Positions 1 through 64,000 of a DNA stretch of 64,000 bases are shown one piece after another. Origin of the DNA: Burkholderia stagnalis (GTDB taxonomy: Bacteria > Pseudomonadota > Gammaproteobacteria > Burkholderiales > Burkholderiaceae); contig NZ_CADESW010000019.1 of the NCBI RefSeq assembly GCF_902830275.1, forward strand, positions 1 to 64,000, written 5' to 3'. A program made the position numbers and the translations under genes. The notes below the pieces were generated by a model, which ran no database searches, was not told the origin of the DNA, and saw only the letters and a program-made list of their open reading frames with translations. Numbering within the stretch: position 1 is the first letter of the stretch; every line of letters begins with the position of its first letter.

Positions 1-64
1 TCAAGCCAGCCTCGGCTTCCTTCAAGATGCCGATGATCTGTTCTTCGGTGAATCGCTTTTTCAT
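1..64 (-). CDS. IS3-family transposase OrfA, 5' part (runs off window)
   Basis: The reverse strand from base 64 reads Met-Lys-Lys-Arg-Phe-Thr-Glu-Glu-Gln-Ile-Ile-Gly and continues past the left edge. This N-terminus is typical of the helix-turn-helix OrfA of IS3-family elements of the IS407 type, which binds the IS ends. Only 21 codons are visible. A purine-rich ribosome site lies just upstream, inside a small inverted repeat. The rest of the element, including its OrfB, must lie outside the window, so its integrity cannot be judged. Confidence 0.75.
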   Translation of the reverse strand, partial: MKKRFTEEQIIGILKEAEAGL

Positions 65-125
65 TGCCGTTCCTCTCTGGAACGGACTCTACACCGTCAC
101 CGTACTAAACGCGGGGAGCAGGTCA
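1..125 (-). mobile_element. Left end of an IS3-family insertion sequence
   Basis: Read on the reverse strand, the element begins at base 125 with TGACCTGCTCCCCG, which matches the usual IS3-family terminus (TGA-C-CTG followed by a C-rich stretch). About 60 bp later comes the OrfA start. The end coincides exactly with the point where an unrelated transposase fragment (123-338) stops, so this IS inserted into or beside an older IS copy. The other end is outside the window. Confidence 0.65.
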
Positions 126-338
126 GACGTAGTCGCGTTTCATCGTCTTCACGAAGCTCTCGGCCATCCCATTACTTTGTGGGCTGCACACCGGTGTGGT
201 CAATGGCTTCAGGCCGATGGCCACTGCGAATCGGCGCGTGTCGTCGGCCGTGTAGCCCGAACCGTTGTCGCTCAGCCACTCGATTTCGGACGGTGTATGC
301 AGTTCGTTGCCAAACCGATTTTCCACTGCAGCCAGCAT
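123..338 (-). pseudogene. IS3-family transposase OrfB fragment (rve integrase core)
   Basis: About 71 codons of a DDE integrase catalytic domain remain. The motif WLSDNGSGY carries the second catalytic Asp, and [11 protein letters not shown] carries the catalytic Glu. The first Asp and the N-terminal half are missing: an in-frame TAG sits about seven codons upstream of the Met at 338, and the similarity stops there. At the other end the reading frame runs into the terminus of the next IS, whose first bases TGA supply the stop codon, so the usual C-terminus after KTMKRDYV is lost. It is a double-truncated remnant and cannot be active. Confidence 0.8.
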
Positions 339-511
339 TGACGCTGGTGGCGGCTCAGGCTACTCCAAAGGGAGGCCGAGTCGTACTAGCGGACAGGCTA
401 AGCGCTGAAAAGGAAAGGAAGGGGTATAAAAGTCAACGGGCCTACCTGAAACGGCAAAGGGCACCTCGGCATACCATACATGCGGGAGATATCTCGACGG
501 GCCCCAGCACT

Positions 512-2551
512 CTAGGCATCTCCTGCCTGGACGCCTTTCCTCTCGCCTGAAGATCGCTTTGCTCGTATCTTTCCCTTATCGCGGATGGTCGACTTGGCTA
601 GCTTGGTGAGGTCGCTTGGAGCTCGACGACGCCCGGGAACCTTGACGATAAGCACAAGTCGCGGTTCATTCTCGTTGGGGCGCTGGATCTTCGTCACGGA
701 AAAAAGACTCGTCAAGTGCGGCGTGCCTTGTCGGTTGGGTGTCGCCAGATCAAGTACGAGCAACACACCAAGGCGAATGCTCACGTTTTGATAGTCCGTC
801 GTTTGCGCTGCATAAGAAGTCGCCAACGCGTCGAAGGAGGCGTCCTTCTCTTCGCGCTTTACCTCGATGACCAAACGCTCTGGTCCAGACTTCATGCGAA
901 TATCTGCGCGGCCGCTACCGAGGTTGGTCGGCTCAAGATCGCTGCCTGCAGCGTTTGTGGTTAGCCACCGAAAGAAATCTTCCTGAAGCTCATCTTCGTG
1001 AGGTAACGATCCATCGTCCCGCTCGAATAGATAAGAGCCACCCGGATCATCGCGGCGAGTGACCTCCATGCGGTGATAAACGAAACGGACAAGCCATGCG
1101 ATGGCTGCATTGAAAAGCACTCGTCCATTTTCATTATTCCCATAGTCTGGATGCTCCGAAACGGCTTGGCAACACTGCTCGATGATCTGAACTTCGGCCG
1201 CCGTCAGGTTCCTGAAGAGCAACGTCACGACGTCTGATAGCGCTATAGAGAGAAATCGTTTCTGCTCGCCGGGAATGGAGGATCGGGAGATGGCGGCGGC
1301 GAGAGCATCCTCTGTTTCACTCGCCGCCTCAGAAGGGTTCTGTCGAGGTTTCCCGTGGCCAAGAATGGCTTTGACTTCATCGACCAAGGCGGTCGCGTCG
1401 GACGCCCACGCACTATCCGCATTCTGCCGAAGCCACGCTTGCAGCACATGAAGCTGCCCAGCTTGGGTGGCGACAGCATGCTGTATTCGCGGACGGAGCA
1501 GTTCTTCGATCGCTCCCTGATGCGATCGGCGAAGAATAGATCTGCCCGCGCTGTAAACTGTGAGCAGTGCCTCTTCAATCACGACCGCGGGCTGCCACCA
1601 GCTTGGCTCGTCGAGATGATGGGCGAGTCCGGTCACTTTGCTGGCAAGTACGCTCCAGCAAACCGACTCCGCGTAGCGGCTACCCAGCCATGACGGCGAA
1701 TCCCGCCCTCCGACCCACGCGTTGAGTCCAAAAGCGTCTTGCTTGACCCGGTTGCCGATCTCTTGCAGTTCGCCCGATGGCGCTCCCGCATAAAAGGCGA
1801 GTACAAGGGTCAGGCACTCGCCGTAAAGAGATGCGGCAGGGTTGTATTCCGTTGCGTTTGCCGACGCTTCAAACCACGATTTCGCTTGTTGCAGTACCTC
1901 GGTGTTCGTATCGCACCCTGCATTCTCCAAGGCCACGACAAGGGTCGCCATACCGAGCTCAAAAGTGGCTTCGCCGCGAACGTCATCTTGCTCGGCAAGA
2001 TTGAGCAATACGCTCACCAGGTCATTTTCTCGCCAATGAGAAAAGGCGACGCCAATGACTTTGGCGGCATATTTCAGAAAGCTGGGATCGTCGGCGGCGG
2101 ATACCCCCAAGAGAGCATCCAGCAAGCGGTACTGCCAGCGCCGGTTGGATACGGCCCAACGAAAGGCGCCATCAAGCGCCGCTCCTCGCGCTTGTCCAGG
2201 TAGTTCGCCCTTGTCGGCCACCGCCTTGGAGAGAAAGATGTTGAAGCATAGTTCGTCTCCATTTTCAGGCAGCGGGCGATGCTGATCGAGAATGTCCGTG
2301 GATTCGGTCAACACGAAATCGATCGTCGCCGCACTCAACAAATCCTGAAGGATGGCTAAGTAGGCGGACCTCCTTCCAGCCTGGGCAGTTTTCCAACTGT
2401 CTAGAAATGGCCCAAGGATTTCAGGCATGACCGGCGAGGCACCGATGTCGTGAACGGCCGGAGCCAGCGCATCGATACCACCGATGTCCTCCAGACTCCA
2501 GGGAGCGCCACGTTGCGCCATGTCGATCACGGCTGTCTCGATCGGATGCAT
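512..2551 (-). CDS. Putative defence nuclease, large helical N-terminus plus C-terminal PD-(D/E)XK domain
   Basis: A protein of about 679 residues, last gene of a leftward three-gene cassette. The first 490 residues are helix-rich and match no family I recognise. Near residues 518-570 there is a restriction-endonuclease-like core: an acidic helix (DELQEDFFRWL), then GRADI with Asp about 550, then VIEVKRE with Glu about 563 and Lys about 565. This is the D...ExK metal-dependent nuclease pattern. The C-terminal tail is very basic, which suits DNA binding. The ATPase gene upstream overlaps it: the ATPase stop lies within GTGGTGACC. I chose the ATG at 2551 because GGTGA sits 5 nt before it; the overlapping GTG at 2560 is the alternative. 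A DNA-cutting effector of an ABC-type defence system is inference. Confidence 0.72.
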   Translation of the reverse strand: MHPIETAVIDMAQRGAPWSLEDIGGIDALAPAVHDIGASPVMPEILGPFLDSWKTAQAGRRSAYLAILQDLLSAATIDFVLTESTDILDQHRPLPENGDELCFNIFLSKAVADKGELPGQARGAALDGAFRWAVSNRRWQYRLLDALLGVSAADDPSFLKYAAKVIGVAFSHWRENDLVSVLLNLAEQDDVRGEATFELGMATLVVALENAGCDTNTEVLQQAKSWFEASANATEYNPAASLYGECLTLVLAFYAGAPSGELQEIGNRVKQDAFGLNAWVGGRDSPSWLGSRYAESVCWSVLASKVTGLAHHLDEPSWWQPAVVIEEALLTVYSAGRSILRRSHQGAIEELLRPRIQHAVATQAGQLHVLQAWLRQNADSAWASDATALVDEVKAILGHGKPRQNPSEAASETEDALAAAISRSSIPGEQKRFLSIALSDVVTLLFRNLTAAEVQIIEQCCQAVSEHPDYGNNENGRVLFNAAIAWLVRFVYHRMEVTRRDDPGGSYLFERDDGSLPHEDELQEDFFRWLTTNAAGSDLEPTNLGSGRADIRMKSGPERLVIEVKREEKDASFDALATSYAAQTTDYQNVSIRLGVLLVLDLATPNRQGTPHLTSLFSVTKIQRPNENEPRLVLIVKVPGRRRAPSDLTKLAKSTIRDKGKIRAKRSSGERKGVQAGDA

Positions 2552-2556
2552 GATGG

Positions 2557-4521
2557 TCACCACAAAAATGCAGTACCGGATGCCTGTTGGCGATGGGACG
2601 TTGGTATGTGATCGGTAATGGCCTTCGAGGTAATGCCGGCGACGAAAACCTGCATGTGAGGTAGTTTGCCGGACACCTCTTGAAGGCCAGTCACAAGGTG
2701 GTCGACGTCGTCAGGCGAGACCTCTTGTGCGGCAGGCGAATCGATCATCAGCAAACCAGGGTGACGGCCTATACCCCGATCCTCGGCAATTTCGATCATG
2801 GCGAGCACGGTGGCCACCTTCAAGCGCAGCTTCTCGCCTTCGGTGACGCGGCTATAGCTCGTAGGTGCTCCGGCTTTGGTTAGACTGAGGTTGCCGTTTC
2901 CTTTGAGCGTGGCGTCCGAAAGGTTTTCCATCCCAAAAGCCTTCGCATACTGAACCAGTCGTGCGGAGACGTCGGCGAGCAGTCCATCACGAACCTCCTT
3001 CACGCGCGCTTCGGTTTCGGCTGCGACGGCAGTGAGTATCTTGATTTCACTGGAACGGTCGTCGTCTGGCGGGTTCTGAATGAGCGACGCTTCCTCAAGC
3101 CTCCCTTCAAGAACGGCTACCGCAGTGACCAGCTCCTGGCGTTTGACGTGGGACGCAAGATGCAAGGTGGCAGCTTCGATGCGCTGTTGAAGCTCTCGTA
3201 TTTGCTCTCTCTGGTTCTGCAACGTCGTGCTGGTTTCCTCGTGCCGCTTCTTTGCTTGCTTCGCTGCTACCTGTGAGGCTGCGGCCTGTTCTTCAAGTTG
3301 CAACTTGAGTGCTTCGGCATCTTCGGAGTTGGAAATGGATTCGCCGCATACCGAGCAGGCGAATGCGGTATGTTCCCGCTCCATCCTCGCCTTTGAGATG
3401 GTGTGGTCGCATCGTGGGCAGCACTTAGGCTCCAGCCGGCGGAACACCGCACTGGCCGACATGGCATCGCTGTGCGTCTGCAGGTCGCATTTGTCTTCCA
3501 TGCTTGCCGCTTCTGCTAAGCGCAACGCGGTGGCTTCTCTCTCCAGACGCTCGGTCAATGCATGTACCTTGCGCTGGATTGATGCAAGGAGTTCTGAGTC
3601 GGTCTCGATGGCTTTGCGAATGGCGTCGTCGCTCGGCATCGCCTGTAGCTCTGCTCGCTTGATACCAAGCTCGGACTCAATACTCTCGGCACGCTGCTTC
3701 GCTTTGTTCTGAGATTGCGCGTTGCGGCGTAACGATGACCTCGCCGCCTGCTCGACAACCTGGAGAGCCGTTCGGGCGGCTGCCAATGTAGAGACCCAGG
3801 GCACGCCCAGGTACATTTGCATGAGCCGCGCAGGAACCCCTGATTGTGTTGGAAGGTCGCCGAGGAGAACCTCATAGTTAGTGCCGATAAACATAGCGCC
3901 GGAAAGGGCAGCCCACCCATGCGCGACGGGAGTGCCATCCTCGCTGCCGTTCTTTCTCCATGTGGCGATGGCATCCATCGAAAACGCTTGCATGAAGAAA
4001 TTGGCCATCACCGACTCGAACTGAGCGGCGCTCTCGAATGCTGCAAGCTCGGTCGACTCCTCGGAGCAATCTTCGCCGGTGGAGCGCACGCGGCTAAGGG
4101 AGCCGATGACCTGCCCTTGGGTTTTCGCGTCAATCTCGAAGGTGTCGGCGTCCAAGACGAATCGTAGACGAGCCTTATGGATCCAGCTCCGTACATCTTC
4201 TTGCAAGGTGCTGGATTCATGACCACGCAGCATCCAGCGCGCGACCTCGATAATCGTCGACTTCCCTCGAAAGTTCTGCTCCGAGAGCATCGCCCATAGG
4301 CCATGCTGAAGATCCTTCCATGAAAAACAGAACGGCCCGCCGTTAGCGATGCCACTTTTGATCCCGGAGAATTCGATTTCCCGCAGATACAGGCGTCGCG
4401 GCGTCCCCAGGACAGGGGTCGGTTGAATGCGGTGGGCGGCCAGTACGGCCTCGACTTCAGACGCTTTGGTCCCCGCTTTCCCTGCAATCGCCTGCAGCCA
4501 TTCCTTGTTCGCATTAGCCAT
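2557..4521 (-). CDS. SMC/RecN-like ABC ATPase with zinc-hook coiled coil
   Basis: 654 residues with the head-coil-head plan of SMC/Rad50-type proteins. A P-loop-like segment EQNFRGKSTI lies at 81-90; it keeps the GKST core but lacks the usual earlier glycines. Coiled-coil arms at roughly 245-360 and 400-520 flank a zinc-ribbon hook with CPRC at 368-371 and CSVC at 389-392. The C-terminal head has TEGEKLRLKV (560-569) in place of the ABC signature and a Walker B, LLMIDSPAAQE, at 590-600. Such ATPases sense or clamp DNA, and in defence cassettes they gate a nuclease partner. A strong ribosome site (GGGGGGAAGA) precedes the ATG. The gene is 22 bp downstream of the small protein gene and overlaps the nuclease gene start, so the three are probably one operon. 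Confidence 0.8.
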   Translation of the reverse strand: MANANKEWLQAIAGKAGTKASEVEAVLAAHRIQPTPVLGTPRRLYLREIEFSGIKSGIANGGPFCFSWKDLQHGLWAMLSEQNFRGKSTIIEVARWMLRGHESSTLQEDVRSWIHKARLRFVLDADTFEIDAKTQGQVIGSLSRVRSTGEDCSEESTELAAFESAAQFESVMANFFMQAFSMDAIATWRKNGSEDGTPVAHGWAALSGAMFIGTNYEVLLGDLPTQSGVPARLMQMYLGVPWVSTLAAARTALQVVEQAARSSLRRNAQSQNKAKQRAESIESELGIKRAELQAMPSDDAIRKAIETDSELLASIQRKVHALTERLEREATALRLAEAASMEDKCDLQTHSDAMSASAVFRRLEPKCCPRCDHTISKARMEREHTAFACSVCGESISNSEDAEALKLQLEEQAAASQVAAKQAKKRHEETSTTLQNQREQIRELQQRIEAATLHLASHVKRQELVTAVAVLEGRLEEASLIQNPPDDDRSSEIKILTAVAAETEARVKEVRDGLLADVSARLVQYAKAFGMENLSDATLKGNGNLSLTKAGAPTSYSRVTEGEKLRLKVATVLAMIEIAEDRGIGRHPGLLMIDSPAAQEVSPDDVDHLVTGLQEVSGKLPHMQVFVAGITSKAITDHIPTSHRQQASGTAFLW

Positions 4522-4543
4522 GTCTTCCCCCCGTAGTTATGCT

Positions 4544-5173
4544 TTATGCCGCGCGTATCGCGGTGACTCGTTGTCGAACTTCCTCTGCGATGGAAGGAAT
4601 GACACCACCCAGTTTGGTCTCAGCATAACTCGCACGCTTGTATTGCTGCTGCTTGAGTGCAGCCCCACCTTTATCGCCCGCGACGCGGGCCACCAGCAAA
4701 GAACGATCGGCGTACCACTGGAGAACAGGCTCCTGGGCAATCGCATCCGCGCAGAGTTCGTAACCCGGCTTCGTGAGGATGAAATGGGTTTCGCGTACCT
4801 TGTCGCCGCTACCCTTGATTCCCGTGATGCGAACAAGATCGCGTGATCGAAGCAAGGACAGCGCATCGTCCAGTCGCTCATACGCCCCAAAAAAATACCT
4901 AATCATCGGAACGCGACGTAAGTCGGGCTCGCCGTTGTCGATGATGGCCTCGGCTTCGCTCATCCAAGCGGGATCGCCTGTTTCGTCGAAAAGATCAAGA
5001 AGTTCCGCAGCCAGATAATCGGGATTACGCATCCAGAAGTCGAAGGCCAATAAACGGGCTTCGCCTTTGAATATCATCACCTCTTCCGATGCATCCGGGT
5101 TTTCCAGTGGCTCGCCCCCGGCCTTCAACACATAGAGCAGGCGCAAGGCATCACGATGCGGTGAACGGATCAT
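4544..5173 (-). CDS. Small winged-helix-like protein, first gene of the ABC ATPase-nuclease cassette
   Basis: 209 residues, no certain family. Residues 45-60 (FDFWMRNPDYLAAELL) form an amphipathic helix. Residues about 90-140 read like a winged helix: a helix pair around YERLDDALSLLRSRDLV, then a beta wing ending in THFILTKPGYELC. The C-terminal 40 residues are basic. Gene order (small wHTH-like protein, SMC-like ATPase, nuclease) resembles the ABC-three-component class, in which a small middle component bridges ATPase and effector, and also the broader Lamassu-type layout. Assignment as middle component is inference from position, size and fold impression. Confidence 0.62.
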   Translation of the reverse strand: MIRSPHRDALRLLYVLKAGGEPLENPDASEEVMIFKGEARLLAFDFWMRNPDYLAAELLDLFDETGDPAWMSEAEAIIDNGEPDLRRVPMIRYFFGAYERLDDALSLLRSRDLVRITGIKGSGDKVRETHFILTKPGYELCADAIAQEPVLQWYADRSLLVARVAGDKGGAALKQQQYKRASYAETKLGGVIPSIAEEVRQRVTAIRAA

Positions 5174-5617
5174 GCGACCGCCCCGACATCAATCACACGT
5201 TGTGCAGGTATTTGGTACAGCCCGCATGCGTGATGCCTTATGAAGGCTCGTTGAAACGCGCTAGGCGACGACGGCTGCCGCATATCCCTATTCCCCCGAT
5301 TTCCCAATCCATTGTTTATAGCGCAGCTTACCTACAAAAGGACACAGGTGGGTTCGACCGGACCCCTCCCGATGCCTTTTGAGATTGGACGATATGGCCC
5401 GATCTTTAGATTGATTCTAACCCGCCTCGGAGCAACCCAATGGTCAGATGGCAGTGGACCGCTTTTCGGCCACGCATCGTTGATGGCTTCTTGCCTTAAT
5501 CTGCTTTCGCCGCTGCTCGTGGTCGAGCGCTTTAGCGGGTGTAATCGCCACGCTTCTTCGTCGATTCCCGCCCCGATCGGAACACGACCTCCGAGCCACA
5601 TCAATCGCCTGAATCAG
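5174..5617. other. Gene-poor gap inside the island, likely promoter region of the three-gene cassette
   Basis: 444 bp between the end of the orphan gene and the start of the small winged-helix-like gene. The reading frames here (for example a 90-codon frame at 5332-5604 on the reverse strand) lack recognisable domains and a convincing ribosome site. The stretch is locally AT-rich around 5280-5340 and 5380-5420. It is long enough to hold the promoter and leader of the three-gene cassette, which suggests that the cassette is transcribed separately from the upstream genes. I see no confident -35/-10 pair. Confidence 0.4.
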
Positions 5618-6307
5618 TTAGCCTTGGTATTTGTGCGCGACCGCGACCAGGTCATTGACGCCGCGCTGCCCCCAGCCACTGCGCCAAGCCCAACGCTTGA
5701 TTTCGTCAGGGTCGATGGTATGGCCGCCACTCCTTAACGCCTTGAAGGTTGCGGTGGCAGCCTTCTTGTCGGCCGAATGGAGGAGACCGGTCGCCACGTT
5801 GATGGATGACTGGAGCCGGCTTAGCGCTGCCGTAACCTCAGGGGCCATGGTCGATGGCGTCGCATGCCATGTGCTGGTACCCCAAGTTGTGGGCTGCCAG
5901 GTCGACAACCACTCCTTACCGTGCCCCTCAAGCCAGGGGACGAACACAATGGCGGCAGTCGACGGGAGGTCATCGATCTTTTCGATGTCCGGCAGCGTGA
6001 GATGCATGGCCAGAAACAGCGCATCGGAGGGTGCCCCCGAGAAGACTGCTGGGTAGACCAGCGTCATCTTCACTCCTGTGTTACCAAGCGTCACGCTATT
6101 GCCGGCTTGGAGTGCTTTAACGGCAGTGGAACCGAGCGTTTCGGCCACAATGCCCTGCGGGAACGTCCCTTTGGACGATACGGCGAGAACTAGGTGTTCG
6201 ATGTGATGTTCATTGCAATACGTGGCGGCCTCGCTCAAAGCAAAGCCAACCTTGGCCTTATCCGGGCCTACATTTTCGATGAGGAACCTGGGTGTTCTAG
6301 TGGTCAT
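5618..6307 (-). CDS. Orphan protein of the defence island, unknown function
   Basis: 229 residues that I cannot place in any family. The first 150 residues alternate strands and helices (for example HLVLAVSSKGTFPQGIVAETLG and an ending AAIVFVPWLEG), suggesting a small alpha/beta fold. The last 70 residues are helical and basic, ending WAWRSGWGQRGVNDLVAVAHKY. No signal peptide or membrane segment is visible. It lies 230 bp downstream of the PHP-ATPase gene and 445 bp upstream of the ABC cassette, on the same strand. The ATG at 6307 has AAGGAAG just upstream; a GTG one codon earlier is possible. It could be an accessory, regulator or immunity component of either neighbour. Confidence 0.6.
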   Translation of the reverse strand: MTTRTPRFLIENVGPDKAKVGFALSEAATYCNEHHIEHLVLAVSSKGTFPQGIVAETLGSTAVKALQAGNSVTLGNTGVKMTLVYPAVFSGAPSDALFLAMHLTLPDIEKIDDLPSTAAIVFVPWLEGHGKEWLSTWQPTTWGTSTWHATPSTMAPEVTAALSRLQSSINVATGLLHSADKKAATATFKALRSGGHTIDPDEIKRWAWRSGWGQRGVNDLVAVAHKYQG

Positions 6308-6539
6308 CACGCTTCCTTGATTGATTGTTGTCGCTTGGTGCTAGCCCCCGCTCCCGCCCAATCGATTTCGCTTCCGGGCAGCCCGCCCTTCCCTTGTGCG
6401 CCGGTTTATCGATTGAGTGCGCTCATGCGCTCACTCGCGGCCAGTGACGCGTCTACTGCGCCGTATAGGGCTGAGCACGCACTGCATTCGAGAGCCAGAA
6501 GAACTATTAGGTCCCATTAGTCCCGGCCTCTGTCCTGCC

Positions 6540-9500
6540 CTAAGAAGCTGCGGGATGGTACTTGATCCGACGATTGTTGAAAGCCGGCATGGTTCCTTCA
6601 AGCACATTCACCACATGCCCGTTGATCGCTGGGTTCTCAATTGCTCCGGCAACGTAAGAAATTTTTGAGCCCGCCTTTCGATCAAAGGTGGACCAAACAA
6701 CCTGCTCCGCATCGCAAACGACGGCGAGATTGGGATTGTGCGTGACCATGACGATTTGCCGCCGCTTCTTCGCCTCCGTAACTACGGGAACGAGCAAGCT
6801 CACGACCGTTTCGTTGTCGAGGTTTTCCTCGGGCTGATCAAGGATGATTGGGTTGCGCCCCTTGTCCACCAACAGGTAGAAGATCAACAGCAGAGCGCCG
6901 CGCTGCCCAGGCGAGAGCTGCTCTATCTGCGTGTCCTGAAAAAGCAGCGAGTAGCGCGGCTCCAGAAACGAAAGACCGAAAAGCAGATCGTAGACGTCGG
7001 CTGCCGTCTTGTCTTTTCGCAACAGCGGCGCAATGCCAATAGCCTGCTTCCCTCCGGAAGCGGCCGCCTCGATCTTCGCATGCAGCTCGGAAACGAATCC
7101 CATGACATCGGCGCGGTGGTTGAAGTCGTATTTGTCGGCCAGACCTCGAACGACCATATAGCCTTCATCCGTTCCTCGAAACTCTCCCGTATTTTGCTTG
7201 ATAAGCTCGAACAAAGAAGCCGCGATCGTATCGGCCGAACCACCTAGCGTGGCCTGAAATTGAAGTTTGTAATCCTCTCGAATCAGACTGTTGCTCTGGA
7301 TTAGGTCCTGGACGGGCTTGAAGAGATCTGCGCGCGCCTTGCGTTGCGCATCGAGCACGTCGAAGATCTCCCCGGTCAGCTTGGCTCGCAGTTCGCGGTG
7401 GGCCTCAAGTCGCGCCGGCAACCCATCAAGTTGCGTGATGCGTGCTTGCAAGCCGAGCATAGCATCCGGTGTATCAGAGGTTCCGGTTAGTTCCGTGAGC
7501 TTTGCATTCCAGGTTTCGAGAGCCTTGAGACTCTGTTGGTAGGCCAATTGAGGCGCGTTCAGCTTCGCATTGAGGGCCGCTTGCTCTTCCAGAAGCTTGG
7601 ACCGCTGTTCCGCAGCGGTTGCGGCATCCGTCTTCAGTTGTGCTTGTGCGTCAGGAATTGCCAGAGCGATATCATCCAGCGCCTGCGTATCTACGGTGAG
7701 GGTGGCCAGCTGCCCAGGCTTTAAGCCAAGAATGTCGAAATCCTTGGCGGTATCGTCGACAAATTGCTTGAATGCACGCTCCAGAACACGGAGCCTTTCA
7801 CGAACACTCTGAACGGCCTTGAGCTTTCCTGCCAAAGTCAGTTCACTCGTGTTGTGCACCACGCCAGCCTCATCGATCGCCTTCAAATTCCCGGCGATGG
7901 ACTCAAGGCGTGTCGAAGCATCCTGTTGTTCGGGCGTCAACGACGTCGCTGGCTTTGCCAGGGTCTCCGGCTTGATCTTGTTGTGTTCTTCAATTTGGCG
8001 ATTTTTGACTTGTAGGAGTTCTTGCAGCGTACTTCTCACATTTGGCTGAAGCTGCTCCTCGAAAGCGGTGATTTCCTGGTTGATTCGATGCAAATCTTTG
8101 CGAAAATCATTCAGTTGAATGCGAAACCCGCTCTCCTGTTGATCGATCAACTGATCGAAATCGAGTGCGCCGAGTCGAATAGCCTCACCAGCGTGCGAGA
8201 AGATGACAGCGCGCAGCTCTCTCTCGAAAGCGTCGGAGCGGCCCGTCACGTGAGCGTTACAAAGAGCCTCAAAGTGCCCCTGCGGGATGTAGCGAACCAT
8301 TTCCACCCTGTCGGCTGGCGGATCCTCGTTTAGGTTGCGGGTTTCCTCTGTCTCGTCGAGCCACCTCAAACCACCGACAAAGTTCTTCGCAGGCTCGCCT
8401 GATTTGCCGCGGAATCGATTCTTCTGCAAAAACGAGAAATGTTCCCTCTGGCGAGAGTTTCCGAGCAGCGCAATGATGTCAGCAAGTGCGCTTTTGCCAC
8501 TGCCCTTGTTGCCGATGATCGCAACCAGATCTGGGTTGAGGGGCAAGTCGACACCATCAAGCCACTTGCCCGGAGCCGTCGGCACCTGCTTGCTCACCGA
8601 TACTCGATCAATGAAGAAGGTTTTGTTCGCCTCGATCTCAAGCTGCTTCGGCGGGCGAGCGCCAATGTAGGAACGCTTGGCGGGCTCGAGAATGGCCTGC
8701 TGTAGCCCGTGAAAGGTCGGATCGGCCTTGATCCAGGTGATCTTGCGTGAGGGGAAATCACCATAGCCACGCTTATCGTTATCGCCTTTTGCGCCAACGA
8801 AGCAATGCGCATCGCTCCCCGACACGACGAGGCGTGGAACACCGCCAAGCCCCTCCTGAAACTTCTTCAGAAACGGCTTGTTCTTCGGCGTTTCCTCTCC
8901 AACAAAGCAATGGCGAAGTTCGAGGTCTCGCGATTCGAAGATCGGTGACGACTTGAAGAGACCAATGAAGAAAGCGTAGTGATCCTGCCACTTCACTTCG
9001 GCAAGGCCATCACTGGTGTCGTAGGGCATGAAGCCGATCGCCAGTCCATCTTCGACTTGCTCAATCGCCTTGCGATAGCTCTCGACGGTGATCTCTGCCA
9101 TCGACGCTCCGGCATAGAGCGCCTTAGCCTCGTCAGTCATGTCGGCCTTCTTGAAGGAATGGACTTTTAGAATGTCTTCCGACAAGGTTTGAGCGAGCGT
9201 GACAAGGGCAGCGTCCGAGAGAGGCCGATTAATGACGGCTACCTGCAAGGCGGCCTTGAAGTCGTGAAGTGCCTGATCCGGGATTTGATCCGAGAACAAG
9301 ACATGCGCATTGAGGCGCCCATTTGGGGTCTTCATCGGTGCCATGAGACGCAGCTCAATGCCCGGCAACACCGTCTTGTGCAGTTGCGGCGCGCCGACTT
9401 CTTTGAGCCTGCGCTTCAACGCAAACCAGCCGTCGAAAGTCCAGTAATCCATCAGAGCGAAGACCGCTGGCTCCGCCGCATTCATGGCTGCAACCATCTC

Positions 9501-9641
9501 GTCCACTAACGCGCGATTGTGGGCCGAGTTCAGGTCAGCGTCGAACTTGGCACCGTTCCAGTGAAACGATGCCGGTGTGTGAACGTGCAGATCCCACTGC
9601 CGCCACTCCGAACCGCGCTCAAACGCTTTCGGCAATGCCAT
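6540..9641 (-). CDS. PHP phosphoesterase domain fused to SMC-like ABC ATPase (TrlF/Ppl-type defence protein)
   Basis: 1033 residues. The N-terminal third is a PHP domain: DLHVHTPAS (His19, His21), MDYWTFDG (Asp65), PGIELRL (Glu96), NAHVLF (His113) and SGSDAHC (Asp277, His279), all expected metal ligands. A full ABC ATPase follows: Walker A GNKGSGKS at 377-384, long coiled coils between about 500 and 780, signature LSPGQRG at about 909, Walker B IILDQPEENLD with Asp935, and switch histidine in MVTHNP at 968. Every catalytic motif looks intact. This architecture matches proteins annotated as TrlF-family AAA-like ATPases and resembles the single-gene PHP-ATPase anti-phage systems called Ppl. A nuclease or nucleotidase triggered by the ATPase is inference. 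The ATG has a strong upstream site, GGGGGAGAG. Confidence 0.82.
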   Translation of the reverse strand: MALPKAFERGSEWRQWDLHVHTPASFHWNGAKFDADLNSAHNRALVDEMVAAMNAAEPAVFALMDYWTFDGWFALKRRLKEVGAPQLHKTVLPGIELRLMAPMKTPNGRLNAHVLFSDQIPDQALHDFKAALQVAVINRPLSDAALVTLAQTLSEDILKVHSFKKADMTDEAKALYAGASMAEITVESYRKAIEQVEDGLAIGFMPYDTSDGLAEVKWQDHYAFFIGLFKSSPIFESRDLELRHCFVGEETPKNKPFLKKFQEGLGGVPRLVVSGSDAHCFVGAKGDNDKRGYGDFPSRKITWIKADPTFHGLQQAILEPAKRSYIGARPPKQLEIEANKTFFIDRVSVSKQVPTAPGKWLDGVDLPLNPDLVAIIGNKGSGKSALADIIALLGNSRQREHFSFLQKNRFRGKSGEPAKNFVGGLRWLDETEETRNLNEDPPADRVEMVRYIPQGHFEALCNAHVTGRSDAFERELRAVIFSHAGEAIRLGALDFDQLIDQQESGFRIQLNDFRKDLHRINQEITAFEEQLQPNVRSTLQELLQVKNRQIEEHNKIKPETLAKPATSLTPEQQDASTRLESIAGNLKAIDEAGVVHNTSELTLAGKLKAVQSVRERLRVLERAFKQFVDDTAKDFDILGLKPGQLATLTVDTQALDDIALAIPDAQAQLKTDAATAAEQRSKLLEEQAALNAKLNAPQLAYQQSLKALETWNAKLTELTGTSDTPDAMLGLQARITQLDGLPARLEAHRELRAKLTGEIFDVLDAQRKARADLFKPVQDLIQSNSLIREDYKLQFQATLGGSADTIAASLFELIKQNTGEFRGTDEGYMVVRGLADKYDFNHRADVMGFVSELHAKIEAAASGGKQAIGIAPLLRKDKTAADVYDLLFGLSFLEPRYSLLFQDTQIEQLSPGQRGALLLIFYLLVDKGRNPIILDQPEENLDNETVVSLLVPVVTEAKKRRQIVMVTHNPNLAVVCDAEQVVWSTFDRKAGSKISYVAGAIENPAINGHVVNVLEGTMPAFNNRRIKYHPAAS

Positions 9642-10103
9642 GGACTCTCCCCCTCACGGAATGCTCATTTTTGACGACCAGCATTCGCGCGTCCCTTGCG
9701 CGCCCAAGAATAAGGACATGCCGAACGCCGACCGGAGTAAGCCAGCCAAACTGGCTGATTTCCCCCAATGTTCCCCGCCGCACTAGGTGCCCATTAATGC
9801 ACGCAGACGCATTCTCTGCCCGCCCGACACCGTGTGCGGTACGTTCAGCAAGATATTGCCGAGCCCAGCCCAACCCGGCAAGCACTAAACAACAGGTCAA
9901 TTCAATGCTGACCGATCCAAGACGGCAGCGAATTGCCACAGCCGACGCCGGGAAACGTCAAAGTGCTCGATGGCGATCAGGGCCAACAGCCACCCATTTG
10001 CCATAATGCAGTGCTTCGTCTTCATGGGAGGATCGAGAGGCGGTCCTGACGGCCCCACCTCACCACCAGAACCACGACACGAAGCTGACGATAGGACATG
10101 CAG
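9642..10103. other. Gap without a convincing gene in the island
   Basis: 462 bp between the PHP-ATPase start and the end of the island replication gene. A 106-codon reverse frame (9619-9939) runs into the next gene, has no recognised domain and no clear ribosome site, so I do not call it. The stretch should contain the promoter of the leftward PHP-ATPase gene. It could also hold decayed island genes, since STY4528-type genes normally sit among other conjugative-element genes that are absent here. Confidence 0.4.
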
Positions 10104-11288
10104 CTAACTGTTGGACATGTGCGACCAATGGCCTGACTTCGCTGGCAGGTTCAGCAAGTCGCGAATGCGAGCGAGATGGACACGTACCGACTCGGGATCA
10201 GCAGACGTCGTCCGCCGCTCGTGTGCCCGTGACAGCTCGGGCGGCATCGCAACGCAGGAAGCTGCCGGCGAAGCTTGAGCCAGCACCGGTGTTGTCGCCC
10301 CAGGCCGGCGGCCAGCCCACAAACGGAACTCGCCCCTCAATGCGCGCGCAATCAAGCTAAGCAGGTAAGCCACCGCATTGCGCACGGTGCCGAGCCGACT
10401 GCGTGCTTCCAGTTCTGCCAGAACCTCCTGCCGTTGCTCATCCGGCAACCGATGCAGGGCCAGGCGCAGATCGCGATGCTGGTCTTGCGTGATGCGTTGC
10501 AGGCAGGATGGCCAGGCTGACGCAACTGCATCGGCCGTTCCCTCGCGCGCGCCTGCGCGGTGCGTACGTACTTCTTTAGAAGTTTCTTTATACGTACGTA
10601 AGGGCGCGGCGCGCAGGGAGGCACTCGGGAACGTAGGGTCCACATCCTGCGAACGAGGTGGCGTCTCGTCGGATGCTGTAGGCACTGACGAAGATGGTGG
10701 CGCCGGAGGATCACGCTCATCGTCCCGAGAGCTACCCTGCGAGGGCAGACGCACCTGCACAACGAGCGGCCGCAAGACCGCCGGCACCGTCGGATCGGCC
10801 GCCAGTTCGACTAGCACGCTCGTGGCCACGGCCTGCGTCGCCGGGTACGTATCGCAAAGCGCATCACGCAGCAGATCGGCATAGCCGGGGTCTGCTGCGC
10901 ACACGGTCGCGCAGCTCGCGGGCGTGTCGTGAACCACATAAGCGGGCGGGAGCGGCTGCCCCGTGATGGGATCATGCCGCTGCGGCTCCTGGTGAATCCA
11001 GCGCGTCAGGCGCAGCAAGAACACGCAGCGCTTGGCGGTGGACGGCGACACCAGCGATTGAGTCTCGGCGCAGGCCAGCAGCCGGCGCTGCCATTCCAGA
11101 TTGGGCGGCAGGCTCCCCTCCCGGGCCGCTGCCAGGAACACCAAGTACAGATTGCGCTCCATCGGCGTCAGGCGTTTGTCGCGCAACAGCGCGAGCGGCA
11201 CACCGACAGTAGGCACGGATCGAGCGCCATCCTGCGTCGCCGCGTCGCTCGGGTGAGCATGGTGAATTGGGGAAGCTTGCTGGGACAT
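10104..11288 (-). CDS. STY4528-family integrative-element replication protein
   Basis: 394 residues from the ATG at 11288, which has GGAG 8-9 nt upstream; upstream in-frame codons are less likely. Residues 25-135 have the family's N-terminal pattern: LTPMERNLYLVF, a helix-turn-helix-like segment SLVSPSTAKRCVFLLRLTRWI, and YVVHDTPAS followed by DPGYADLL. A low-complexity Ser/Pro/Asp linker and a TYKETSKEVRTHR segment follow, then a helical C-terminus. These proteins occur in integrative conjugative elements of the SPI-7/PFGI-1 class and are thought to act in element replication or maintenance. Usual neighbours (ParB, DUF2857, Ssb, topoisomerase III) are missing, so it is probably a survivor of a deleted element. 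Confidence 0.75.
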   Translation of the reverse strand: MSQQASPIHHAHPSDAATQDGARSVPTVGVPLALLRDKRLTPMERNLYLVFLAAAREGSLPPNLEWQRRLLACAETQSLVSPSTAKRCVFLLRLTRWIHQEPQRHDPITGQPLPPAYVVHDTPASCATVCAADPGYADLLRDALCDTYPATQAVATSVLVELAADPTVPAVLRPLVVQVRLPSQGSSRDDERDPPAPPSSSVPTASDETPPRSQDVDPTFPSASLRAAPLRTYKETSKEVRTHRAGAREGTADAVASAWPSCLQRITQDQHRDLRLALHRLPDEQRQEVLAELEARSRLGTVRNAVAYLLSLIARALRGEFRLWAGRRPGATTPVLAQASPAASCVAMPPELSRAHERRTTSADPESVRVHLARIRDLLNLPAKSGHWSHMSNS

Positions 11289-11526
11289 GATCGAACTCCA
11301 CAGAACCCTGGCACATCGCCAGATGGGTTCGTATGGCATCCGATTAGCGGAGCGGCGTCATGAAGCAATACGGCACGCACGGCCCCCGATTTCTTCGACC
11401 CGGCGTATGCTTCAGCCTTGGAACTCGCTGGACAACAGGATTTCACACCCTGCGACAAGCCCATGTGGCACCGACTGTTTTGATAGTCGCCTTGATAGTT
11501 ACCTGGGCGAACCACCAAAAACAAAA

Positions 11527-11552
11527 CCCCGGAAGACCGTAATCTTCCGGGG
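11527..11552 (-). terminator. Rho-independent terminator of tRNA-Ser
   Basis: Perfect 10-bp stem CCCCGGAAGA / TCTTCCGGGG with a 6-nt loop. On the reverse strand it is followed by TTTTGTTTTT. It lies 17 bp past the CCA end of the tRNA, the expected place for a tRNA terminator. Confidence 0.85.
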
Positions 11553-11568
11553 TTCCACCGCCATAAGC

Positions 11569-11662
11569 TGGCGGAGACGGAGGGATTCGAACCCTCGATC
11601 CAGGTTTTGGCCCAGATGCTCCCTTAGCAGGGGAGTGCCTTCGACCTCTCGGCCACGTCTCC
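11569..11662 (-). tRNA. tRNA-Ser (anticodon GCU)
   Basis: 94 nt including an encoded CCA. The acceptor stem GGAGACG pairs with CGTCTCC, discriminator G. The anticodon arm reads CTCCC-CTGCTAA-GGGAG, giving anticodon GCU for AGC/AGU codons. There is a long variable arm, as expected for class II tRNA-Ser, and the T arm carries GGTTCGAATCC. The gene marks the border between the AT-richer island to the left and the GC-rich core to the right. Its 3' end faces the island, the normal polarity for tRNA-targeted integration. Confidence 0.95.
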
Positions 11663-11775
11663 CAAACTTTCGCTCGCACCAGGGAGGCAGTGCGACGAGA
11701 ACGAAATAATATAGGGTTTCGAACTGCGCGTCAATTTCCGTGATGCATTTTCTTCAACGCATCACGAAAATTTCA

Positions 11776-13026
11776 TCATGCCTGGTCGAGTTCGAATGCC
11801 TTGTGCAGCGCGCGGACGGCCAGCTCCATGTATTTTTCGTCGATCAGCACCGAAATCTTGATTTCGGACGTCGAGATCATCTGGATGTTGATGCCCTCTT
11901 CCGACAGCGTGCGGAACATCTTGCTCGCGACACCGACGTGCGAACGCATGCCGACGCCGACGACCGACACCTTCGACACCTTCGGGTCGCCCTGCACCTG
12001 CTCGGCGTTCACGTGGCCCTTCACCTGGTTGGTGAGGATGTCCATCGCCTTCTGGTAGTCGCCGCGGCCGACCGTGAACGTGAAGTCCGTCTTGCCCTCG
12101 ACGCTCTGGTTCTGGATGATCATGTCGACGTCGACGTTCGCGTCGGCGACCGGGCCGAGGATCTGATACGCGATGCCCGGCTTGTCGGGCACGCCCATCA
12201 CCGCAATGCGTGCTTCGTCGCGCTGGAACGCGATGCCGGAAATGACTGCCTTTTCCATGGTCTCGTCTTCTTCAAAAGTAATCAGGGTGCCCGAGCGCAT
12301 TTCCTCGTCGAGCGCAATCATCGGATCGGTCAGGCTCGACAGCACGCGCGTCTTCACCTGGTATTTGCCGGCGAATTCGACCGAGCGGATCTGCAGGACC
12401 TTCGAGCCGAGGCTCGCCATTTCCAGCATCTCCTCGAACGTCACGCGATCGAGGCGGCGCGCCTCCTCGACGACGCGCGGGTCGGTCGTGTAGACGCCGT
12501 CGACGTCCGTGTAGATCAGGCACTCCTCGGCGCTCAGCGCGGCCGCGACCGCCACGGCCGACGTGTCCGAGCCGCCGCGGCCGAGCGTCGTGATGTGGCC
12601 GTCCGGGTCGACGCCCTGGAAGCCCGTGATGATCACGACCTTGCCTGCGTCGAGATCCGCCTTCACGCGCTCGTCGTCGATCGAGTGGATGCGCGCTTTC
12701 GTGAATGCGCTGTCGGTCTTGATCGGCACTTGCCAGCCGGCATAGCTCACGGCCTCGACGCCGATCTCCTGCAGCGCGATCGACAGCAGGCCGACGCTGA
12801 CCTGCTCGCCGGTCGACGCGATCATGTCGAGCTCACGCGGGCTCGGCTGGCTCGAAATCTCTTTCGCAAGACCGAGCAGACGGTTGGTTTCGCCGGACAT
12901 CGCCGAAGGCACGACCACCATCTGGTGCCCGGCCTGATGCCATTTTGCGACGCGTTTCGCGACGTTCTTGATGCGCTCGACCGAGCCCATCGAAGTGCCG
13001 CCGTATTTATGTACGATGAGTGCCAT
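11776..13026 (-). CDS. lysC: Aspartate kinase
   Basis: 416 residues; phosphorylates L-aspartate, the first step to lysine, methionine, threonine and diaminopimelate. The N-terminal amino-acid kinase domain starts with the family motif [10 protein letters not shown] (residues 6-15). The C-terminus has two ACT domains, beginning near [12 protein letters not shown] (about 270) and [11 protein letters not shown] (about 345), the usual sites of allosteric feedback control. Length is normal for the single-function beta form. The ATG at 13026 starts at the conserved N-terminus; longer in-frame starts add unrelated residues. It lies downstream of tilS on the same strand, 339 bp away. Confidence 0.96.
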
Positions 13027-13365
13027 TGTCGTTCTGAACTGGAGGAGAAACCGCACGGGCGCGCTGGACAGGCCGCGGTGCCGTTCGGTCACGCGGCTTG
13101 TGGCTGTGGACGGACGACGAGAGGGACGGCTGGGACGCAACACGCAAGCGTGACGGATTTTGCCCGGAAGGCCGATCAGGCCGCGCAAACCGGGTACGTC
13201 ACGCGGAAAACCTGCACAAAATGCTCAAAAATCGAGCCGAGCAAACAACTGAGCGTACCCGATCGACGCCCGCTTGACAAGCCGAAGGCCGCGCTGGTGC
13301 GCGTTCCGCCGCTGTTTACCGAATAGTGAAAATTGGCGCGGCATCGCCCGCCACGCAAGGCCCGC
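13027..13365. other. Intergenic region between tilS and lysC
   Basis: 339 bp with no recognisable gene. It is the leader of lysC. Its composition relaxes to locally AT-rich around 13205-13245 (reverse strand reads TTTTTGAGCATTTTG), which could hold a promoter, but no -35/-10 pair with good spacing stands out. No known riboswitch structure was recognised. Confidence 0.4.
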
Positions 13366-14772
13366 TCACGCGATCAGCAAGTCCGGGCGCCATTCGATCC
13401 GGCGCCACGCGCCGTCGCCGGCCGCGCTGCCGTCGCGGTTCACGCCGAGCCGCGGCACATAGAGCAGCCGGTCGCCCGCGAACAGCAGCGGCACGTCGCG
13501 CTGCCATGCCGGCACGCCGCGCTCCTGGAACAGGTTCTTCAACGTGCGGCCCGGTGCGCCGGGGGCCACGCGCATCCGTTCGCCGCCCGCGCGGGCACGC
13601 GCCACGAGCGGCGCGGCGCGCAGCAGCGTCTCGGGCACCGCATCCGCGTCGCCCGAGCCGGCCGGCGCGAACACGTAGGTGCCGCGCCACGCGGGCAGAT
13701 GCCAGACCTCCTGCCCGCTCCACGCACACGCGCTGTCGGGGCGCGGCGTGCCGCGGCCGTCGTCCGCCGGCTCGCTGCTGTCGCCCGCTTCCCAGTACAC
13801 GGCGCCGCGGTACAGCCGCAGGCATTGCCCCGCGTGATCGACGCGCAGCGCGTGCGCGTCGTGCGCATCGCGGAGCTGCCGCATCATGTTCGCGAGCCGT
13901 GCGGCCGATGCGCCCGGCAGGCCGAGCGTGCGCATCCAGAAGCGCAGCAGGTTCGCGCCGCGCGTATCGTCGAGCGCGACCAGCGCGTCGCGCGACAGCG
14001 CGCGACCGTCGTCGCGAGCCGCACCGGCAAAATCGAGCTCGGCCAGGTCGTCGAGCAGGCGCTGCGCCGATGCCGCATGCTGCGCGGCACGGCCGAGCGC
14101 ATCGCGAAAGCCGGGAAAGTGCACGGCAAGCGCCGGCAGCACGTCGATGCGCAGCGCATTGCGCGCATAGCGCGTGTCGAGGTTCGATTCGTCGTCGATC
14201 CACGCGAGTTCGCGCTGCGCCGCGTAGCGCTCGAGCTGTGCGCGCAGCAGGCGCAGCAGCGGCCGCACGCGCTCGACGCGCACCGCCGCAGGCCGGTAGC
14301 GTGGCGCCATCGCCGCGATGCCGGCAATGCCCGCGCCGCGCAGCAGCTGCAGCAGCACCGTTTCGGCCTGATCGTCGGCGTGCTGCGCGAGCCACAGCAC
14401 GTCCGCGCCGTGCCGTTCGCACATCGCGTCGAGCGCCGCGTAACGGCTTTCGCGCGCGCTCGCCTCGATCCCTGCGCCGCTGTCGCGCGGCACGTCGACG
14501 CGCAGCGCGTCGAACGCGACGCCCAGCGACGCCGCGGTCGCCTCCGCATGGGCAGCCCACGCATCGGCGTTCGCGCTCAATCCGTGATGCACATGCAGCG
14601 CGATGCAGCGCGACGCGCCCGCGACGCGCACGGCCGCGTCGAGCAGCACCGACGAGTCGAGCCCGCCGCTGTACGCGACCGCGATGCGCGCGCCGGACGG
14701 CAGCGCGGAAAGTGCAACGCCGACCGCATCGAGGACGACGCGGTCGGCGGAGAATTCGCTCGGAGGGATCAC
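13366..14772 (-). CDS. tilS: tRNA(Ile)-lysidine synthetase
   Basis: 468 residues. The enzyme converts C34 of the tRNA-Ile CAU anticodon to lysidine with ATP and lysine, which changes both charging and codon reading. The PP-loop ATP pyrophosphatase motif AYSGGLDSSVL is at about 33-43. The N-terminal domain continues with HVHHGLSANAD and LAQHADDQAET, both typical of TilS. The C-terminal TilS domain includes RVAPGAPGRTLKNLFQERGVPAWQRD. Length is normal. It is 49 bp downstream of accA on the same strand, as in other Burkholderia-type genomes. Confidence 0.95.
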   Translation of the reverse strand: MIPPSEFSADRVVLDAVGVALSALPSGARIAVAYSGGLDSSVLLDAAVRVAGASRCIALHVHHGLSANADAWAAHAEATAASLGVAFDALRVDVPRDSGAGIEASARESRYAALDAMCERHGADVLWLAQHADDQAETVLLQLLRGAGIAGIAAMAPRYRPAAVRVERVRPLLRLLRAQLERYAAQRELAWIDDESNLDTRYARNALRIDVLPALAVHFPGFRDALGRAAQHAASAQRLLDDLAELDFAGAARDDGRALSRDALVALDDTRGANLLRFWMRTLGLPGASAARLANMMRQLRDAHDAHALRVDHAGQCLRLYRGAVYWEAGDSSEPADDGRGTPRPDSACAWSGQEVWHLPAWRGTYVFAPAGSGDADAVPETLLRAAPLVARARAGGERMRVAPGAPGRTLKNLFQERGVPAWQRDVPLLFAGDRLLYVPRLGVNRDGSAAGDGAWRRIEWRPDLLIA

Positions 14773-14821
14773 GATGTGAACGCGCGCGGGCGCGCGCGCC
14801 GGGATGAATGCACGCGGCGGG

Positions 14822-15793
14822 TCATGCGCCCGGCGTGGTTTCCTTGAACTTGCCGTAGGCCATCAGGCGTTCGAAGCGGCGCTCGCGCAGCGCATCGATG
14901 CTCATGCCCTGGAACTGGCGCAGCGAATCGGCGAGCGCACGGCGCAGCAGCGCGGCCATGCCCTTCGGATCGCGGTGCGCGCCGCCGAGCGGCTCGTTGA
15001 TGATCTTGTCGATCAGGCCGAGCGCCTTCAGGCGATGCGCGGTCAGGCCCAGCGCCTCGGCCGCCTCGGGCGCCTTCGCGGCGCTCTTCCACAGGATCGA
15101 CGCGCAGCCTTCCGGCGAGATCACCGAATAGGTCGAGAACTGCAGCATCATCACGGTATCGGCCACCGCGATCGCGAGCGCGCCGCCCGAGCCGCCCTCG
15201 CCGATCACCGTCGTGATGATCGGCGTCTTCAGCTCGGCCATCACATACAGGTTGCGGCCGATCGCCTCGGACTGGCCGCGCTCTTCCGCGCCGATGCCCG
15301 GATACGCGCCCGGCGTATCGACGAACGTGAAGATCGGCAAACCGAACTTCTCGGCGAGGCGCATCAGGCGCTCGGCCTTGCGATAGCCTTCCGGGCGCGG
15401 CATCCCGAAGTTGCGCGCCGCGCGCTCCTTCGTGTCGCGGCCCTTCTGGTGGCCGATCACCATGCACGGATGGCCGCCGAAGCGCGCGAGGCCGCCGACG
15501 ATCGACAGGTCGTCCGCGAACGCGCGGTCGCCGTGCAGCTCGTGGAAGTCGGTAAACAGTTCCGAGATGTAGTCGAGCGTGTACGGACGCTGCGGATGCC
15601 GCGCGATCTGCGAGACCTGCCACGGCGACAGGTTCGCGTACAGGTCCTTCGTCAGTTGCTGGCTCTTCTTCGACAACCGCTCGATTTCTTCCGAAATATC
15701 GACAGCCGAGTCGTCCTGCACGAAGCGCAGCTCTTCGATCTTGGCCTCGAGTTCGGCGATCGGCTGTTCGAAATCCAGAAACGTGGTCTTCAT
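14822..15793 (-). CDS. accA: Acetyl-CoA carboxylase carboxyltransferase subunit alpha
   Basis: 323 residues; with AccD it transfers the carboxyl group from biotin-BCCP to acetyl-CoA, making malonyl-CoA for fatty acid synthesis. The start [22 protein letters not shown], the crotonase-like core with HKGRD-type sequence [11 protein letters not shown], and the oxyanion-hole region [12 protein letters not shown] with [13 protein letters not shown] are all conserved. Length matches the family. It is followed by tilS, while the glycosylase gene lies about 100 bp upstream. Confidence 0.96.
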
Positions 15794-15895
15794 GTGTTTG
15801 AATCCTTGGGTCTTGCGGCAGCGCGTATTCTACCCGCGCGGGCGGCGCTCAAAACCGGCTCTCAACTATTGATGTTTAAAACTCGATAGCCCAGG

Positions 15896-16777
15896 TCAGC
15901 CCTCGGCGTCCTGCGAATCCAGGCTGCGCCACATATACCAGGTTGCGACGGTGCGCCACGGCTCCCAGTTGGCCGCCACTTCCCGCGCCTCGCTGCGCGT
16001 GACCGGCTCCCCGCTGAAATAATTGACGCTGATCGCGCGGATCAGGCCCGGATCGTCGAGCGGCAGCACGTCCGGCCGCGACAAGTTGAAGATCAGGAAC
16101 ATTTCGGCGGTCCAGCGGCTGATGCCGCGGATCTGCGTCAGTTCCGCGATCACGTCCTCGTCGTCCATCGACGTCCACTTGTCGACGTGCAGCGCACCCG
16201 ACACGAAGTGCTGCGCGAGATCGAGGATGTATTCGGTCTTGCGCTTCGACAACCCGCACGCGATCAGCTTGTCCGCGCCGAGCTTGATCACCTGCTGCGG
16301 CGCGAGCTTCGGGCAGGCCGCCTCGATGCGCGCCCACACCGATTGCGCGGACGCCACCGAGATCTGCTGGCCCACCACCGAGCGCGCGAGCGTGACGAAC
16401 GGATCGCCGCGCTTGACGAGATGCGCGGGGCCGAACTTCGGGATCAGCTTCTTCAGGATGCGGTCGCGCTTGACGAGATCGGCGCACGCCTTGTCCCAGT
16501 ATGCGGGGCGCACGACGACGTCGACGCCGTCGATCTCCGCTGGCGCGATCGTGTCGGACGCGCGCGCCTTGCGGCCCGCGACATCGACTGCCGGCACGGC
16601 GCCGTCGACCTGCACCGCGTCGACGACCTTCACCCGCGCCGGCTGCGCCTGACCGTTGAGCGCGCCGTTCGGCGCGGCGCGTTTCGCGTCCGCCTTTGCC
16701 GCAAGCGCGCGCTTGGCTGCCGGACGCGTAGCGACAGGCGTCGCGCGCTTGACCGGCGCTTTTCTGGCCGTTGCCAT
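15896..16777 (-). CDS. DNA-3-methyladenine glycosylase II family (AlkA-like)
   Basis: 293 residues. The catalytic HhH-GPD fold covers about residues 95-285. It has VVGQQISVASAQSVWARI, the hairpin LTQIRGISRWTAEMFLIF, and the catalytic Asp region VLPLDDPGL. These enzymes remove alkylated purines such as 3-methyladenine from DNA. The first 90 residues are a Lys/Ala/Arg-rich low-complexity tail, probably a disordered DNA-binding extension; the usual AlkA N-terminal domain is absent. It is on the same strand as cysS, which ends 43 bp... upstream of its start. Confidence 0.85.
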   Translation of the reverse strand: MATARKAPVKRATPVATRPAAKRALAAKADAKRAAPNGALNGQAQPARVKVVDAVQVDGAVPAVDVAGRKARASDTIAPAEIDGVDVVVRPAYWDKACADLVKRDRILKKLIPKFGPAHLVKRGDPFVTLARSVVGQQISVASAQSVWARIEAACPKLAPQQVIKLGADKLIACGLSKRKTEYILDLAQHFVSGALHVDKWTSMDDEDVIAELTQIRGISRWTAEMFLIFNLSRPDVLPLDDPGLIRAISVNYFSGEPVTRSEAREVAANWEPWRTVATWYMWRSLDSQDAEG

Positions 16778-16820
16778 CTTGCCTCCTACCTGACGAATCG
16801 GTCAGTGGAACGCACCGCGC

Positions 16821-18218
16821 TCATACGCGACGCCATTCGGTCGATCCGCCCGGTTTGTCTTCAAGCGCGATACCCGCATCGAGCAGTTCCGCCCGGATCC
16901 GGTCCGCTTCGGCATAGTCCTTTGCTTGTTTCGCCGCGCCGCGCGCGGCGATCCTCGCTTCGATCTCGTCGGCCGACAGCCCGCCCTCCTGCGCGGCACC
17001 CGCCGCCTGCTGCAGGAATGCGCGCGGCTCGCGGCCGAGCAATCCCAACAATCCACCCAGATGCTTCAGCTGGCGCGCCAGCGCCGCGTCGCGCGTGCGG
17101 TTCACCTCGCCCGCCAGCTCGAACAGCACCGACACGGCGAGCGACGAGTTGAAGTCGTCGTTCATCGCAGCCGCGAAGCGCTGTGCGTGCGGCTCGTTCC
17201 AGTCGAGCGCGGCCGCGTCGGGCGTCACGTCCTTCAGTGCGGTATAGAGCCGCGTCAGCGACGCGCGCGCATCGTCGAGATGCACGTCGCTGTAGTTGAG
17301 CGGCGACCGGTAATGCGTGCGCGTGATGAAGAAGCGCATCACTTCGGCATCGTACTTCTCGAGCACCTCGCGGATCGTAAAGAAGTTGCCGAGCGATTTC
17401 GACATCTTCTCGCTGTCGACCTGCACGAAGCCGTTGTGCATCCAGTAATTGACGAATGTCACGCCGGTCGCGCCTTCGCTCTGCGCGATCTCGTTCTCGT
17501 GGTGCGGGAACTGTAAATCCTGGCCGCCGCCGTGAATGTCGAAATGATCGCCGAGCAGCGTGCAGCCCATCGCCGAACATTCGATGTGCCAGCCGGGCCG
17601 GCCCGCGCCGTACTTCGATTCCCACGACGTGTCGGCCGGCTCCTCCGGCTTCGCGCGCTTCCACAGCACGAAGTCGAGCGGATCTTCCTTCGCGTCGTTC
17701 GCGGCGACGCGCTCGCCGGCGCGCAGGTCGTCGAGCGACTTGCCGGACAGCTTCCCGTAGTTCGCGAACTTGCGCACCGAATAATTGACGTCGCCGTCGG
17801 CCGCCTGATACGCGTAACCGTTTGCCTCGAGCGTCTCGATCATCCCGAGCATCTGCGGAATGAACTGCGTCGCACGCGGCTCGATGTCCGGACGCTCGAC
17901 GCCGAGCGCATCGACATCCTCGTGCATCGCGGCGATGAAACGGTCGGTCAGCGAGCGGATCGTCTCGCCGTTCTCGACCGCGCGGCGGATGATCTTGTCG
18001 TCGATGTCGGTGATGTTGCGCACATACGTGACCCGGTAGCCGATCGCGCGCAGCCAGCGCTGCACCAGGTCGAACACGACCATCATGCGCGCATGGCCCA
18101 CGTGACAATAGTCGTAGACGGTGATCCCGCATACGTACATCCGCACCTCGCCGGGCTGGCGCGGCACGAAGACTTGCTTGTCACGCGCGAGCGTGTTGTA
18201 GATGCGCAGTGATTCCAT
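16821..18218 (-). CDS. cysS: Cysteinyl-tRNA synthetase
   Basis: 465 residues, class I synthetase that charges tRNA-Cys. The signature HIGH-type motif appears in [11 protein letters not shown] near the N-terminus, with the zinc ligand Cys in [18 protein letters not shown] is at about residues 268-275. The DALR anticodon domain follows, and the C-terminus ends with the usual [11 protein letters not shown]. The ATG at 18218 starts the conserved [10 protein letters not shown]; the longer open frame upstream is a compositional artefact. The gene diverges from the TPR protein gene across 234 bp. Confidence 0.96.
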
Positions 18219-18452
18219 AGAGATGAACCGTGAGCCGAAGGAAACCGCCCTGGCGATGCTCGCCCAGCATGCGACACGATCGAACCGCCGCCGCGGCGTC
18301 GTGCCGCGCGTCCTCGTATCACATGGGGCGGTCAGGCTGCAAGCACAGCGGTGACGGCCACGAGAGGCAAAAAGAAAGACTGCCTGCGGCTCGCCGGAAC
18401 GCGCAGACGTTTTGTTAGAATGGCTCGGAGTATAACATTCCGATTTACGCCT

Positions 18453-19175
18453 ATGAAATCTCCTCGCGGCCGTGCGCAGAGCGCTGCGACCCTCGTTGCG
18501 ACCGCCGTCATGGGCGCCGCGCTGACGCTTCTGCCGGCCGCCGCGGCCTTCGCGCAGAAGGCCCCGTCCACCGCCGACGGCACGCCCGAGATCGACTCGT
18601 CGATCGCCGGCAAGCAGTGGAAACAGGCGCTCGCGCAGCTCGACGCGCGCATCGCCGCGAGCCCGCACGACGTGCAGGCGCAATTCAAGCGCGGCACCGT
18701 GCTCGCCCGCCTGAACCGCGACGACGACGCGATCCAGCAGTTCGTCGCGATCACCCAGGCCTACCCCGAACTGCCCGAGCCGTACAACAACCTCGCGGCA
18801 CTCTACGCGAAGCACGGCCGCTACGACGAGGCGCGCGCCGCGCTCGTCACCGCCACGCAGTCGAACCCGAGCTACACGCTCGCGTACGAGAACCTCGGCG
18901 ACCTGTACCTGCGCCTCGCGGCCGAATCGTACAAGCGCGCGCAATCGCTCGGCCGCACGAGCGGCCCGACCGCGCAGCGCCTCGCCGATCTGCAGAAGAT
19001 CATCACGCCGCCGAAACCCGCGCCCGGCAGCCGCGCCGCCGCGCCGTCGACGCGCGCGTATTCCGAGCGCGCGGCCGCGAACGTGACCACCACCACGCTG
19101 CCGCTGTCGCCGACGTTCCAGTTCGGCGGCCCGTCCGGCGCGATGGCCGCCCCCTACGTCGCGCCGGCGCAGTAA
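18453..19175 (+). CDS. Exported tetratricopeptide-repeat protein
   Basis: 240 residues. A Sec-type signal peptide is visible: basic start, hydrophobic stretch to residue about 30, then AAAFAQK. Three to four TPR units follow between about 45 and 165, for example [22 protein letters not shown] and [22 protein letters not shown]. The C-terminal 65 residues are Pro/Ala/Thr-rich and probably disordered. TPRs mediate protein contacts in the periplasm; the partner is unknown. The first gene of a rightward run with two cyclophilin genes and lpxH, it is 40 bp before the first cyclophilin. The Met at 18453 is chosen because the signal peptide starts there. Confidence 0.82.
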
Positions 19176-19215
19176 GCGGCGCGCAGCACTTCACCCACCC
19201 AACCAGAGGATCGCA

Positions 19216-19791
19216 ATGAAACGTCTGTTGCTGGCGCTTGGCGGCGCCGCCCTGCTCGCGACCGCGCCCGCGTTCGCGCAAACGGCCACCGCACACCCTG
19301 TCGTGCAACTGAAGACCTCGCAGGGCGACATCCGCGTCGAGCTGTATCCGGAGAAGGCGCCGAAGACGGTCGCCAACTTCCTCGACTACGTGAAGGCGGG
19401 CCAGTACAACGGCACGATCTTCCATCGCGTGATCAAGGGCTTCATGATCCAGGGCGGCGGCTACAAGGCGAACTTCGACGAGAAGCCGACGCGCGCGCCG
19501 ATCCCGCTCGAGAGCCGCAATGGTCTGAAGAACGCGACGGGCACGATCGCGATGGCGCGCACGAGCGACCCGAATTCGGCCACCGCGCAGTTCTTCATCA
19601 ATACCGTGGACAACACCGGCCTCGATTACCCGAACCCGGACGGCAACGGCTACGCGGTGTTCGGCAAGGTCGTGTCGGGCCTCGACGTCGTGAAGAAGAT
19701 CGAAGCGGCGCCGACGACCGTGCGCGGCCCGATGCGCGACGTGCCGGAGCAGGCCATCCTGATCGAATCGGCGAGCATCGTTTCGAAATAA
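19216..19791 (+). CDS. ppiA: Periplasmic cyclophilin-type peptidyl-prolyl isomerase
   Basis: 191 residues. A cleavable signal peptide ends at about FAQTATA (residue 22-27). The cyclophilin domain follows, with the catalytic Arg in [15 protein letters not shown] and the conserved FFINTVDN segment. Proline cis-trans isomerases of this type assist folding of exported proteins. AGAGGA precedes the ATG by 6 nt. The gene is followed 88 bp later by a cytoplasmic paralogue. I use the symbol in the sense of the exported form. Confidence 0.9.
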   Translation: MKRLLLALGGAALLATAPAFAQTATAHPVVQLKTSQGDIRVELYPEKAPKTVANFLDYVKAGQYNGTIFHRVIKGFMIQGGGYKANFDEKPTRAPIPLESRNGLKNATGTIAMARTSDPNSATAQFFINTVDNTGLDYPNPDGNGYAVFGKVVSGLDVVKKIEAAPTTVRGPMRDVPEQAILIESASIVSK

Positions 19792-19879
19792 CCCGGCCGG
19801 ACCCGTTCCGGCACCTCACGCGGCCGCGTCGCACGACCGGCCGCGTGCCATTTAAACCGCCCTATCGAAGGAATTCATC

Positions 19880-20371
19880 ATGGTTGAACTGCACACGAAC
19901 CACGGCGTGATCAAGCTCGAACTCGACGCCGCGAAAGCACCGAAGACGGTCGAGAACTTCCTGAACTACGTGAAGAAGGGCCACTACGACGGCACGGTGT
20001 TCCACCGCGTGATCAACGGCTTCATGATCCAGGGCGGCGGCTTCGAGCCGGGCCTGAAGCAAAAGCCGACGGACGCGCCGATCGACAACGAGGCGAACAA
20101 CGGCCTGAAGAACGACACGTACACGATCGCGATGGCGCGCACCAACGATCCGCACTCGGCGACCGCCCAGTTCTTCATCAACGTGAACGACAACGACTTC
20201 CTGAACCACTCGTCGCCGACGCCGCAGGGCTGGGGCTACGCGGTGTTCGGCAAGGTCGTCGAAGGCCAGGACGTGGTCGACAAGATCAAGGCCGTGAAGA
20301 CGGGCAATGCCGGCTTCCATCAGGACGTCCCGACCGACGACGTCGTGATCGAGAAGGCAGTCGTCGTCTGA
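19880..20371 (+). CDS. ppiB: Cytoplasmic cyclophilin-type peptidyl-prolyl isomerase
   Basis: 163 residues with no signal peptide; starts directly with [15 protein letters not shown]. The active-site segment [15 protein letters not shown] and [11 protein letters not shown] identify a PpiB cyclophilin, a cytoplasmic folding helper. Sequence is very close to the exported protein just upstream, so the pair looks like an old tandem duplication in which one copy kept a signal peptide. AAGGA lies 6-7 nt before the ATG. lpxH begins 23 bp after its stop, as in many proteobacteria. Confidence 0.94.
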
Positions 20372-20394
20372 CGGCCGGCGACGGAGGCACTTCG

Positions 20395-21198
20395 ATGCTG
20401 CAGGAGACTCCGCCGCGAAGCGTCTCCGCGGGCGTGCCGGGCGAGCGCGAATACGCGCAGGCCGCACGCCCGTTCCTGTTCCTGTCCGACCTGCACCTGA
20501 GCGAGGCGATTCCGAAGACGGTCGCCGCGTTCGAGCATTTCGTGCGATACACGGCGGACAGCGCCGATTCGGTGTTCATCCTCGGCGACCTGTTCGAATA
20601 CTGGATCGGCGACGACGTGCTCGACGACGATCCGTTCGCCGCGCGCATGGCCGCATTGCTGCACACGTTCTCGGAGCGCGGCATCGCGCTGTACGTAATG
20701 CACGGCAACCGCGACTTCCTGCTCGGCAGGCGCTTCATGAAGGCGGCCGGCGCGATGCTGCTGCCCGATCCGGCGCTGATCATGGCATTCGGCCAGCGCA
20801 TCGTGCTCGCGCACGGCGACGCGCAATGCACGGCCGATCGCGGCTATCAGATGTTCCGGCGCTTCGCGCGCAACCACTTCGTGCAGTGGCTGTTTCTCGC
20901 GTGGCCGTTTCGCTGGCGCCGCACGCTCGCGCAGCGCATGCGCGCAAACAGCGAAGCCGGCCGCATGCGCCCCGCTTCGCCGATCTACGACGTCACGCGT
21001 GAAGGCGTCGCCGCGCTGTTCAGGAAAAGCCGTGCGAGCGTGATGATCCACGGCCATACGCATCGCCCCGCGCGCCACCTCGAACCGGGCGGCGTGCGCT
21101 GGGTGCTGCCGGACTGGGATCTCGATCACGGCACGCCGCCGCGCGGCGGCTATCTGCGCGTCGACGCGGACGGCATCCGCGCGCTGCCGCTCGACTGA
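20395..21198 (+). CDS. lpxH: UDP-2,3-diacylglucosamine diphosphatase
   Basis: 267 residues. Hydrolyses UDP-2,3-diacylglucosamine to lipid X and UMP in lipid A synthesis, at the inner face of the cytoplasmic membrane. The calcineurin-like metal motifs are all present: SDLHLSE, GDLFEYWIGDD, MHGNRDFL, AHGDAQC and IHGHTHRP. The protein has an N-terminal extension of about 25 residues before the first strand relative to the E. coli enzyme. It follows ppiB by 23 bp with GGAGG upstream of the ATG. Confidence 0.95.
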   Translation: MLQETPPRSVSAGVPGEREYAQAARPFLFLSDLHLSEAIPKTVAAFEHFVRYTADSADSVFILGDLFEYWIGDDVLDDDPFAARMAALLHTFSERGIALYVMHGNRDFLLGRRFMKAAGAMLLPDPALIMAFGQRIVLAHGDAQCTADRGYQMFRRFARNHFVQWLFLAWPFRWRRTLAQRMRANSEAGRMRPASPIYDVTREGVAALFRKSRASVMIHGHTHRPARHLEPGGVRWVLPDWDLDHGTPPRGGYLRVDADGIRALPLD

Positions 21199-21237
21199 CG
21201 GCCGACCGGCCGTCGGCTGGCCCCGCGACCGCGGGCG

Positions 21238-21259
21238 GGCCGCCGCCAGAACGGCGGCC
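21238..21259. terminator. Hairpin between convergent lpxH and cysE
   Basis: An 8-bp perfect stem GGCCGCCG / CGGCGGCC with a 6-nt loop sits between the two convergent stop codons. There is no T-run on either strand, so it may be a weak or factor-assisted bidirectional terminator or simply a GC-rich repeat. Confidence 0.4.
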
Positions 21260-21271
21260 GCCCCGATCTTC

Positions 21272-22045
21272 CTACGACTGGCGCTCGACCACCTTGCCTT
21301 CCAGCACCGCCGACAGGCGGCGCAAGTCGAGCCGCGCCGCGTCGGCGCCCTGCAGCGATTCGAGATGGGTGCCCAGTTGCTCGAGCGCCGCGACGATTTC
21401 GTCGACGCGCCGGGTTTCCTTCGCCGCATGATCGATCAGCCCGTGGATCGCGAGCGACATCGGATCGTCCGCGTTCGGCGTGATGCCGTATGCGCAGAAC
21501 GCCGCACGCTCGGGCTGCGGCTTCGGCTGCGCCGGCATCACCACGCGCGCCGGGTTGCCGACGGCCGTGCCGCCTGCCGGCACCGGCTTCACGACCACCG
21601 CGTTCGAGCCGATCTTCGCGCCCGCGCCCACCGTGAACCCGCCGAGCACCTTCGCGCCCGCGCCGACGATCACGCCGGCCTCGAGCGTCGGGTGACGCTT
21701 CGCGCCGCGCGTGAGCGACGTGCCGCCGAGCGTCACGCCCTGGTAGATCGTGCAATCGTCGCCGACGATCGCCGTCTCGCCGATCACGACGCCCATCCCG
21801 TGGTCGATGAATACGCGCCGGCCGATCGTCGCGCCCGGGTGGATCTCGATGCCGGTCAGGAACCGGCCGACCTGCGACGCGAAGCGCGCGACCCAGTACC
21901 GCTTCGCGCGCCAGCATGCATGCGCGAAACGGTGCAGCACGAGCGCATGCAGCCCCGGATAACAGGTCAGCACTTCCCAGGCACTGCGAGCGGCGGGATC
22001 CCGCTCGCGTATCGTCGCAACGTCTTCGCGAAGTCTCGTGAACAT
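21272..22045 (-). CDS. cysE: Serine O-acetyltransferase
   Basis: 257 residues. Transfers acetyl from acetyl-CoA to serine, the first step of cysteine synthesis. The N-terminal helical part precedes a left-handed beta helix of hexapeptide repeats, from [18 protein letters not shown] to [14 protein letters not shown], with the catalytic His in [13 protein letters not shown]. The C-terminal extension of about 60 residues after the helix (rich in Glu/Leu) is typical of the betaproteobacterial form. The gene converges with lpxH and is downstream of trmJ on the same strand, 166 bp away. Confidence 0.94.
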
Positions 22046-22211
22046 GATCTGATCTGGGAAAAGGGCCGGCGCGCACCGCCGGCGATGGCCGGCGCTTATT
22101 ACGCCGGCTGATTTGTATATGACGCTCGGCGATTGTAGGGCGAGTCGCGCCCGCCCGCACGGCGTCGCGTGTTCACCCCGCCGACGGCGCGGGTATTCGC
22201 GCCGCGGCGTG

Positions 22212-23030
22212 TCAGGCGTCGCCTTCCGGCGTGCGCGACTTCAGCAGGATGTGCTTCGCGATGCCGCGCAGGATGTTCACTTCCTCCCGCTCCAGCCCCG
22301 TGCGCGCAAACAGGCGCCGCAGCCGCGGCATCAGCTTCTTCGGATTGCGCGGGTCGAGAAAATCGAGCGCGATCAGCGCGTTCTCGAGGTGCACGTACAT
22401 CCGCTCGATCTCGTCGCTCTGCGCGAGCGTGCCGGCTTCCGGCAGTTGCGCCGGCGCGCTGGCCTGCTCGAGAAATGCGATGCGCAGCTCATAGGCCAGC
22501 ACCTGCACCGCCTGGGCGAGATTCAGCGAACTGTAGGCCGGGTTCGCCGGGATATGCGCGAGCGCGCGGCACTGCTCGACGTGCTCGTTCGACAGGCCGG
22601 TGCGCTCGTTGCCGAACACGAGCGCGATATCGCCCGTGCCGACCTGCCGGCGCGCCTGCTCGGCCGCTGCGCGCGGCGCAAGGCGCGGCGGGCCGTATTC
22701 GCGCGATCGCGCGGTCAGCGCGATCGACCAGTGCACGCCCGACAGCGCGTCGCCCAGCGTCGGCACGACGTGAGCGGACGCCAGCACGTCGTCCGCCCCG
22801 CTCGCCATCGCGATCGCGTCGGGGTCGCTCTGCACGTGCGGCACGCGCGGCGCGACCAGCACGAGCCGCGAAAAGCCCATCGTCTTCAGCGCACGCGCGG
22901 CCGCCCCGACGTTGCCGGGATGGCTCGGCTCGACGAGCACGAAGCGGGTTGACGTAAAGCCGCCGCTGAGCGGCCCGGTTGGCTGTGCCGCGTCCGACGC
23001 GGCAAGGTTCTGCAAGGTTTCCAACACCAT
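22212..23030 (-). CDS. trmJ: tRNA (cytidine/uridine-2'-O-)-methyltransferase TrmJ
   Basis: 272 residues. A SpoU-class SAM methyltransferase that 2'-O-methylates position 32 of tRNAs. The three SpoU motifs are visible: [32 protein letters not shown] and [22 protein letters not shown], which form the knotted SAM site. The ATG at 23030 has GGTGAA 9 nt upstream; the open frame extends 13 codons further but without a better start. It diverges from suhB across 274 bp. Confidence 0.92.
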
Positions 23031-23304
23031 ACGACTCGTTTCACCAGAATGGCCGTATGGTATCGCCAACGCCCCGGCAAGCCCACCCGTCCGGACGGCC
23101 AGTGGGGTTTCCCCGCATGCAGGCTGCCTAATCGGGGCGAAAGTCGGGTAAAATCATGCCTTTATACGCGCCGCACCTGCAGCGGCGCGGGTTGTCCCCG
23201 CTCTTTGTCAATTCGCGTCTCATCTCGTTCCGGCACCCTGCGCGCCGGGCGGGTTGTTCCACTTTCGTGGCGGCTTGTTGCCGCCGGCTACAGGATCCAG
23301 GCTC

Positions 23305-24108
23305 ATGCATCCCATGCTCAACATCGCTGTCAAGGCTGCGCGCCGCGCCGGACAGATCATCAACCGCGCGTCCCTCGATCTCGACATGATCGAGATCCGC
23401 AAGAAGCAGCAAAACGACTTCGTCACCGAAGTGGACAAGGCCGCCGAAGACGCGATCATCGAGACGCTGAAGACCGCCTACCCCGATCACGCGATCCTCG
23501 CGGAAGAATCGGGCGAATCCGAGAACGAATCCGAATTCCAGTGGATCATCGATCCGCTCGACGGCACGACCAACTTCATCCACGGCTTCCCGTACTACTG
23601 CGTGTCGATCGCGCTCGCGCACAAGGGCGTCGTCACGCAGGCCGTCGTCTACGATCCGAACAAGAACGACCTGTTCACCGCCACGCGCGGCCGCGGCGCG
23701 TACCTGAACGACCGCCGCATCCGCGTCGGCCGCCGCGACCGCCTGTCGGAATCGCTGATCGGCACGGGCTTCCCGTTCCGCGAGAAGGACGGCCTTGACG
23801 CATACGCGCGCCTCTTCACCGAAATGACCCAGGCGTGCACGGGCCTGCGCCGTCCGGGCGCCGCCGCGCTCGACCTCGCGAACGTCGCGGCAGGCCGCCT
23901 CGACGGCTTCTTCGAGCAGGGCATCAACGTGTGGGACATGGCTGCGGGCAGCCTGCTGATCACCGAGGCCGGCGGCCTCGTCGGCAACTACATGGGCGAC
24001 GCCGACTTCCTGCATCGTCACGAGATCGTCGCGGCGAACCCGAAGGTCTACGCGCAGATGATCCCGATCCTGAACCGCTACAGCCGCGTGCATCCGGCAG
24101 CGGAATAA
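23305..24108 (+). CDS. suhB: Inositol-1-monophosphatase / SuhB
   Basis: 267 residues. Mg-dependent inositol monophosphatase fold; SuhB also takes part in rRNA antitermination complexes. Metal-binding motifs are [29 protein letters not shown] and, near the C-terminus, [19 protein letters not shown]. The start [16 protein letters not shown] matches the family N-terminus. It is divergent from trmJ and is followed by a strong terminator. Length normal. Confidence 0.95.
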
Positions 24109-24132
24109 CGCCGCCGCGCGTGGGACGCACCG

Positions 24133-24174
24133 ACGGCCCGAGTCCGCTCCGCGCGGCTCGGGCCGTTGTTTTTT
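24133..24174 (+). terminator. Rho-independent terminator after suhB
   Basis: Ten-bp perfect stem ACGGCCCGAG / CTCGGGCCGT with a 14-nt loop, followed by TGTTTTTT. It begins 25 bp after the suhB stop. Confidence 0.85.
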
Positions 24175-24257
24175 CCGGCTCGTCGAATCGCGCGATGACG
24201 TGCGAGAGGGTTCGAACCGCAGGCCCCATACCCGTCGCCGTAAAAGAGGACACCCTA

Positions 24258-24854
24258 ATGATGAACATCGATCAAGGTGCAGCTTCGATCTTTGGCGTCG
24301 TCGGCTCGGCTGTGTCTCTTTTGGCGGCCATTCCGTACGGACTGGCGATTTTCAGGCGCGCCGTGCGTCCCCATCTGTTCACGTGGCTGATCTGGTCCGT
24401 CGTCACGGCGATCGCCGCGGCCGGCCAATGGGCCGCCGGTGCGGGCCCCTCCGCGTGGTGCACGGCGGCAATCGCCGCGACGTGCTTTCTGACCTTCGTC
24501 GCCAGCATCTTTCGAGGCGAGCGCGGCTGGACCCTATCCGATTGGGTGTTTCTCGGCGCCGCCTTTTCGGCCATCCCCGTCTGGGTCCTGACCCAGGATC
24601 CGACCGCCTCGATCTGCCTCGTCACGCTGATCGAACTGGCCGGACTCGGCCCGACCGTCCGCAAGACGTTCCGCGATCCGTGGAGCGAAAGCCTCGTGTA
24701 TTTCGCACTGTGCGTCGTCAAATATGCACTGGCCGTGCTGGCCCTGCGAACGTGGAGCGTGGCGGTCGCGTTTTATCCGATCGTCAACATCGCCGCATCG
24801 GTCGGCGTGTGCATGCTGATGATCGTTCGGCGGCGAGTGCTGTCGGGTGCGTGA
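24258..24854 (+). CDS. Multi-pass inner membrane protein, unknown function
   Basis: 198 residues with about six to seven hydrophobic segments (roughly 10-30, 40-60, 65-85, 95-115, 118-138, 150-170 and 172-192). A short basic loop, IFRRAVRPH, follows the first one. The pattern of paired short helices with WLIWSVVTAIAAAGQW and a later YPIVNIAASVG recalls PQ-loop or SWEET-like carriers, but I cannot assign a family. The ATG follows AGAGGA at 7-8 nt. It stands alone between the suhB terminator and the duplicated mutS leader, so its neighbours give no hint of function. Confidence 0.7.
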   Translation: MMNIDQGAASIFGVVGSAVSLLAAIPYGLAIFRRAVRPHLFTWLIWSVVTAIAAAGQWAAGAGPSAWCTAAIAATCFLTFVASIFRGERGWTLSDWVFLGAAFSAIPVWVLTQDPTASICLVTLIELAGLGPTVRKTFRDPWSESLVYFALCVVKYALAVLALRTWSVAVAFYPIVNIAASVGVCMLMIVRRRVLSGA

Positions 24855-24911
24855 GCATCGCCGATGGCCGTGCCGCCCCGCCTGTGGAGTCACGCGCCAG
24901 CGCCGCGCCCA

Positions 24912-25054
24912 CCGGCCAAAAGGCGAATATCGCGCTGCCAGGTCGAGCCCGCTGGTAAGCTCGGGCACCAAAGAAACTTCACGCCAGACCGATGAGCACC
25001 ATGCCGACCGATGCCCTCGCCGGCCATACCCCGATGATGCAGCAGTACCTGCGC
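24912..25054 (+). repeat. Direct repeat, left copy (mutS leader and first codons)
   Basis: 143 bp that match 27721-27863 at every position except five, with no gaps, at a constant offset of 2,809 bp. It holds about 80 bp of mutS leader plus the first 21 codons. The two copies flank the dehydrogenase-LysR block in direct orientation. Right after base 25054 the sequence leaves the mutS frame. Confidence 0.95.
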
Positions 25055-25063
25055 CTTATCTGA
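24992..25063 (+). pseudogene. Truncated mutS 5' stub
   Basis: From the ATG at 24992 the frame gives the same first 21 residues as MutS ([14 protein letters not shown] and on), then two foreign codons and a TGA. It carries the same leader as intact mutS but only the extreme N-terminus. It is a junction scar, not a functional gene, though its leader could still be transcribed. Confidence 0.9.
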
Positions 25064-25260
25064 CAAGGCCTAGCACACAAACCCGCGCCAAAACCTACGC
25101 TCGCCCTCTTGGGGTATGACCGTTACCGCCCGAACCCAGTCATCGCCACGAGAAACTTGAATGTCCAGAGTGCAATCGGTTCCGGTCGCTGGCGGCGACA
25201 CAGTCCGCGAAGCATGTCCGCGCGCCTAGACGCGTTGACGGCCAGCATCCCGCGTACGCG

Positions 25261-26406
25261 CTAGTATCGTGTTGCCAGAATGTCTGCATCCACGGCCTTG
25301 ATATCCGTATACCCGCACAGTGCCATCGAGGTATCGAGTTCGCGCGCAATGATGTCGAGACACTTCCCTACACCTTCTTCGCCCATCGCTGCGAGACCAT
25401 AGAGAAAAGCACGTCCGATCATCGTGCCGCGCGCCCCGAGTGCCAACGCCTTTAACACATCCTGCCCGCTCCGAATGCCTCCGTCGAGCCACACTTCAAC
25501 GTGGTTTCCAGCGGCATCGACGACGGCAGGCAACGCTTTGATCGACGATAGCGCGCCATCAAGCTGACGGCCCCCGTGATTCGATACCACAATGGCATCC
25601 GCACCTGCATCGGCCGCAAGCCGCGCATCGACTGGATCCAGTACGCCCTTGAGGATCAGTGTCTTATCCCAGCGCTTTCGCACCCACGCGACGTCCGCCC
25701 AGCTGAGAGTCGGATCGAACTGATCTTGCGTCCACGAATCGAGAGAAGACATATCACTCACGCCCTCGACGTGTCCGACGATATTGCCAAAATGGCGGCG
25801 CCGGGTGCGCGCCATCTGAAAACACCACTGCGGCTTGCTAGCCATATTCAGCAAGTTCGGCAGCGTAATGCGCGGCGGTGTGGACAAGCCGTTCTTGATG
25901 TCTTTGTGGCGCTGGCCGCCGATCTGGAGATCCAGCGTCAGCACGAGCGCGGAGCAACCCGCGCTCCTCGCGCGCTCGATCAGATGCTCCATAAAGATGC
26001 GGTCACGCATCATATAGAGCTGGAACCAGAATGGTCCCGGTGCGTTTTCTGCCACGTCCTCGATCGAACAGATGCTCATCGTCGACAACGTGAATGGCAC
26101 ACCGAATCGCTGTGCCGCCCGTGCCGCCAGGATCTCTCCGTCGGCTCGCAGCATCCCGGTCAGGCCGGTGGGTGCCAGCGCAATCGGCATCGCGACACTG
26201 TGACCCGCCATCGTCGTGCTCAGTGACCGGGTTTCAATATCGATGCCCACACGCTGCCGTAGCTTGATAGCCTGGAAATCAGCTTCGTTGGCCCGATATG
26301 TCGACTCCGTGTAAGACCCTACGTCAACATAGTCATAGAACATACGCGGAACGCGTTGTTTCGCCAGCAAGCGAAGATCTTCAATGCAGGTAATCGGGAC
26401 GGGCAT
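25261..26406 (-). CDS. FMN-dependent alpha-hydroxy-acid dehydrogenase (L-lactate dehydrogenase-like)
   Basis: 381 residues, a TIM-barrel flavoprotein of the LldD / glycolate oxidase family. Key segments are ALAPTGLTGMLRADGE (FMN site), TLSTMSICSIEDVA, WFQLYMMRD, the catalytic base in VVSNHGGRQLDGA, and GGIRSGQDVLKALALGARGTMIGR, which binds the FMN phosphate. It oxidises a 2-hydroxy acid to a 2-keto acid; L-lactate is the best guess, mandelate or glycolate are possible. GGAG lies 7 nt before the ATG at 26406. It is next to and on the same strand as a LysR gene, inside the block flanked by the mutS repeats, and codon use is less GC-rich than in the core. Confidence 0.88.
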   Translation of the reverse strand: MPVPITCIEDLRLLAKQRVPRMFYDYVDVGSYTESTYRANEADFQAIKLRQRVGIDIETRSLSTTMAGHSVAMPIALAPTGLTGMLRADGEILAARAAQRFGVPFTLSTMSICSIEDVAENAPGPFWFQLYMMRDRIFMEHLIERARSAGCSALVLTLDLQIGGQRHKDIKNGLSTPPRITLPNLLNMASKPQWCFQMARTRRRHFGNIVGHVEGVSDMSSLDSWTQDQFDPTLSWADVAWVRKRWDKTLILKGVLDPVDARLAADAGADAIVVSNHGGRQLDGALSSIKALPAVVDAAGNHVEVWLDGGIRSGQDVLKALALGARGTMIGRAFLYGLAAMGEEGVGKCLDIIARELDTSMALCGYTDIKAVDADILATRY

Positions 26407-26469
26407 GGGTCGCTCCAAAAGGTGCAACCGATGCTACCGATCTCAACTGTTTCGCTGGCGGAAATATCG

Positions 26470-27384
26470 TCATGCCTGTCGCGAAAGAAATTCCGATGCC
26501 TGCTGCACCGCTTGCTGACAGATTTCGACGAGCCATCGCGCAAACGCCCCGGTTGCCCCTTCTGGCGAATGCGACATCAGGCAATAAGGCGTGCCGGGGC
26601 ACACTATCAGAGGAAACACAGGAACGAGTGTGCCGGTCGTGAGCCAGTGGCGCGCCAGCGCGGGGCTACCGAGCGCGACGCCCTGGCCGCTCGCCGCAGC
26701 CTCCAGAAGAAGTCCAAGGTCCATCAATTTCGGGCCGTGGGGCGGCTCCGGCCAATCGAGATTCGCGACGTGGAACCACGGCATCCAATGTTCCAGCGGG
26801 GTACGCAGCAAGGGCATGGAAGCAAGGTCGGAGGGTTCGCGCATAGGCCCGTGTCGTCGCAGCAACGAGGGTGCAGCCAACGGCGTGATGCAATCGAGCA
26901 TCAGCACCGTTCCACCGATGATGACCGGGTCGCCCCCGCGAATCCAGATATCGGAATCAGGCGCCGGGCTATCCGCGTTGGGTGCAGCGAGCACAATCTC
27001 GAATTCCAGCTCGGGATGCACGGCCGTGAACGCTTCAAGGCGAGGCATGATGATCTGCCGCGCGAATGTTGGGGGCGAGCAAACGCGCAGTCGTTCCTTT
27101 CGCTTGCCATGTTTCTGGTGCAGCGGCACTGCGGCGAGCAAGCGCAGCGGACCTCGCACCTGATCCAGGTACTCGATGCCGGCGGATGTCAATGTCAACG
27201 ACTTTCCGTTGCGCACGAGCAATTGCACGCCCAGCAATTGCTCCACGGCCGCTACGCGCTTGGCTATGGCGCTACCGGTCACGCAAAGTTCATCCGCCGC
27301 CCGTTCGAAAGCGCCGTGGCGCGCAGCCGCCTCGAAGGCTAGCAGGCCATCGAGAGAAGGGAGTCGGAGACGTGAAGCGTTCAT
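26470..27384 (-). CDS. LysR-family transcriptional regulator (GcvA-like)
   Basis: 304 residues. The N-terminal winged helix (about 6-65) reads LPSLDGLLAFEAAARHGAFERAADELCVTGSAIAKRVAAVE when scanned in parts: the PSLDGLLAFEAAARHG and SAIAKRVAAVEQLLG segments are typical of the GcvA/TrpI branch. The C-terminal substrate-binding domain covers about 90-295. It is immediately upstream of the dehydrogenase gene on the same strand, with 63 bp between, and probably controls it; the inducer is unknown. Carried with the dehydrogenase inside the inserted block. Confidence 0.85.
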   Translation of the reverse strand: MNASRLRLPSLDGLLAFEAAARHGAFERAADELCVTGSAIAKRVAAVEQLLGVQLLVRNGKSLTLTSAGIEYLDQVRGPLRLLAAVPLHQKHGKRKERLRVCSPPTFARQIIMPRLEAFTAVHPELEFEIVLAAPNADSPAPDSDIWIRGGDPVIIGGTVLMLDCITPLAAPSLLRRHGPMREPSDLASMPLLRTPLEHWMPWFHVANLDWPEPPHGPKLMDLGLLLEAAASGQGVALGSPALARHWLTTGTLVPVFPLIVCPGTPYCLMSHSPEGATGAFARWLVEICQQAVQQASEFLSRQA

Positions 27385-27720
27385 TCGGAGATTCTAATGG
27401 AATGGGCGCGCGCAGGCCTCGTCACGATGCATGCCCCAGCCCGTGAATGCGGCATGCCGACTACCACGCACCGGCTGTCGCCACGCAAGATATTGCGAGA
27501 CAGCTGATTCCCGGCGGCCACATCGCGCAGGAGGCGACTGGATCAGGGCGGAGTTCGGCCATTCGCTCCCCGCAGCGTACGTCCATTCGCGGCCTCTAGC
27601 GGCCTCTCGCCATCGCGGACAACTAATCGCTTCGATCGGCACGTCCACCGACGTGAAACACGCCGAACGCTCGGCATCGACAATCCGATACTTTCTCGCA
27701 GCCGCCCCCCCCCCCACCCG
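27385..27720. other. Gene-free stretch between the LysR gene and the right mutS repeat
   Basis: 336 bp without a credible gene; the frames here lack domains and ribosome sites. It is still part of the inserted block, since similarity to the left flank only begins at 27721. It ends in an 11-C tract. It should contain the promoter of the leftward LysR gene, although no clear -35/-10 pair is seen. Confidence 0.5.
27705..27715. repeat. Homopolymer tract, 11 C
   Basis: Eleven consecutive C at the edge of the inserted block, 86 bp before the mutS ATG. The left copy of the leader is preceded by a mixed sequence (CGCGCCCACC), not a long C run. Such tracts are prone to slippage. Confidence 0.9.
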
Positions 27721-27863
27721 CCGGCCAAAAGGCGAATATCGCGCTGCCAAGTCGAGCCCACTGGTAAACTCGGGCACCAAAGAAACTTCACGCCAGACCT
27801 ATGAGCACCATGCCGACCGATGCCCTCGCCGGCCATACGCCGATGATGCAGCAGTACCTGCGC
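27721..27863 (+). repeat. Direct repeat, right copy (mutS leader and first codons)
   Basis: Partner of 24912-25054: 143 bp, five mismatches, no gaps. It leads directly into intact mutS. Four of the five differences lie in the leader, including the base just before the ATG; one is synonymous within the coding part (Thr codon ACG versus ACC). Confidence 0.95.
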
Positions 27864-30455
27864 ATCAAGGCCGACCACCCCGACACGCTTGTCTTCTACC
27901 GGATGGGCGACTTCTACGAGCTGTTCTTCGAGGATGCGGAAAAGGCCGCACGCCTGCTCGACCTGACCCTCACGCAGCGCGGCGCGTCCGCCGGCAATCC
28001 GATCAGGATGGCCGGGGTGCCGCACCACGCGGTCGAGCAATACCTCGCAAAGCTCGTGAAGATGGGCGAATCGGTCGCGCTCTGCGAGCAGATCGGCGAC
28101 CCGGCCACGTCGAAGGGCCCGGTCGAGCGCAAGGTCGTGCGCGTCGTCACACCGGGTACGCTGACCGACGCCGCGCTGCTGTCCGACAAGAACGACGTCT
28201 ACCTGCTCGCAATGTGCGTCGGCCACAACAAGCGTGGCGTGACGACCAATGTCGGCCTCGCATGGCTCAACCTCGCGAGCGGCGCGCTGCGCCTCGCCGA
28301 GATCGAGCCCGACCAGCTCGGCGCCGCACTGGAACGCATCCGCCCCGCCGAGATCCTGACCGCCGACGGGCAGACCGACGCGATTCCGGCCGCCGCCGGC
28401 GCGCTCAGGCGCGTGCCGGCATGGCATTTCGACATCGCGTCCGGCACGCAGCGCCTGTGCGACCAGCTCGACGTCGCGAGCCTCGACGGCTTCGGCGCAC
28501 ACTCGCTGACGAGCGCCTGCGGCGCCGCGGGCGCGCTGCTGCTGTACGCGGCGGCCACCCAGGGCCAGCAGCTGCGGCACGTGCGCAGCCTGAAGGTCGA
28601 GAACGAAACCGAGTACATCGGGCTCGATCCGTCCACGCGCCGCAACCTCGAACTGACCGAGACGCTGCGCGGCACCGAATCGCCGACGCTCTATTCGCTG
28701 CTCGATACCTGCTGCACGACGATGGGCAGCCGGCTGCTGCGCCATTGGCTGCACCATCCGCCGCGCGCATCCGTCGCCGCGCAGTCGCGCCAGCAGGCGA
28801 TCGGCGCGCTGCTCGACGCCCCCGCGGACGCAAGCCTCGACGCGCTGCGCAGCGCGCTGCGCCAGATCGCCGACGTCGAGCGGATCACCGGGCGCCTCGC
28901 GCTGCTGTCCGCGCGTCCACGCGACCTGTCGAGCCTGCGCGACACGTTCGCCGCGCTGCCGGCGCTGCGCGAGCGCATCGGGCCGATCGTCGGCAATGCG
29001 GATTCGCTCGCGCGCCTCGACGCGGCGCTCGTGCCGCCGGCCGAATGCCTGGACCTGCTGACGAGCGCGATCGCCACCGAGCCGGCCGCGATGGTGCGCG
29101 ACGGCGGCGTAATCGCGCGCGGCTACGACGCGGAGCTCGACGAGCTGCGTGACATCTCGGAAAACTGCGGGCAGTTCCTGATCGACCTCGAGGCGCGCGA
29201 GCGCGCCCGCACCGGCATCGCAAACCTGCGCGTCGAATACAACAAGGTGCACGGCTTCTACATCGAGGTCACGCGCGGGCAGACGGACAAGGTGCCGGAC
29301 GACTACCGCCGCCGCCAGACGCTGAAGAACGCCGAGCGCTACATCACGCCCGAGCTGAAGACCTTCGAGGACAAGGCGCTGTCCGCGCAGGAACGTGCGC
29401 TGGCACGCGAGCGCGCGCTGTACGACGCGGTGCTGCAGGCGCTGCTGCCGTTCATCCCCGAATGCCAGCGCGTCGCGTCCGCGCTCGCGGAGCTCGACCT
29501 GCTCGCCGCGTTCGCCGAGCGTGCGCGCGCGCTCGACTGGGTCGCGCCGACGTTCACCGACGAGATCGGCATCGAGATCGAGCAAGGCCGGCATCCGGTC
29601 GTCGAGGCGCAGGTCGAGCAGTTCATCGCGAACGACTGCAAGCTCGGCGCCGAGCGCAAGCTGCTGCTGATCACCGGCCCGAACATGGGCGGTAAGTCGA
29701 CGTTCATGCGGCAGACCGCGCTGATCGCGCTGATGGCCTACGTCGGCAGCTATGTGCCGGCCAAGGCGGCCTGCTTCGGCCCGATCGACCGGATCTTCAC
29801 CCGCATCGGCGCGGCGGACGACCTCGCCGGCGGCCGCTCGACGTTCATGGTCGAGATGACCGAGGCGGCGGCGATCCTCAACGACGCGACGCCGCAGAGC
29901 CTCGTGCTGATGGACGAAATCGGCCGCGGCACGTCGACGTTCGACGGCCTCGCGCTCGCCTGGGCGATCGCGCGGCACCTGCTCGCGCACAACGGCTGCT
30001 ATACGCTGTTCGCGACGCACTACTTCGAACTGACGCAACTGCCTGCCGAGTTCCCGCATGCGGCCAACGTGCATCTGTCGGCGGTCGAGCACGGCCACGG
30101 CATCGTGTTCCTGCATGCGGTCGACGAAGGCCCCGCGAACCAGAGCTACGGCCTGCAGGTTGCCCAGCTCGCGGGCGTTCCGGCGCCGGTAATCCGCGCG
30201 GCGCGCAAGCATCTTGCCTATCTGGAGCAGCAGTCCGCCGCGCAGCACACCCCGCAGCTGGACCTGTTCAGCATGCAGCCGGCAGCCGACACGCTCGAAT
30301 GCGCGGAGGCGCCGGCGCAACCGGCCGCCCCGCACCCGGCGCTCGAAAAACTGCGCGACATCGACCCCGACGACCTGAAACCGCGTGAAGCGCTCGACCT
30401 GCTGTACGAACTGCGCGCCCTCGCGCAGTCGCACGATGTCGACGGGCTTGCGTAA
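27801..30455 (+). CDS. mutS: DNA mismatch repair protein MutS
   Basis: 884 residues. Recognises mismatches and, with MutL, starts methyl-independent or -directed repair. The N-terminal mismatch-binding motif is in [14 protein letters not shown] (the Phe-Tyr-Glu wedge). The ATPase domain has Walker [15 protein letters not shown] at about 625, and Walker [17 protein letters not shown] at about 700. The C-terminal tail with LDLFS and a short helical segment is present. Length is normal, with no frameshift. The ATG at 27801 matches the stub's start in the left repeat. Its own leader comes after the inserted block, so its promoter may differ from the ancestral one. Confidence 0.97.
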
Positions 30456-31671
30456 GCGCACCGCGTCCGGCCTGCGCACGCGCATCGCGGCCGCGCTCGC
30501 GGCGACGGCGCTGGCGCTGCTGCCGCCCGCGCTCGCCCACGCGGCACCCGCGAAGCGGGCCAGTGCGCCGGCGCCCTATTCGTTCGCCGTCGTCTCCGGC
30601 GTGCTCGGCTCGCCCGCGGACGAACCCGCCGCCCAGCGAATGTTCGAGGCGATGGCGCGTGAGCGCAACCTTGCATTCGTCGTGTACGCCGGCAACCTGA
30701 AGGGGACGAAAGAAGCCTGCCGAGACGCTGTATACATGCAGCGCGGCGCCCTGCTCGACTCGGCGCGCGTGCCGCTCGTATTCATTCCCGGCCATGACGA
30801 CTGGGTCACGTGCAACACCGCGGCGGGCGGCGGCTACGATCCGGTCGAGCGGCTCGATTACCTGCGCCAGACCCTGCTCGCCGACGCAGCGCTGCCCGAC
30901 CCGGGCGCACTGCAGATCACGCGCGAGAGCGAAGTCGCGCGCTTCCGGCCGTATCGCGAGAACGCGCGCTGGGTGCGCGACGACATCGTGTACGTCGCGC
31001 TCAACGCACCCGCGCCGAACAATCACTTTTCAACGGCGGGCGGCCGCAACGGCGAGTTCGAGGACCGGATCATCGCAAACGGCTTCTGGATCGACCATGC
31101 GGCCGAATACGCGAAGCGGCGCGATGCGCGCGCGCTGGTGCTGATATTCGAAGGCGACCCGCAATTCGATCGCTATGAACGCGCGGAGCGCTTCGCGTGG
31201 CTGCGGTTCAACCGCCCGCGCACACGCGATGGCTTTCGTGAATTGAAACGCACGCTGGTGAAGGCAGCGGCGACCTTTCGCGGCCCGATACTCGTGATGC
31301 ATGCGAGCAGCACGCCGCTTGCGAACGGTTTCGTGATTGACCGGCCACTGCGTGCCGATGGCGGAGAACTCGTCGGCAACGTAACGCGCGTCGCGATCGG
31401 GCCGCGCCAGCCGGCGAGTCAGTGGGTAAGGGTGGGCGTGTCGCCCGCACGGCAAACGCATTTCAACGTCAGCGTGCAGGACGTGCCGAAAAACCTGCCG
31501 GTGCCGCCGGCCCTGCCGGCCTCACCGCACGACGACGTGCCGCTGCCGCAGATGCCGGAAATCCCGGCATTGCCGGCGCTGCCGGATGCCTCGTCGGCGC
31601 CGCCGCTGCCGGGCGACAGCACGGCGCCGTATGGTGCTTCGGGCGCTTCAGGCCCTGCGCCGGCCCCCTAG
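30436..31671 (+). CDS. Exported phosphoesterase-like protein with degenerate motifs
   Basis: 411 residues. The start overlaps the last 20 bp of mutS, suggesting coupled translation. A signal peptide is visible ([22 protein letters not shown]). The body resembles a calcineurin-like phosphoesterase: the order [24 protein letters not shown] and, later, VMHASSTP follows the usual D-x-H, GDxxxG, GNHD, GHxH order. Several metal ligands are replaced, so catalysis is doubtful. The last 80 residues are Pro/Ala-rich repeats. Function unknown; Burkholderia-type genomes often carry it behind mutS, but I state this only as a likely pattern. Confidence 0.72.
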
Positions 31672-31701
31672 CCGGCCCCGACGCAAGGCGCGCCCGCCCG
31701 C

Positions 31702-32244
31702 TCAGTGCAGCGTGCGCCCTGACGGTTCGCCGTCCTCATCGTCCTCATCCTCGTCGACGATTTCCAGCCCGTCCGCGCCGTGCGCGTGCTCATGCTCGAT
31801 TTCGTCTTCGGTAGCAACGCGCACGTCCTTCACGGTCAGCGAGAAACGCAGCGCCATGCCGGCGAGCGGATGGTTGCCGTCGAGCACGACCTTGTCCTCG
31901 GCGATGTCCGTCACCGTGTAGATCAGCGAATCGACCTCTTCGTCGCCGTCTTCCGGCGTGCCTTCGAACTGCATGCCCACTTCCAGCGGCTCGGGAAAAC
32001 GATCGCGCGGCTCGATCTTCACGAGCTCCGGGTCGTAATCGCCGAACGCATCCTGCGGTTCCAGCTGGATCTGCGCCTGGTATCCCGGTTCCTGGCCATC
32101 GAGCTGTTCCTCGATCTTGGGGAACGTGCCATCATAGCCGCCGTGCAGATAGACCATCGGCTCGTCGCTTTCCTCGATCAGATTGCCTTGCGCATCCGAC
32201 AGCTTGTAAGCGACCGACACGACGGTGTTTTTTGCGATTTTCAT
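31702..32244 (-). CDS. slyD: FKBP-type peptidyl-prolyl isomerase, SlyD-like
   Basis: 180 residues; prolyl isomerase and chaperone with an insert-in-flap domain. Core motifs are VSVAYKLSDAQGNLIEES, YLHGGYDGTFPKIEEQL (the active-site loop), the IF domain from about 70 to 120, and NHPLAGMALRFSLTVKDV. The C-terminus is short and acidic with EHEHAHG; the His/Cys-rich nickel tail of E. coli SlyD is reduced to three His. The ATG at 32244 has GGGAG 6 nt upstream. It diverges from roxA with only 32 bp between the starts. Confidence 0.88.
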   Translation of the reverse strand: MKIAKNTVVSVAYKLSDAQGNLIEESDEPMVYLHGGYDGTFPKIEEQLDGQEPGYQAQIQLEPQDAFGDYDPELVKIEPRDRFPEPLEVGMQFEGTPEDGDEEVDSLIYTVTDIAEDKVVLDGNHPLAGMALRFSLTVKDVRVATEDEIEHEHAHGADGLEIVDEDEDDEDGEPSGRTLH

Positions 32245-32268
32245 CCAATTCTCCCAAATACAAGTCCC

Positions 32269-32274
32269 ATTATA
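32269..32274 (-). promoter_or_regulatory. Probable -10 box of slyD
   Basis: On the reverse strand the sequence is a perfect TATAAT, 25 bp upstream of the slyD ATG, which fits a short leader. TTGAGA lies further upstream (32294-32289) but with a 14-bp spacer, shorter than ideal. The site lies inside the 32-bp gap before roxA, so the -35 region falls in roxA coding sequence. Confidence 0.5.
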
Positions 32275-32276
32275 CG

Positions 32277-33500
32277 ATGCGCAACCGGTCTCAAGCCGAA
32301 CCGCGGGACGGCGCCGCCGCCTCAATCGGCGCGCCGCCCACCGATCTTCCCACGCCGCTGCTCGGCGGCCTCACCCCGGCGCAGTTCATGCGCCGCTACT
32401 GGCAAAAAAAGCCGCTGCTGGTCCGCCAGGCGATCCCCGGCGTGAAGCCCCCGCTGTCGCGCGACGCACTGTTCGAGCTGGCCGGCGACTACGACGCCGA
32501 AGCACGGCTGATCACGCATTTTCGTAACAAGTGGCAACTGGCTCATGGCCCGTTCGACGCCGACGCGCTGCCGCCCGTCACCCGCAAGGCCTGGACGCTG
32601 ATGATCCAGGGCCTCGACCTGCATGTCGACGCGGCGCGCACGCTGCTCGAACGCTTCCGCTTCATCCCGGATGCGCGCCTCGACGACCTGATGATCTCGT
32701 ACGCGACGGACGGCGGCGGCGTCGGCCCGCACTTCGACTCGTACGACGTGTTCCTGCTGCAGGTCGAGGGCAAGCGCCGCTGGCGCATCGGCGCGCAGAA
32801 GGATCTGTCGCTGCAGCCGGGCGTGCCGCTGAAGATCCTCGAGCATTTCGAACCGAGCGAAGAATGGGTGCTCGAGCCGGGCGACATGCTCTACCTGCCG
32901 CCGCACATCGCGCACGACGGCGTGGCCGAAGGCGAATGCATGACCTGCTCCGTCGGCTTCCGCGCCCCGTCCGCCGGCGAATTGGGCGCGCAGTTCCTCT
33001 ACTACCTCGCGGAGCGCGGCGGCCTGCGCAACGGCGCGCGCAGCGACGACCTCTACCGCGACCCGAAGCAGCCCGCGGTCGATACGCCGGCGCAACTGCC
33101 GCCCGCGATGGTCGAACGGGTCGCCGCGATCGTCAACGGCATCCGGTGGCGCGAGCAGGACGTCGCGGAATTCCTCGGCTGCTACCTGAGCGAACCCAAA
33201 TCGAACGTCGTTTTCGACCCGCCCGCACGCGCGCTTTCCGAGGCTGCGTTCATCGCGCAGGCAACACGGCGCGGCGTATGTCTCGACAGACGCGCCGCAT
33301 TGTTGTATAACGCGCGCTCGTACTTCATCAACGGCGAGGAATGGCCGCTCGAACGGTCCGCCAAATGGCTGCCCGAACTGGCCGATCAGCGCCGTATGGA
33401 GGCGAAACGGTTTGTAACACTATCCCGGGATCCCTCCATGACAGCATTACTGCACGAGTGGTATTGTGCGGGCTGGATACGGGTCGGAAACCGGGATTAG
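32277..33500 (+). CDS. JmjC/cupin ribosomal oxygenase, RoxA (YcfD)-like
   Basis: 407 residues from the ATG at 32277. A Fe(II)/2-oxoglutarate oxygenase of the type that hydroxylates an arginine of ribosomal protein L16. Fe ligands appear in GGGVGPHFDSYDVFLLQ (His-x-Asp) and in LPPHIAHDGVAEG. The N-terminal segment LTPAQFMRRYWQKKPLLVRQA and the C-terminal winged-helix dimerisation region are typical. No strong ribosome site is seen before the ATG. Divergent from slyD. A short ATG-containing frame upstream would overlap slyD and is less likely. Confidence 0.85.
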   Translation: MRNRSQAEPRDGAAASIGAPPTDLPTPLLGGLTPAQFMRRYWQKKPLLVRQAIPGVKPPLSRDALFELAGDYDAEARLITHFRNKWQLAHGPFDADALPPVTRKAWTLMIQGLDLHVDAARTLLERFRFIPDARLDDLMISYATDGGGVGPHFDSYDVFLLQVEGKRRWRIGAQKDLSLQPGVPLKILEHFEPSEEWVLEPGDMLYLPPHIAHDGVAEGECMTCSVGFRAPSAGELGAQFLYYLAERGGLRNGARSDDLYRDPKQPAVDTPAQLPPAMVERVAAIVNGIRWREQDVAEFLGCYLSEPKSNVVFDPPARALSEAAFIAQATRRGVCLDRRAALLYNARSYFINGEEWPLERSAKWLPELADQRRMEAKRFVTLSRDPSMTALLHEWYCAGWIRVGNRD

Positions 33501-33593
33501 TGTGAGTTGACCCGTAGCCCATGCAAATCAAAATTTGTATGGGAAAGACAACGTATTGACCCCGCATTTGTCGACGGTCGATAGGAAAGTGCA

Positions 33594-33599
33594 TATAAT
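33594..33599 (+). promoter_or_regulatory. Probable -10 box of the alanine-rich lipoprotein gene
   Basis: TATAAT occurs 132 bp upstream of the lipoprotein ATG within a locally AT-rich intergenic stretch. No good -35 is at 16-18 bp; the candidates TCGACG (weak) or TTGTCG (20-bp spacer) are poor. Confidence 0.35.
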
Positions 33600-33731
33600 T
33601 TCCGCCCAAGCCGTAGGGAAGATTCACGCTCTAGAAGTGCGTCTCCACCAGCGGCCCAGGTCGGTGTTGGAGCACATTACCGGTATTGTTTCGCGCTGTT
33701 GCTTACCCTTTAACCATAAAAGGACGTGATC

Positions 33732-33995
33732 ATGAAGAAATCCCTCCTCGTAGCTTCCCTGTTGGCTGCTGTTGCACTGGCTGCTTGCAACAAGAGCGCT
33801 GACCAAGCTGCTTCGTCGGCTGCTAGCGACGCTGCTGCTGCCGCTTCGTCGGCTGCTTCGGCAGTTGCTGGTGCTGCGAGCGAAGCGACGGCTGCTGCTT
33901 CGTCGGCTACGGCTGCTGCGAGCGACGCTGCTGCTGCAGTGGCGTCGGCCGCTTCGGCAGCGACGGCTGCTCCGGCTTCGGGCGCAAGCCAGTAA
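33732..33995 (+). CDS. Small alanine/serine-rich lipoprotein
   Basis: 87 residues. Starts MKKSLLVASLLAAVALAAC, a lipoprotein signal with lipobox LAAC (Cys19). The mature part is almost only Ala and Ser with spaced Asp/Glu/Thr in an approximate seven-residue rhythm, suggesting a long amphipathic helix, similar in style to small outer-membrane lipoproteins. AAAAGGA lies 8 nt before the ATG. Ala codons are mainly GCT, whereas neighbours use GCC/GCG, a bias often seen in very highly expressed genes. A strong terminator follows. Confidence 0.85.
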   Translation: MKKSLLVASLLAAVALAACNKSADQAASSAASDAAAAASSAASAVAGAASEATAAASSATAAASDAAAAVASAASAATAAPASGASQ

Positions 33996-34011
33996 GCCTC
34001 AGCATCAGCTG

Positions 34012-34042
34012 AAAAAAAACCGGCCCTCGGGCCGGTTTTTTT
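34012..34042. terminator. Bidirectional Rho-independent terminator
   Basis: A-run, then perfect 7-bp stem CCGGCCC / GGGCCGG extended by A-T pairs, 2-nt loop, then seven T. It lies 17 bp after the lipoprotein stop and faces the convergent MBL gene, so it can serve both strands. Confidence 0.9.
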
Positions 34043-34104
34043 ACGTCTGCAGGTTTTGTGCGGTAAGCGCCCGATACAGGCCGCCGCGCAAGCGTCAGCC
34101 CCGC

Positions 34105-34881
34105 CTACCCCAGCCCGAGCCAGTCGAAGCCCGCTTCCTGCGAAGCGACGACCACGTCGCGCCCGTCGGTGCCGAGCACGCTTCCGAACGCCTGGCGGGC
34201 CAGTTCCGGCAGGTTGTTCTGCTGGCTCAGGTGGGCCGCGACGAGATGGCGCAGGCGGTTGCGCTCGAGCGACGCAAGGATCCCCGCCGCCGCATCGTTG
34301 CTCAGGTGGCCATGACTGCCGCCGATCCGCGCTTTCAGCGACTTCGGATAGCGGCTCGCGGCCAGCATCGCGGTATCGTGGTTCGATTCGAGCACCAGCG
34401 CGTCACAGCCGCTCAGGACGGCCGTAATGTGCGGCGTGGAGGTGCCCACGTCGGTCAGCACGCCGAGGCGGCTGCAGCCATCCATGAACACGAACTGGAG
34501 CGGTTCCCGGGCGTCGTGCGGCACCGTATAGGGCTGCACGGCCAGATCGCGTATCTGGGCCGTCTCGTCGCCCCACAGCACGTGCAGGTCGACGTCCGCT
34601 TCGTCCGCGCCGACCGCGCGCGCGGTGCCCCAGCTCATGTAGAGCGGCAGCGACGCGCGCCGGGCAAGCGTCAGTGCGCTGCCGACATGGTCGCTGTGTT
34701 CGTGGGTGATGAGGATCGCATCGAGATCGTCGATGCCGAGATTGAGGCGGCCGAGCCGGCGCTCGACCTCCTTGGCCGAAAAGCCGCAGTCGAGCAGCAC
34801 GCGGGTGGTGGTCGTGCCGCTCGCGGCTTCGACCACCAGTGCATTGCCTTCGCTGCCGCTCCCGAGGCTGGCGAATCGCAC
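34105..34881 (-). CDS. Metallo-beta-lactamase fold hydrolase (YycJ/WalJ-like)
   Basis: 258 residues. Starts MRFASLGSGSEGNALVVEA and has the zinc motif THEHSDHVG with later His and Asp ligands (for example LVLESNHDT). This pattern belongs to the YycJ/WalJ branch of MBL hydrolases, thought to be 5'-3' exonucleases. It is 4 bp downstream of bamC on the same strand, so the two are probably cotranscribed behind dapA. Substrate is not established. Confidence 0.85.
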   Translation of the reverse strand: MRFASLGSGSEGNALVVEAASGTTTTRVLLDCGFSAKEVERRLGRLNLGIDDLDAILITHEHSDHVGSALTLARRASLPLYMSWGTARAVGADEADVDLHVLWGDETAQIRDLAVQPYTVPHDAREPLQFVFMDGCSRLGVLTDVGTSTPHITAVLSGCDALVLESNHDTAMLAASRYPKSLKARIGGSHGHLSNDAAAGILASLERNRLRHLVAAHLSQQNNLPELARQAFGSVLGTDGRDVVVASQEAGFDWLGLG

Positions 34882-34885
34882 GCGC

Positions 34886-36031
34886 TTAGTTCAGCTGCGC
34901 GTGGAGCAGCGAGATGATCCGCTTGGCATCCGACGAGTTGTCGACCTGCCCGTTCGCGTCGACGACCGCGACCTGCGTGCCGCCGTTGCCCTGCGCACGC
35001 ACGTTGACGACGTATTCCTTGCCCGGCTTCGCAGCCGACGGGCCGCCGTAGAACAGCTTGCCGAACAGGCCGTCGCGCTTGAGCTCTTCCATCGAATTCG
35101 CGTAGCGCACGCGATACACGCCCTTCTCGCGGTCGCGGCTGTCGACCGTGAAGTTGGTGCGGTCGAGCGCGAGGCCGACGCGCAGCCACGCGCGATCGAA
35201 CGATTCGGCCAGTTGCAGCGTCGCCGCGCCGGCGCTCGAGTCGAGAACCTGCGCGGGCGCCGTCGCCGGCTTCGCGTCGGTCAGCATCTGCTTCGCCTGC
35301 GCTTCGGTCAGGCCGAATTTCTGCATCAGCTTGGTCAGGAACACCGCCTCCAGCACCGGGTTGCGCGGACGCTCCTCCCAGCGCGACGACGTGCCGCCCT
35401 GCGGGCCGACCATCATCTCCTCCATCGCGCTGTGCGTGATCGAGATGTCGGTATTGCCGTCCGCGGTGCGGTTCACGAGCGTGCGGAAGCGATCGCGGGT
35501 GCCGGACGAGTACACGAAGTCGACGACCTTGCCGATCGTGCGGCGGAACCAGTCGTCAGGGATGCTCGCGCGGTTCTCCGCCCAGTCGGTGACCATGATG
35601 CCGGTGGACGGCGCGTCGGTCTTCAGCGAGAAGCCGTTGTCCTGCCAGAAGTCCTTCAGGAGCGGCCACAGCTGCTCCGGCGTGCGGCCGTCGACGACGA
35701 GCCAGCGGCGATCGCCGTCGCGCTCGATGTGCATGCCGAGCGGATCCTGCGCGGTCGGCACGCCGTCCGTCGCGGTGCCGGCGGCCGTCGTCACGCGCGG
35801 CGGCAGCGAGCCGAGGCCCGCATTGACCGGCGGCGCGACGAACTGCTGGCCCGTCGGCACCGGGTTCAGGTCGCTCGGCACCGCGAGCGGCGGCGCCGAG
35901 CCGGTGTTCTTGTAGTTGACCTTGTCGGGGGCCAGATAGTCGTTCAGCGTATCGCAGCCGGCGAGCGCGCCCAGCGCAAGCGCCACCACCGAAACCTGGA
36001 TGGCGCGAGAGGAAAAGGCGAAACGTTTCAT
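34886..36031 (-). CDS. bamC: Outer membrane protein assembly lipoprotein BamC
   Basis: 381 residues. A lipoprotein signal with lipobox LAGC (Cys26) is followed by CDTLNDYLAPDKVNYKN, the conserved unstructured lid segment that contacts BamD. Two helix-grip domains follow (about 90-215 and 245-375). It belongs to the BAM complex, which inserts beta-barrel proteins into the outer membrane. It is immediately downstream of dapA, the same dapA-bamC order as in E. coli (dapA-nlpB). Length is slightly greater than the E. coli protein. Confidence 0.93.
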   Translation of the reverse strand: MKRFAFSSRAIQVSVVALALGALAGCDTLNDYLAPDKVNYKNTGSAPPLAVPSDLNPVPTGQQFVAPPVNAGLGSLPPRVTTAAGTATDGVPTAQDPLGMHIERDGDRRWLVVDGRTPEQLWPLLKDFWQDNGFSLKTDAPSTGIMVTDWAENRASIPDDWFRRTIGKVVDFVYSSGTRDRFRTLVNRTADGNTDISITHSAMEEMMVGPQGGTSSRWEERPRNPVLEAVFLTKLMQKFGLTEAQAKQMLTDAKPATAPAQVLDSSAGAATLQLAESFDRAWLRVGLALDRTNFTVDSRDREKGVYRVRYANSMEELKRDGLFGKLFYGGPSAAKPGKEYVVNVRAQGNGGTQVAVVDANGQVDNSSDAKRIISLLHAQLN

Positions 36032-36139
36032 GAAATCCTTCGTCTTGCTAGAACGCTCGTCAGGAGCGGCGCCGGACGGAGCCGGCCGGTGCGGGTTGAT
36101 CGGGGTTGGAATCGGCGGCCGGTGCGCGGCCGCCGCATC

Positions 36140-37045
<906 letters not shown>

Positions 37046-37091
37046 GAAACGCGATTGATTTAGAACCGGTAAACGTTGAGATTGTAGCGGA

Positions 37092-37703
37092 TTAGCCGGG
37101 CAGTTCGAAACGCGGAATACCCGCCTCCGACCCCGGAGCCGCCGCGTCGCGCACTGCGCAGATGCGCTGGATGAATGCCGCGCGCGGCGCGGCGATGAAA
37201 CCGTCTTCGTACGCCACCACCCGCAGCCGCCCGCGCACCGCTTCCAGCAGTTCGCCCGGCGCGAGCAGGAACGCGGGATTGGACGGCTTGCCGACCGTTT
37301 CGTTTCCTTGCGCGAAGGTTTCGTAGATCAGCACCCCGCCCGGCGCCAGCGTGTCGAGCAGATGGGGCCAGAGCGGACGATGCAGGTAATTCGTGACGAC
37401 CACGGCCGCGAACTGCGCGCCGGCCGGCAATGGCCAGGGTGCGCCTTCGAGATCGGCGTCGCGCGCGTCCACGCCGGGAATCGCCCGCAACGCCGCAAGC
37501 GCGGCCGGATCGCGTTCGAGCGCGACGACCGGATGCCCGCGCGATGCGAACCAGCGCGCATGCCGCCCGCCGCCCGCGGCGACGTCCAGCACCGCGCCGC
37601 CGGCCGGGACGAGCCGGGCCCAGCCGGCGACCCAGCGCGACGGCTCGGCGAGCCCGACGTGCGCGCCGGCGGCCGGCATCACGGGTTCATGCGCGCTGCT
37701 CAC
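37092..37703 (-). CDS. Class I SAM-dependent methyltransferase
   Basis: 203 residues from a GTG at 37703, which overlaps the trpS stop by three bases (ACGTGA). A later in-frame ATG at 37679 would give 195 residues. Motif I of the Rossmann fold is [15 protein letters not shown], with an acidic VALERD about 18 residues later for the SAM ribose. The rest resembles TehB-like methyltransferases. Substrate unknown. Tight overlap suggests translation coupled to trpS. Confidence 0.82.
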
Positions 37704-38902
37704 GTGTACGACAGGCCCATCGCGTCGCGCACGTCGCGCATCGTCTCGGTCGCGTACTTGCGTGCCTTGTCGCAGCCGTCGGCGACGATCGCGCGCAACA
37801 GCGACGGGTCGTCCATGTACTTCTGCGCGCGCTCGAGCATCGGCTGCTGCTCGCGCAGGATCCCTTCGACCACCGGCTGCTTGCAATCGAGGCAGCCGAT
37901 GCCCGCCGAACGGCAGCCCTTCTGCACCCACTCGTGCGTCGCTTCGTCCGTGTAGACCTGGTGCAGCTGCCACACCGGGCACTTGTCCGGATCGCCCGGA
38001 TCGGTGCGGCGCACGCGCGCCGGGTCGGTCGGCATCGTGCGGACCTTCTTCGTGATCGTCTCCGCATCCTCGCGCAGGCCGATCGTATTGCCGTACGACT
38101 TCGACATCTTCTGGCCGTCGAGGCCCGGCATGCGCGACGCTTCCGTCAGCAGCGCCTGCGGCTCGACCAGGATGATCTTGCGCGCGCCTTCGAGATAGCC
38201 GAACAGGCGCTCGCGGTCGCTCATCGACAGGCTCTGCGACTCCTGCAGCATCGCGCGCGCCTGCTCGAGCGCCTCGTCGTCGCCTTCCTGCTGGTACGCG
38301 TTGCGCAGCTCGCGGTACAGCTTCGCGCGCTTGCCGCCCAGCTTCTTCGCGGCTTCGAGCGCCTTCTCCTCGAACCCGGGCTCACGGCCGTACAGGTAGT
38401 TGAAGCGGCGCGCGATCTCGCGCGTCATCTCGACGTGCGGCACCTGATCCTCGCCGACCGGCACGAGCGAGCCGCGGTACAGCAGGATGTCCGCCGCCAT
38501 CAGCACCGGATAGCCGAGGAAGCCGTAGGTCGACAGGTCCTTGTCCTTCAGCTTCTCGATCTGCTCCTTGTAGGTCGGCACGCGCTCGAGCCAGCCGAGC
38601 GGCGTGCTCATGCCGAGCAGCAGCGCGAGTTCCGCATGCTCGGGCACCTTGCTCTGGATGAACAGCGTCGCCTGCGCCGGATCGATGCCCGAGGCGAGCC
38701 AGTCGATCAGCACGTCCCACACGTTCTTCTCGATGACCTCGGGCGTCTCGTAGTGCGTCGTGAGCGCATGCCAGTCGACGACGCAGAAGAAGCACGGGTA
38801 CTCGGACTGCAGCTTCACCCAGTTTTTCAGCACGCCGTGGTAGTGGCCGAGGTGCAGGGATCCGGTGGGCCGCATGCCGGAGAAAATACGATCTGGGAAC
38901 AT
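37700..38902 (-). CDS. trpS: Tryptophanyl-tRNA synthetase
   Basis: 400 residues, class I synthetase for tRNA-Trp. The HIGH-type motif is in GSLHLGHYHG, and KMSKS is in GQKMSKSYGN. It is longer than the 334-residue E. coli form. The extra residues include an insertion around PGDPDKCPVWQLHQVY with a Cys cluster (CRSAGIGCLDCKQ) in the anticodon region that may bind metal. The ATG at 38902 begins MFPDRIFSGMRPTG. It lies 8 bp downstream of the site-2 protease gene. Confidence 0.95.
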   Translation of the reverse strand: MFPDRIFSGMRPTGSLHLGHYHGVLKNWVKLQSEYPCFFCVVDWHALTTHYETPEVIEKNVWDVLIDWLASGIDPAQATLFIQSKVPEHAELALLLGMSTPLGWLERVPTYKEQIEKLKDKDLSTYGFLGYPVLMAADILLYRGSLVPVGEDQVPHVEMTREIARRFNYLYGREPGFEEKALEAAKKLGGKRAKLYRELRNAYQQEGDDEALEQARAMLQESQSLSMSDRERLFGYLEGARKIILVEPQALLTEASRMPGLDGQKMSKSYGNTIGLREDAETITKKVRTMPTDPARVRRTDPGDPDKCPVWQLHQVYTDEATHEWVQKGCRSAGIGCLDCKQPVVEGILREQQPMLERAQKYMDDPSLLRAIVADGCDKARKYATETMRDVRDAMGLSYT

Positions 38903-38910
38903 GGTTGTCG

Positions 38911-39573
38911 TTAGAAAAGCGAGGCGAAAGGAGTCAGGATGGCGGACACGACGTCGTAGCCCACGTTGACGAGCGGACGCAGCCAGAATTTCGTCAGCAC
39001 GCCCGTCGTGACCAGCAAGAGGACGATGATGAAGCCGTACGGCTCGATGCGCGACAGCGCGATCGATTGCTTCGGCGGCAGCAGCGCCGCCAGGATGCGG
39101 CCGCCATCGAGCGGCGGCAACGGGAACAGGTTCAGCACGCCGAGCACGAGGTTCACGCTGACGCCGGCGAGCGCCATGCGCGTGAAGAACGGCTCGTCCA
39201 CGCTCGCGGCGGCGAGCACGACGCTCAGCACGCCCCACAGCAGCGCCTGCACGAAGTTGCAGCCGGGGCCCGCGAGCGACACCCACAGGCTGCCCCAGCG
39301 CGGGTTGCGCAGGTTGCTGAACGCGACCGGCACCGGCTTCGCATAGCCGAACAGGAATGCGCCGCCGGTCAGGAAATACATCGCGAGCGGAATCGCGATC
39401 GTGCCGATCGGATCGATGTGGCGCATCGGGTTGAACGACACGCGCCCCATCATGTAGGCGGTGTTGTCGCCAAGCAGGCGGGCGGCGTAGCCGTGCGCGG
39501 CCTCGTGCAGCGTGATCGCGAAGATCACCGGCAGCGCGTAGACGGCGATGGTCTGTATCAGGGAAGCGTCCAT
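38911..39573 (-). CDS. Site-2 protease family (M50) membrane metallopeptidase
   Basis: 220 residues, mostly hydrophobic, with about five to six membrane segments. The zinc motif HEXXH is in ITLHEAAHGYAA near residue 25. The second motif, LFPLPPLDGGRIL at about 150, supplies the third ligand. It lacks PDZ or CBS domains, as in the short M50 branch. Members cut membrane proteins; the substrate here is unknown. Just upstream of trpS on the same strand, likely in one transcript with the downstream genes. Confidence 0.87.
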   Translation of the reverse strand: MDASLIQTIAVYALPVIFAITLHEAAHGYAARLLGDNTAYMMGRVSFNPMRHIDPIGTIAIPLAMYFLTGGAFLFGYAKPVPVAFSNLRNPRWGSLWVSLAGPGCNFVQALLWGVLSVVLAAASVDEPFFTRMALAGVSVNLVLGVLNLFPLPPLDGGRILAALLPPKQSIALSRIEPYGFIIVLLLVTTGVLTKFWLRPLVNVGYDVVSAILTPFASLF

Positions 39574-39623
39574 ATCGCGTTATTGTAACAAGCGCAATCG
39601 TGCGGAAACGGATTGGCGCGGGC

Positions 39624-40253
39624 TCACGCCGACAGGCCGAACGGCTCGAGCGGCCCGCGCCCGGCGCGCACGAGCTGCGGCTCCGCGTCCGTCAGGTCGA
39701 TCACCGTCGACGGTTCGCGCGGGCAGGCGCCGCCGTCGATCACGAGATCGACCTGTTTCTCGAGCCGCTCGCGGATCTCGTCCGGATCGTTGAGCGGGTC
39801 CGTATCGGGCGGCAGGATCAGCGTCGTGCCGAGCAGCGGCTGGCCGAGCGACTCGAGCAACGCGAGCGTGATCGCGTGCTCCGGCACCCGCAGCCCGATC
39901 GTCTTGCGCGACGGATGCGACAGCCGCCGCGGCACCTCCTTCGTGGCCTGCAGGATGAACACGTACGGGCCGGGCGTCACCGACTTGATCAGCCGGTACT
40001 GCCGGTTGTCCACCATCGCGAAGTTCGCGAGTTCGGACAGGTCGCGCACCAGCAGCGACAGGTGCTGCTTGTCGTCGAGGCCGCGGATGCGGCGCACCCG
40101 CTCGACCGCGTCCTTGTCGTCGAGATGGCATGCGAGCGCGTAGCTCGAATCGGTCGGCATCGCGACCACCCCGCCCTTGTTGACGATTTCCACCGCCTGC
40201 TTGATCAGGCGCGGCTGCGGATTATCCGGATGAATCCTGAAGAACTGGGACAT
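39624..40253 (-). CDS. Sua5/YciO/TsaC-family threonylcarbamoyl-AMP synthase-like protein
   Basis: 209 residues, single YrdC domain. Conserved segments are LIKQAVEIVNKGGVVAMPTDSSYAL and KQHLSLLVRDLSELANFA, followed by GPYVFILQATKEVPRRL. It matches the YciO subgroup more than the essential TsaC/Sua5 enzyme because its N-terminus starts MSQFFRIHPDNPQPR. Family members use threonine, bicarbonate and ATP for the t6A pathway; activity of the YciO subgroup is less certain. It is followed upstream by a PHP phosphatase gene, the same pairing as yciO with yciV/rnm. Confidence 0.87.
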   Translation of the reverse strand: MSQFFRIHPDNPQPRLIKQAVEIVNKGGVVAMPTDSSYALACHLDDKDAVERVRRIRGLDDKQHLSLLVRDLSELANFAMVDNRQYRLIKSVTPGPYVFILQATKEVPRRLSHPSRKTIGLRVPEHAITLALLESLGQPLLGTTLILPPDTDPLNDPDEIRERLEKQVDLVIDGGACPREPSTVIDLTDAEPQLVRAGRGPLEPFGLSA

Positions 40254-40326
40254 TGGGGGAAGGTGAAGAGGGAATGATCGGGTGCGCGCCGCGCCTGCGG
40301 CACGCACGGCCAGCGGCCGCGGCGGG

Positions 40327-41157
40327 TCAGAGCCAGCGTTCCCAGACCGGTTTCAGGTCGGACGGCAGCGGCGGCAGGCTGCCCAGCTCGATGCGGCCCT
40401 CGCCCGGCGCGTGGAAATCCGAGCCGCACGACGCCTCGAAGCCGAAACGGCGCGCGACGTCCGCATATTCGCGGTACTGGTCAGGCGTATGGCTGCCGGT
40501 CACGACCTCGATCGCGCGCCCGCCGAGATCGATGAACTCGCCGAAGAACGCGTCGAATTCGACCGGCGTGTAGCGGTAGCGGCCCGGATGCGCGACCACG
40601 GCTTCGCCGCCGGCGCCGCGAATCCATTGCACGGCGTCGGACAGCGTCGCCCAGCGGTGCGGCACGAAACCGGGCTTGCCGTCGCCGAGCAGGCGGTCGA
40701 ACACGTCGGCCGTCGAGGCGGCATGGCCGCTCTCGACGAGAAAGCGTGCGAAATGCGTGCGCGAGATCAGGTCGGGATTCGACACGTATTTCAGCGCGCC
40801 GTCGTATGCACCGGGAATGCCGAGTGTCTCGAGCTGCGCGGCGATCGCCCGCGCGCGGGCTGCCCGGCCGTGGCGCGTGCGGTACAGGCCGTCGACGAGC
40901 GCCGGGTTCGTGGGGTCGATGTTCAGGCCGACGATGTGCACCGTGCGCGATGCCCAGGTCACCGAGATTTCGACGCCGCTCAGGTAGCGCATGCCGAGCG
41001 CCTCGGCCTCGCTGCGCGCCGCCGCCTGGCCGCCGACCTCGTCGTGATCGGTGAGCGCCCAAAGCGTCACGCCGCCGGCGTGGGCGCGGCGCGCGACATC
41101 AACGGGCGACAGCAGGCCGTCGGAGACATTCGAATGACAGTGGAGATCGGCGTTCAT
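40327..41157 (-). CDS. PHP-domain phosphoesterase, RNase AM / 3',5'-nucleoside bisphosphate phosphatase-like
   Basis: 276 residues. Starts with NADLHCHSNVSDGLL, the first PHP metal motif. Others are ALTDHDEVGG, SGVEISVTW, VVAHPGRYR and CGSDFHAPG. These are the motifs of the YciV (Rnm/TrpH) group, which acts on 3',5'-bisphosphates and short RNA 5' ends. The neighbour downstream is the YciO-like gene, the usual partner. Length normal. The ATG at 41157 begins the conserved N-terminus. Confidence 0.9.
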   Translation of the reverse strand: MNADLHCHSNVSDGLLSPVDVARRAHAGGVTLWALTDHDEVGGQAAARSEAEALGMRYLSGVEISVTWASRTVHIVGLNIDPTNPALVDGLYRTRHGRAARARAIAAQLETLGIPGAYDGALKYVSNPDLISRTHFARFLVESGHAASTADVFDRLLGDGKPGFVPHRWATLSDAVQWIRGAGGEAVVAHPGRYRYTPVEFDAFFGEFIDLGGRAIEVVTGSHTPDQYREYADVARRFGFEASCGSDFHAPGEGRIELGSLPPLPSDLKPVWERWL

Positions 41158-41231
41158 TTTTGGCAAGGGAAATCACGCTTCATTCTACTGCAATGCGGCA
41201 TTCCGCCGCCGCTCCCCTGCCGCCGCGCCGG

Positions 41232-42122
41232 TTACGCGCAGAACGCCTCGATCAGCGCGGCGATCTGCTCGGGCTGGTCGTGGTGGACCATGTGGCCGGC
41301 ATCCTCGACGAGCTTTTCGCGCCAGTCCGGGAACGCAGAGAAGCGCGCCTTGAATTCCGCCAGCGGGATGTCGCCGGCCAGATGCGCGAGCGTCGGCGAA
41401 TTGACCGCCTCGACATGCAGCACCTTCGCGCGCACCTGCGCCCAGGTCGCCATCACTTCGTCGAGACGGTACAGCAGCGGGCCCATCATCTTGTGCGCGG
41501 GATCGGCCAGCAGATGGAAGCGCCCGTCGTCGCCCCGCTTCGACCAATGCCCGGCCAGGAACGCGGCGCGGCGCGGATCGAGCCGTGGATTGGTCTTGAC
41601 CAGGCGGGCCGCGACGTCGTCGAGCGACGCATAGGATTTCAGGGCGGGCGGCTCGCGCAGCGCGTCGAGCCAGCCGCGCAAGCGGCGCGGCGACTGCTCG
41701 GCGCGGGCCGGCGCCAGGCCGAAGCCTTCCAGGTCGACGACACGCCGCACGCGCTCCGGCCGTGCGCCCGCATACAGGCACACGACGTTCGCGCCCATGC
41801 TGTGCCCGACCAGATTGACCTCGCCGGCCGGCGCATAGTGGTCGACCAGTGCGTCGAGGTCGCCGAGGTATTCATGGAACCAGTAATGGCCGCCGCCCTG
41901 CTGTGCAACCGGCCAGTCGGACAGCCCGAAGCCGCGCGCGTCCGGCGCGATCACCTGCCAGTCGCCCGCGAGCGCGTCGACGACGAACTGGAACGACGCC
42001 GCGACGTCCATCCAGCCGTGCAACATGAACAGCGTCGGCGCATCCGGCCGGCCCCAGCGCCGGACGTGCAGCCTGACGCCTCGCACCGTAACGAAATCGG
42101 AAACAGAACTCGTGGCATTCAT
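41232..42122 (-). CDS. Alpha/beta-fold hydrolase
   Basis: 296 residues. The nucleophile elbow is LVGHSMGANVV, with the oxyanion region LFMLHGWMD and a final His in DAGHMVHHDQPEQIA, giving a complete Ser-Asp/Glu-His triad. Substrate unknown; esterase, epoxide hydrolase and C-C hydrolase branches share this plan. The ATG at 42122 is the best start; the open frame extends to a TTG four codons earlier. It is one of two unrelated hydrolases in the window (the other is at 49.9 kb). Confidence 0.8.
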   Translation of the reverse strand: MNATSSVSDFVTVRGVRLHVRRWGRPDAPTLFMLHGWMDVAASFQFVVDALAGDWQVIAPDARGFGLSDWPVAQQGGGHYWFHEYLGDLDALVDHYAPAGEVNLVGHSMGANVVCLYAGARPERVRRVVDLEGFGLAPARAEQSPRRLRGWLDALREPPALKSYASLDDVAARLVKTNPRLDPRRAAFLAGHWSKRGDDGRFHLLADPAHKMMGPLLYRLDEVMATWAQVRAKVLHVEAVNSPTLAHLAGDIPLAEFKARFSAFPDWREKLVEDAGHMVHHDQPEQIAALIEAFCA

Positions 42123-42252
42123 CGCAGCCGCCAAAAAAAGAATGATCGTTCGATTATAGCGGCGTCGCCTGCACCGCCGTTACCCCTGCCGACGATCATG
42201 GCGCGTGTCGAGGCACTCCTCTATGCCGGCCCGATCAGCCGATTTCCGGGCC

Positions 42253-43101
42253 TCATGCCGCGCCCGCCCGGTCCTGGGCGGCAAGTTCTTCCAATTCGGC
42301 CGCGTCGAATCCCGCGCTGCGGCGCGCGTCGAAATTGAACGGCCCGCGCAGCCGCGGCGCGTGGTATTGCTCGGCGAGCTGCCGGTAGGTCGGCACCGGA
42401 TCGCGACCGGCCTCGTCGCACAGATGGCGAAACCAGCGGTTGCCGATCGCGACGTGGCCGATTTCGTCGCGCAGGATCACGTCGAGGATCGCCGCCGATG
42501 CATGGTCGCCCGCCTGCGCGAGCCGCGCGCGGATCGGCGGCGATGCGTCGAGCCCACGCGCTTCGAGCGTGCGCGGCACGAGCGCCATGCGCGCGAGCAC
42601 GTCGCCCGCGGTGCGCTCGCACATCTCCCACAGCCCGTTGTGCGCGGGAAAATCGCCGTATGCGTGACCGAACTCGGCGAGCCGGCCGGCGAGCAGCGAA
42701 AAGTGATACGCCTCCTCGGCCGCGACCTTCAGCCAGTCCGCGTAAAACGCGTCCGGCTGGCCGGCAAAGCGCCACACCGCGTCGAGGGCCAGATTGATCG
42801 CATTGAATTCGATATGCGCGAGCGCGTGCAGCAGCACCGCCCGCCCTTCCGGCGAGCGCATGCTGCGCCGCTCGAGCTGGCGCGGCTCGACCAGCACGGG
42901 CCGCGCCGGTCGCCCCGGCAGCCCGGCGGGCTCGGGCAGCACGAGCGACGGATCGATCGCCGCCTGCCCGGCCAGCAACGCGTCGTGGAGCGCGCGCACC
43001 CGGACGGCTTTTTCCGCCGGCTCGGGCACGGCGAGTGCGGCAAGCGCTGCGCGGCGCACGCAGGCCGGCGCGTCGGAGAACGAGGAAAACTCCATGCTCA
43101 T
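42253..43101 (-). CDS. Ferritin-like DUF455 protein
   Basis: 282 residues, helical. Metal ligands of a di-iron ferritin-like fold are visible in [29 protein letters not shown] and [15 protein letters not shown] (repeated E and ExxH patterns). These domains often oxidise substrates or metals; the reaction of DUF455 is not known. It diverges from the gamma carbonic anhydrase gene with about 140 bp between. The start is uncertain: ATG at 43101 or at 43095, neither with a strong ribosome site. Confidence 0.8.
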
Positions 43102-43240
43102 AAACGGGGACACCGTGAAAAGCGCGGCGAGAGCCGCCGGACACAACGGTTTACAATACGCAGCTGTGCCGCGGCGACGCACGCCGCGCGAAACGCGCCA
43201 TTTTACCGGCGCGCCCAACGAACGAGACCAAGGAGACTCC

Positions 43241-43765
43241 GTGACGATCTACAAGCTGGGCGACACCGCCCCGACGATCCACGAAAGCGTGTTCGTCGCC
43301 GATACGGCGGCCATCATCGGCAAAGTCGTGCTCGAGGAAAATTCGAGCGTATGGTTCGGCGCGACGCTGCGCGGCGACAACGAGCCGATCACGGTCGGCG
43401 CGGGCAGCAACGTGCAGGAAGGCGCGGTGTTGCACACCGACCCCGGCTATCCGCTGACGATTGCCGGGAACGTGACGATCGGGCACCAGGCGATGCTGCA
43501 CGGCTGCACGGTCGGCGAAAACTCGCTGATCGGAATTCAGGCGGTGATCTTGAATGGCGCGGTCATCGGCCGCAACTGTCTGGTCGGCGCCGGCTCGATC
43601 GTGACGGAGGGCAAGACGTTTCCGGACAATTCGCTGATACTCGGCGCCCCGGCGAAGGTGGTGCGCGAACTGTCGGCCGAGGACATCGCGCGCCTGCGCG
43701 CAAATGCGAAAACGTACGTCGACCGGCGTGCGCATTTCAAGGAGCAACTCGTGCGGATCGGCTGA
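43241..43765 (+). CDS. Gamma-class carbonic anhydrase-like protein (hexapeptide repeat)
   Basis: 174 residues from a GTG that follows AAGGAG by 5 nt. A left-handed beta helix of hexapeptide repeats runs from [13 protein letters not shown] to [12 protein letters not shown]. Zinc-binding His are in GAVLHTDPG and [10 protein letters not shown], spaced as in gamma carbonic anhydrases. The C-terminal helix is amphipathic. Proteins of this YrdA/PaaY group may hydrate CO2 or act on thioesters; activity is not proven. It is 26 bp upstream of hslO on the same strand. Confidence 0.87.
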
Positions 43766-43791
43766 CACCGCGCGATTTTCAAGGAAGAAGA

Positions 43792-44742
43792 GTGAGCGAC
43801 CAGTTACAGAAATTCATGTTCAATGCGGCGCCCGTGCGCGGTGAAATCGTTTCGCTGCGCAACACGTGGCAGGAAGTGCTGACCCGCCGCGACTACCCCG
43901 CGCCCGTGCGCACGGTGCTCGGCGAGATGATGGCCGCCTGCGCGCTGCTGTCGGCGAACCTGAAATTTCACGGCACCCTCGTCATGCAGATCTTCGGCGA
44001 CGGGCCGGTGAAGATGCTGGTCGTGCAATGCAGCTCGGATCTGTCGATGCGCGCGACCGCGAAGTTCTCCGGCGACGTCGCGCAGACGATCGGCGACGAC
44101 ACGCGCTTCGCCGATCTCGTCAACGCGAGCGGCCACGGCCGCTGCGTGATCACGCTCGATCCGGCCGACAAGCTGCCGGGCCAGCAGCCGTACCAGGGCA
44201 TCGTGCCGCTCAACGGCGAACACGGCTCGCTGGAATCGATCGCGCAGGTGCTCGAGCAGTACATGCATCACTCGGAACAGCTCGACACGCGCCTGTGGCT
44301 CGCCGCCGATCGCGATCGCGCGGTCGGCATGCTGCTGCAGAAGCTGCCCGGCGACGGCGGCATCGTGCCGCGCACCGCGGAAACCGACGCCGACACGTGG
44401 GAACGCGTGTGCACGCTCGGCGGCACGCTGTCCGCGCAGGAACTGCTCGAAGTGGAGCCGGAAGTCGTGTTCCGCCGGCTGTTCTGGCAGGAAAACGTGC
44501 AGCACTTCGAGCCCGCCGTCACGCGCTTCCAGTGCACGTGCTCGCGCGAAAAGGTGGGCGCGATGCTGCGCATGCTCGGCCAGGACGAAGTCGACGGCGT
44601 GATCGTCGAGCGCGGCCACGTCGAGATTCATTGCGAGTTCTGCAACCAGCGCTACGAGTTCGATCCCGTCGATGTCGCGCAGCTGTTCGCGTCGCCCGAA
44701 CTCGCGAGCGGCGTGACGCCTGCCGCCGGGCAGCGTCACTGA
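43792..44742 (+). CDS. hslO: Redox-regulated chaperone Hsp33
   Basis: 316 residues from GTG at 43792, preceded by AAGGAAGA at 4-8 nt. Hsp33 is inactive with zinc and becomes a holdase under oxidative stress. The four zinc cysteines are present: FQCTCSREKV and IHCEFCNQRY near the C-terminus. The N-terminal domain begins with SDQLQKFMFNAAPVRGEIVSL and contains GDGPVKMLVVQCSSDLSMRATAK. Length slightly above the E. coli protein. Confidence 0.94.
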   Translation: MSDQLQKFMFNAAPVRGEIVSLRNTWQEVLTRRDYPAPVRTVLGEMMAACALLSANLKFHGTLVMQIFGDGPVKMLVVQCSSDLSMRATAKFSGDVAQTIGDDTRFADLVNASGHGRCVITLDPADKLPGQQPYQGIVPLNGEHGSLESIAQVLEQYMHHSEQLDTRLWLAADRDRAVGMLLQKLPGDGGIVPRTAETDADTWERVCTLGGTLSAQELLEVEPEVVFRRLFWQENVQHFEPAVTRFQCTCSREKVGAMLRMLGQDEVDGVIVERGHVEIHCEFCNQRYEFDPVDVAQLFASPELASGVTPAAGQRH

Positions 44743-44747
44743 GCCGC

Positions 44748-44777
44748 GCGCCCGCGCACCGGCCGGTGCGCGGGCGC
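44748..44777. repeat. 30-bp perfect palindrome after hslO
   Basis: A loopless inverted repeat whose 15-bp half is GCGCCCGCGCACCGG. It starts 6 bp after the hslO stop. There is no T-run, so it may be a factor-assisted terminator, an mRNA-stability hairpin or a protein-binding site. Confidence 0.7.
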
Positions 44778-44862
44778 ATAATGACGCACGCGTATCGAGC
44801 GCGCCGCCTCGCGGCCCGAAGCGTCGGGCCGCCCCGAACCCGGCGCGCCGCTGGAGAAGGTC

Positions 44863-45210
44863 ATGAATCGCCTGTTTCGCCCCCTCTTGTCGACGAGCGC
44901 CGCAGCCGGCCTGCTCGTCCTCGCCGGCTGTGCGGTGCAGCCGCCCTCCACGATCCTGAGCCGCCTGCCGGAGCAACGCGCGGCCGGCCAGCCGCCGACG
45001 CTGACACCCGCCGAACGCAAGCGCTACGACGAGATCGACAGGCAGGCGCTGCGCGAACAGAACGATGCGATGGCGGCGGAAGCCGCGATACGCGCATGGT
45101 CGTACTACACGCCGCCGCCCGTCACGTTCTACGGCAGCTACTACGGCGGCGGCTGGGGGCGCGGCTGGGGCACCGGCGTCAGCTATGGCTATCCGGGCTG
45201 GTGGTGGTAG
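44863..45210 (+). CDS. Small lipoprotein, unknown function
   Basis: 115 residues. The signal ends in lipobox VLAGC (Cys23). Residues 45-75 are helical and polar; the last 35 are Tyr/Gly/Trp-rich (SYYGGGWGRGWGTG) and end in GWWW. GGAGAAGG precedes the ATG by 2-6 nt. It probably sits in the outer membrane. Nothing in its neighbours hints at the role. A terminator follows. Confidence 0.75.
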   Translation: MNRLFRPLLSTSAAAGLLVLAGCAVQPPSTILSRLPEQRAAGQPPTLTPAERKRYDEIDRQALREQNDAMAAEAAIRAWSYYTPPPVTFYGSYYGGGWGRGWGTGVSYGYPGWWW

Positions 45211-45247
45211 CCGCCGCATCGGCCCGATTATCGACCGTCAGGAAATA

Positions 45248-45275
45248 AAAAAGCACGGCATTTACCGTGCTTTTT
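45248..45275. terminator. Bidirectional Rho-independent terminator
   Basis: AAAAAGCACGG / CCGTGCTTTTT, 11-bp perfect stem with a 6-nt loop; A-run on one side and T-run on the other. It lies between the convergent lipoprotein gene and ftsB. Confidence 0.9.
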
Positions 45276-45306
45276 CAATGGCATTGCTGAACCTGCTTCA
45301 GCGTCT

Positions 45307-45732
45307 TCAGTGGTGGGCCGGCTTGCCCTTCTCGCCGCCGCGATGCCGCGACGGCTTCGCGATCGACTGCGGATTCGGCACGACACGCACCGGTGCCGCG
45401 GAGACTTCGCCGCGCGTCGACGTGTTGGACAGCGTGTTGGCGACCGGCGCGGGCTGCGCGTTCGGCGATACGAACTGCACGAACACCTCGCCGTCCTTCA
45501 CCATCCCCATCTCGTAGCGCGCGCGCTCCTCGATGGCTGCCGTGCCGCCCTGCAGGTCCTGCACTTCGCCTGCGATCCGCTCGTTGCGCAGCTTCTCGTC
45601 CGCGTTCTTCCGCAACTGGCCGTCCAGCTGCTGACGCAGCTCGTGCACCCGCAACCAGCCCCCATGTCCCCACCATAGGGGGTACTGAATGAGCGCCAGC
45701 AAGGCAATCAGGACGACAGTGACAAGCCGCAT
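45307..45732 (-). CDS. ftsB: Cell division protein FtsB
   Basis: 141 residues. One N-terminal membrane helix (about 3-20, [18 protein letters not shown]), then a periplasmic coiled coil [22 protein letters not shown], then [28 protein letters not shown], the typical FtsB end. FtsB joins FtsL and FtsQ in the divisome. A disordered Pro/Arg/Lys-rich tail of about 45 residues follows, longer than in E. coli. It lies 80 bp downstream of eno, a common gene order. Confidence 0.92.
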
Positions 45733-45812
45733 GTACGAGACGCAGATATAAGAAGCGCCGCTCCACGCATTACGCAGAGCGGCGTCGAAGCAACTAACGC
45801 GATAGTAGCGTG

Positions 45813-47126
<1,314 letters not shown>

Positions 47127-47202
47127 TCAAACTGCGACGGCGCTCGCGCGAAAGCCGCTTTCGCTACTGACGCGCGAAGCCGCCGCAAGGTTCATTCGGT
47201 CT

Positions 47203-49763
<2,561 letters not shown>

Positions 49764-49857
49764 TCAGCAATTGACGTGATGATCGTACCCTATCCCGATA
49801 TGCCGCACCGCAAGCGTCCGGCGCGCCGTAACCGGCCGGCCTGCCGGGCCGCGCGCG

Positions 49858-50688
49858 TCAGGCGCTCTGCGCGTACGCGACGCTCCCCTCTTCCGCGCGC
49901 AGCATGTTCAGCATCCGCTGCAATGCGCGCGCCGTCTCGAGCGGCCGCTCCATCGGAAACAGGTGGCTGCCCTCGAGCCATTCGATGCGCCCGCGCGTCG
50001 CCCGGCGCGTCGCATCGAGCCCGACCTGGCGCACTTCGCGCGAGCGGGTGCCGGCGAGGAAGCCGAGCGGCACCGGCACGCCGTGCGCCAGCCGCGGGCC
50101 GAGCGTATGCGGCAGCGTCCGGTAGATCAGGTATTCGACCTGGCGGTCGAACGCGAGCGTGCGCTCGCCAGCGACGTCCGCCTGCGGAATGCCGTAGTCG
50201 ATGTAGTCGGCCAGCATCCGCTCGTCCCAGCGCGCGAACGCCGGCTTTTCGCGGAAGTGCCGCCACGCTTCGTCGCGGCTCGCCCAGTGCGTGCGCCGGT
50301 TGCGCGTCGCCGCGGCCGGCGACAGCCGCTCGTCGAGCCCCGCCCACTGGCTGGCGCGCAATGCACCGCTGCGCCAGCCGGCGATGATCGGCGAATCGAG
50401 CATCACCACGCCGCGCACCCATTGCGGCTTCTTCAGCGCGGCCATCAGCGACAGGTAGCCGCCGAGCGAATGGCCGACGAGCCACACCGGCCGCTCGTAG
50501 CGGCCGCCGATGTCGTCGAGCAGCTGCTCGACGAGGTGCGGCCAGTCGCGGGTGACCGGGTAGCGCCGGTCGTGACCGATCCGCTCGATGAAGCGCAGCT
50601 CGTAGTCGTCGGCCAGCTCGGCGAAGATCGTCCGGTACGTCGACGCCGGAAAGCCGTTCGCGTGCGAAAAATGGAGGATGTCCTTCAA
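49858..50688 (-). CDS. Alpha/beta-fold hydrolase
   Basis: 276 residues, starting from a TTG at 50688 preceded by AAAGGAG at about 10 nt. The nucleophile elbow is LVGHSLGGYLSL, with FSHANGFPASTY as the oxyanion region and a final His in WLEGSHLFPMERPL. It resembles the branch often called lysophospholipase- or esterase-like, but the substrate is not known. Downstream of comEC by 86 bp on the same strand. Confidence 0.78.
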   Translation of the reverse strand: MKDILHFSHANGFPASTYRTIFAELADDYELRFIERIGHDRRYPVTRDWPHLVEQLLDDIGGRYERPVWLVGHSLGGYLSLMAALKKPQWVRGVVMLDSPIIAGWRSGALRASQWAGLDERLSPAAATRNRRTHWASRDEAWRHFREKPAFARWDERMLADYIDYGIPQADVAGERTLAFDRQVEYLIYRTLPHTLGPRLAHGVPVPLGFLAGTRSREVRQVGLDATRRATRGRIEWLEGSHLFPMERPLETARALQRMLNMLRAEEGSVAYAQSA

Positions 50689-50774
50689 GCGCCCGTGTCT
50701 CCTTTATCGGCCGGCGCCAGCGCCGCAGCGCGGGCTCCGGGCCCTTCCGTATGGCTATCGTCCCGCGGCGCGCG

Positions 50775-53249
50775 TCACCGGTCCATCCAGTAGCGGCGCT
50801 GCGCATCGCGGTGACGTTCGAGCCCGAAGCCACCTTCCGCCGGCGCGACGTCGAACCGCACCGCGCCGTCGCGATCGGTGCGCGGCAACGGAATTCCGCG
50901 CCCCGCGTAGCGTGCGAGGACGGTCGGGTGCGGATGCCCGAAACGATTGCGATAGCCTACAGGAAAAGCCGCGGCGAGCGGCCCGACCGAGTCGAGGAAA
51001 GGCTCGGTCGACGACGAGCGGCTGCCGTGGTGCGGGACGATCAGGATCTGCGCGGCGAGCGCGTCGCGATCCGCGGCGATCAGCCGGCGCTCGACGCGCG
51101 CGTCGATGTCGCCCGTCAGCAGCGCGGACGTGCCGCCCGCGTCGACGCGCAGCACGCACGACTGCGCGTTCGTCGCGCCGCCGTTGGGGCCGCCTTCCGG
51201 CCAGAGCACCGTAAACGTCACGCCGTCCCAGTGCCAGCGCTGCCCCGCCGCGCACGGCACGAGGCTCGCGACGCCGGCCGCCCGCGCGTCGCGCCACAGC
51301 CGGTTGCCGGCCGGCATGCCGCCCAGCAGCTGGCGCACGTCGATGGCCGCCTGGACCGCGGCGGCGCCGCCGGCATGATCGGCATCCGCATGGCTCAACA
51401 TCAGCGTATCGAGCGTATGGAGACCGCGGGCGCGCAGGAACGGTACGACGATCCGCTCGCCGGCATGGGTCGATTCCGGCCCCGGTCCCGCGTCGAACAG
51501 CAGGGTTCGGCGCGCGGTCTCGACCAGCACCGACTCACCCTGCCCGACATCGAGCACGGTCAGCCGGAAGCCGCCTTCCGGCGGCCGGTCCGGCGCCGGC
51601 GCGACGAGCGGCAGCCACGTGAGCGGCGCCGCCCAGCGCAGCGGAAAGCCGCGCGGCAGCAGCGCCCATGCGACGCCCGCGCATGCGAGCAGCAGCACCG
51701 GCCAATCCGGCACCGGCAGCCAGAGCACGCTTCGCGGCCAGCCGGCCAGCCAGGCGAGCGCCGCCATCATCGGTTCGAGCGCCGCATGCGCGAGCCGGAA
51801 AGCGTACGCGTCGAGCGGCGCCGGCAGCGCGATGCCGGCCAGCACGACCGGCGTCACGACGCTGCCGACCCACGGAATCGCGAACGCGTTGGCGAGCGGC
51901 CCCGACACGGAAACCTGCGCGAACCATGCAACCGTCAACGGCGCGAGCCCGATCGTCACCGCATACTGCACGCGCGATGCTTCCATCACGCGCCGGGCGC
52001 CGCGCAGGCACACGGCGCGCAGGCGCTCGCGGAGCCCGCCGTCGGCCGGCGCGGCGCCGCTCGCGTGCACCGCGCGCCAGCCCGCAACGGCCAACAGGAT
52101 GACGGCGACCGCGCCGAACGACAGCCAGAAGCCGGCCGACAGCACCGCCCAGGGATCGGCCAGCAGCATGCCGCCGAGCGCCGCGCACAGCACCGACGAC
52201 GCCGGCACGCTGCGCCCCGCCAGATACGCGGCGCCACCGGCCGCGATCATCCACCACGCGCGCTGCGCCGGCACGTTGAAGCCGGCAAGCGCGGCGTACC
52301 CGAGCGACCCCGCCAATGCCGCGAGCGCGGCGACGTAAGGCGCGGGCACGACGAGCGCGGCCGCGTGCCGCCGCCAGCGGATACGCCGCCAGACCGCCGA
52401 CGCGAGCCCGCCCGCAAGGCCGCCGACCATGCCGACGTGCAGGCCCGAGATGGCGACGAGATGGCTGGTGCCGGTGTCGCGCAGCACGCGCCAGTCGTCG
52501 CCGCCGATGCCGGATTGATCGCCGATCGCGAGCGCGGCGACGATGCCGCGGTGCGGCGCATTCGCGCCGAGCGTCGCGACGATGCGCGCCCGCAACCCGT
52601 CGCGCAGCCGGTCGATCGATGCCTGGAGGCCGCGCGCTCGCGCGTCGAGCAACGCCGCCCGTCGCGAGTCGGCCACGTAGCCGAGCGCGCGGATTCCCGC
52701 GCCGAGCCATGCCGCCTCGACGTCGCGCACGCCGGGATTCGCCTCGCCATGCGGCCGCTTCAGCCGCACCGTCAGCCGCCAGCGCTGCGCGGCACGCACG
52801 TCCGGGACGGCCGCCGGCGCCGTGCGCGCGCCGTATGTGCGCCACGACAGCCGGATCAGCGGCGGGAAACGGGCGAGCCCCGCGTCGTTCGATTCGACCG
52901 CGAACAGAAACCGCGCGCCGTCGTCACCGACGGCCGGCAGCCCCTTGACCACGCCCGTCACCGTGATGTCGCGCCCTTCCCATTCGACCGGCAGGCCGTC
53001 GCGCAGCCGCCATTCGGCCCGCGCTGCCGCATAGCCGAAGCCCGCGACGCAGGCGGCGGCCACGCACAGCGCCCAGCCGGCCGCCACGGTCGCGCGGGTC
53101 CGCCGAGCGCGACGCGCGCACGCGATGCCCGCCACCGCAAACGCCGCCAGCGCGGCTGTGCCCACCAGCCATCCCGCGACGCCCGGCAGCGCCGGCTGCC
53201 GCTGCAGCACGACGACACCGAGCGCGAACGCCACCCACCACACGCGCAT
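50775..53249 (-). CDS. comEC: ComEC/Rec2-family DNA uptake channel protein
   Basis: 824 residues. Order of domains: N-terminal membrane segments and DUF4131 region (to about 215), the competence permease domain with about eight helices (about 225-530; TGTSHLVAISGLHVGMVGGL), then a metallo-beta-lactamase domain (about 560-800) with SHADADHAGG and VPHHGS. The protein imports single-stranded DNA across the inner membrane during transformation. A strong ribosome site (GAGGAGG) sets the ATG at 53249. Next to tatD, a nuclease often implicated in DNA uptake and repair. Confidence 0.9.
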   Translation of the reverse strand: MRVWWVAFALGVVVLQRQPALPGVAGWLVGTAALAAFAVAGIACARRARRTRATVAAGWALCVAAACVAGFGYAAARAEWRLRDGLPVEWEGRDITVTGVVKGLPAVGDDGARFLFAVESNDAGLARFPPLIRLSWRTYGARTAPAAVPDVRAAQRWRLTVRLKRPHGEANPGVRDVEAAWLGAGIRALGYVADSRRAALLDARARGLQASIDRLRDGLRARIVATLGANAPHRGIVAALAIGDQSGIGGDDWRVLRDTGTSHLVAISGLHVGMVGGLAGGLASAVWRRIRWRRHAAALVVPAPYVAALAALAGSLGYAALAGFNVPAQRAWWMIAAGGAAYLAGRSVPASSVLCAALGGMLLADPWAVLSAGFWLSFGAVAVILLAVAGWRAVHASGAAPADGGLRERLRAVCLRGARRVMEASRVQYAVTIGLAPLTVAWFAQVSVSGPLANAFAIPWVGSVVTPVVLAGIALPAPLDAYAFRLAHAALEPMMAALAWLAGWPRSVLWLPVPDWPVLLLACAGVAWALLPRGFPLRWAAPLTWLPLVAPAPDRPPEGGFRLTVLDVGQGESVLVETARRTLLFDAGPGPESTHAGERIVVPFLRARGLHTLDTLMLSHADADHAGGAAAVQAAIDVRQLLGGMPAGNRLWRDARAAGVASLVPCAAGQRWHWDGVTFTVLWPEGGPNGGATNAQSCVLRVDAGGTSALLTGDIDARVERRLIAADRDALAAQILIVPHHGSRSSSTEPFLDSVGPLAAAFPVGYRNRFGHPHPTVLARYAGRGIPLPRTDRDGAVRFDVAPAEGGFGLERHRDAQRRYWMDR

Positions 53250-53306
53250 TCCGCCTCCTCGCCAACCCGGCGGCGCCATCGCGAAACCGGCGCCTGCGGG
53301 AAACGA

Positions 53307-54095
53307 TTATGCGGACGAAAGCGCGAGACGGGGCAGCGCGGCGCGCGCGTTAGCCGAAGTGGATAGGGCCAGCGCGGACGCGTCGATGCCGCGCAGTTCG
53401 GCGAGCACGTCGCCGATGCGCGGCACCTGGTCCGGCGTATTGCGGGATTTGTACGCCCACTCGGGCGCGATGTCGGGCGCATCCGTCTCGACGACGAGCG
53501 CGTCGACGGGCAGCTGCGCCGCCAGCCGGCGGATCTGCAGCGCACGCCCGAACGTGACGTTGCCGCCGAAGCCGAGATGCAGGCCCTGCGCGAGATAGGC
53601 TTCGGCCTGCTGGAAACTGCCGTTGAATGCATGGGCGATGCCGCGCCGCACGCCGAAACGGCGCAGCCCCGCGAGCACGCGGTCCTGCGACTTGCGGACG
53701 TGGCACAGCACCGGCAGGTCGAACTCGCGCGCGAGCTTCAATTGGCCCTGGTAGAAGAATTGCTGCAGCGCCTCGTCGAGCCCCGGCACGAAATAGTCGA
53801 GCCCGATTTCGCCGATCGCGACGAAGCGCGGATCGTCGATGCTCGCCTCGATTTCCATGCGCAGCAGGTCGAGGTCGCCGTCGCGCGCATGCGGCGTGTA
53901 CATCGGATGGATGCCGAGCGCATAGACGGCCCCCGGCGTACGCTGCGCGAGTTCGCGCACCGTCGCGAAGTTGTCGCGTCCGACGCTCGGGATCACGATG
54001 CGCGACACGCCCGCTTCGCGCGCCGCCTGCGCGACCGCGTCACGGTCGGCGTCGAATTCGGCGGCATCGAGATGGCAGTGCGTATCGATCCACAT
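53307..54095 (-). CDS. TatD-family deoxyribonuclease
   Basis: 262 residues, a metal-dependent TIM-barrel hydrolase. Ligands appear in WIDTHCHLD, AIGEIGLDYF, LCHVRKSQDR, AHAFNGSF and VETDAPDIAP. TatD enzymes are 3'-5' exonucleases on DNA and RNA. The ATG at 54095 has GGTGA 8 nt upstream; an ATG at 54103 is possible but has no spacing for a ribosome site. It lies between lolD and comEC, all on the same strand. Confidence 0.9.
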   Translation of the reverse strand: MWIDTHCHLDAAEFDADRDAVAQAAREAGVSRIVIPSVGRDNFATVRELAQRTPGAVYALGIHPMYTPHARDGDLDLLRMEIEASIDDPRFVAIGEIGLDYFVPGLDEALQQFFYQGQLKLAREFDLPVLCHVRKSQDRVLAGLRRFGVRRGIAHAFNGSFQQAEAYLAQGLHLGFGGNVTFGRALQIRRLAAQLPVDALVVETDAPDIAPEWAYKSRNTPDQVPRIGDVLAELRGIDASALALSTSANARAALPRLALSSA

Positions 54096-54149
54096 GTCGG
54101 CATTCACCGGAGCGCCCCGTCGCGGATTGCGCCGGGGCAAGGGTTATCG

Positions 54150-54900
<751 letters not shown>

Positions 54901-54908
<8 letters not shown>

Positions 54909-56154
54909 AGCGCAGCGCCTCCGCCGGCTTCACCTTCGCGCCGCGCCAGCTCGGGTACAGCGTCGCGACGGCCGACAGCGCGAACGCGATCAGGCCGATC
55001 CTGATCACGTCGCTCGCGACGAGTTCGGACGGCAGTTCGCTGATGAAGTACACCGACGGCGGCAGGAACTGCACGCCGAACGCATGCTCGATCATCGGGA
55101 TCAGCCACGGGATGCTCCACGCGATCAGGCAGCCGAGCGCGACGCCGGTCGCGGTGCCGACGAAGCCGATCGTCACGCCCTGCACGACGAAGATCTTCAT
55201 GATCGAGCCGGGCTGCGCGCCGAGGGTGCGCAGGATCGCGATGTCGGCCTGCTTGTTGGTCACCGTCATCACGAGCGACGACACGAGGTTGAACGCGGCC
55301 ACCGCGATGATCAGCGTGAGGATGATGAACATCATCCGCTTCTCGATCTGCACGGCCGAGAACCAGGTCTTGTTCTGCTGCGTCCAGTCGCGGATGTACA
55401 GGCTGCCCGACAGCGAACGCGACAGCTCGAGCGCCACCTCGGGCGCCTTCTGCATGTCCGTCACCCGCAGCCGCACGCCGGTCGGCGCGCTCAGGCGGAA
55501 CAGCGCCTGCGCGTCGCGGATATCGATCATCGCGAGCGTGCTGTCGTATTCATAATGGCCGGACTCGAAGATGCCGACCACCGTGAACTGCTTGAGCCGC
55601 GGCATCATGCCGGCCGGCGTGATCGTGCCTTCGGGCGCGACGAGCGTGATCTTGTCGCCCACCGTCACGCCGAGATTGCCGGCGAGCGCGTCGCCGAGCA
55701 CGATGCCGAACTGGCCGGGCGCGAGCGCGGTGAGCCGGCCGGCCTTCATGTCCTTGCCGATGTCCGACACCTGCGGCTCGAGCGTCGGCTCGATGCCGCG
55801 CAGCATCACGCCGCTCACCGCGTCCTGGCGCGTCAGCAGCGCCTGCGCCTCGACGTACGGCGCCGCGCCGATCACCGACGGGTTGCGGCGCGCCTCCTGC
55901 GCGGTCAGCTGCCAGTTCGGCATCGAGCCGGTCGGCGAGAACACCTCGACGTGCGCGAGCACCGACAGCATCCGGTCGCGTACCTCTTTCTGGAAGCCGT
56001 TCATCACCGACAGCACGACGATCAGCGCCGCGACGCCGAGCGCGATGCCGAGCATCGAGACGAGGGCGATGAAGGAAATGAAGCCGTTGCCGGTCGTGCG
56101 TTTGCCGGCGCGCGTATAGCGCCAGCCGATCTGCCATTCGTACGGAAGTTTCAA
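54901..56154 (-). CDS. lolC: Lipoprotein-releasing ABC transporter permease LolC/E
   Basis: 417 residues from a TTG at 56154, preceded by AAAGGA at 6-8 nt; the frame upstream is artefactual. The start reads [20 protein letters not shown] after the initiator. Four membrane helices: one at about 25-50, then three in the C-terminal half (about 270-400), around a large periplasmic loop. It is the single LolC/LolE-type subunit here, so this looks like the LolF-type arrangement with one permease gene, paired with lolD downstream. Confidence 0.92.
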
Positions 56155-56304
56155 GCGAATCCTTTCTGCTGGTTGCGGCGTGGGGAGCGGCCCGCGATGG
56201 CGGTCGCCGCCCGGCCCGGGCGGGGACGAAAACCGCCGCCGGACGCAAGCGGGCCGTCGGCCCGCCCGATCACGCGCGCAGTTTGCCATACAATGCGCAC
56301 CATC

Positions 56305-57369
56305 ATGCACGACCGACGCCTCCATTTTCTCGTTCCGTTCGCGCTGCCGTCGGCGGCCGATGCGGCCTCGTCCCTGCACACGCTGGACAGCCCCGCGCTC
56401 GAAAAGTTGCTGTCGCGCGCGAGCCTCGTCGAACGCGTGGCCGGCGAGGACTTCCAGCGCACGCTGCCGCACGAGCGCTGGCTCGCCCGCCAGTTCGGCG
56501 CGGCCCAGGGCAGCGCCGCCGACGAGGCGCCGCTTGCCCCGTACATGCTGCTCGCCGACGGCGGCGAGCCCGGCGAGCACGCATGGGCCTGCGTCGAGCC
56601 CGTGCACGTCGAAATCGCGCACGACCACCTCGTGCTCGTCGATCCGGCCGCGCTCGCGCTGGACGACGGCGACGCAGCCGCGCTGCTCGCGGTCGCCCGC
56701 CCGCTGATCGAGGAACTCGGGGTCCGGCTCGAAGCGCCCCGGCCGACCCGCTGGTACCTGTCGAGCGAGCAGCTGCGCCATCTGGCCGGCGCCGCGCCGC
56801 TGCGCGCGAGCGGCCGCAACATCGAAATCTGGCTGCCGCACGAGGCGCACACCGGCGAACGCTCGCGGATGTGGATGAAGCTGCAGAACGAGGTGCAGAT
56901 GGCGTGGTTCCAGCATCCCGTCAACGAAGCCCGCGAGGCGCGCGGGCTGCCGGCCGTCAACTCGATCTGGTTTCACGCGCAGGGCACGCTGAAGCCCGTC
57001 GCCAAGCCGTTCGCGCGCGTGCTGTCCGCGGCGCCGGCGGCGCTCGGCCTCGCCCGCGCGGCCCGTGCCGACACCGGCGCGCCCCCCGCCGCGCTCGACG
57101 CGCTCGCACCCGCCGACGGCACAACCCTTGTCGAGCTGTCGACGCTCACCACCCCATTCATCGAACAGGACTGGGCACGCTGGCACGACGCGCTGGCCGC
57201 GCTGGAACGCGACTGGTTCGCGCCGGCCCTCGCCGCGCTGCAACGCGGCGAGCTGGCGAGCGTCGAGCTCACGCTGTGCGGCGACACCAGCTCCGCGACC
57301 CTGCGCGCGACGCGCGGCGACCTGCGCAAGTTCTGGCGCCGCCGCGCGATCGCGTCCCTGTTCGAATAA
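56305..57369 (+). CDS. RpfE-type regulatory / phosphoglycerate-mutase-like protein
   Basis: 354 residues. Starts [17 protein letters not shown], with an alternative ATG four codons earlier. The fold resembles cofactor-independent phosphoglycerate mutases in a loose way, and related proteins beside recJ in betaproteobacteria are labelled RpfE-type regulators. Segments such as [36 protein letters not shown], and [12 protein letters not shown] are conserved in that group. Function is not established. Its stop is 14 bp upstream of recJ, so they share a transcript. Confidence 0.7.
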
Positions 57370-57383
57370 AGAAGCGACCCAGC

Positions 57384-59081
57384 ATGACCCGCATCGTTAC
57401 CCGTTCCGTCGCGCCCGCCGACGCCGAGGCGCTTGCCCGCCACGGCCTGCACCCGGTGCTCGCGCGCCTGTATGCCGCGCGCGGCGTGCAATCCCCGACC
57501 GACATCGAGACCGCGCTCGCGCGGCTCGTCCCGCCCACCGAACTGAAAGGCTGCGCCGACGCGGCCGCGCTGCTCGCCGACGCGATCGCCGACAAGCGGC
57601 GCCTGCTCGTCGTCGCCGACTACGACTGCGACGGCGCGACCGCCTGCGCGGTCGCGGTGCGCGGGCTGCGGATGTTCGGCGCGCAGATCGACTACCTGGT
57701 GCCGAACCGCTTCGAGTACGGCTATGGCCTCACGCCCGAGATCGTCGAACTGGCGGCCGCGCGCAAGCCCGACCTGCTGATCACGGTCGACAACGGCATC
57801 GCCAGCGTCGCGGGCGTCGAAGCCGCAAACGCGCGCGGCATCGACGTGCTCGTGACCGACCACCACCTGCCCGGCGACGCGCTGCCGGCCGCACGCGCGA
57901 TCGTCAACCCGAACCAGCCGGGCTGCGCGTTCCCGAGCAAGCACATCGCCGGCGTCGGCGTGATGTTCTACGTGCTGCTCGCGCTGCGCGCCGAGCTGCG
58001 CCGCCGCGGCGCGTTCCCGAGCAAGGAAGCCGAGCCGCGCCTCGACGGCCTGCTCGACCTCGTCGCGCTCGGTACCGTCGCCGACGTCGTGCGGCTCGAC
58101 GGCAACAACCGCGTGCTGGTCGCGCAGGGGCTGCAGCGGATCCGCAACGGCCGGATGCAGCCGGGCATCGCCGCGCTGTTCCGCGCGGCCGCCCGCGACG
58201 CGCGCACCGCGTCGGGCTTCGATCTCGGCTTCGGCCTCGGGCCGCGGCTGAACGCGGCCGGCCGGCTGTCGGACATGTCGCTCGGCATCGAGTGCCTGAC
58301 CACCGACGACGTCGGCCGCGCGTGGGAGCTCGCGCAGCAGCTCGACACGATGAACCGCGAGCGCCGCGAAATCGAGGCCGGCATGCAGCAGCAGGCGCTC
58401 GCCGATCTCGCCGACGTCGATCCGGCCGACGCGTGCACGATCACCCTGTTCAACCCCGAATGGCACCAGGGCGTGATCGGCATCGTCGCCGGGCGCCTGA
58501 AGGAGAAATTCCACCGCCCGTCGTTCACGTTCGCGCACGCGGACGAGCAAGGCACGCGTGTCAAGGGCTCCGGCCGATCGATCCCCGGTTTCCACCTGCG
58601 CGACGCGCTCGACCTCGTGTCGAAGCGCGAGCCGGACCTGATCGTCGCGTTCGGCGGCCATGCGATGGCGGCCGGCCTGACGCTCGACACCGAGAACGTG
58701 CCGCGCTTCGCGGCCGCGTTCGAGGCCGTCGCGCGCGAATGGCTGTCCGACGACGCGCTCGCCCGCGTGATCGAGACCGACGGCGAGCTCGAGGATGCGT
58801 ACTTCACGCCGCAGTTCGTCGGGCTGCTCGACGAGGCCGTCTGGGGCCAGGGCTTTCCGGCCCCGCTTTTCTCCGGCGAATTCGACGTCGTGTCGCAGAG
58901 CCTCGTGAAGGAAAAGCACCTGAAGCTGCAGCTCGCGCGCGGCCGCCAGCGCTTCAACGCGATCTGGTTCAACCACACCGAGCCGCTGCCGGCGAGCGCG
59001 CTCATCGCGTACCGCCTCGTTGCCGACACGTGGAACGGCGTCACGCGCGTGCAATTGATCGTCGAGCACGCAGCGGCATAA
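57384..59081 (+). CDS. recJ: Single-stranded-DNA-specific exonuclease RecJ
   Basis: 565 residues. 5'-3' exonuclease in recombination and mismatch repair, and so functionally linked to MutS upstream. DHH motifs: [23 protein letters not shown], and [10 protein letters not shown] with the catalytic DHH; then DHHA1 domain with [15 protein letters not shown], and an OB fold near the end. Length normal. It starts the conserved recJ-prfB-lysS run. Confidence 0.95.
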
Positions 59082-59166
59082 AGGAAGACGGGCGGGGAAG
59101 GCGCGAACACGCAAACGCCCCCCGCCGGCACCCTGAGCCGCCGTCCGGCCGACCCTCCCGATCGGC

Positions 59167-59172
59167 TATAAT
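59167..59172 (+). promoter_or_regulatory. Probable -10 box of prfB
   Basis: TATAAT, 37 bp before the prfB ATG in the 127-bp recJ-prfB gap. No good -35 at 16-18 bp is visible in the GC-rich upstream. It may give prfB-lysS their own transcript. Confidence 0.45.
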
Positions 59173-59208
59173 TCCGCTTTTTTACGAAGCACGAAAAGCG
59201 AAACGATC

Positions 59209-60313
59209 ATGGAAGCGGAACGTCTCAACGCGATCGAAAGCTCCCTGCTCGACCTGCGCAACCGCGCAGGCGAGCTTCGGGGGTATCTTTGACTACGACG
59301 CCAAAGCTGCGCGTCTGACCGAAGTCAACAAGGAACTCGAAGACCCGAACGTCTGGAACGATTCGAAGAACGCCCAGGCGCTCGGCCGCGAAAAGAAGCT
59401 GCTCGAAGGCGTCGTCACGACGCTGACGGCGCTCGATAGCGACCTGCGCGATGCGCTCGACCTGTTCGAGATGGCCCGCGAGGAAAACGACGAAGACACC
59501 CTCGTCGCATCGGAAGAAGACGCCGCGAAGCTCGAGGCGCGCGTGGGCGACATCGAGTTCCGCCGGATGTTCTCGAACCCGGCCGACCCGAACAACTGCT
59601 TCATCGACATCCAGGCCGGCGCCGGCGGCACCGAGGCGTGCGACTGGGCGTCGATGCTGCTGCGCCAGTACCTGCGCTACTGCGAGCGCAAGGGCTTCAA
59701 GGCCGAGGTGCTCGAAGAATCCGACGGCGACGTCGCCGGCATCAAGAACGCGACGGTCAAGGTGTCGGGCGAATACGCATACGGCTTCCTGCGCACCGAA
59801 ACGGGCATCCACCGCCTCGTGCGCAAGTCGCCGTTCGACTCGTCGGGCGGCCGCCACACGTCGTTCTCGTCGGTGTTCGTGTATCCGGAAATCGACGACT
59901 CGATCGAAGTCGAGGTCAACCCGGCCGACCTGCGCATCGACACGTACCGCGCATCGGGCGCGGGCGGCCAGCACATCAACAAGACCGACTCGGCGGTGCG
60001 GATCACGCACATGCCGACCGGCATCGTCGTGCAGTGCCAGAACGACCGCTCGCAGCACCGCAACCGCGCGGAAGCCATGGCGATGCTGAAGTCGCGCCTG
60101 TACGAAGCCGAGATGCGCAAGCGCCAGGCCGAGCAGGACAAGCTCGAATCGAGCAAGACCGACGTGGGCTGGGGCCACCAGATCCGCTCGTATGTGCTCG
60201 ACCAGAGCCGCGTGAAGGACCTGCGCACGAACGTCGAAATGAGCAACACGAAAGCGGTGCTCGACGGCGATCTCGACGACTTCATCAGCGCGAGCCTCAA
60301 ACAGGGCGTGTAA
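59209..60313 (+). CDS. prfB: Peptide chain release factor 2 (programmed +1 frameshift)
   Basis: 367 residues after the frameshift. Recognises UGA and UAA and releases peptides. The first 27 codons end at an in-frame TGA (59290-59292); translation then shifts +1 to continue with DYDAKAARL. Decoding motif SPF occurs in [14 protein letters not shown], and the catalytic GGQ in [12 protein letters not shown]. The C-terminus is normal. The gene is not broken: the shift is the known autoregulatory device. lysS follows 83 bp later. Confidence 0.97.
59278..59293 (+). promoter_or_regulatory. RF2 programmed frameshift site
   Basis: An internal Shine-Dalgarno-like CGGGGG lies 3 nt before CTT-TGA-C, the standard slippery codon and in-frame stop. 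Low RF2 leaves the TGA unread long enough for the ribosome to slip from CTT to TTT, so RF2 controls its own synthesis. The stop is codon 28, slightly later than in E. coli. Confidence 0.95.
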
Positions 60314-60396
60314 GCGCCGCGGCGCGGCCTGCCCGGGTCGCGCCGCCCTTGCCCTCCCCGTTTGCGTTGCCGCACCCACCCCGAATTCCGACCATC

Positions 60397-61923
60397 ATGA
60401 CCGAATCGACCCAAACGCAGCCCGCCGTCGCGGCGGACGAAAACCAGATCATCGCCGAGCGCCGCGAGAAGCTGCGCGCATTGCGCGAGCAAGGCGTCGC
60501 CTATCCGAACGACTTCCAGCCGACGCATCACGCAGCCGAGCTGCAGGCTAAATTCGCCGACTCGGACAAGGCCGCGCTCGAAGCGAACCCGGTCGAGGTA
60601 GCGGTCGCCGGCCGCATGATGCTCAAGCGCGTGATGGGCAAGGCGAGCTTCGCGACGGTGCAGGACGGTTCGGGCCAGATCCAGTTCTTCGTGACGCCGA
60701 ACGACGTCGGCGCGGAAACCTACGACGCGTTCAAGAAGTGGGATCTCGGCGACATCGTCGCGGCGCGCGGCGTGCTGTTCCGCACCAACAAGGGCGAGCT
60801 GTCGGTCCAGTGCAAGGAGCTGCGCCTGCTGTCGAAGGCGCTGCGCCCGCTGCCGGACAAGTTCCACGGCCTCGCCGACCAGGAAATGCGCTACCGCCAG
60901 CGCTACGTCGACCTGATCGTCACGCCGGAAACGCGCGACACGTTCCGCGCGCGCACCAAGACGATCACGTCGATCCGCAATTTCATGAGCAACGCCGACT
61001 TCATGGAAGTCGAGACGCCGATGCTGCACCCGATCCCGGGCGGCGCGGCCGCGAAGCCGTTCGTCACGCATCACAACGCGCTCGACATGCAGATGTTCCT
61101 GCGCATCGCGCCGGAGCTGTACCTGAAGCGGCTGATCGTCGGCGGCTTCGAGCGCGTGTTCGAAATCAACCGGAATTTCCGTAACGAGGGCGTGTCGCCG
61201 CGCCACAATCCGGAATTCACGATGATGGAGTTCTACGCCGCGTACACCGATTACCGCTGGCTGATGGACTTCACCGAGCAGCTGATCCGCCAGGCGGCGA
61301 TCGACGCGCTCGGCACCGCGACGATCCAGTACCAGGGGCGCGAGCTCGACCTCGCGAAGCCGTTCCACCGCCTGACGATCACGCAGGCGATCCAGAAGTA
61401 CGCCCCGCAGTACACCGACGGCCAGCTGTCGGACGACGCGTACCTGCGCAGCGAACTAAAGCGCCTCGGCGTCGACGTCACGCAGCCGGCGTTCCTGAAC
61501 GCGGGCATCGGCGCACTGCAGCTCGCGCTGTTCGAGGAAACCGCCGAAGCGCAGCTGTGGGAGCCGACCTACATCATCGACTACCCGGTCGAGGTGTCGC
61601 CGCTTGCACGCGCCTCGGACACGGTGCCGGGCATCACCGAGCGCTTCGAGCTGTTCATGACCGGCCGCGAAATCGCGAACGGCTTCTCCGAGCTGAACGA
61701 TCCGGAAGACCAGGCCGCGCGCTTCAAGAAGCAGGTCGAGCAAAAGGATGCGGGCGACGAGGAAGCGATGTTCTTCGACGCCGACTACATCCGCGCGCTC
61801 GAATACGGGATGCCTCCGACAGGCGGCTGCGGGATCGGCATCGACCGTCTCGTGATGCTGCTGACCGACAGCCCGACGATCCGCGACGTGCTGCTGTTCC
61901 CCCACCTTCGCCGCGAAGACTGA
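60397..61923 (+). CDS. lysS: Lysyl-tRNA synthetase, class II
   Basis: 508 residues. The N-terminal OB-fold anticodon domain (about 65-165) is followed by the class II core. Motif 2 is [20 protein letters not shown] and motif 3 [13 protein letters not shown]; motif 1 includes [16 protein letters not shown]. Follows prfB as in E. coli. A terminator hairpin follows. Length normal. Confidence 0.96.
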
Positions 61924-61930
61924 CCCGCTT

Positions 61931-61958
61931 CGCCTGCGCGCCCTGCGGCGCGCAGGCG
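61931..61958 (+). terminator. Strong hairpin after lysS
   Basis: Perfect 12-bp stem CGCCTGCGCGCC / GGCGCGCAGGCG with a 4-nt loop, 7 bp after the lysS stop. The T-run is weak (CTTTG), so efficiency is uncertain. Confidence 0.65.
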
Positions 61959-62231
61959 ACAGCTTTGTAACCGCGCGTAAATCCTGCCTGCCGGCACTCG
62001 CCGGCAGCCGATCCTCCCCCGTTTTATCTCCTCGCCGATTCGGCCTCTCCTGGGTTTTCCCGGTGCCGACGGACGTTTTCCCGCTGCGAATCGTTACAAC
62101 TTGATACGGCGGCTCGCTCGCGCCTGGACGACACTGCCTTTGCAAAATAAACGCACGATCGCGTGCGAGCTTTGCATGGGACCGACACAAGCGCCGAGGC
62201 GCCCACTCCGGTCGACATAGGAGAGCAAAAA
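61959..62231. other. Intergenic leader of the glycine-zipper gene
   Basis: 273 bp with no gene after the lysS hairpin. It includes a mildly AT-rich stretch (TTTGCAAAATAAACG near 62135-62155), a candidate promoter for the next gene, and ends with GGAGAG before its ATG. No clear -35/-10 pair. Confidence 0.4.
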
Positions 62232-62981
62232 ATGGACAACCCGAACCAGACCACGCCGCAAAAGCAACGCCTCCACCCGCTCATCGCCACCGCGGCGGGT
62301 GCCGTCATCGTCGCGAGCCTCGCGGCGACCGCCGCCATCACGGGCGTGTTCCCGAAGGCTACCGGCAACAACGAGCAGAACGGCCAGACCCAGGCCGCGC
62401 TGATCGCGTCGCAACCGGCCATCGACACGGCGGCGGCAGCCAGCGCCGCTCGCGCCGCGCAAGCACAGCAGATCGCGGCCCAGCAAGCCCTGCAGCAGCA
62501 ACAGCAGCAGCCGGTCGCCCAGGCCCAGCCGCAACCCGCACCGCGTCCGGCGCCGACGCACCATCGCCGCCACGCGTCGACCGCACCGCAGCCGCCTCAG
62601 TATGCGCAGCAAGGTGGCGGTTACGCTCAACAACCGTCCCCGTCCTACTGCCAGACCTGCGGCACGGTCGTTGCGATCAATCAGACGCGCACGCCCGGCC
62701 AGAGCACGGGTATCGGCGCAGTCGGCGGCGCGGCGGCAGGCGGCCTGCTCGGCAACCAGTTCGGTCACGGCAACGGCCGTACCGCGATGACGGTGCTCGG
62801 CGCGCTGGGCGGCGGCCTCGCCGGCAACCAGGTCGAGAAGCAGGTGCGCGCGGAAACCGACTACCAGGTGCAAGTGCAGATGGAAAACGGCACGACGCGC
62901 ACGTTCACGTATCACAACCCGCCGCCGTTCGGTCAGGGCCAGCGCGTGCGGATCGAGAACGGGACGCTGGTCGGCGCGTAA
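62232..62981 (+). CDS. Glycine-zipper 2TM domain protein
   Basis: 249 residues. Has a short N-terminal hydrophobic helix (about 20-42), probably a membrane anchor. A Gln/Ala/Pro/His-rich linker follows (about 75-135), containing a run of six to seven Gln. Then a CQTCG pair of Cys, and a glycine-zipper region about 160-200 (GIGAVGGAAAGGLLGNQFG and VLGALGGGLAGNQVEK). The C-terminal beta part reads QVQMENGTTRTFTYHN. Relatives are envelope proteins such as PcP/SlyB-like; exact role unknown. Confidence 0.82.
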   Translation: MDNPNQTTPQKQRLHPLIATAAGAVIVASLAATAAITGVFPKATGNNEQNGQTQAALIASQPAIDTAAAASAARAAQAQQIAAQQALQQQQQQPVAQAQPQPAPRPAPTHHRRHASTAPQPPQYAQQGGGYAQQPSPSYCQTCGTVVAINQTRTPGQSTGIGAVGGAAAGGLLGNQFGHGNGRTAMTVLGALGGGLAGNQVEKQVRAETDYQVQVQMENGTTRTFTYHNPPPFGQGQRVRIENGTLVGA

Positions 62982-63030
62982 CCGATCCGCTGCGCGCGCG
63001 TGATGCGCGGGCAGCGTGACGAAGCAACGA

Positions 63031-63064
63031 AAAACGGCTCGTGATCGCTCACGAGCCGTTTTTT
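63031..63064. terminator. Bidirectional Rho-independent terminator
   Basis: 14-bp perfect stem AAAACGGCTCGTGA / TCACGAGCCGTTTT with a 4-nt loop and T-run, between the convergent glycine-zipper gene and iscX. Confidence 0.92.
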
Positions 63065-63101
63065 CTTGCCGGGGCCGCGCGCACGATGCGGCGCGCGCCG
63101 T

Positions 63102-63311
63102 TCAGTCTTCGTCGTCGAAGTCGGATTCGTCGATCCAGTGCGCCTGGATCGCTTCGAGGATCTTCTCGCCGGAATGCTTCGGGTCGTCGCTGAACCCGTC
63201 GAGTTCGAGCACCCACTGACGCAGATCGACGAAGTTGATCCGCTGCGGATCGATGTCGGGATGCTTTTCCGCCAGCGCGATCGCGATCTCGCGCGAATCG
63301 GTCCATTTCAT
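63102..63311 (-). CDS. iscX: Fe-S cluster assembly protein IscX
   Basis: 69 residues. Small acidic protein: MKWTDSREIAIALAEKHPDIDP and ending in DESDFDDED. IscX binds IscS and iron and tunes Fe-S assembly. It is last of the leftward isc run, 16 bp after fdx. Length matches the family. Confidence 0.93.
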   Translation of the reverse strand: MKWTDSREIAIALAEKHPDIDPQRINFVDLRQWVLELDGFSDDPKHSGEKILEAIQAHWIDESDFDDED

Positions 63312-63327
63312 CGCCTGCCCTCCTCGG

Positions 63328-63669
63328 TCAGTGATTTTCCTTCGCATGGTTGATCGAGTACTTCGGAATCTCGACCACCAGGTCCGAATCTTCCTTCACG
63401 ATCGCCTGGCACGACAGGCGCGACGTCGGCTCGAGGCCCCACGCCTTGTCCAGCAGATCGTCCTCGTCCTCCTCGGACGGCGTCAGGTCGTTGAAGCCCT
63501 CGCGGATCACTACGTGGCACGTCGTGCAGGCGCACGACTTCTCGCATGCGTGCTCGATCTCGATGCCGTGGTCGAGCAGGTTGTCGCAAATACTCTTGCC
63601 GGGCGTCGCGTCGATCACCGCGCCTTCCGGGCACAGTTCGACGTGAGGCAGCACTACCAGTTGAGGCAT
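63328..63669 (-). CDS. fdx: [2Fe-2S] ferredoxin of the ISC system
   Basis: 113 residues. Cluster ligands are in HACEKSCACTTCHVVI with the fourth Cys in RLSCQAIV. The adrenodoxin-type core matches isc ferredoxins, which supply electrons for Fe-S cluster assembly on IscU. Starts MPQLVVLPHVELCPEG. It lies between hscA and iscX on the same strand. Confidence 0.95.
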   Translation of the reverse strand: MPQLVVLPHVELCPEGAVIDATPGKSICDNLLDHGIEIEHACEKSCACTTCHVVIREGFNDLTPSEEDEDDLLDKAWGLEPTSRLSCQAIVKEDSDLVVEIPKYSINHAKENH

Positions 63670-63756
63670 GTCCGTTCCGTCAGTCAGGTGCGGCAGGCTG
63701 CACCGCACGATTCATCATAACGCCGGCCGCAATCGGCCGGCATGCAAGTCGTTCGC

Positions 63757-64000
63757 TCAGATCTCGTCGAGCCGGCGGCCTGCCAGCGCGCGCTTGATGC
63801 TCTTGTCCATCCGGCGCGCGGCGAATTCGTCGGTGCCTTCGGCCAGCGCCTTGGTCGCCGCCTCGATCGCGTCCGTGTCGTCGCCCTGCGCGACCGTGCG
63901 CAGCGCCGCGACGCTCGCATCGACCTGTGCGCGCTCCGCCGCATCGAGCAGTTCGCCGTCGGCGGCGAGCGCCGCGTCCGTCGCCTCGAGCATCCGCTCG
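63757..64000 (-). CDS. hscA: Fe-S cluster chaperone HscA, C-terminal end (runs off window)
   Basis: The last 80 codons of an Hsp70-type protein. The visible helical lid region ([15 protein letters not shown] and [25 protein letters not shown]) matches the C-terminus of HscA, the Hsp70 that releases Fe-S clusters from IscU with HscB. The rest is outside the window. Context with fdx and iscX supports this. Confidence 0.85.

What the first reader, a model, noticed from the sequence alone, without database searches (positions are those of the whole stretch)
512..5173. Compact three-gene cassette: winged-helix-like protein, zinc-hook SMC ATPase, PD-(D/E)XK nuclease
Seen: three leftward genes, tightly packed (22-bp gap, then overlap), encoding a 209-aa small basic protein with a winged-helix-like segment, a 654-aa Rad50-like ATPase with CxxC...CxxC, and a 679-aa protein with a D...ExK core at its C-terminus. 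Known: ABC-three-component and Lamassu-type anti-phage systems use this logic. Inference: a DNA-sensing ATPase releases a nuclease. The N-terminal 490 residues of the nuclease are unfamiliar, and the nuclease is C-terminal, unlike Lamassu effectors with an N-terminal nuclease, so this may be an undescribed subtype.
Basis: partly seen in the sequence, partly recalled or inferred. Interest (0 to 1): 0.78.

Follow-up and report, generated by a model that had tools for sequence, protein, structure and literature searches.

The report
Lamassu defence operon with C-terminal nuclease
Three bacterial genes on a mobile island form a Lamassu-type anti-virus alarm, in which a DNA-sensing ATPase probably unleashes a DNA-cutting enzyme; the type is already in a public defence-system library, though this branch is built in an unusual order.

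Summary
Three intact leftward genes lie at 512-5173: 679, 654 and 209 aa. PADLOC-DB 2.0.0 settles the identity: its LmuA, LmuB and LmuC models match over nearly the full length (E 6.5e-200, 1.9e-211, 1.6e-78). This is a Lamassu-family defence operon, so the locus type is not undescribed.

D550, E563 and K565 are conserved in 24 of 25 LmuA proteins examined, with a GxxD-ExK-QxxxY signature. All three genes, in the order C-B-A, occur in 17 of 21 LmuA loci; three exceptions are cut by a record or contig end, one is decayed.

Differences from canonical Lamassu operons are internal to the family: C-B-A rather than A-C-B order, nuclease at the C-terminus behind a predicted helical solenoid, and in 15 of 18 LmuB, the window's included, a P-loop without its first glycine. 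Most likely mechanism, inferred by analogy: LmuB2-LmuC holds LmuA inactive, aberrant DNA releases it, and it cuts DNA (abortive defence). Verdict: new member of a known kind, modest interest.

The parts
4544..5173 (-). lmuC (209 aa), first gene of the operon: winged-helix-like small subunit
2557..4521 (-). lmuB (654 aa): Rad50/SMC-like ATPase, proposed DNA sensor
   Evidence: PADLOC PDLC03864 LmuB E 1.9e-211; profile against canonical LmuB 99%; Rad50 ATPase E 0.0013 with profile A2, only just above coiled-coil proteins at 0.0029
4255..4284 (-). degenerate Walker A of LmuB, residues 80-89 (SEQNFRGKST)
   Evidence: N83 in 18 of 18 rows, GK[ST] in 17 of 18; the first Gly (G-x4-GK[ST]) is kept in only 3 of 18
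3346..3420 (-). CxxC...CxxC in the coiled-coil part of LmuB, residues 368-392
   Evidence: C371, C389, C392 in 18 of 18, C368 in 17 of 18 rows
2821..2850 (-). ABC signature-like motif of LmuB (RVTEGEKLRL, residues 558-567)
   Evidence: G562 and R566 in 18 of 18 rows
2719..2760 (-). Walker B of LmuB with Asp594-Ser595 in place of Asp-Glu, and invariant E600
   Evidence: 18 of 18 rows
512..2551 (-). lmuA (679 aa): effector
   Evidence: PADLOC PDLC03853 LmuA E 6.5e-200, residues 1-650
1061..2551 (-). N-terminal all-helical part of LmuA (residues 1-497), proposed docking and holding module
632..1033 (-). C-terminal PD-(D/E)XK nuclease core of LmuA (residues 507-640): E519, D550, E563, K565, Q583, Y587
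   Evidence: identical in 20 of 20 aligned rows and in 4 of 5 further LmuA proteins, the exception being the decayed L039; helix-strand-strand-helix-strand order in the model
6540..9641 (-). neighbour, not part of the operon: TrlF-family AAA-like ATPase on the same island
   Evidence: NF045780 E 1.2e-197
10104..11339 (-). neighbour: STY4528-family island replication protein, suggests a mobile island
   Evidence: NF040582 138.8 bits, cut-off 130
11569..11662 (-). tRNA-Ser(GCT) beside the island boundary
   Evidence: ARAGORN; genus-wide backbone begins at about 11468-11523

Best explanation
The three genes are a Lamassu-family anti-phage/anti-plasmid operon, lmuC-lmuB-lmuA, carried by a foreign island at a tRNA-Ser. 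LmuB, a short Rad50-like ATPase with a cysteine motif in its coiled coil, would dimerise, bind ATP with little or no hydrolysis (the Walker B glutamate and, in this protein, the first Walker A glycine are replaced) and clamp DNA ends or other aberrant DNA made during phage or plasmid replication. LmuC, probably a winged-helix subunit, would link LmuB to LmuA or to DNA. LmuA would be held inactive through its N-terminal helical part; on sensing it would be released or rearranged and cut DNA with its C-terminal RecB/Cas4-like PD-(D/E)XK domain, stopping the infection, probably at the cost of the cell. Shown here: operon, family, motifs, co-occurrence. Predicted: folds. Inferred: complex, trigger, release, DNA as target, abortive outcome.
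For: PADLOC LmuA/LmuB/LmuC models at E 6.5e-200/1.9e-211/1.6e-78; all 20, 18 and 18 aligned proteins in the same models. Trio complete in 17 of 21 LmuA loci. In a phylum sample of 398 genomes near-full-length LmuA occurs in 7, LmuB in the same 7, LmuC in 6 of them, and no genome had a listed LmuB or LmuC without LmuA. Distances between the three proteins correlate over 17 rows (the window and 16 loci; rho 0.63-0.78, 0 of 2000 permutations reach it). Nuclease residues identical in 24 of 25 LmuA proteins examined. LmuB related to canonical LmuB and Rad50. Literature: LmuB as likely sensor, Walker B Glu-to-Gln general in LmuB, abortive outcome (PMC10586767, passages and one section); LmuA liberated and tetramerised (PMC12409362, passage); a type II Lamassu protects E. 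coli against phages (PMC8565338, passages). Island setting: GC of the three genes 0.56-0.58 against 0.645-0.726 per kb at 12-20 kb.
Against: No activity was tested. The LmuA model is of moderate quality (mean pLDDT 68, pTM 0.50, 4 sequences), and neither Foldseek nor the nuclease-domain profile found a solved nuclease. LmuC shows no profile similarity to six canonical LmuC (probability 1.3%). Gene order and domain order differ from canonical Lamassu (PMC10586767). LmuA may not tetramerise as Cap4-type LmuA does. The P-loop is not uniformly degenerate: 3 of 18 LmuB keep the first glycine, so loss of ATP turnover is not shown for the branch.
Confidence: 0.78

Rival explanations
1. Direct restriction rather than cell suicide: the LmuB2C-LmuA complex stays on the invading DNA and LmuA cuts only that molecule, as Wadjet cuts plasmids.
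For: The effector looks like a nuclease, and several copies sit on conjugative or mobilizable plasmids, which must not be cut by their own system.
Against: No kleisin, KITE or Toprim partner in the operon; for the Lamassu systems studied the literature favours release of LmuA and cell death (PMC10586767; PMC12409362).
Confidence: 0.2
2. A DNA-repair or recombination complex (SbcCD/Mre11-Rad50-like) with a RecB-like nuclease, not a defence system.
For: LmuB matches Rad50 at E 0.0013 and a phage SbcC-like family at 3.7e-6; the nuclease motif is RecB/Cas4-like.
Against: Very patchy distribution (near-full-length LmuA in 7 of 398 genomes of the phylum sample), mobile settings, all three proteins in defence-system models.
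Confidence: 0.07
3. A decaying remnant: the operon lies at the end of a contig, next to a transposase fragment, and is no longer functional.
For: Fragment with a sub-threshold integrase-core match at 123-338 (24.5 bits, cut-off 32.6) and two further contig starts with the same 125 bp.
Against: All three reading frames are intact and the residues invariant among homologues are kept. A decayed copy looks different: in L039 lmuB is a 102-aa fragment, lmuC is missing and the LmuA frame ends without ExK.
Confidence: 0.08

Closest known systems
PADLOC-DB Lamassu models PDLC03853 (LmuA), PDLC03864 (LmuB), PDLC03872 (LmuC)
   Same: All three proteins match over nearly the full length, the C-terminal nuclease included; the aligned homologues fall in the same models.
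   Different: No difference found; the library gives no subtype label or domain description, so the reading of the effector as a C-terminal PD-(D/E)XK nuclease was worked out here.
DdmABC / Lamassu type II with Cap4 nuclease (Vibrio cholerae), and the solved LmuB-like chains 9hqu, 9ny5, 9uxl (named DUF3732 domain-containing protein)
   Same: Three components, Rad50-like LmuB with altered Walker B, nuclease effector, small LmuC (PMC12409362).
   Different: Six of seven canonical-type loci fetched (of nine hits) run A-C-B with a 162-174 aa LmuC in the middle and a 362-407 aa LmuA; the seventh, L081, shows no lmuC (PADLOC names checked for three loci). Here the order is C-B-A, with a 209 aa LmuC and a 679 aa LmuA that has its nuclease at the C-terminus. 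The six canonical LmuB aligned keep the first P-loop Gly; here 15 of 18 do not.
ABC-three-component (ABC-3C) systems
   Same: Rad50/SMC-like ATPase, small subunit and effector in one operon (PMC12409362 and PMC10586767, passages).
   Different: The small subunit is not the middle gene here.
Wadjet (JetABCD)
   Same: SMC-like ATPase that controls a nuclease, plasmid/phage DNA as likely target.
   Different: No kleisin, KITE or Toprim subunit; only marginal JetC scores for the window's LmuB (E 0.015) and 4.5e-4 for single homologues.
Rad50-Mre11 / SbcCD
   Same: ATPase head and cysteine-hook region.
   Different: No Mre11/SbcD partner in the operon; nuclease of another type.

Membership tests
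Lamassu (broad family) | SMC/Rad50-like LmuB | tested here: met
   PDLC03864 E 1.9e-211 plus four other LmuB models at E 1e-14 to 2.7e-7; hhalign 99% to canonical LmuB over the head's N-lobe
Lamassu (broad family) | effector LmuA and small LmuC in the same operon | tested here: met
   trio in 17 of 21 LmuA loci
Lamassu (broad family) | LmuC homologous to the canonical small subunit | tested here: inconclusive
   matches its own LmuC model E 1.6e-78, but profile against six canonical LmuC 1.3%; predicted winged helix
Lamassu (broad family) | anti-phage or anti-plasmid activity | not testable with these tools
   needs expression and challenge
Lamassu (broad family) | typical, not defining: effector domain N-terminal, docking domain C-terminal | tested here: not met
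   nuclease motif C-terminal in 20 of 20 rows; PADLOC's own LmuA model PDLC03853 spans this architecture, so it does not exclude membership
DdmABC / Lamassu type II Cap4 subtype | Cap4-type LmuA and A-C-B gene order | tested here: not met
   no match to PDLC03848 or any LmuA model other than PDLC03853 up to E 1; order C-B-A against A-C-B
PD-(D/E)XK nuclease, RecB/Cas4-like | GxxD, ExK and QxxxY motifs in order (motif set recalled) | tested here: met
   20 of 20 aligned rows and 4 of 5 further proteins
PD-(D/E)XK nuclease, RecB/Cas4-like | alpha-beta core fold | tested here: inconclusive
   secondary-structure order fits, but model quality is moderate, the domain was not searched alone and no solved nuclease was matched
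Wadjet | kleisin, KITE and Toprim subunits | tested here: not met
   three-gene operon; none matched in PADLOC or Pfam for the three proteins and three neighbours scanned

The most novel reading that the evidence does not exclude
This C-B-A lineage is a mechanistically distinct branch of Lamassu: an effector that, in the sample seen, is never swapped, in which a helical solenoid docks on LmuB and a C-terminal RecB/Cas4-like nuclease is unleashed, driven by a LmuB that has lost the Walker B glutamate throughout and, in most members, the first P-loop glycine, and so acts as a one-shot, non-hydrolysing switch with a self-contained zinc site in its coiled coil.
Probability: 0.25. Interest if true: 0.5.

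Novelty: new member of a known kind. Interest (0 to 1): 0.3.

Why it matters
It shows that a Lamassu model present in a defence library, without a domain description there, encodes an effector with its recognisable nuclease at the unusual end, and that its LmuB lacks residues normally linked to ATP turnover. That makes it a useful case for testing whether Lamassu ATPases need hydrolysis. It does not open a new class of system.

Tried and rejected
Rejected: 'undescribed subtype', because PADLOC-DB has full-length models for all three proteins. Rejected: a classical Rad50 hook, because each LmuB has two CxxC. Rejected: Wadjet and Mre11-Rad50 membership. Corrected on checking: I first took loss of the first P-loop glycine as general in the branch; a recount shows 3 of 18 LmuB (L029, L033, L041) keep it and 5 of 18 fit [AG]-x4-GK[ST].

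Led nowhere: Pfam, NCBIfam and PHROGs gave no informative match for LmuA and LmuC. PDB sequence searches with LmuA, LmuC and the nuclease domain gave nothing credible, nor did LmuB alone. The canonical LmuB profile did find solved LmuB-like chains and the canonical LmuC profile only a weak LmuC chain (E 0.56), so the copy holds Lamassu structures, but the rows shown for the profiles of this branch do not include them (for LmuB the best 60 of 102 rows were shown). A Cas4 family search in six host genomes found none and gave no reference set. No copy in the phage collection by LmuB protein search, and none in E. coli genomes by distant DNA search with lmuB-lmuC; the viral scan with LmuA alone found none. 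No sigma-70-like promoter or terminator at 5100-5700. The papers that I tried for subtypes, structures and DdmABC are not held, so it stays open whether they describe this effector. My recollection that one tool's subtype list has a 'Lamassu-Hypothetical' label that might be this one is recalled and untested (a text search for that label and three others listed 13 papers, none with that label).

Limits of the counts: of the 32 plasmid records with LmuA, 13 were fetched. Of the 12 genomes with an LmuA match, four hits are weak and partial (G097, G174, G229, G272) and one is a contig-end fragment (G252) with neither LmuB nor LmuC in view. The genome searches for LmuA and LmuB scored at most 2 candidates per genome, and the one for LmuB listed only E <= 1e-20. 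Rows dropped: A1 leaves out L039 and L048; A2 leaves out L035 (shortened LmuB), L039, L046 (LmuB in two pieces at a contig end) and L048; A3 leaves out the four loci without LmuC; the nuclease alignment A8 also leaves out L004. I checked L039 and L048 afterwards: L048 keeps the nuclease residues, the L039 frame ends without them. One viral locus (L062/L067) gives the same identities as L043, so they are probably the same organism; the 24 of 25 therefore counts that protein twice. L004 is a metagenome-assembled genome with ambiguous bases; its odd P-loop and missing C368 are probably errors.
Full report
Observation. The three minus-strand genes are present and intact: 512-2551 (679 aa), 2557-4521 (654 aa) and 4544-5173 (209 aa). 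GC of the three genes is 0.56-0.58, against 0.645-0.726 per kb from 12 to 20 kb; one island gene, 10104-11339, has 0.65.

Identity. Pfam, NCBIfam and PHROGs say little, but PADLOC-DB 2.0.0 names all three: LmuA PDLC03853 (E 6.5e-200, residues 1-650 of 679), LmuB PDLC03864 (E 1.9e-211, 1-654 of 654) and LmuC PDLC03872 (E 1.6e-78, 3-208 of 209). LmuB also scores against four other LmuB models (E 1e-14 to 2.7e-7), whereas LmuA and LmuC match no other PADLOC model up to E 1. The trio is therefore an outlying but already modelled branch of the Lamassu family.

Recurrence. Of 21 LmuA loci examined, 17 carry lmuC, lmuB and lmuA in that order; the four others are L037 and L046 (cut by a record or contig end; LmuB of L046 is also in two pieces), L048 (a 4-kb contig) and L039 (lmuB reduced to a fragment, no lmuC). 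In L035 LmuB is shortened to 556 aa. Five IMG/VR contigs carry lmuC; three have the full trio, one has lmuC-lmuB up to the contig end, one has lmuC at the contig end. In a sample of 398 genomes of the phylum, the window's included, near-full-length LmuA is found in 7, LmuB in the same 7 and LmuC in 6 of these, the seventh being cut by a contig end; 5 further genomes have partial or weak LmuA matches. So the effector was not swapped in this sample. Pairwise distances of the three proteins correlate over 17 rows, the window and 16 loci (rho 0.78 A-B, 0.74 B-C, 0.63 A-C; 0 of 2000 permutations reach these), as expected for a unit that travels together, though shared ancestry alone also gives this.

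LmuB. The P-loop reads S-E-Q-N-F-R-G-K-S-T. Among 18 aligned LmuB, GK[ST] is kept in 17, but the full G-x4-GK[ST] only in 3 (L029, L033, L041) and [AG]-x4-GK[ST] in 5; the six canonical LmuB aligned all keep the first glycine. Walker B has Asp-Ser in 18 of 18 rows in place of Asp-Glu, and an invariant Glu six residues after the Asp. The canonical LmuB fetched here show Asp-Gln, Asp-Ser or Asp-Asn at that place, and a review reports Glu-to-Gln as general (PMC10586767, section read), so a slow or hydrolysis-free ATPase is a family theme, not special to this branch. Four cysteines in two CxxC motifs stand in the middle of the coiled coil; another Lamassu LmuB (L083) also has two CxxC. Profile comparison with canonical LmuB gives 99% over 119 columns.

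Comparison with canonical Lamassu. A search with another LmuB model (PDLC03859) hit 9 of 200 genomes of the same order; of seven such loci fetched, six run lmuA-lmuC-lmuB with a middle subunit of 162-174 aa and a LmuA of 362-407 aa, and one (L081) shows no lmuC. PADLOC names were checked for three of them. The window trio runs C-B-A, has a larger LmuC, a larger LmuA and the nuclease at the C-terminus. A review describes LmuA effector domains as N-terminal (PMC10586767). These are differences within the family; PADLOC's model already covers them.

Setting. The chromosomal backbone is shared by 36 of 36 other same-genus genomes searched, starting at 11468-11523 and running to the right; of the 1.9 kb of query to the left, nothing matched at that place (query 9600-12600). 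The boundary lies about 50-100 bp past the 3' end of a tRNA-Ser. The island also carries a TrlF-family ATPase and an STY4528-family island replication protein. The window begins at the first base of its contig, next to a transposase fragment (sub-threshold integrase-core match; IS3 type by my reading) whose 125-bp end also starts two other contigs, so the left end of the island is not visible. Of ten annotated plasmid stretches, four have TIR, NACHT, restriction, AbiE or toxin-antitoxin genes nearby and two lie among conjugation genes; three stretches had no annotation.

Mechanism. By analogy with DdmABC, in which LmuA is reported to be liberated and to form a tetramer (PMC12409362, passage), and with DNA-end or hairpin sensing suggested for Lamassu (PMC12904381, passages), the most likely mechanism is an LmuB dimer with LmuC that holds LmuA silent and frees it on aberrant DNA, after which LmuA cuts DNA. 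Complex formation, trigger, release, target and outcome are all inferred.

Verdict. Real, well supported and largely ordinary: a new member of a known kind with some unusual internal features. I do not claim that nothing is published on this branch: my eight paper searches covered only open-licence papers, and the subtype and structure papers that I tried are not held.

Noticed in passing
window 6540-9641: TrlF-family AAA-like ATPase (NF045780, E 1.2e-197), one gene away from the Lamassu operon on the same island.
   Followed up: partly
window 5618-6310: 230-aa protein of unknown function with relatives on 19 plasmid records from Bradyrhizobium to haloarchaea, some annotated DUF1889; in the four neighbourhoods looked at, no TrlF or Lamassu product is named beside it, and once AbiE-type genes are.
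   Followed up: partly
window 11468-11523 and 11569-11662: Island boundary about 50-100 bp past the 3' end of a tRNA-Ser(GCT), shared by 36 of 36 same-genus relatives; the other end lies beyond the contig start.
   Followed up: partly
window 1-125: End of a transposable element (IS3 type by my reading); the same 125 bp start contigs C15 and C47, so the assembly breaks at repeated copies.
   Followed up: yes
L035 (Roseovarius plasmid) and L037 (Phaeobacter plasmid): The trio (in L037 cut by the record start) lies next to type IV secretion genes, in L035 between relaxase/coupling genes and the VirB block; L035's LmuB is shortened.
   Followed up: no
L065: Full trio between an arsenical pump gene pair (ArsA/ArsB) and a phage integrase followed by a head-binding-domain protein: a cassette at a provirus edge.
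   Followed up: no
L012, L013, L002: The LmuA profile's C-terminal region also hits large proteins (open frames of 1347 and 1355 aa, E about 5e-6) and a 483-aa protein in a same-genus genome (E 1.2e-11): the nuclease domain may be used elsewhere; Pfam names none of them.
   Followed up: partly
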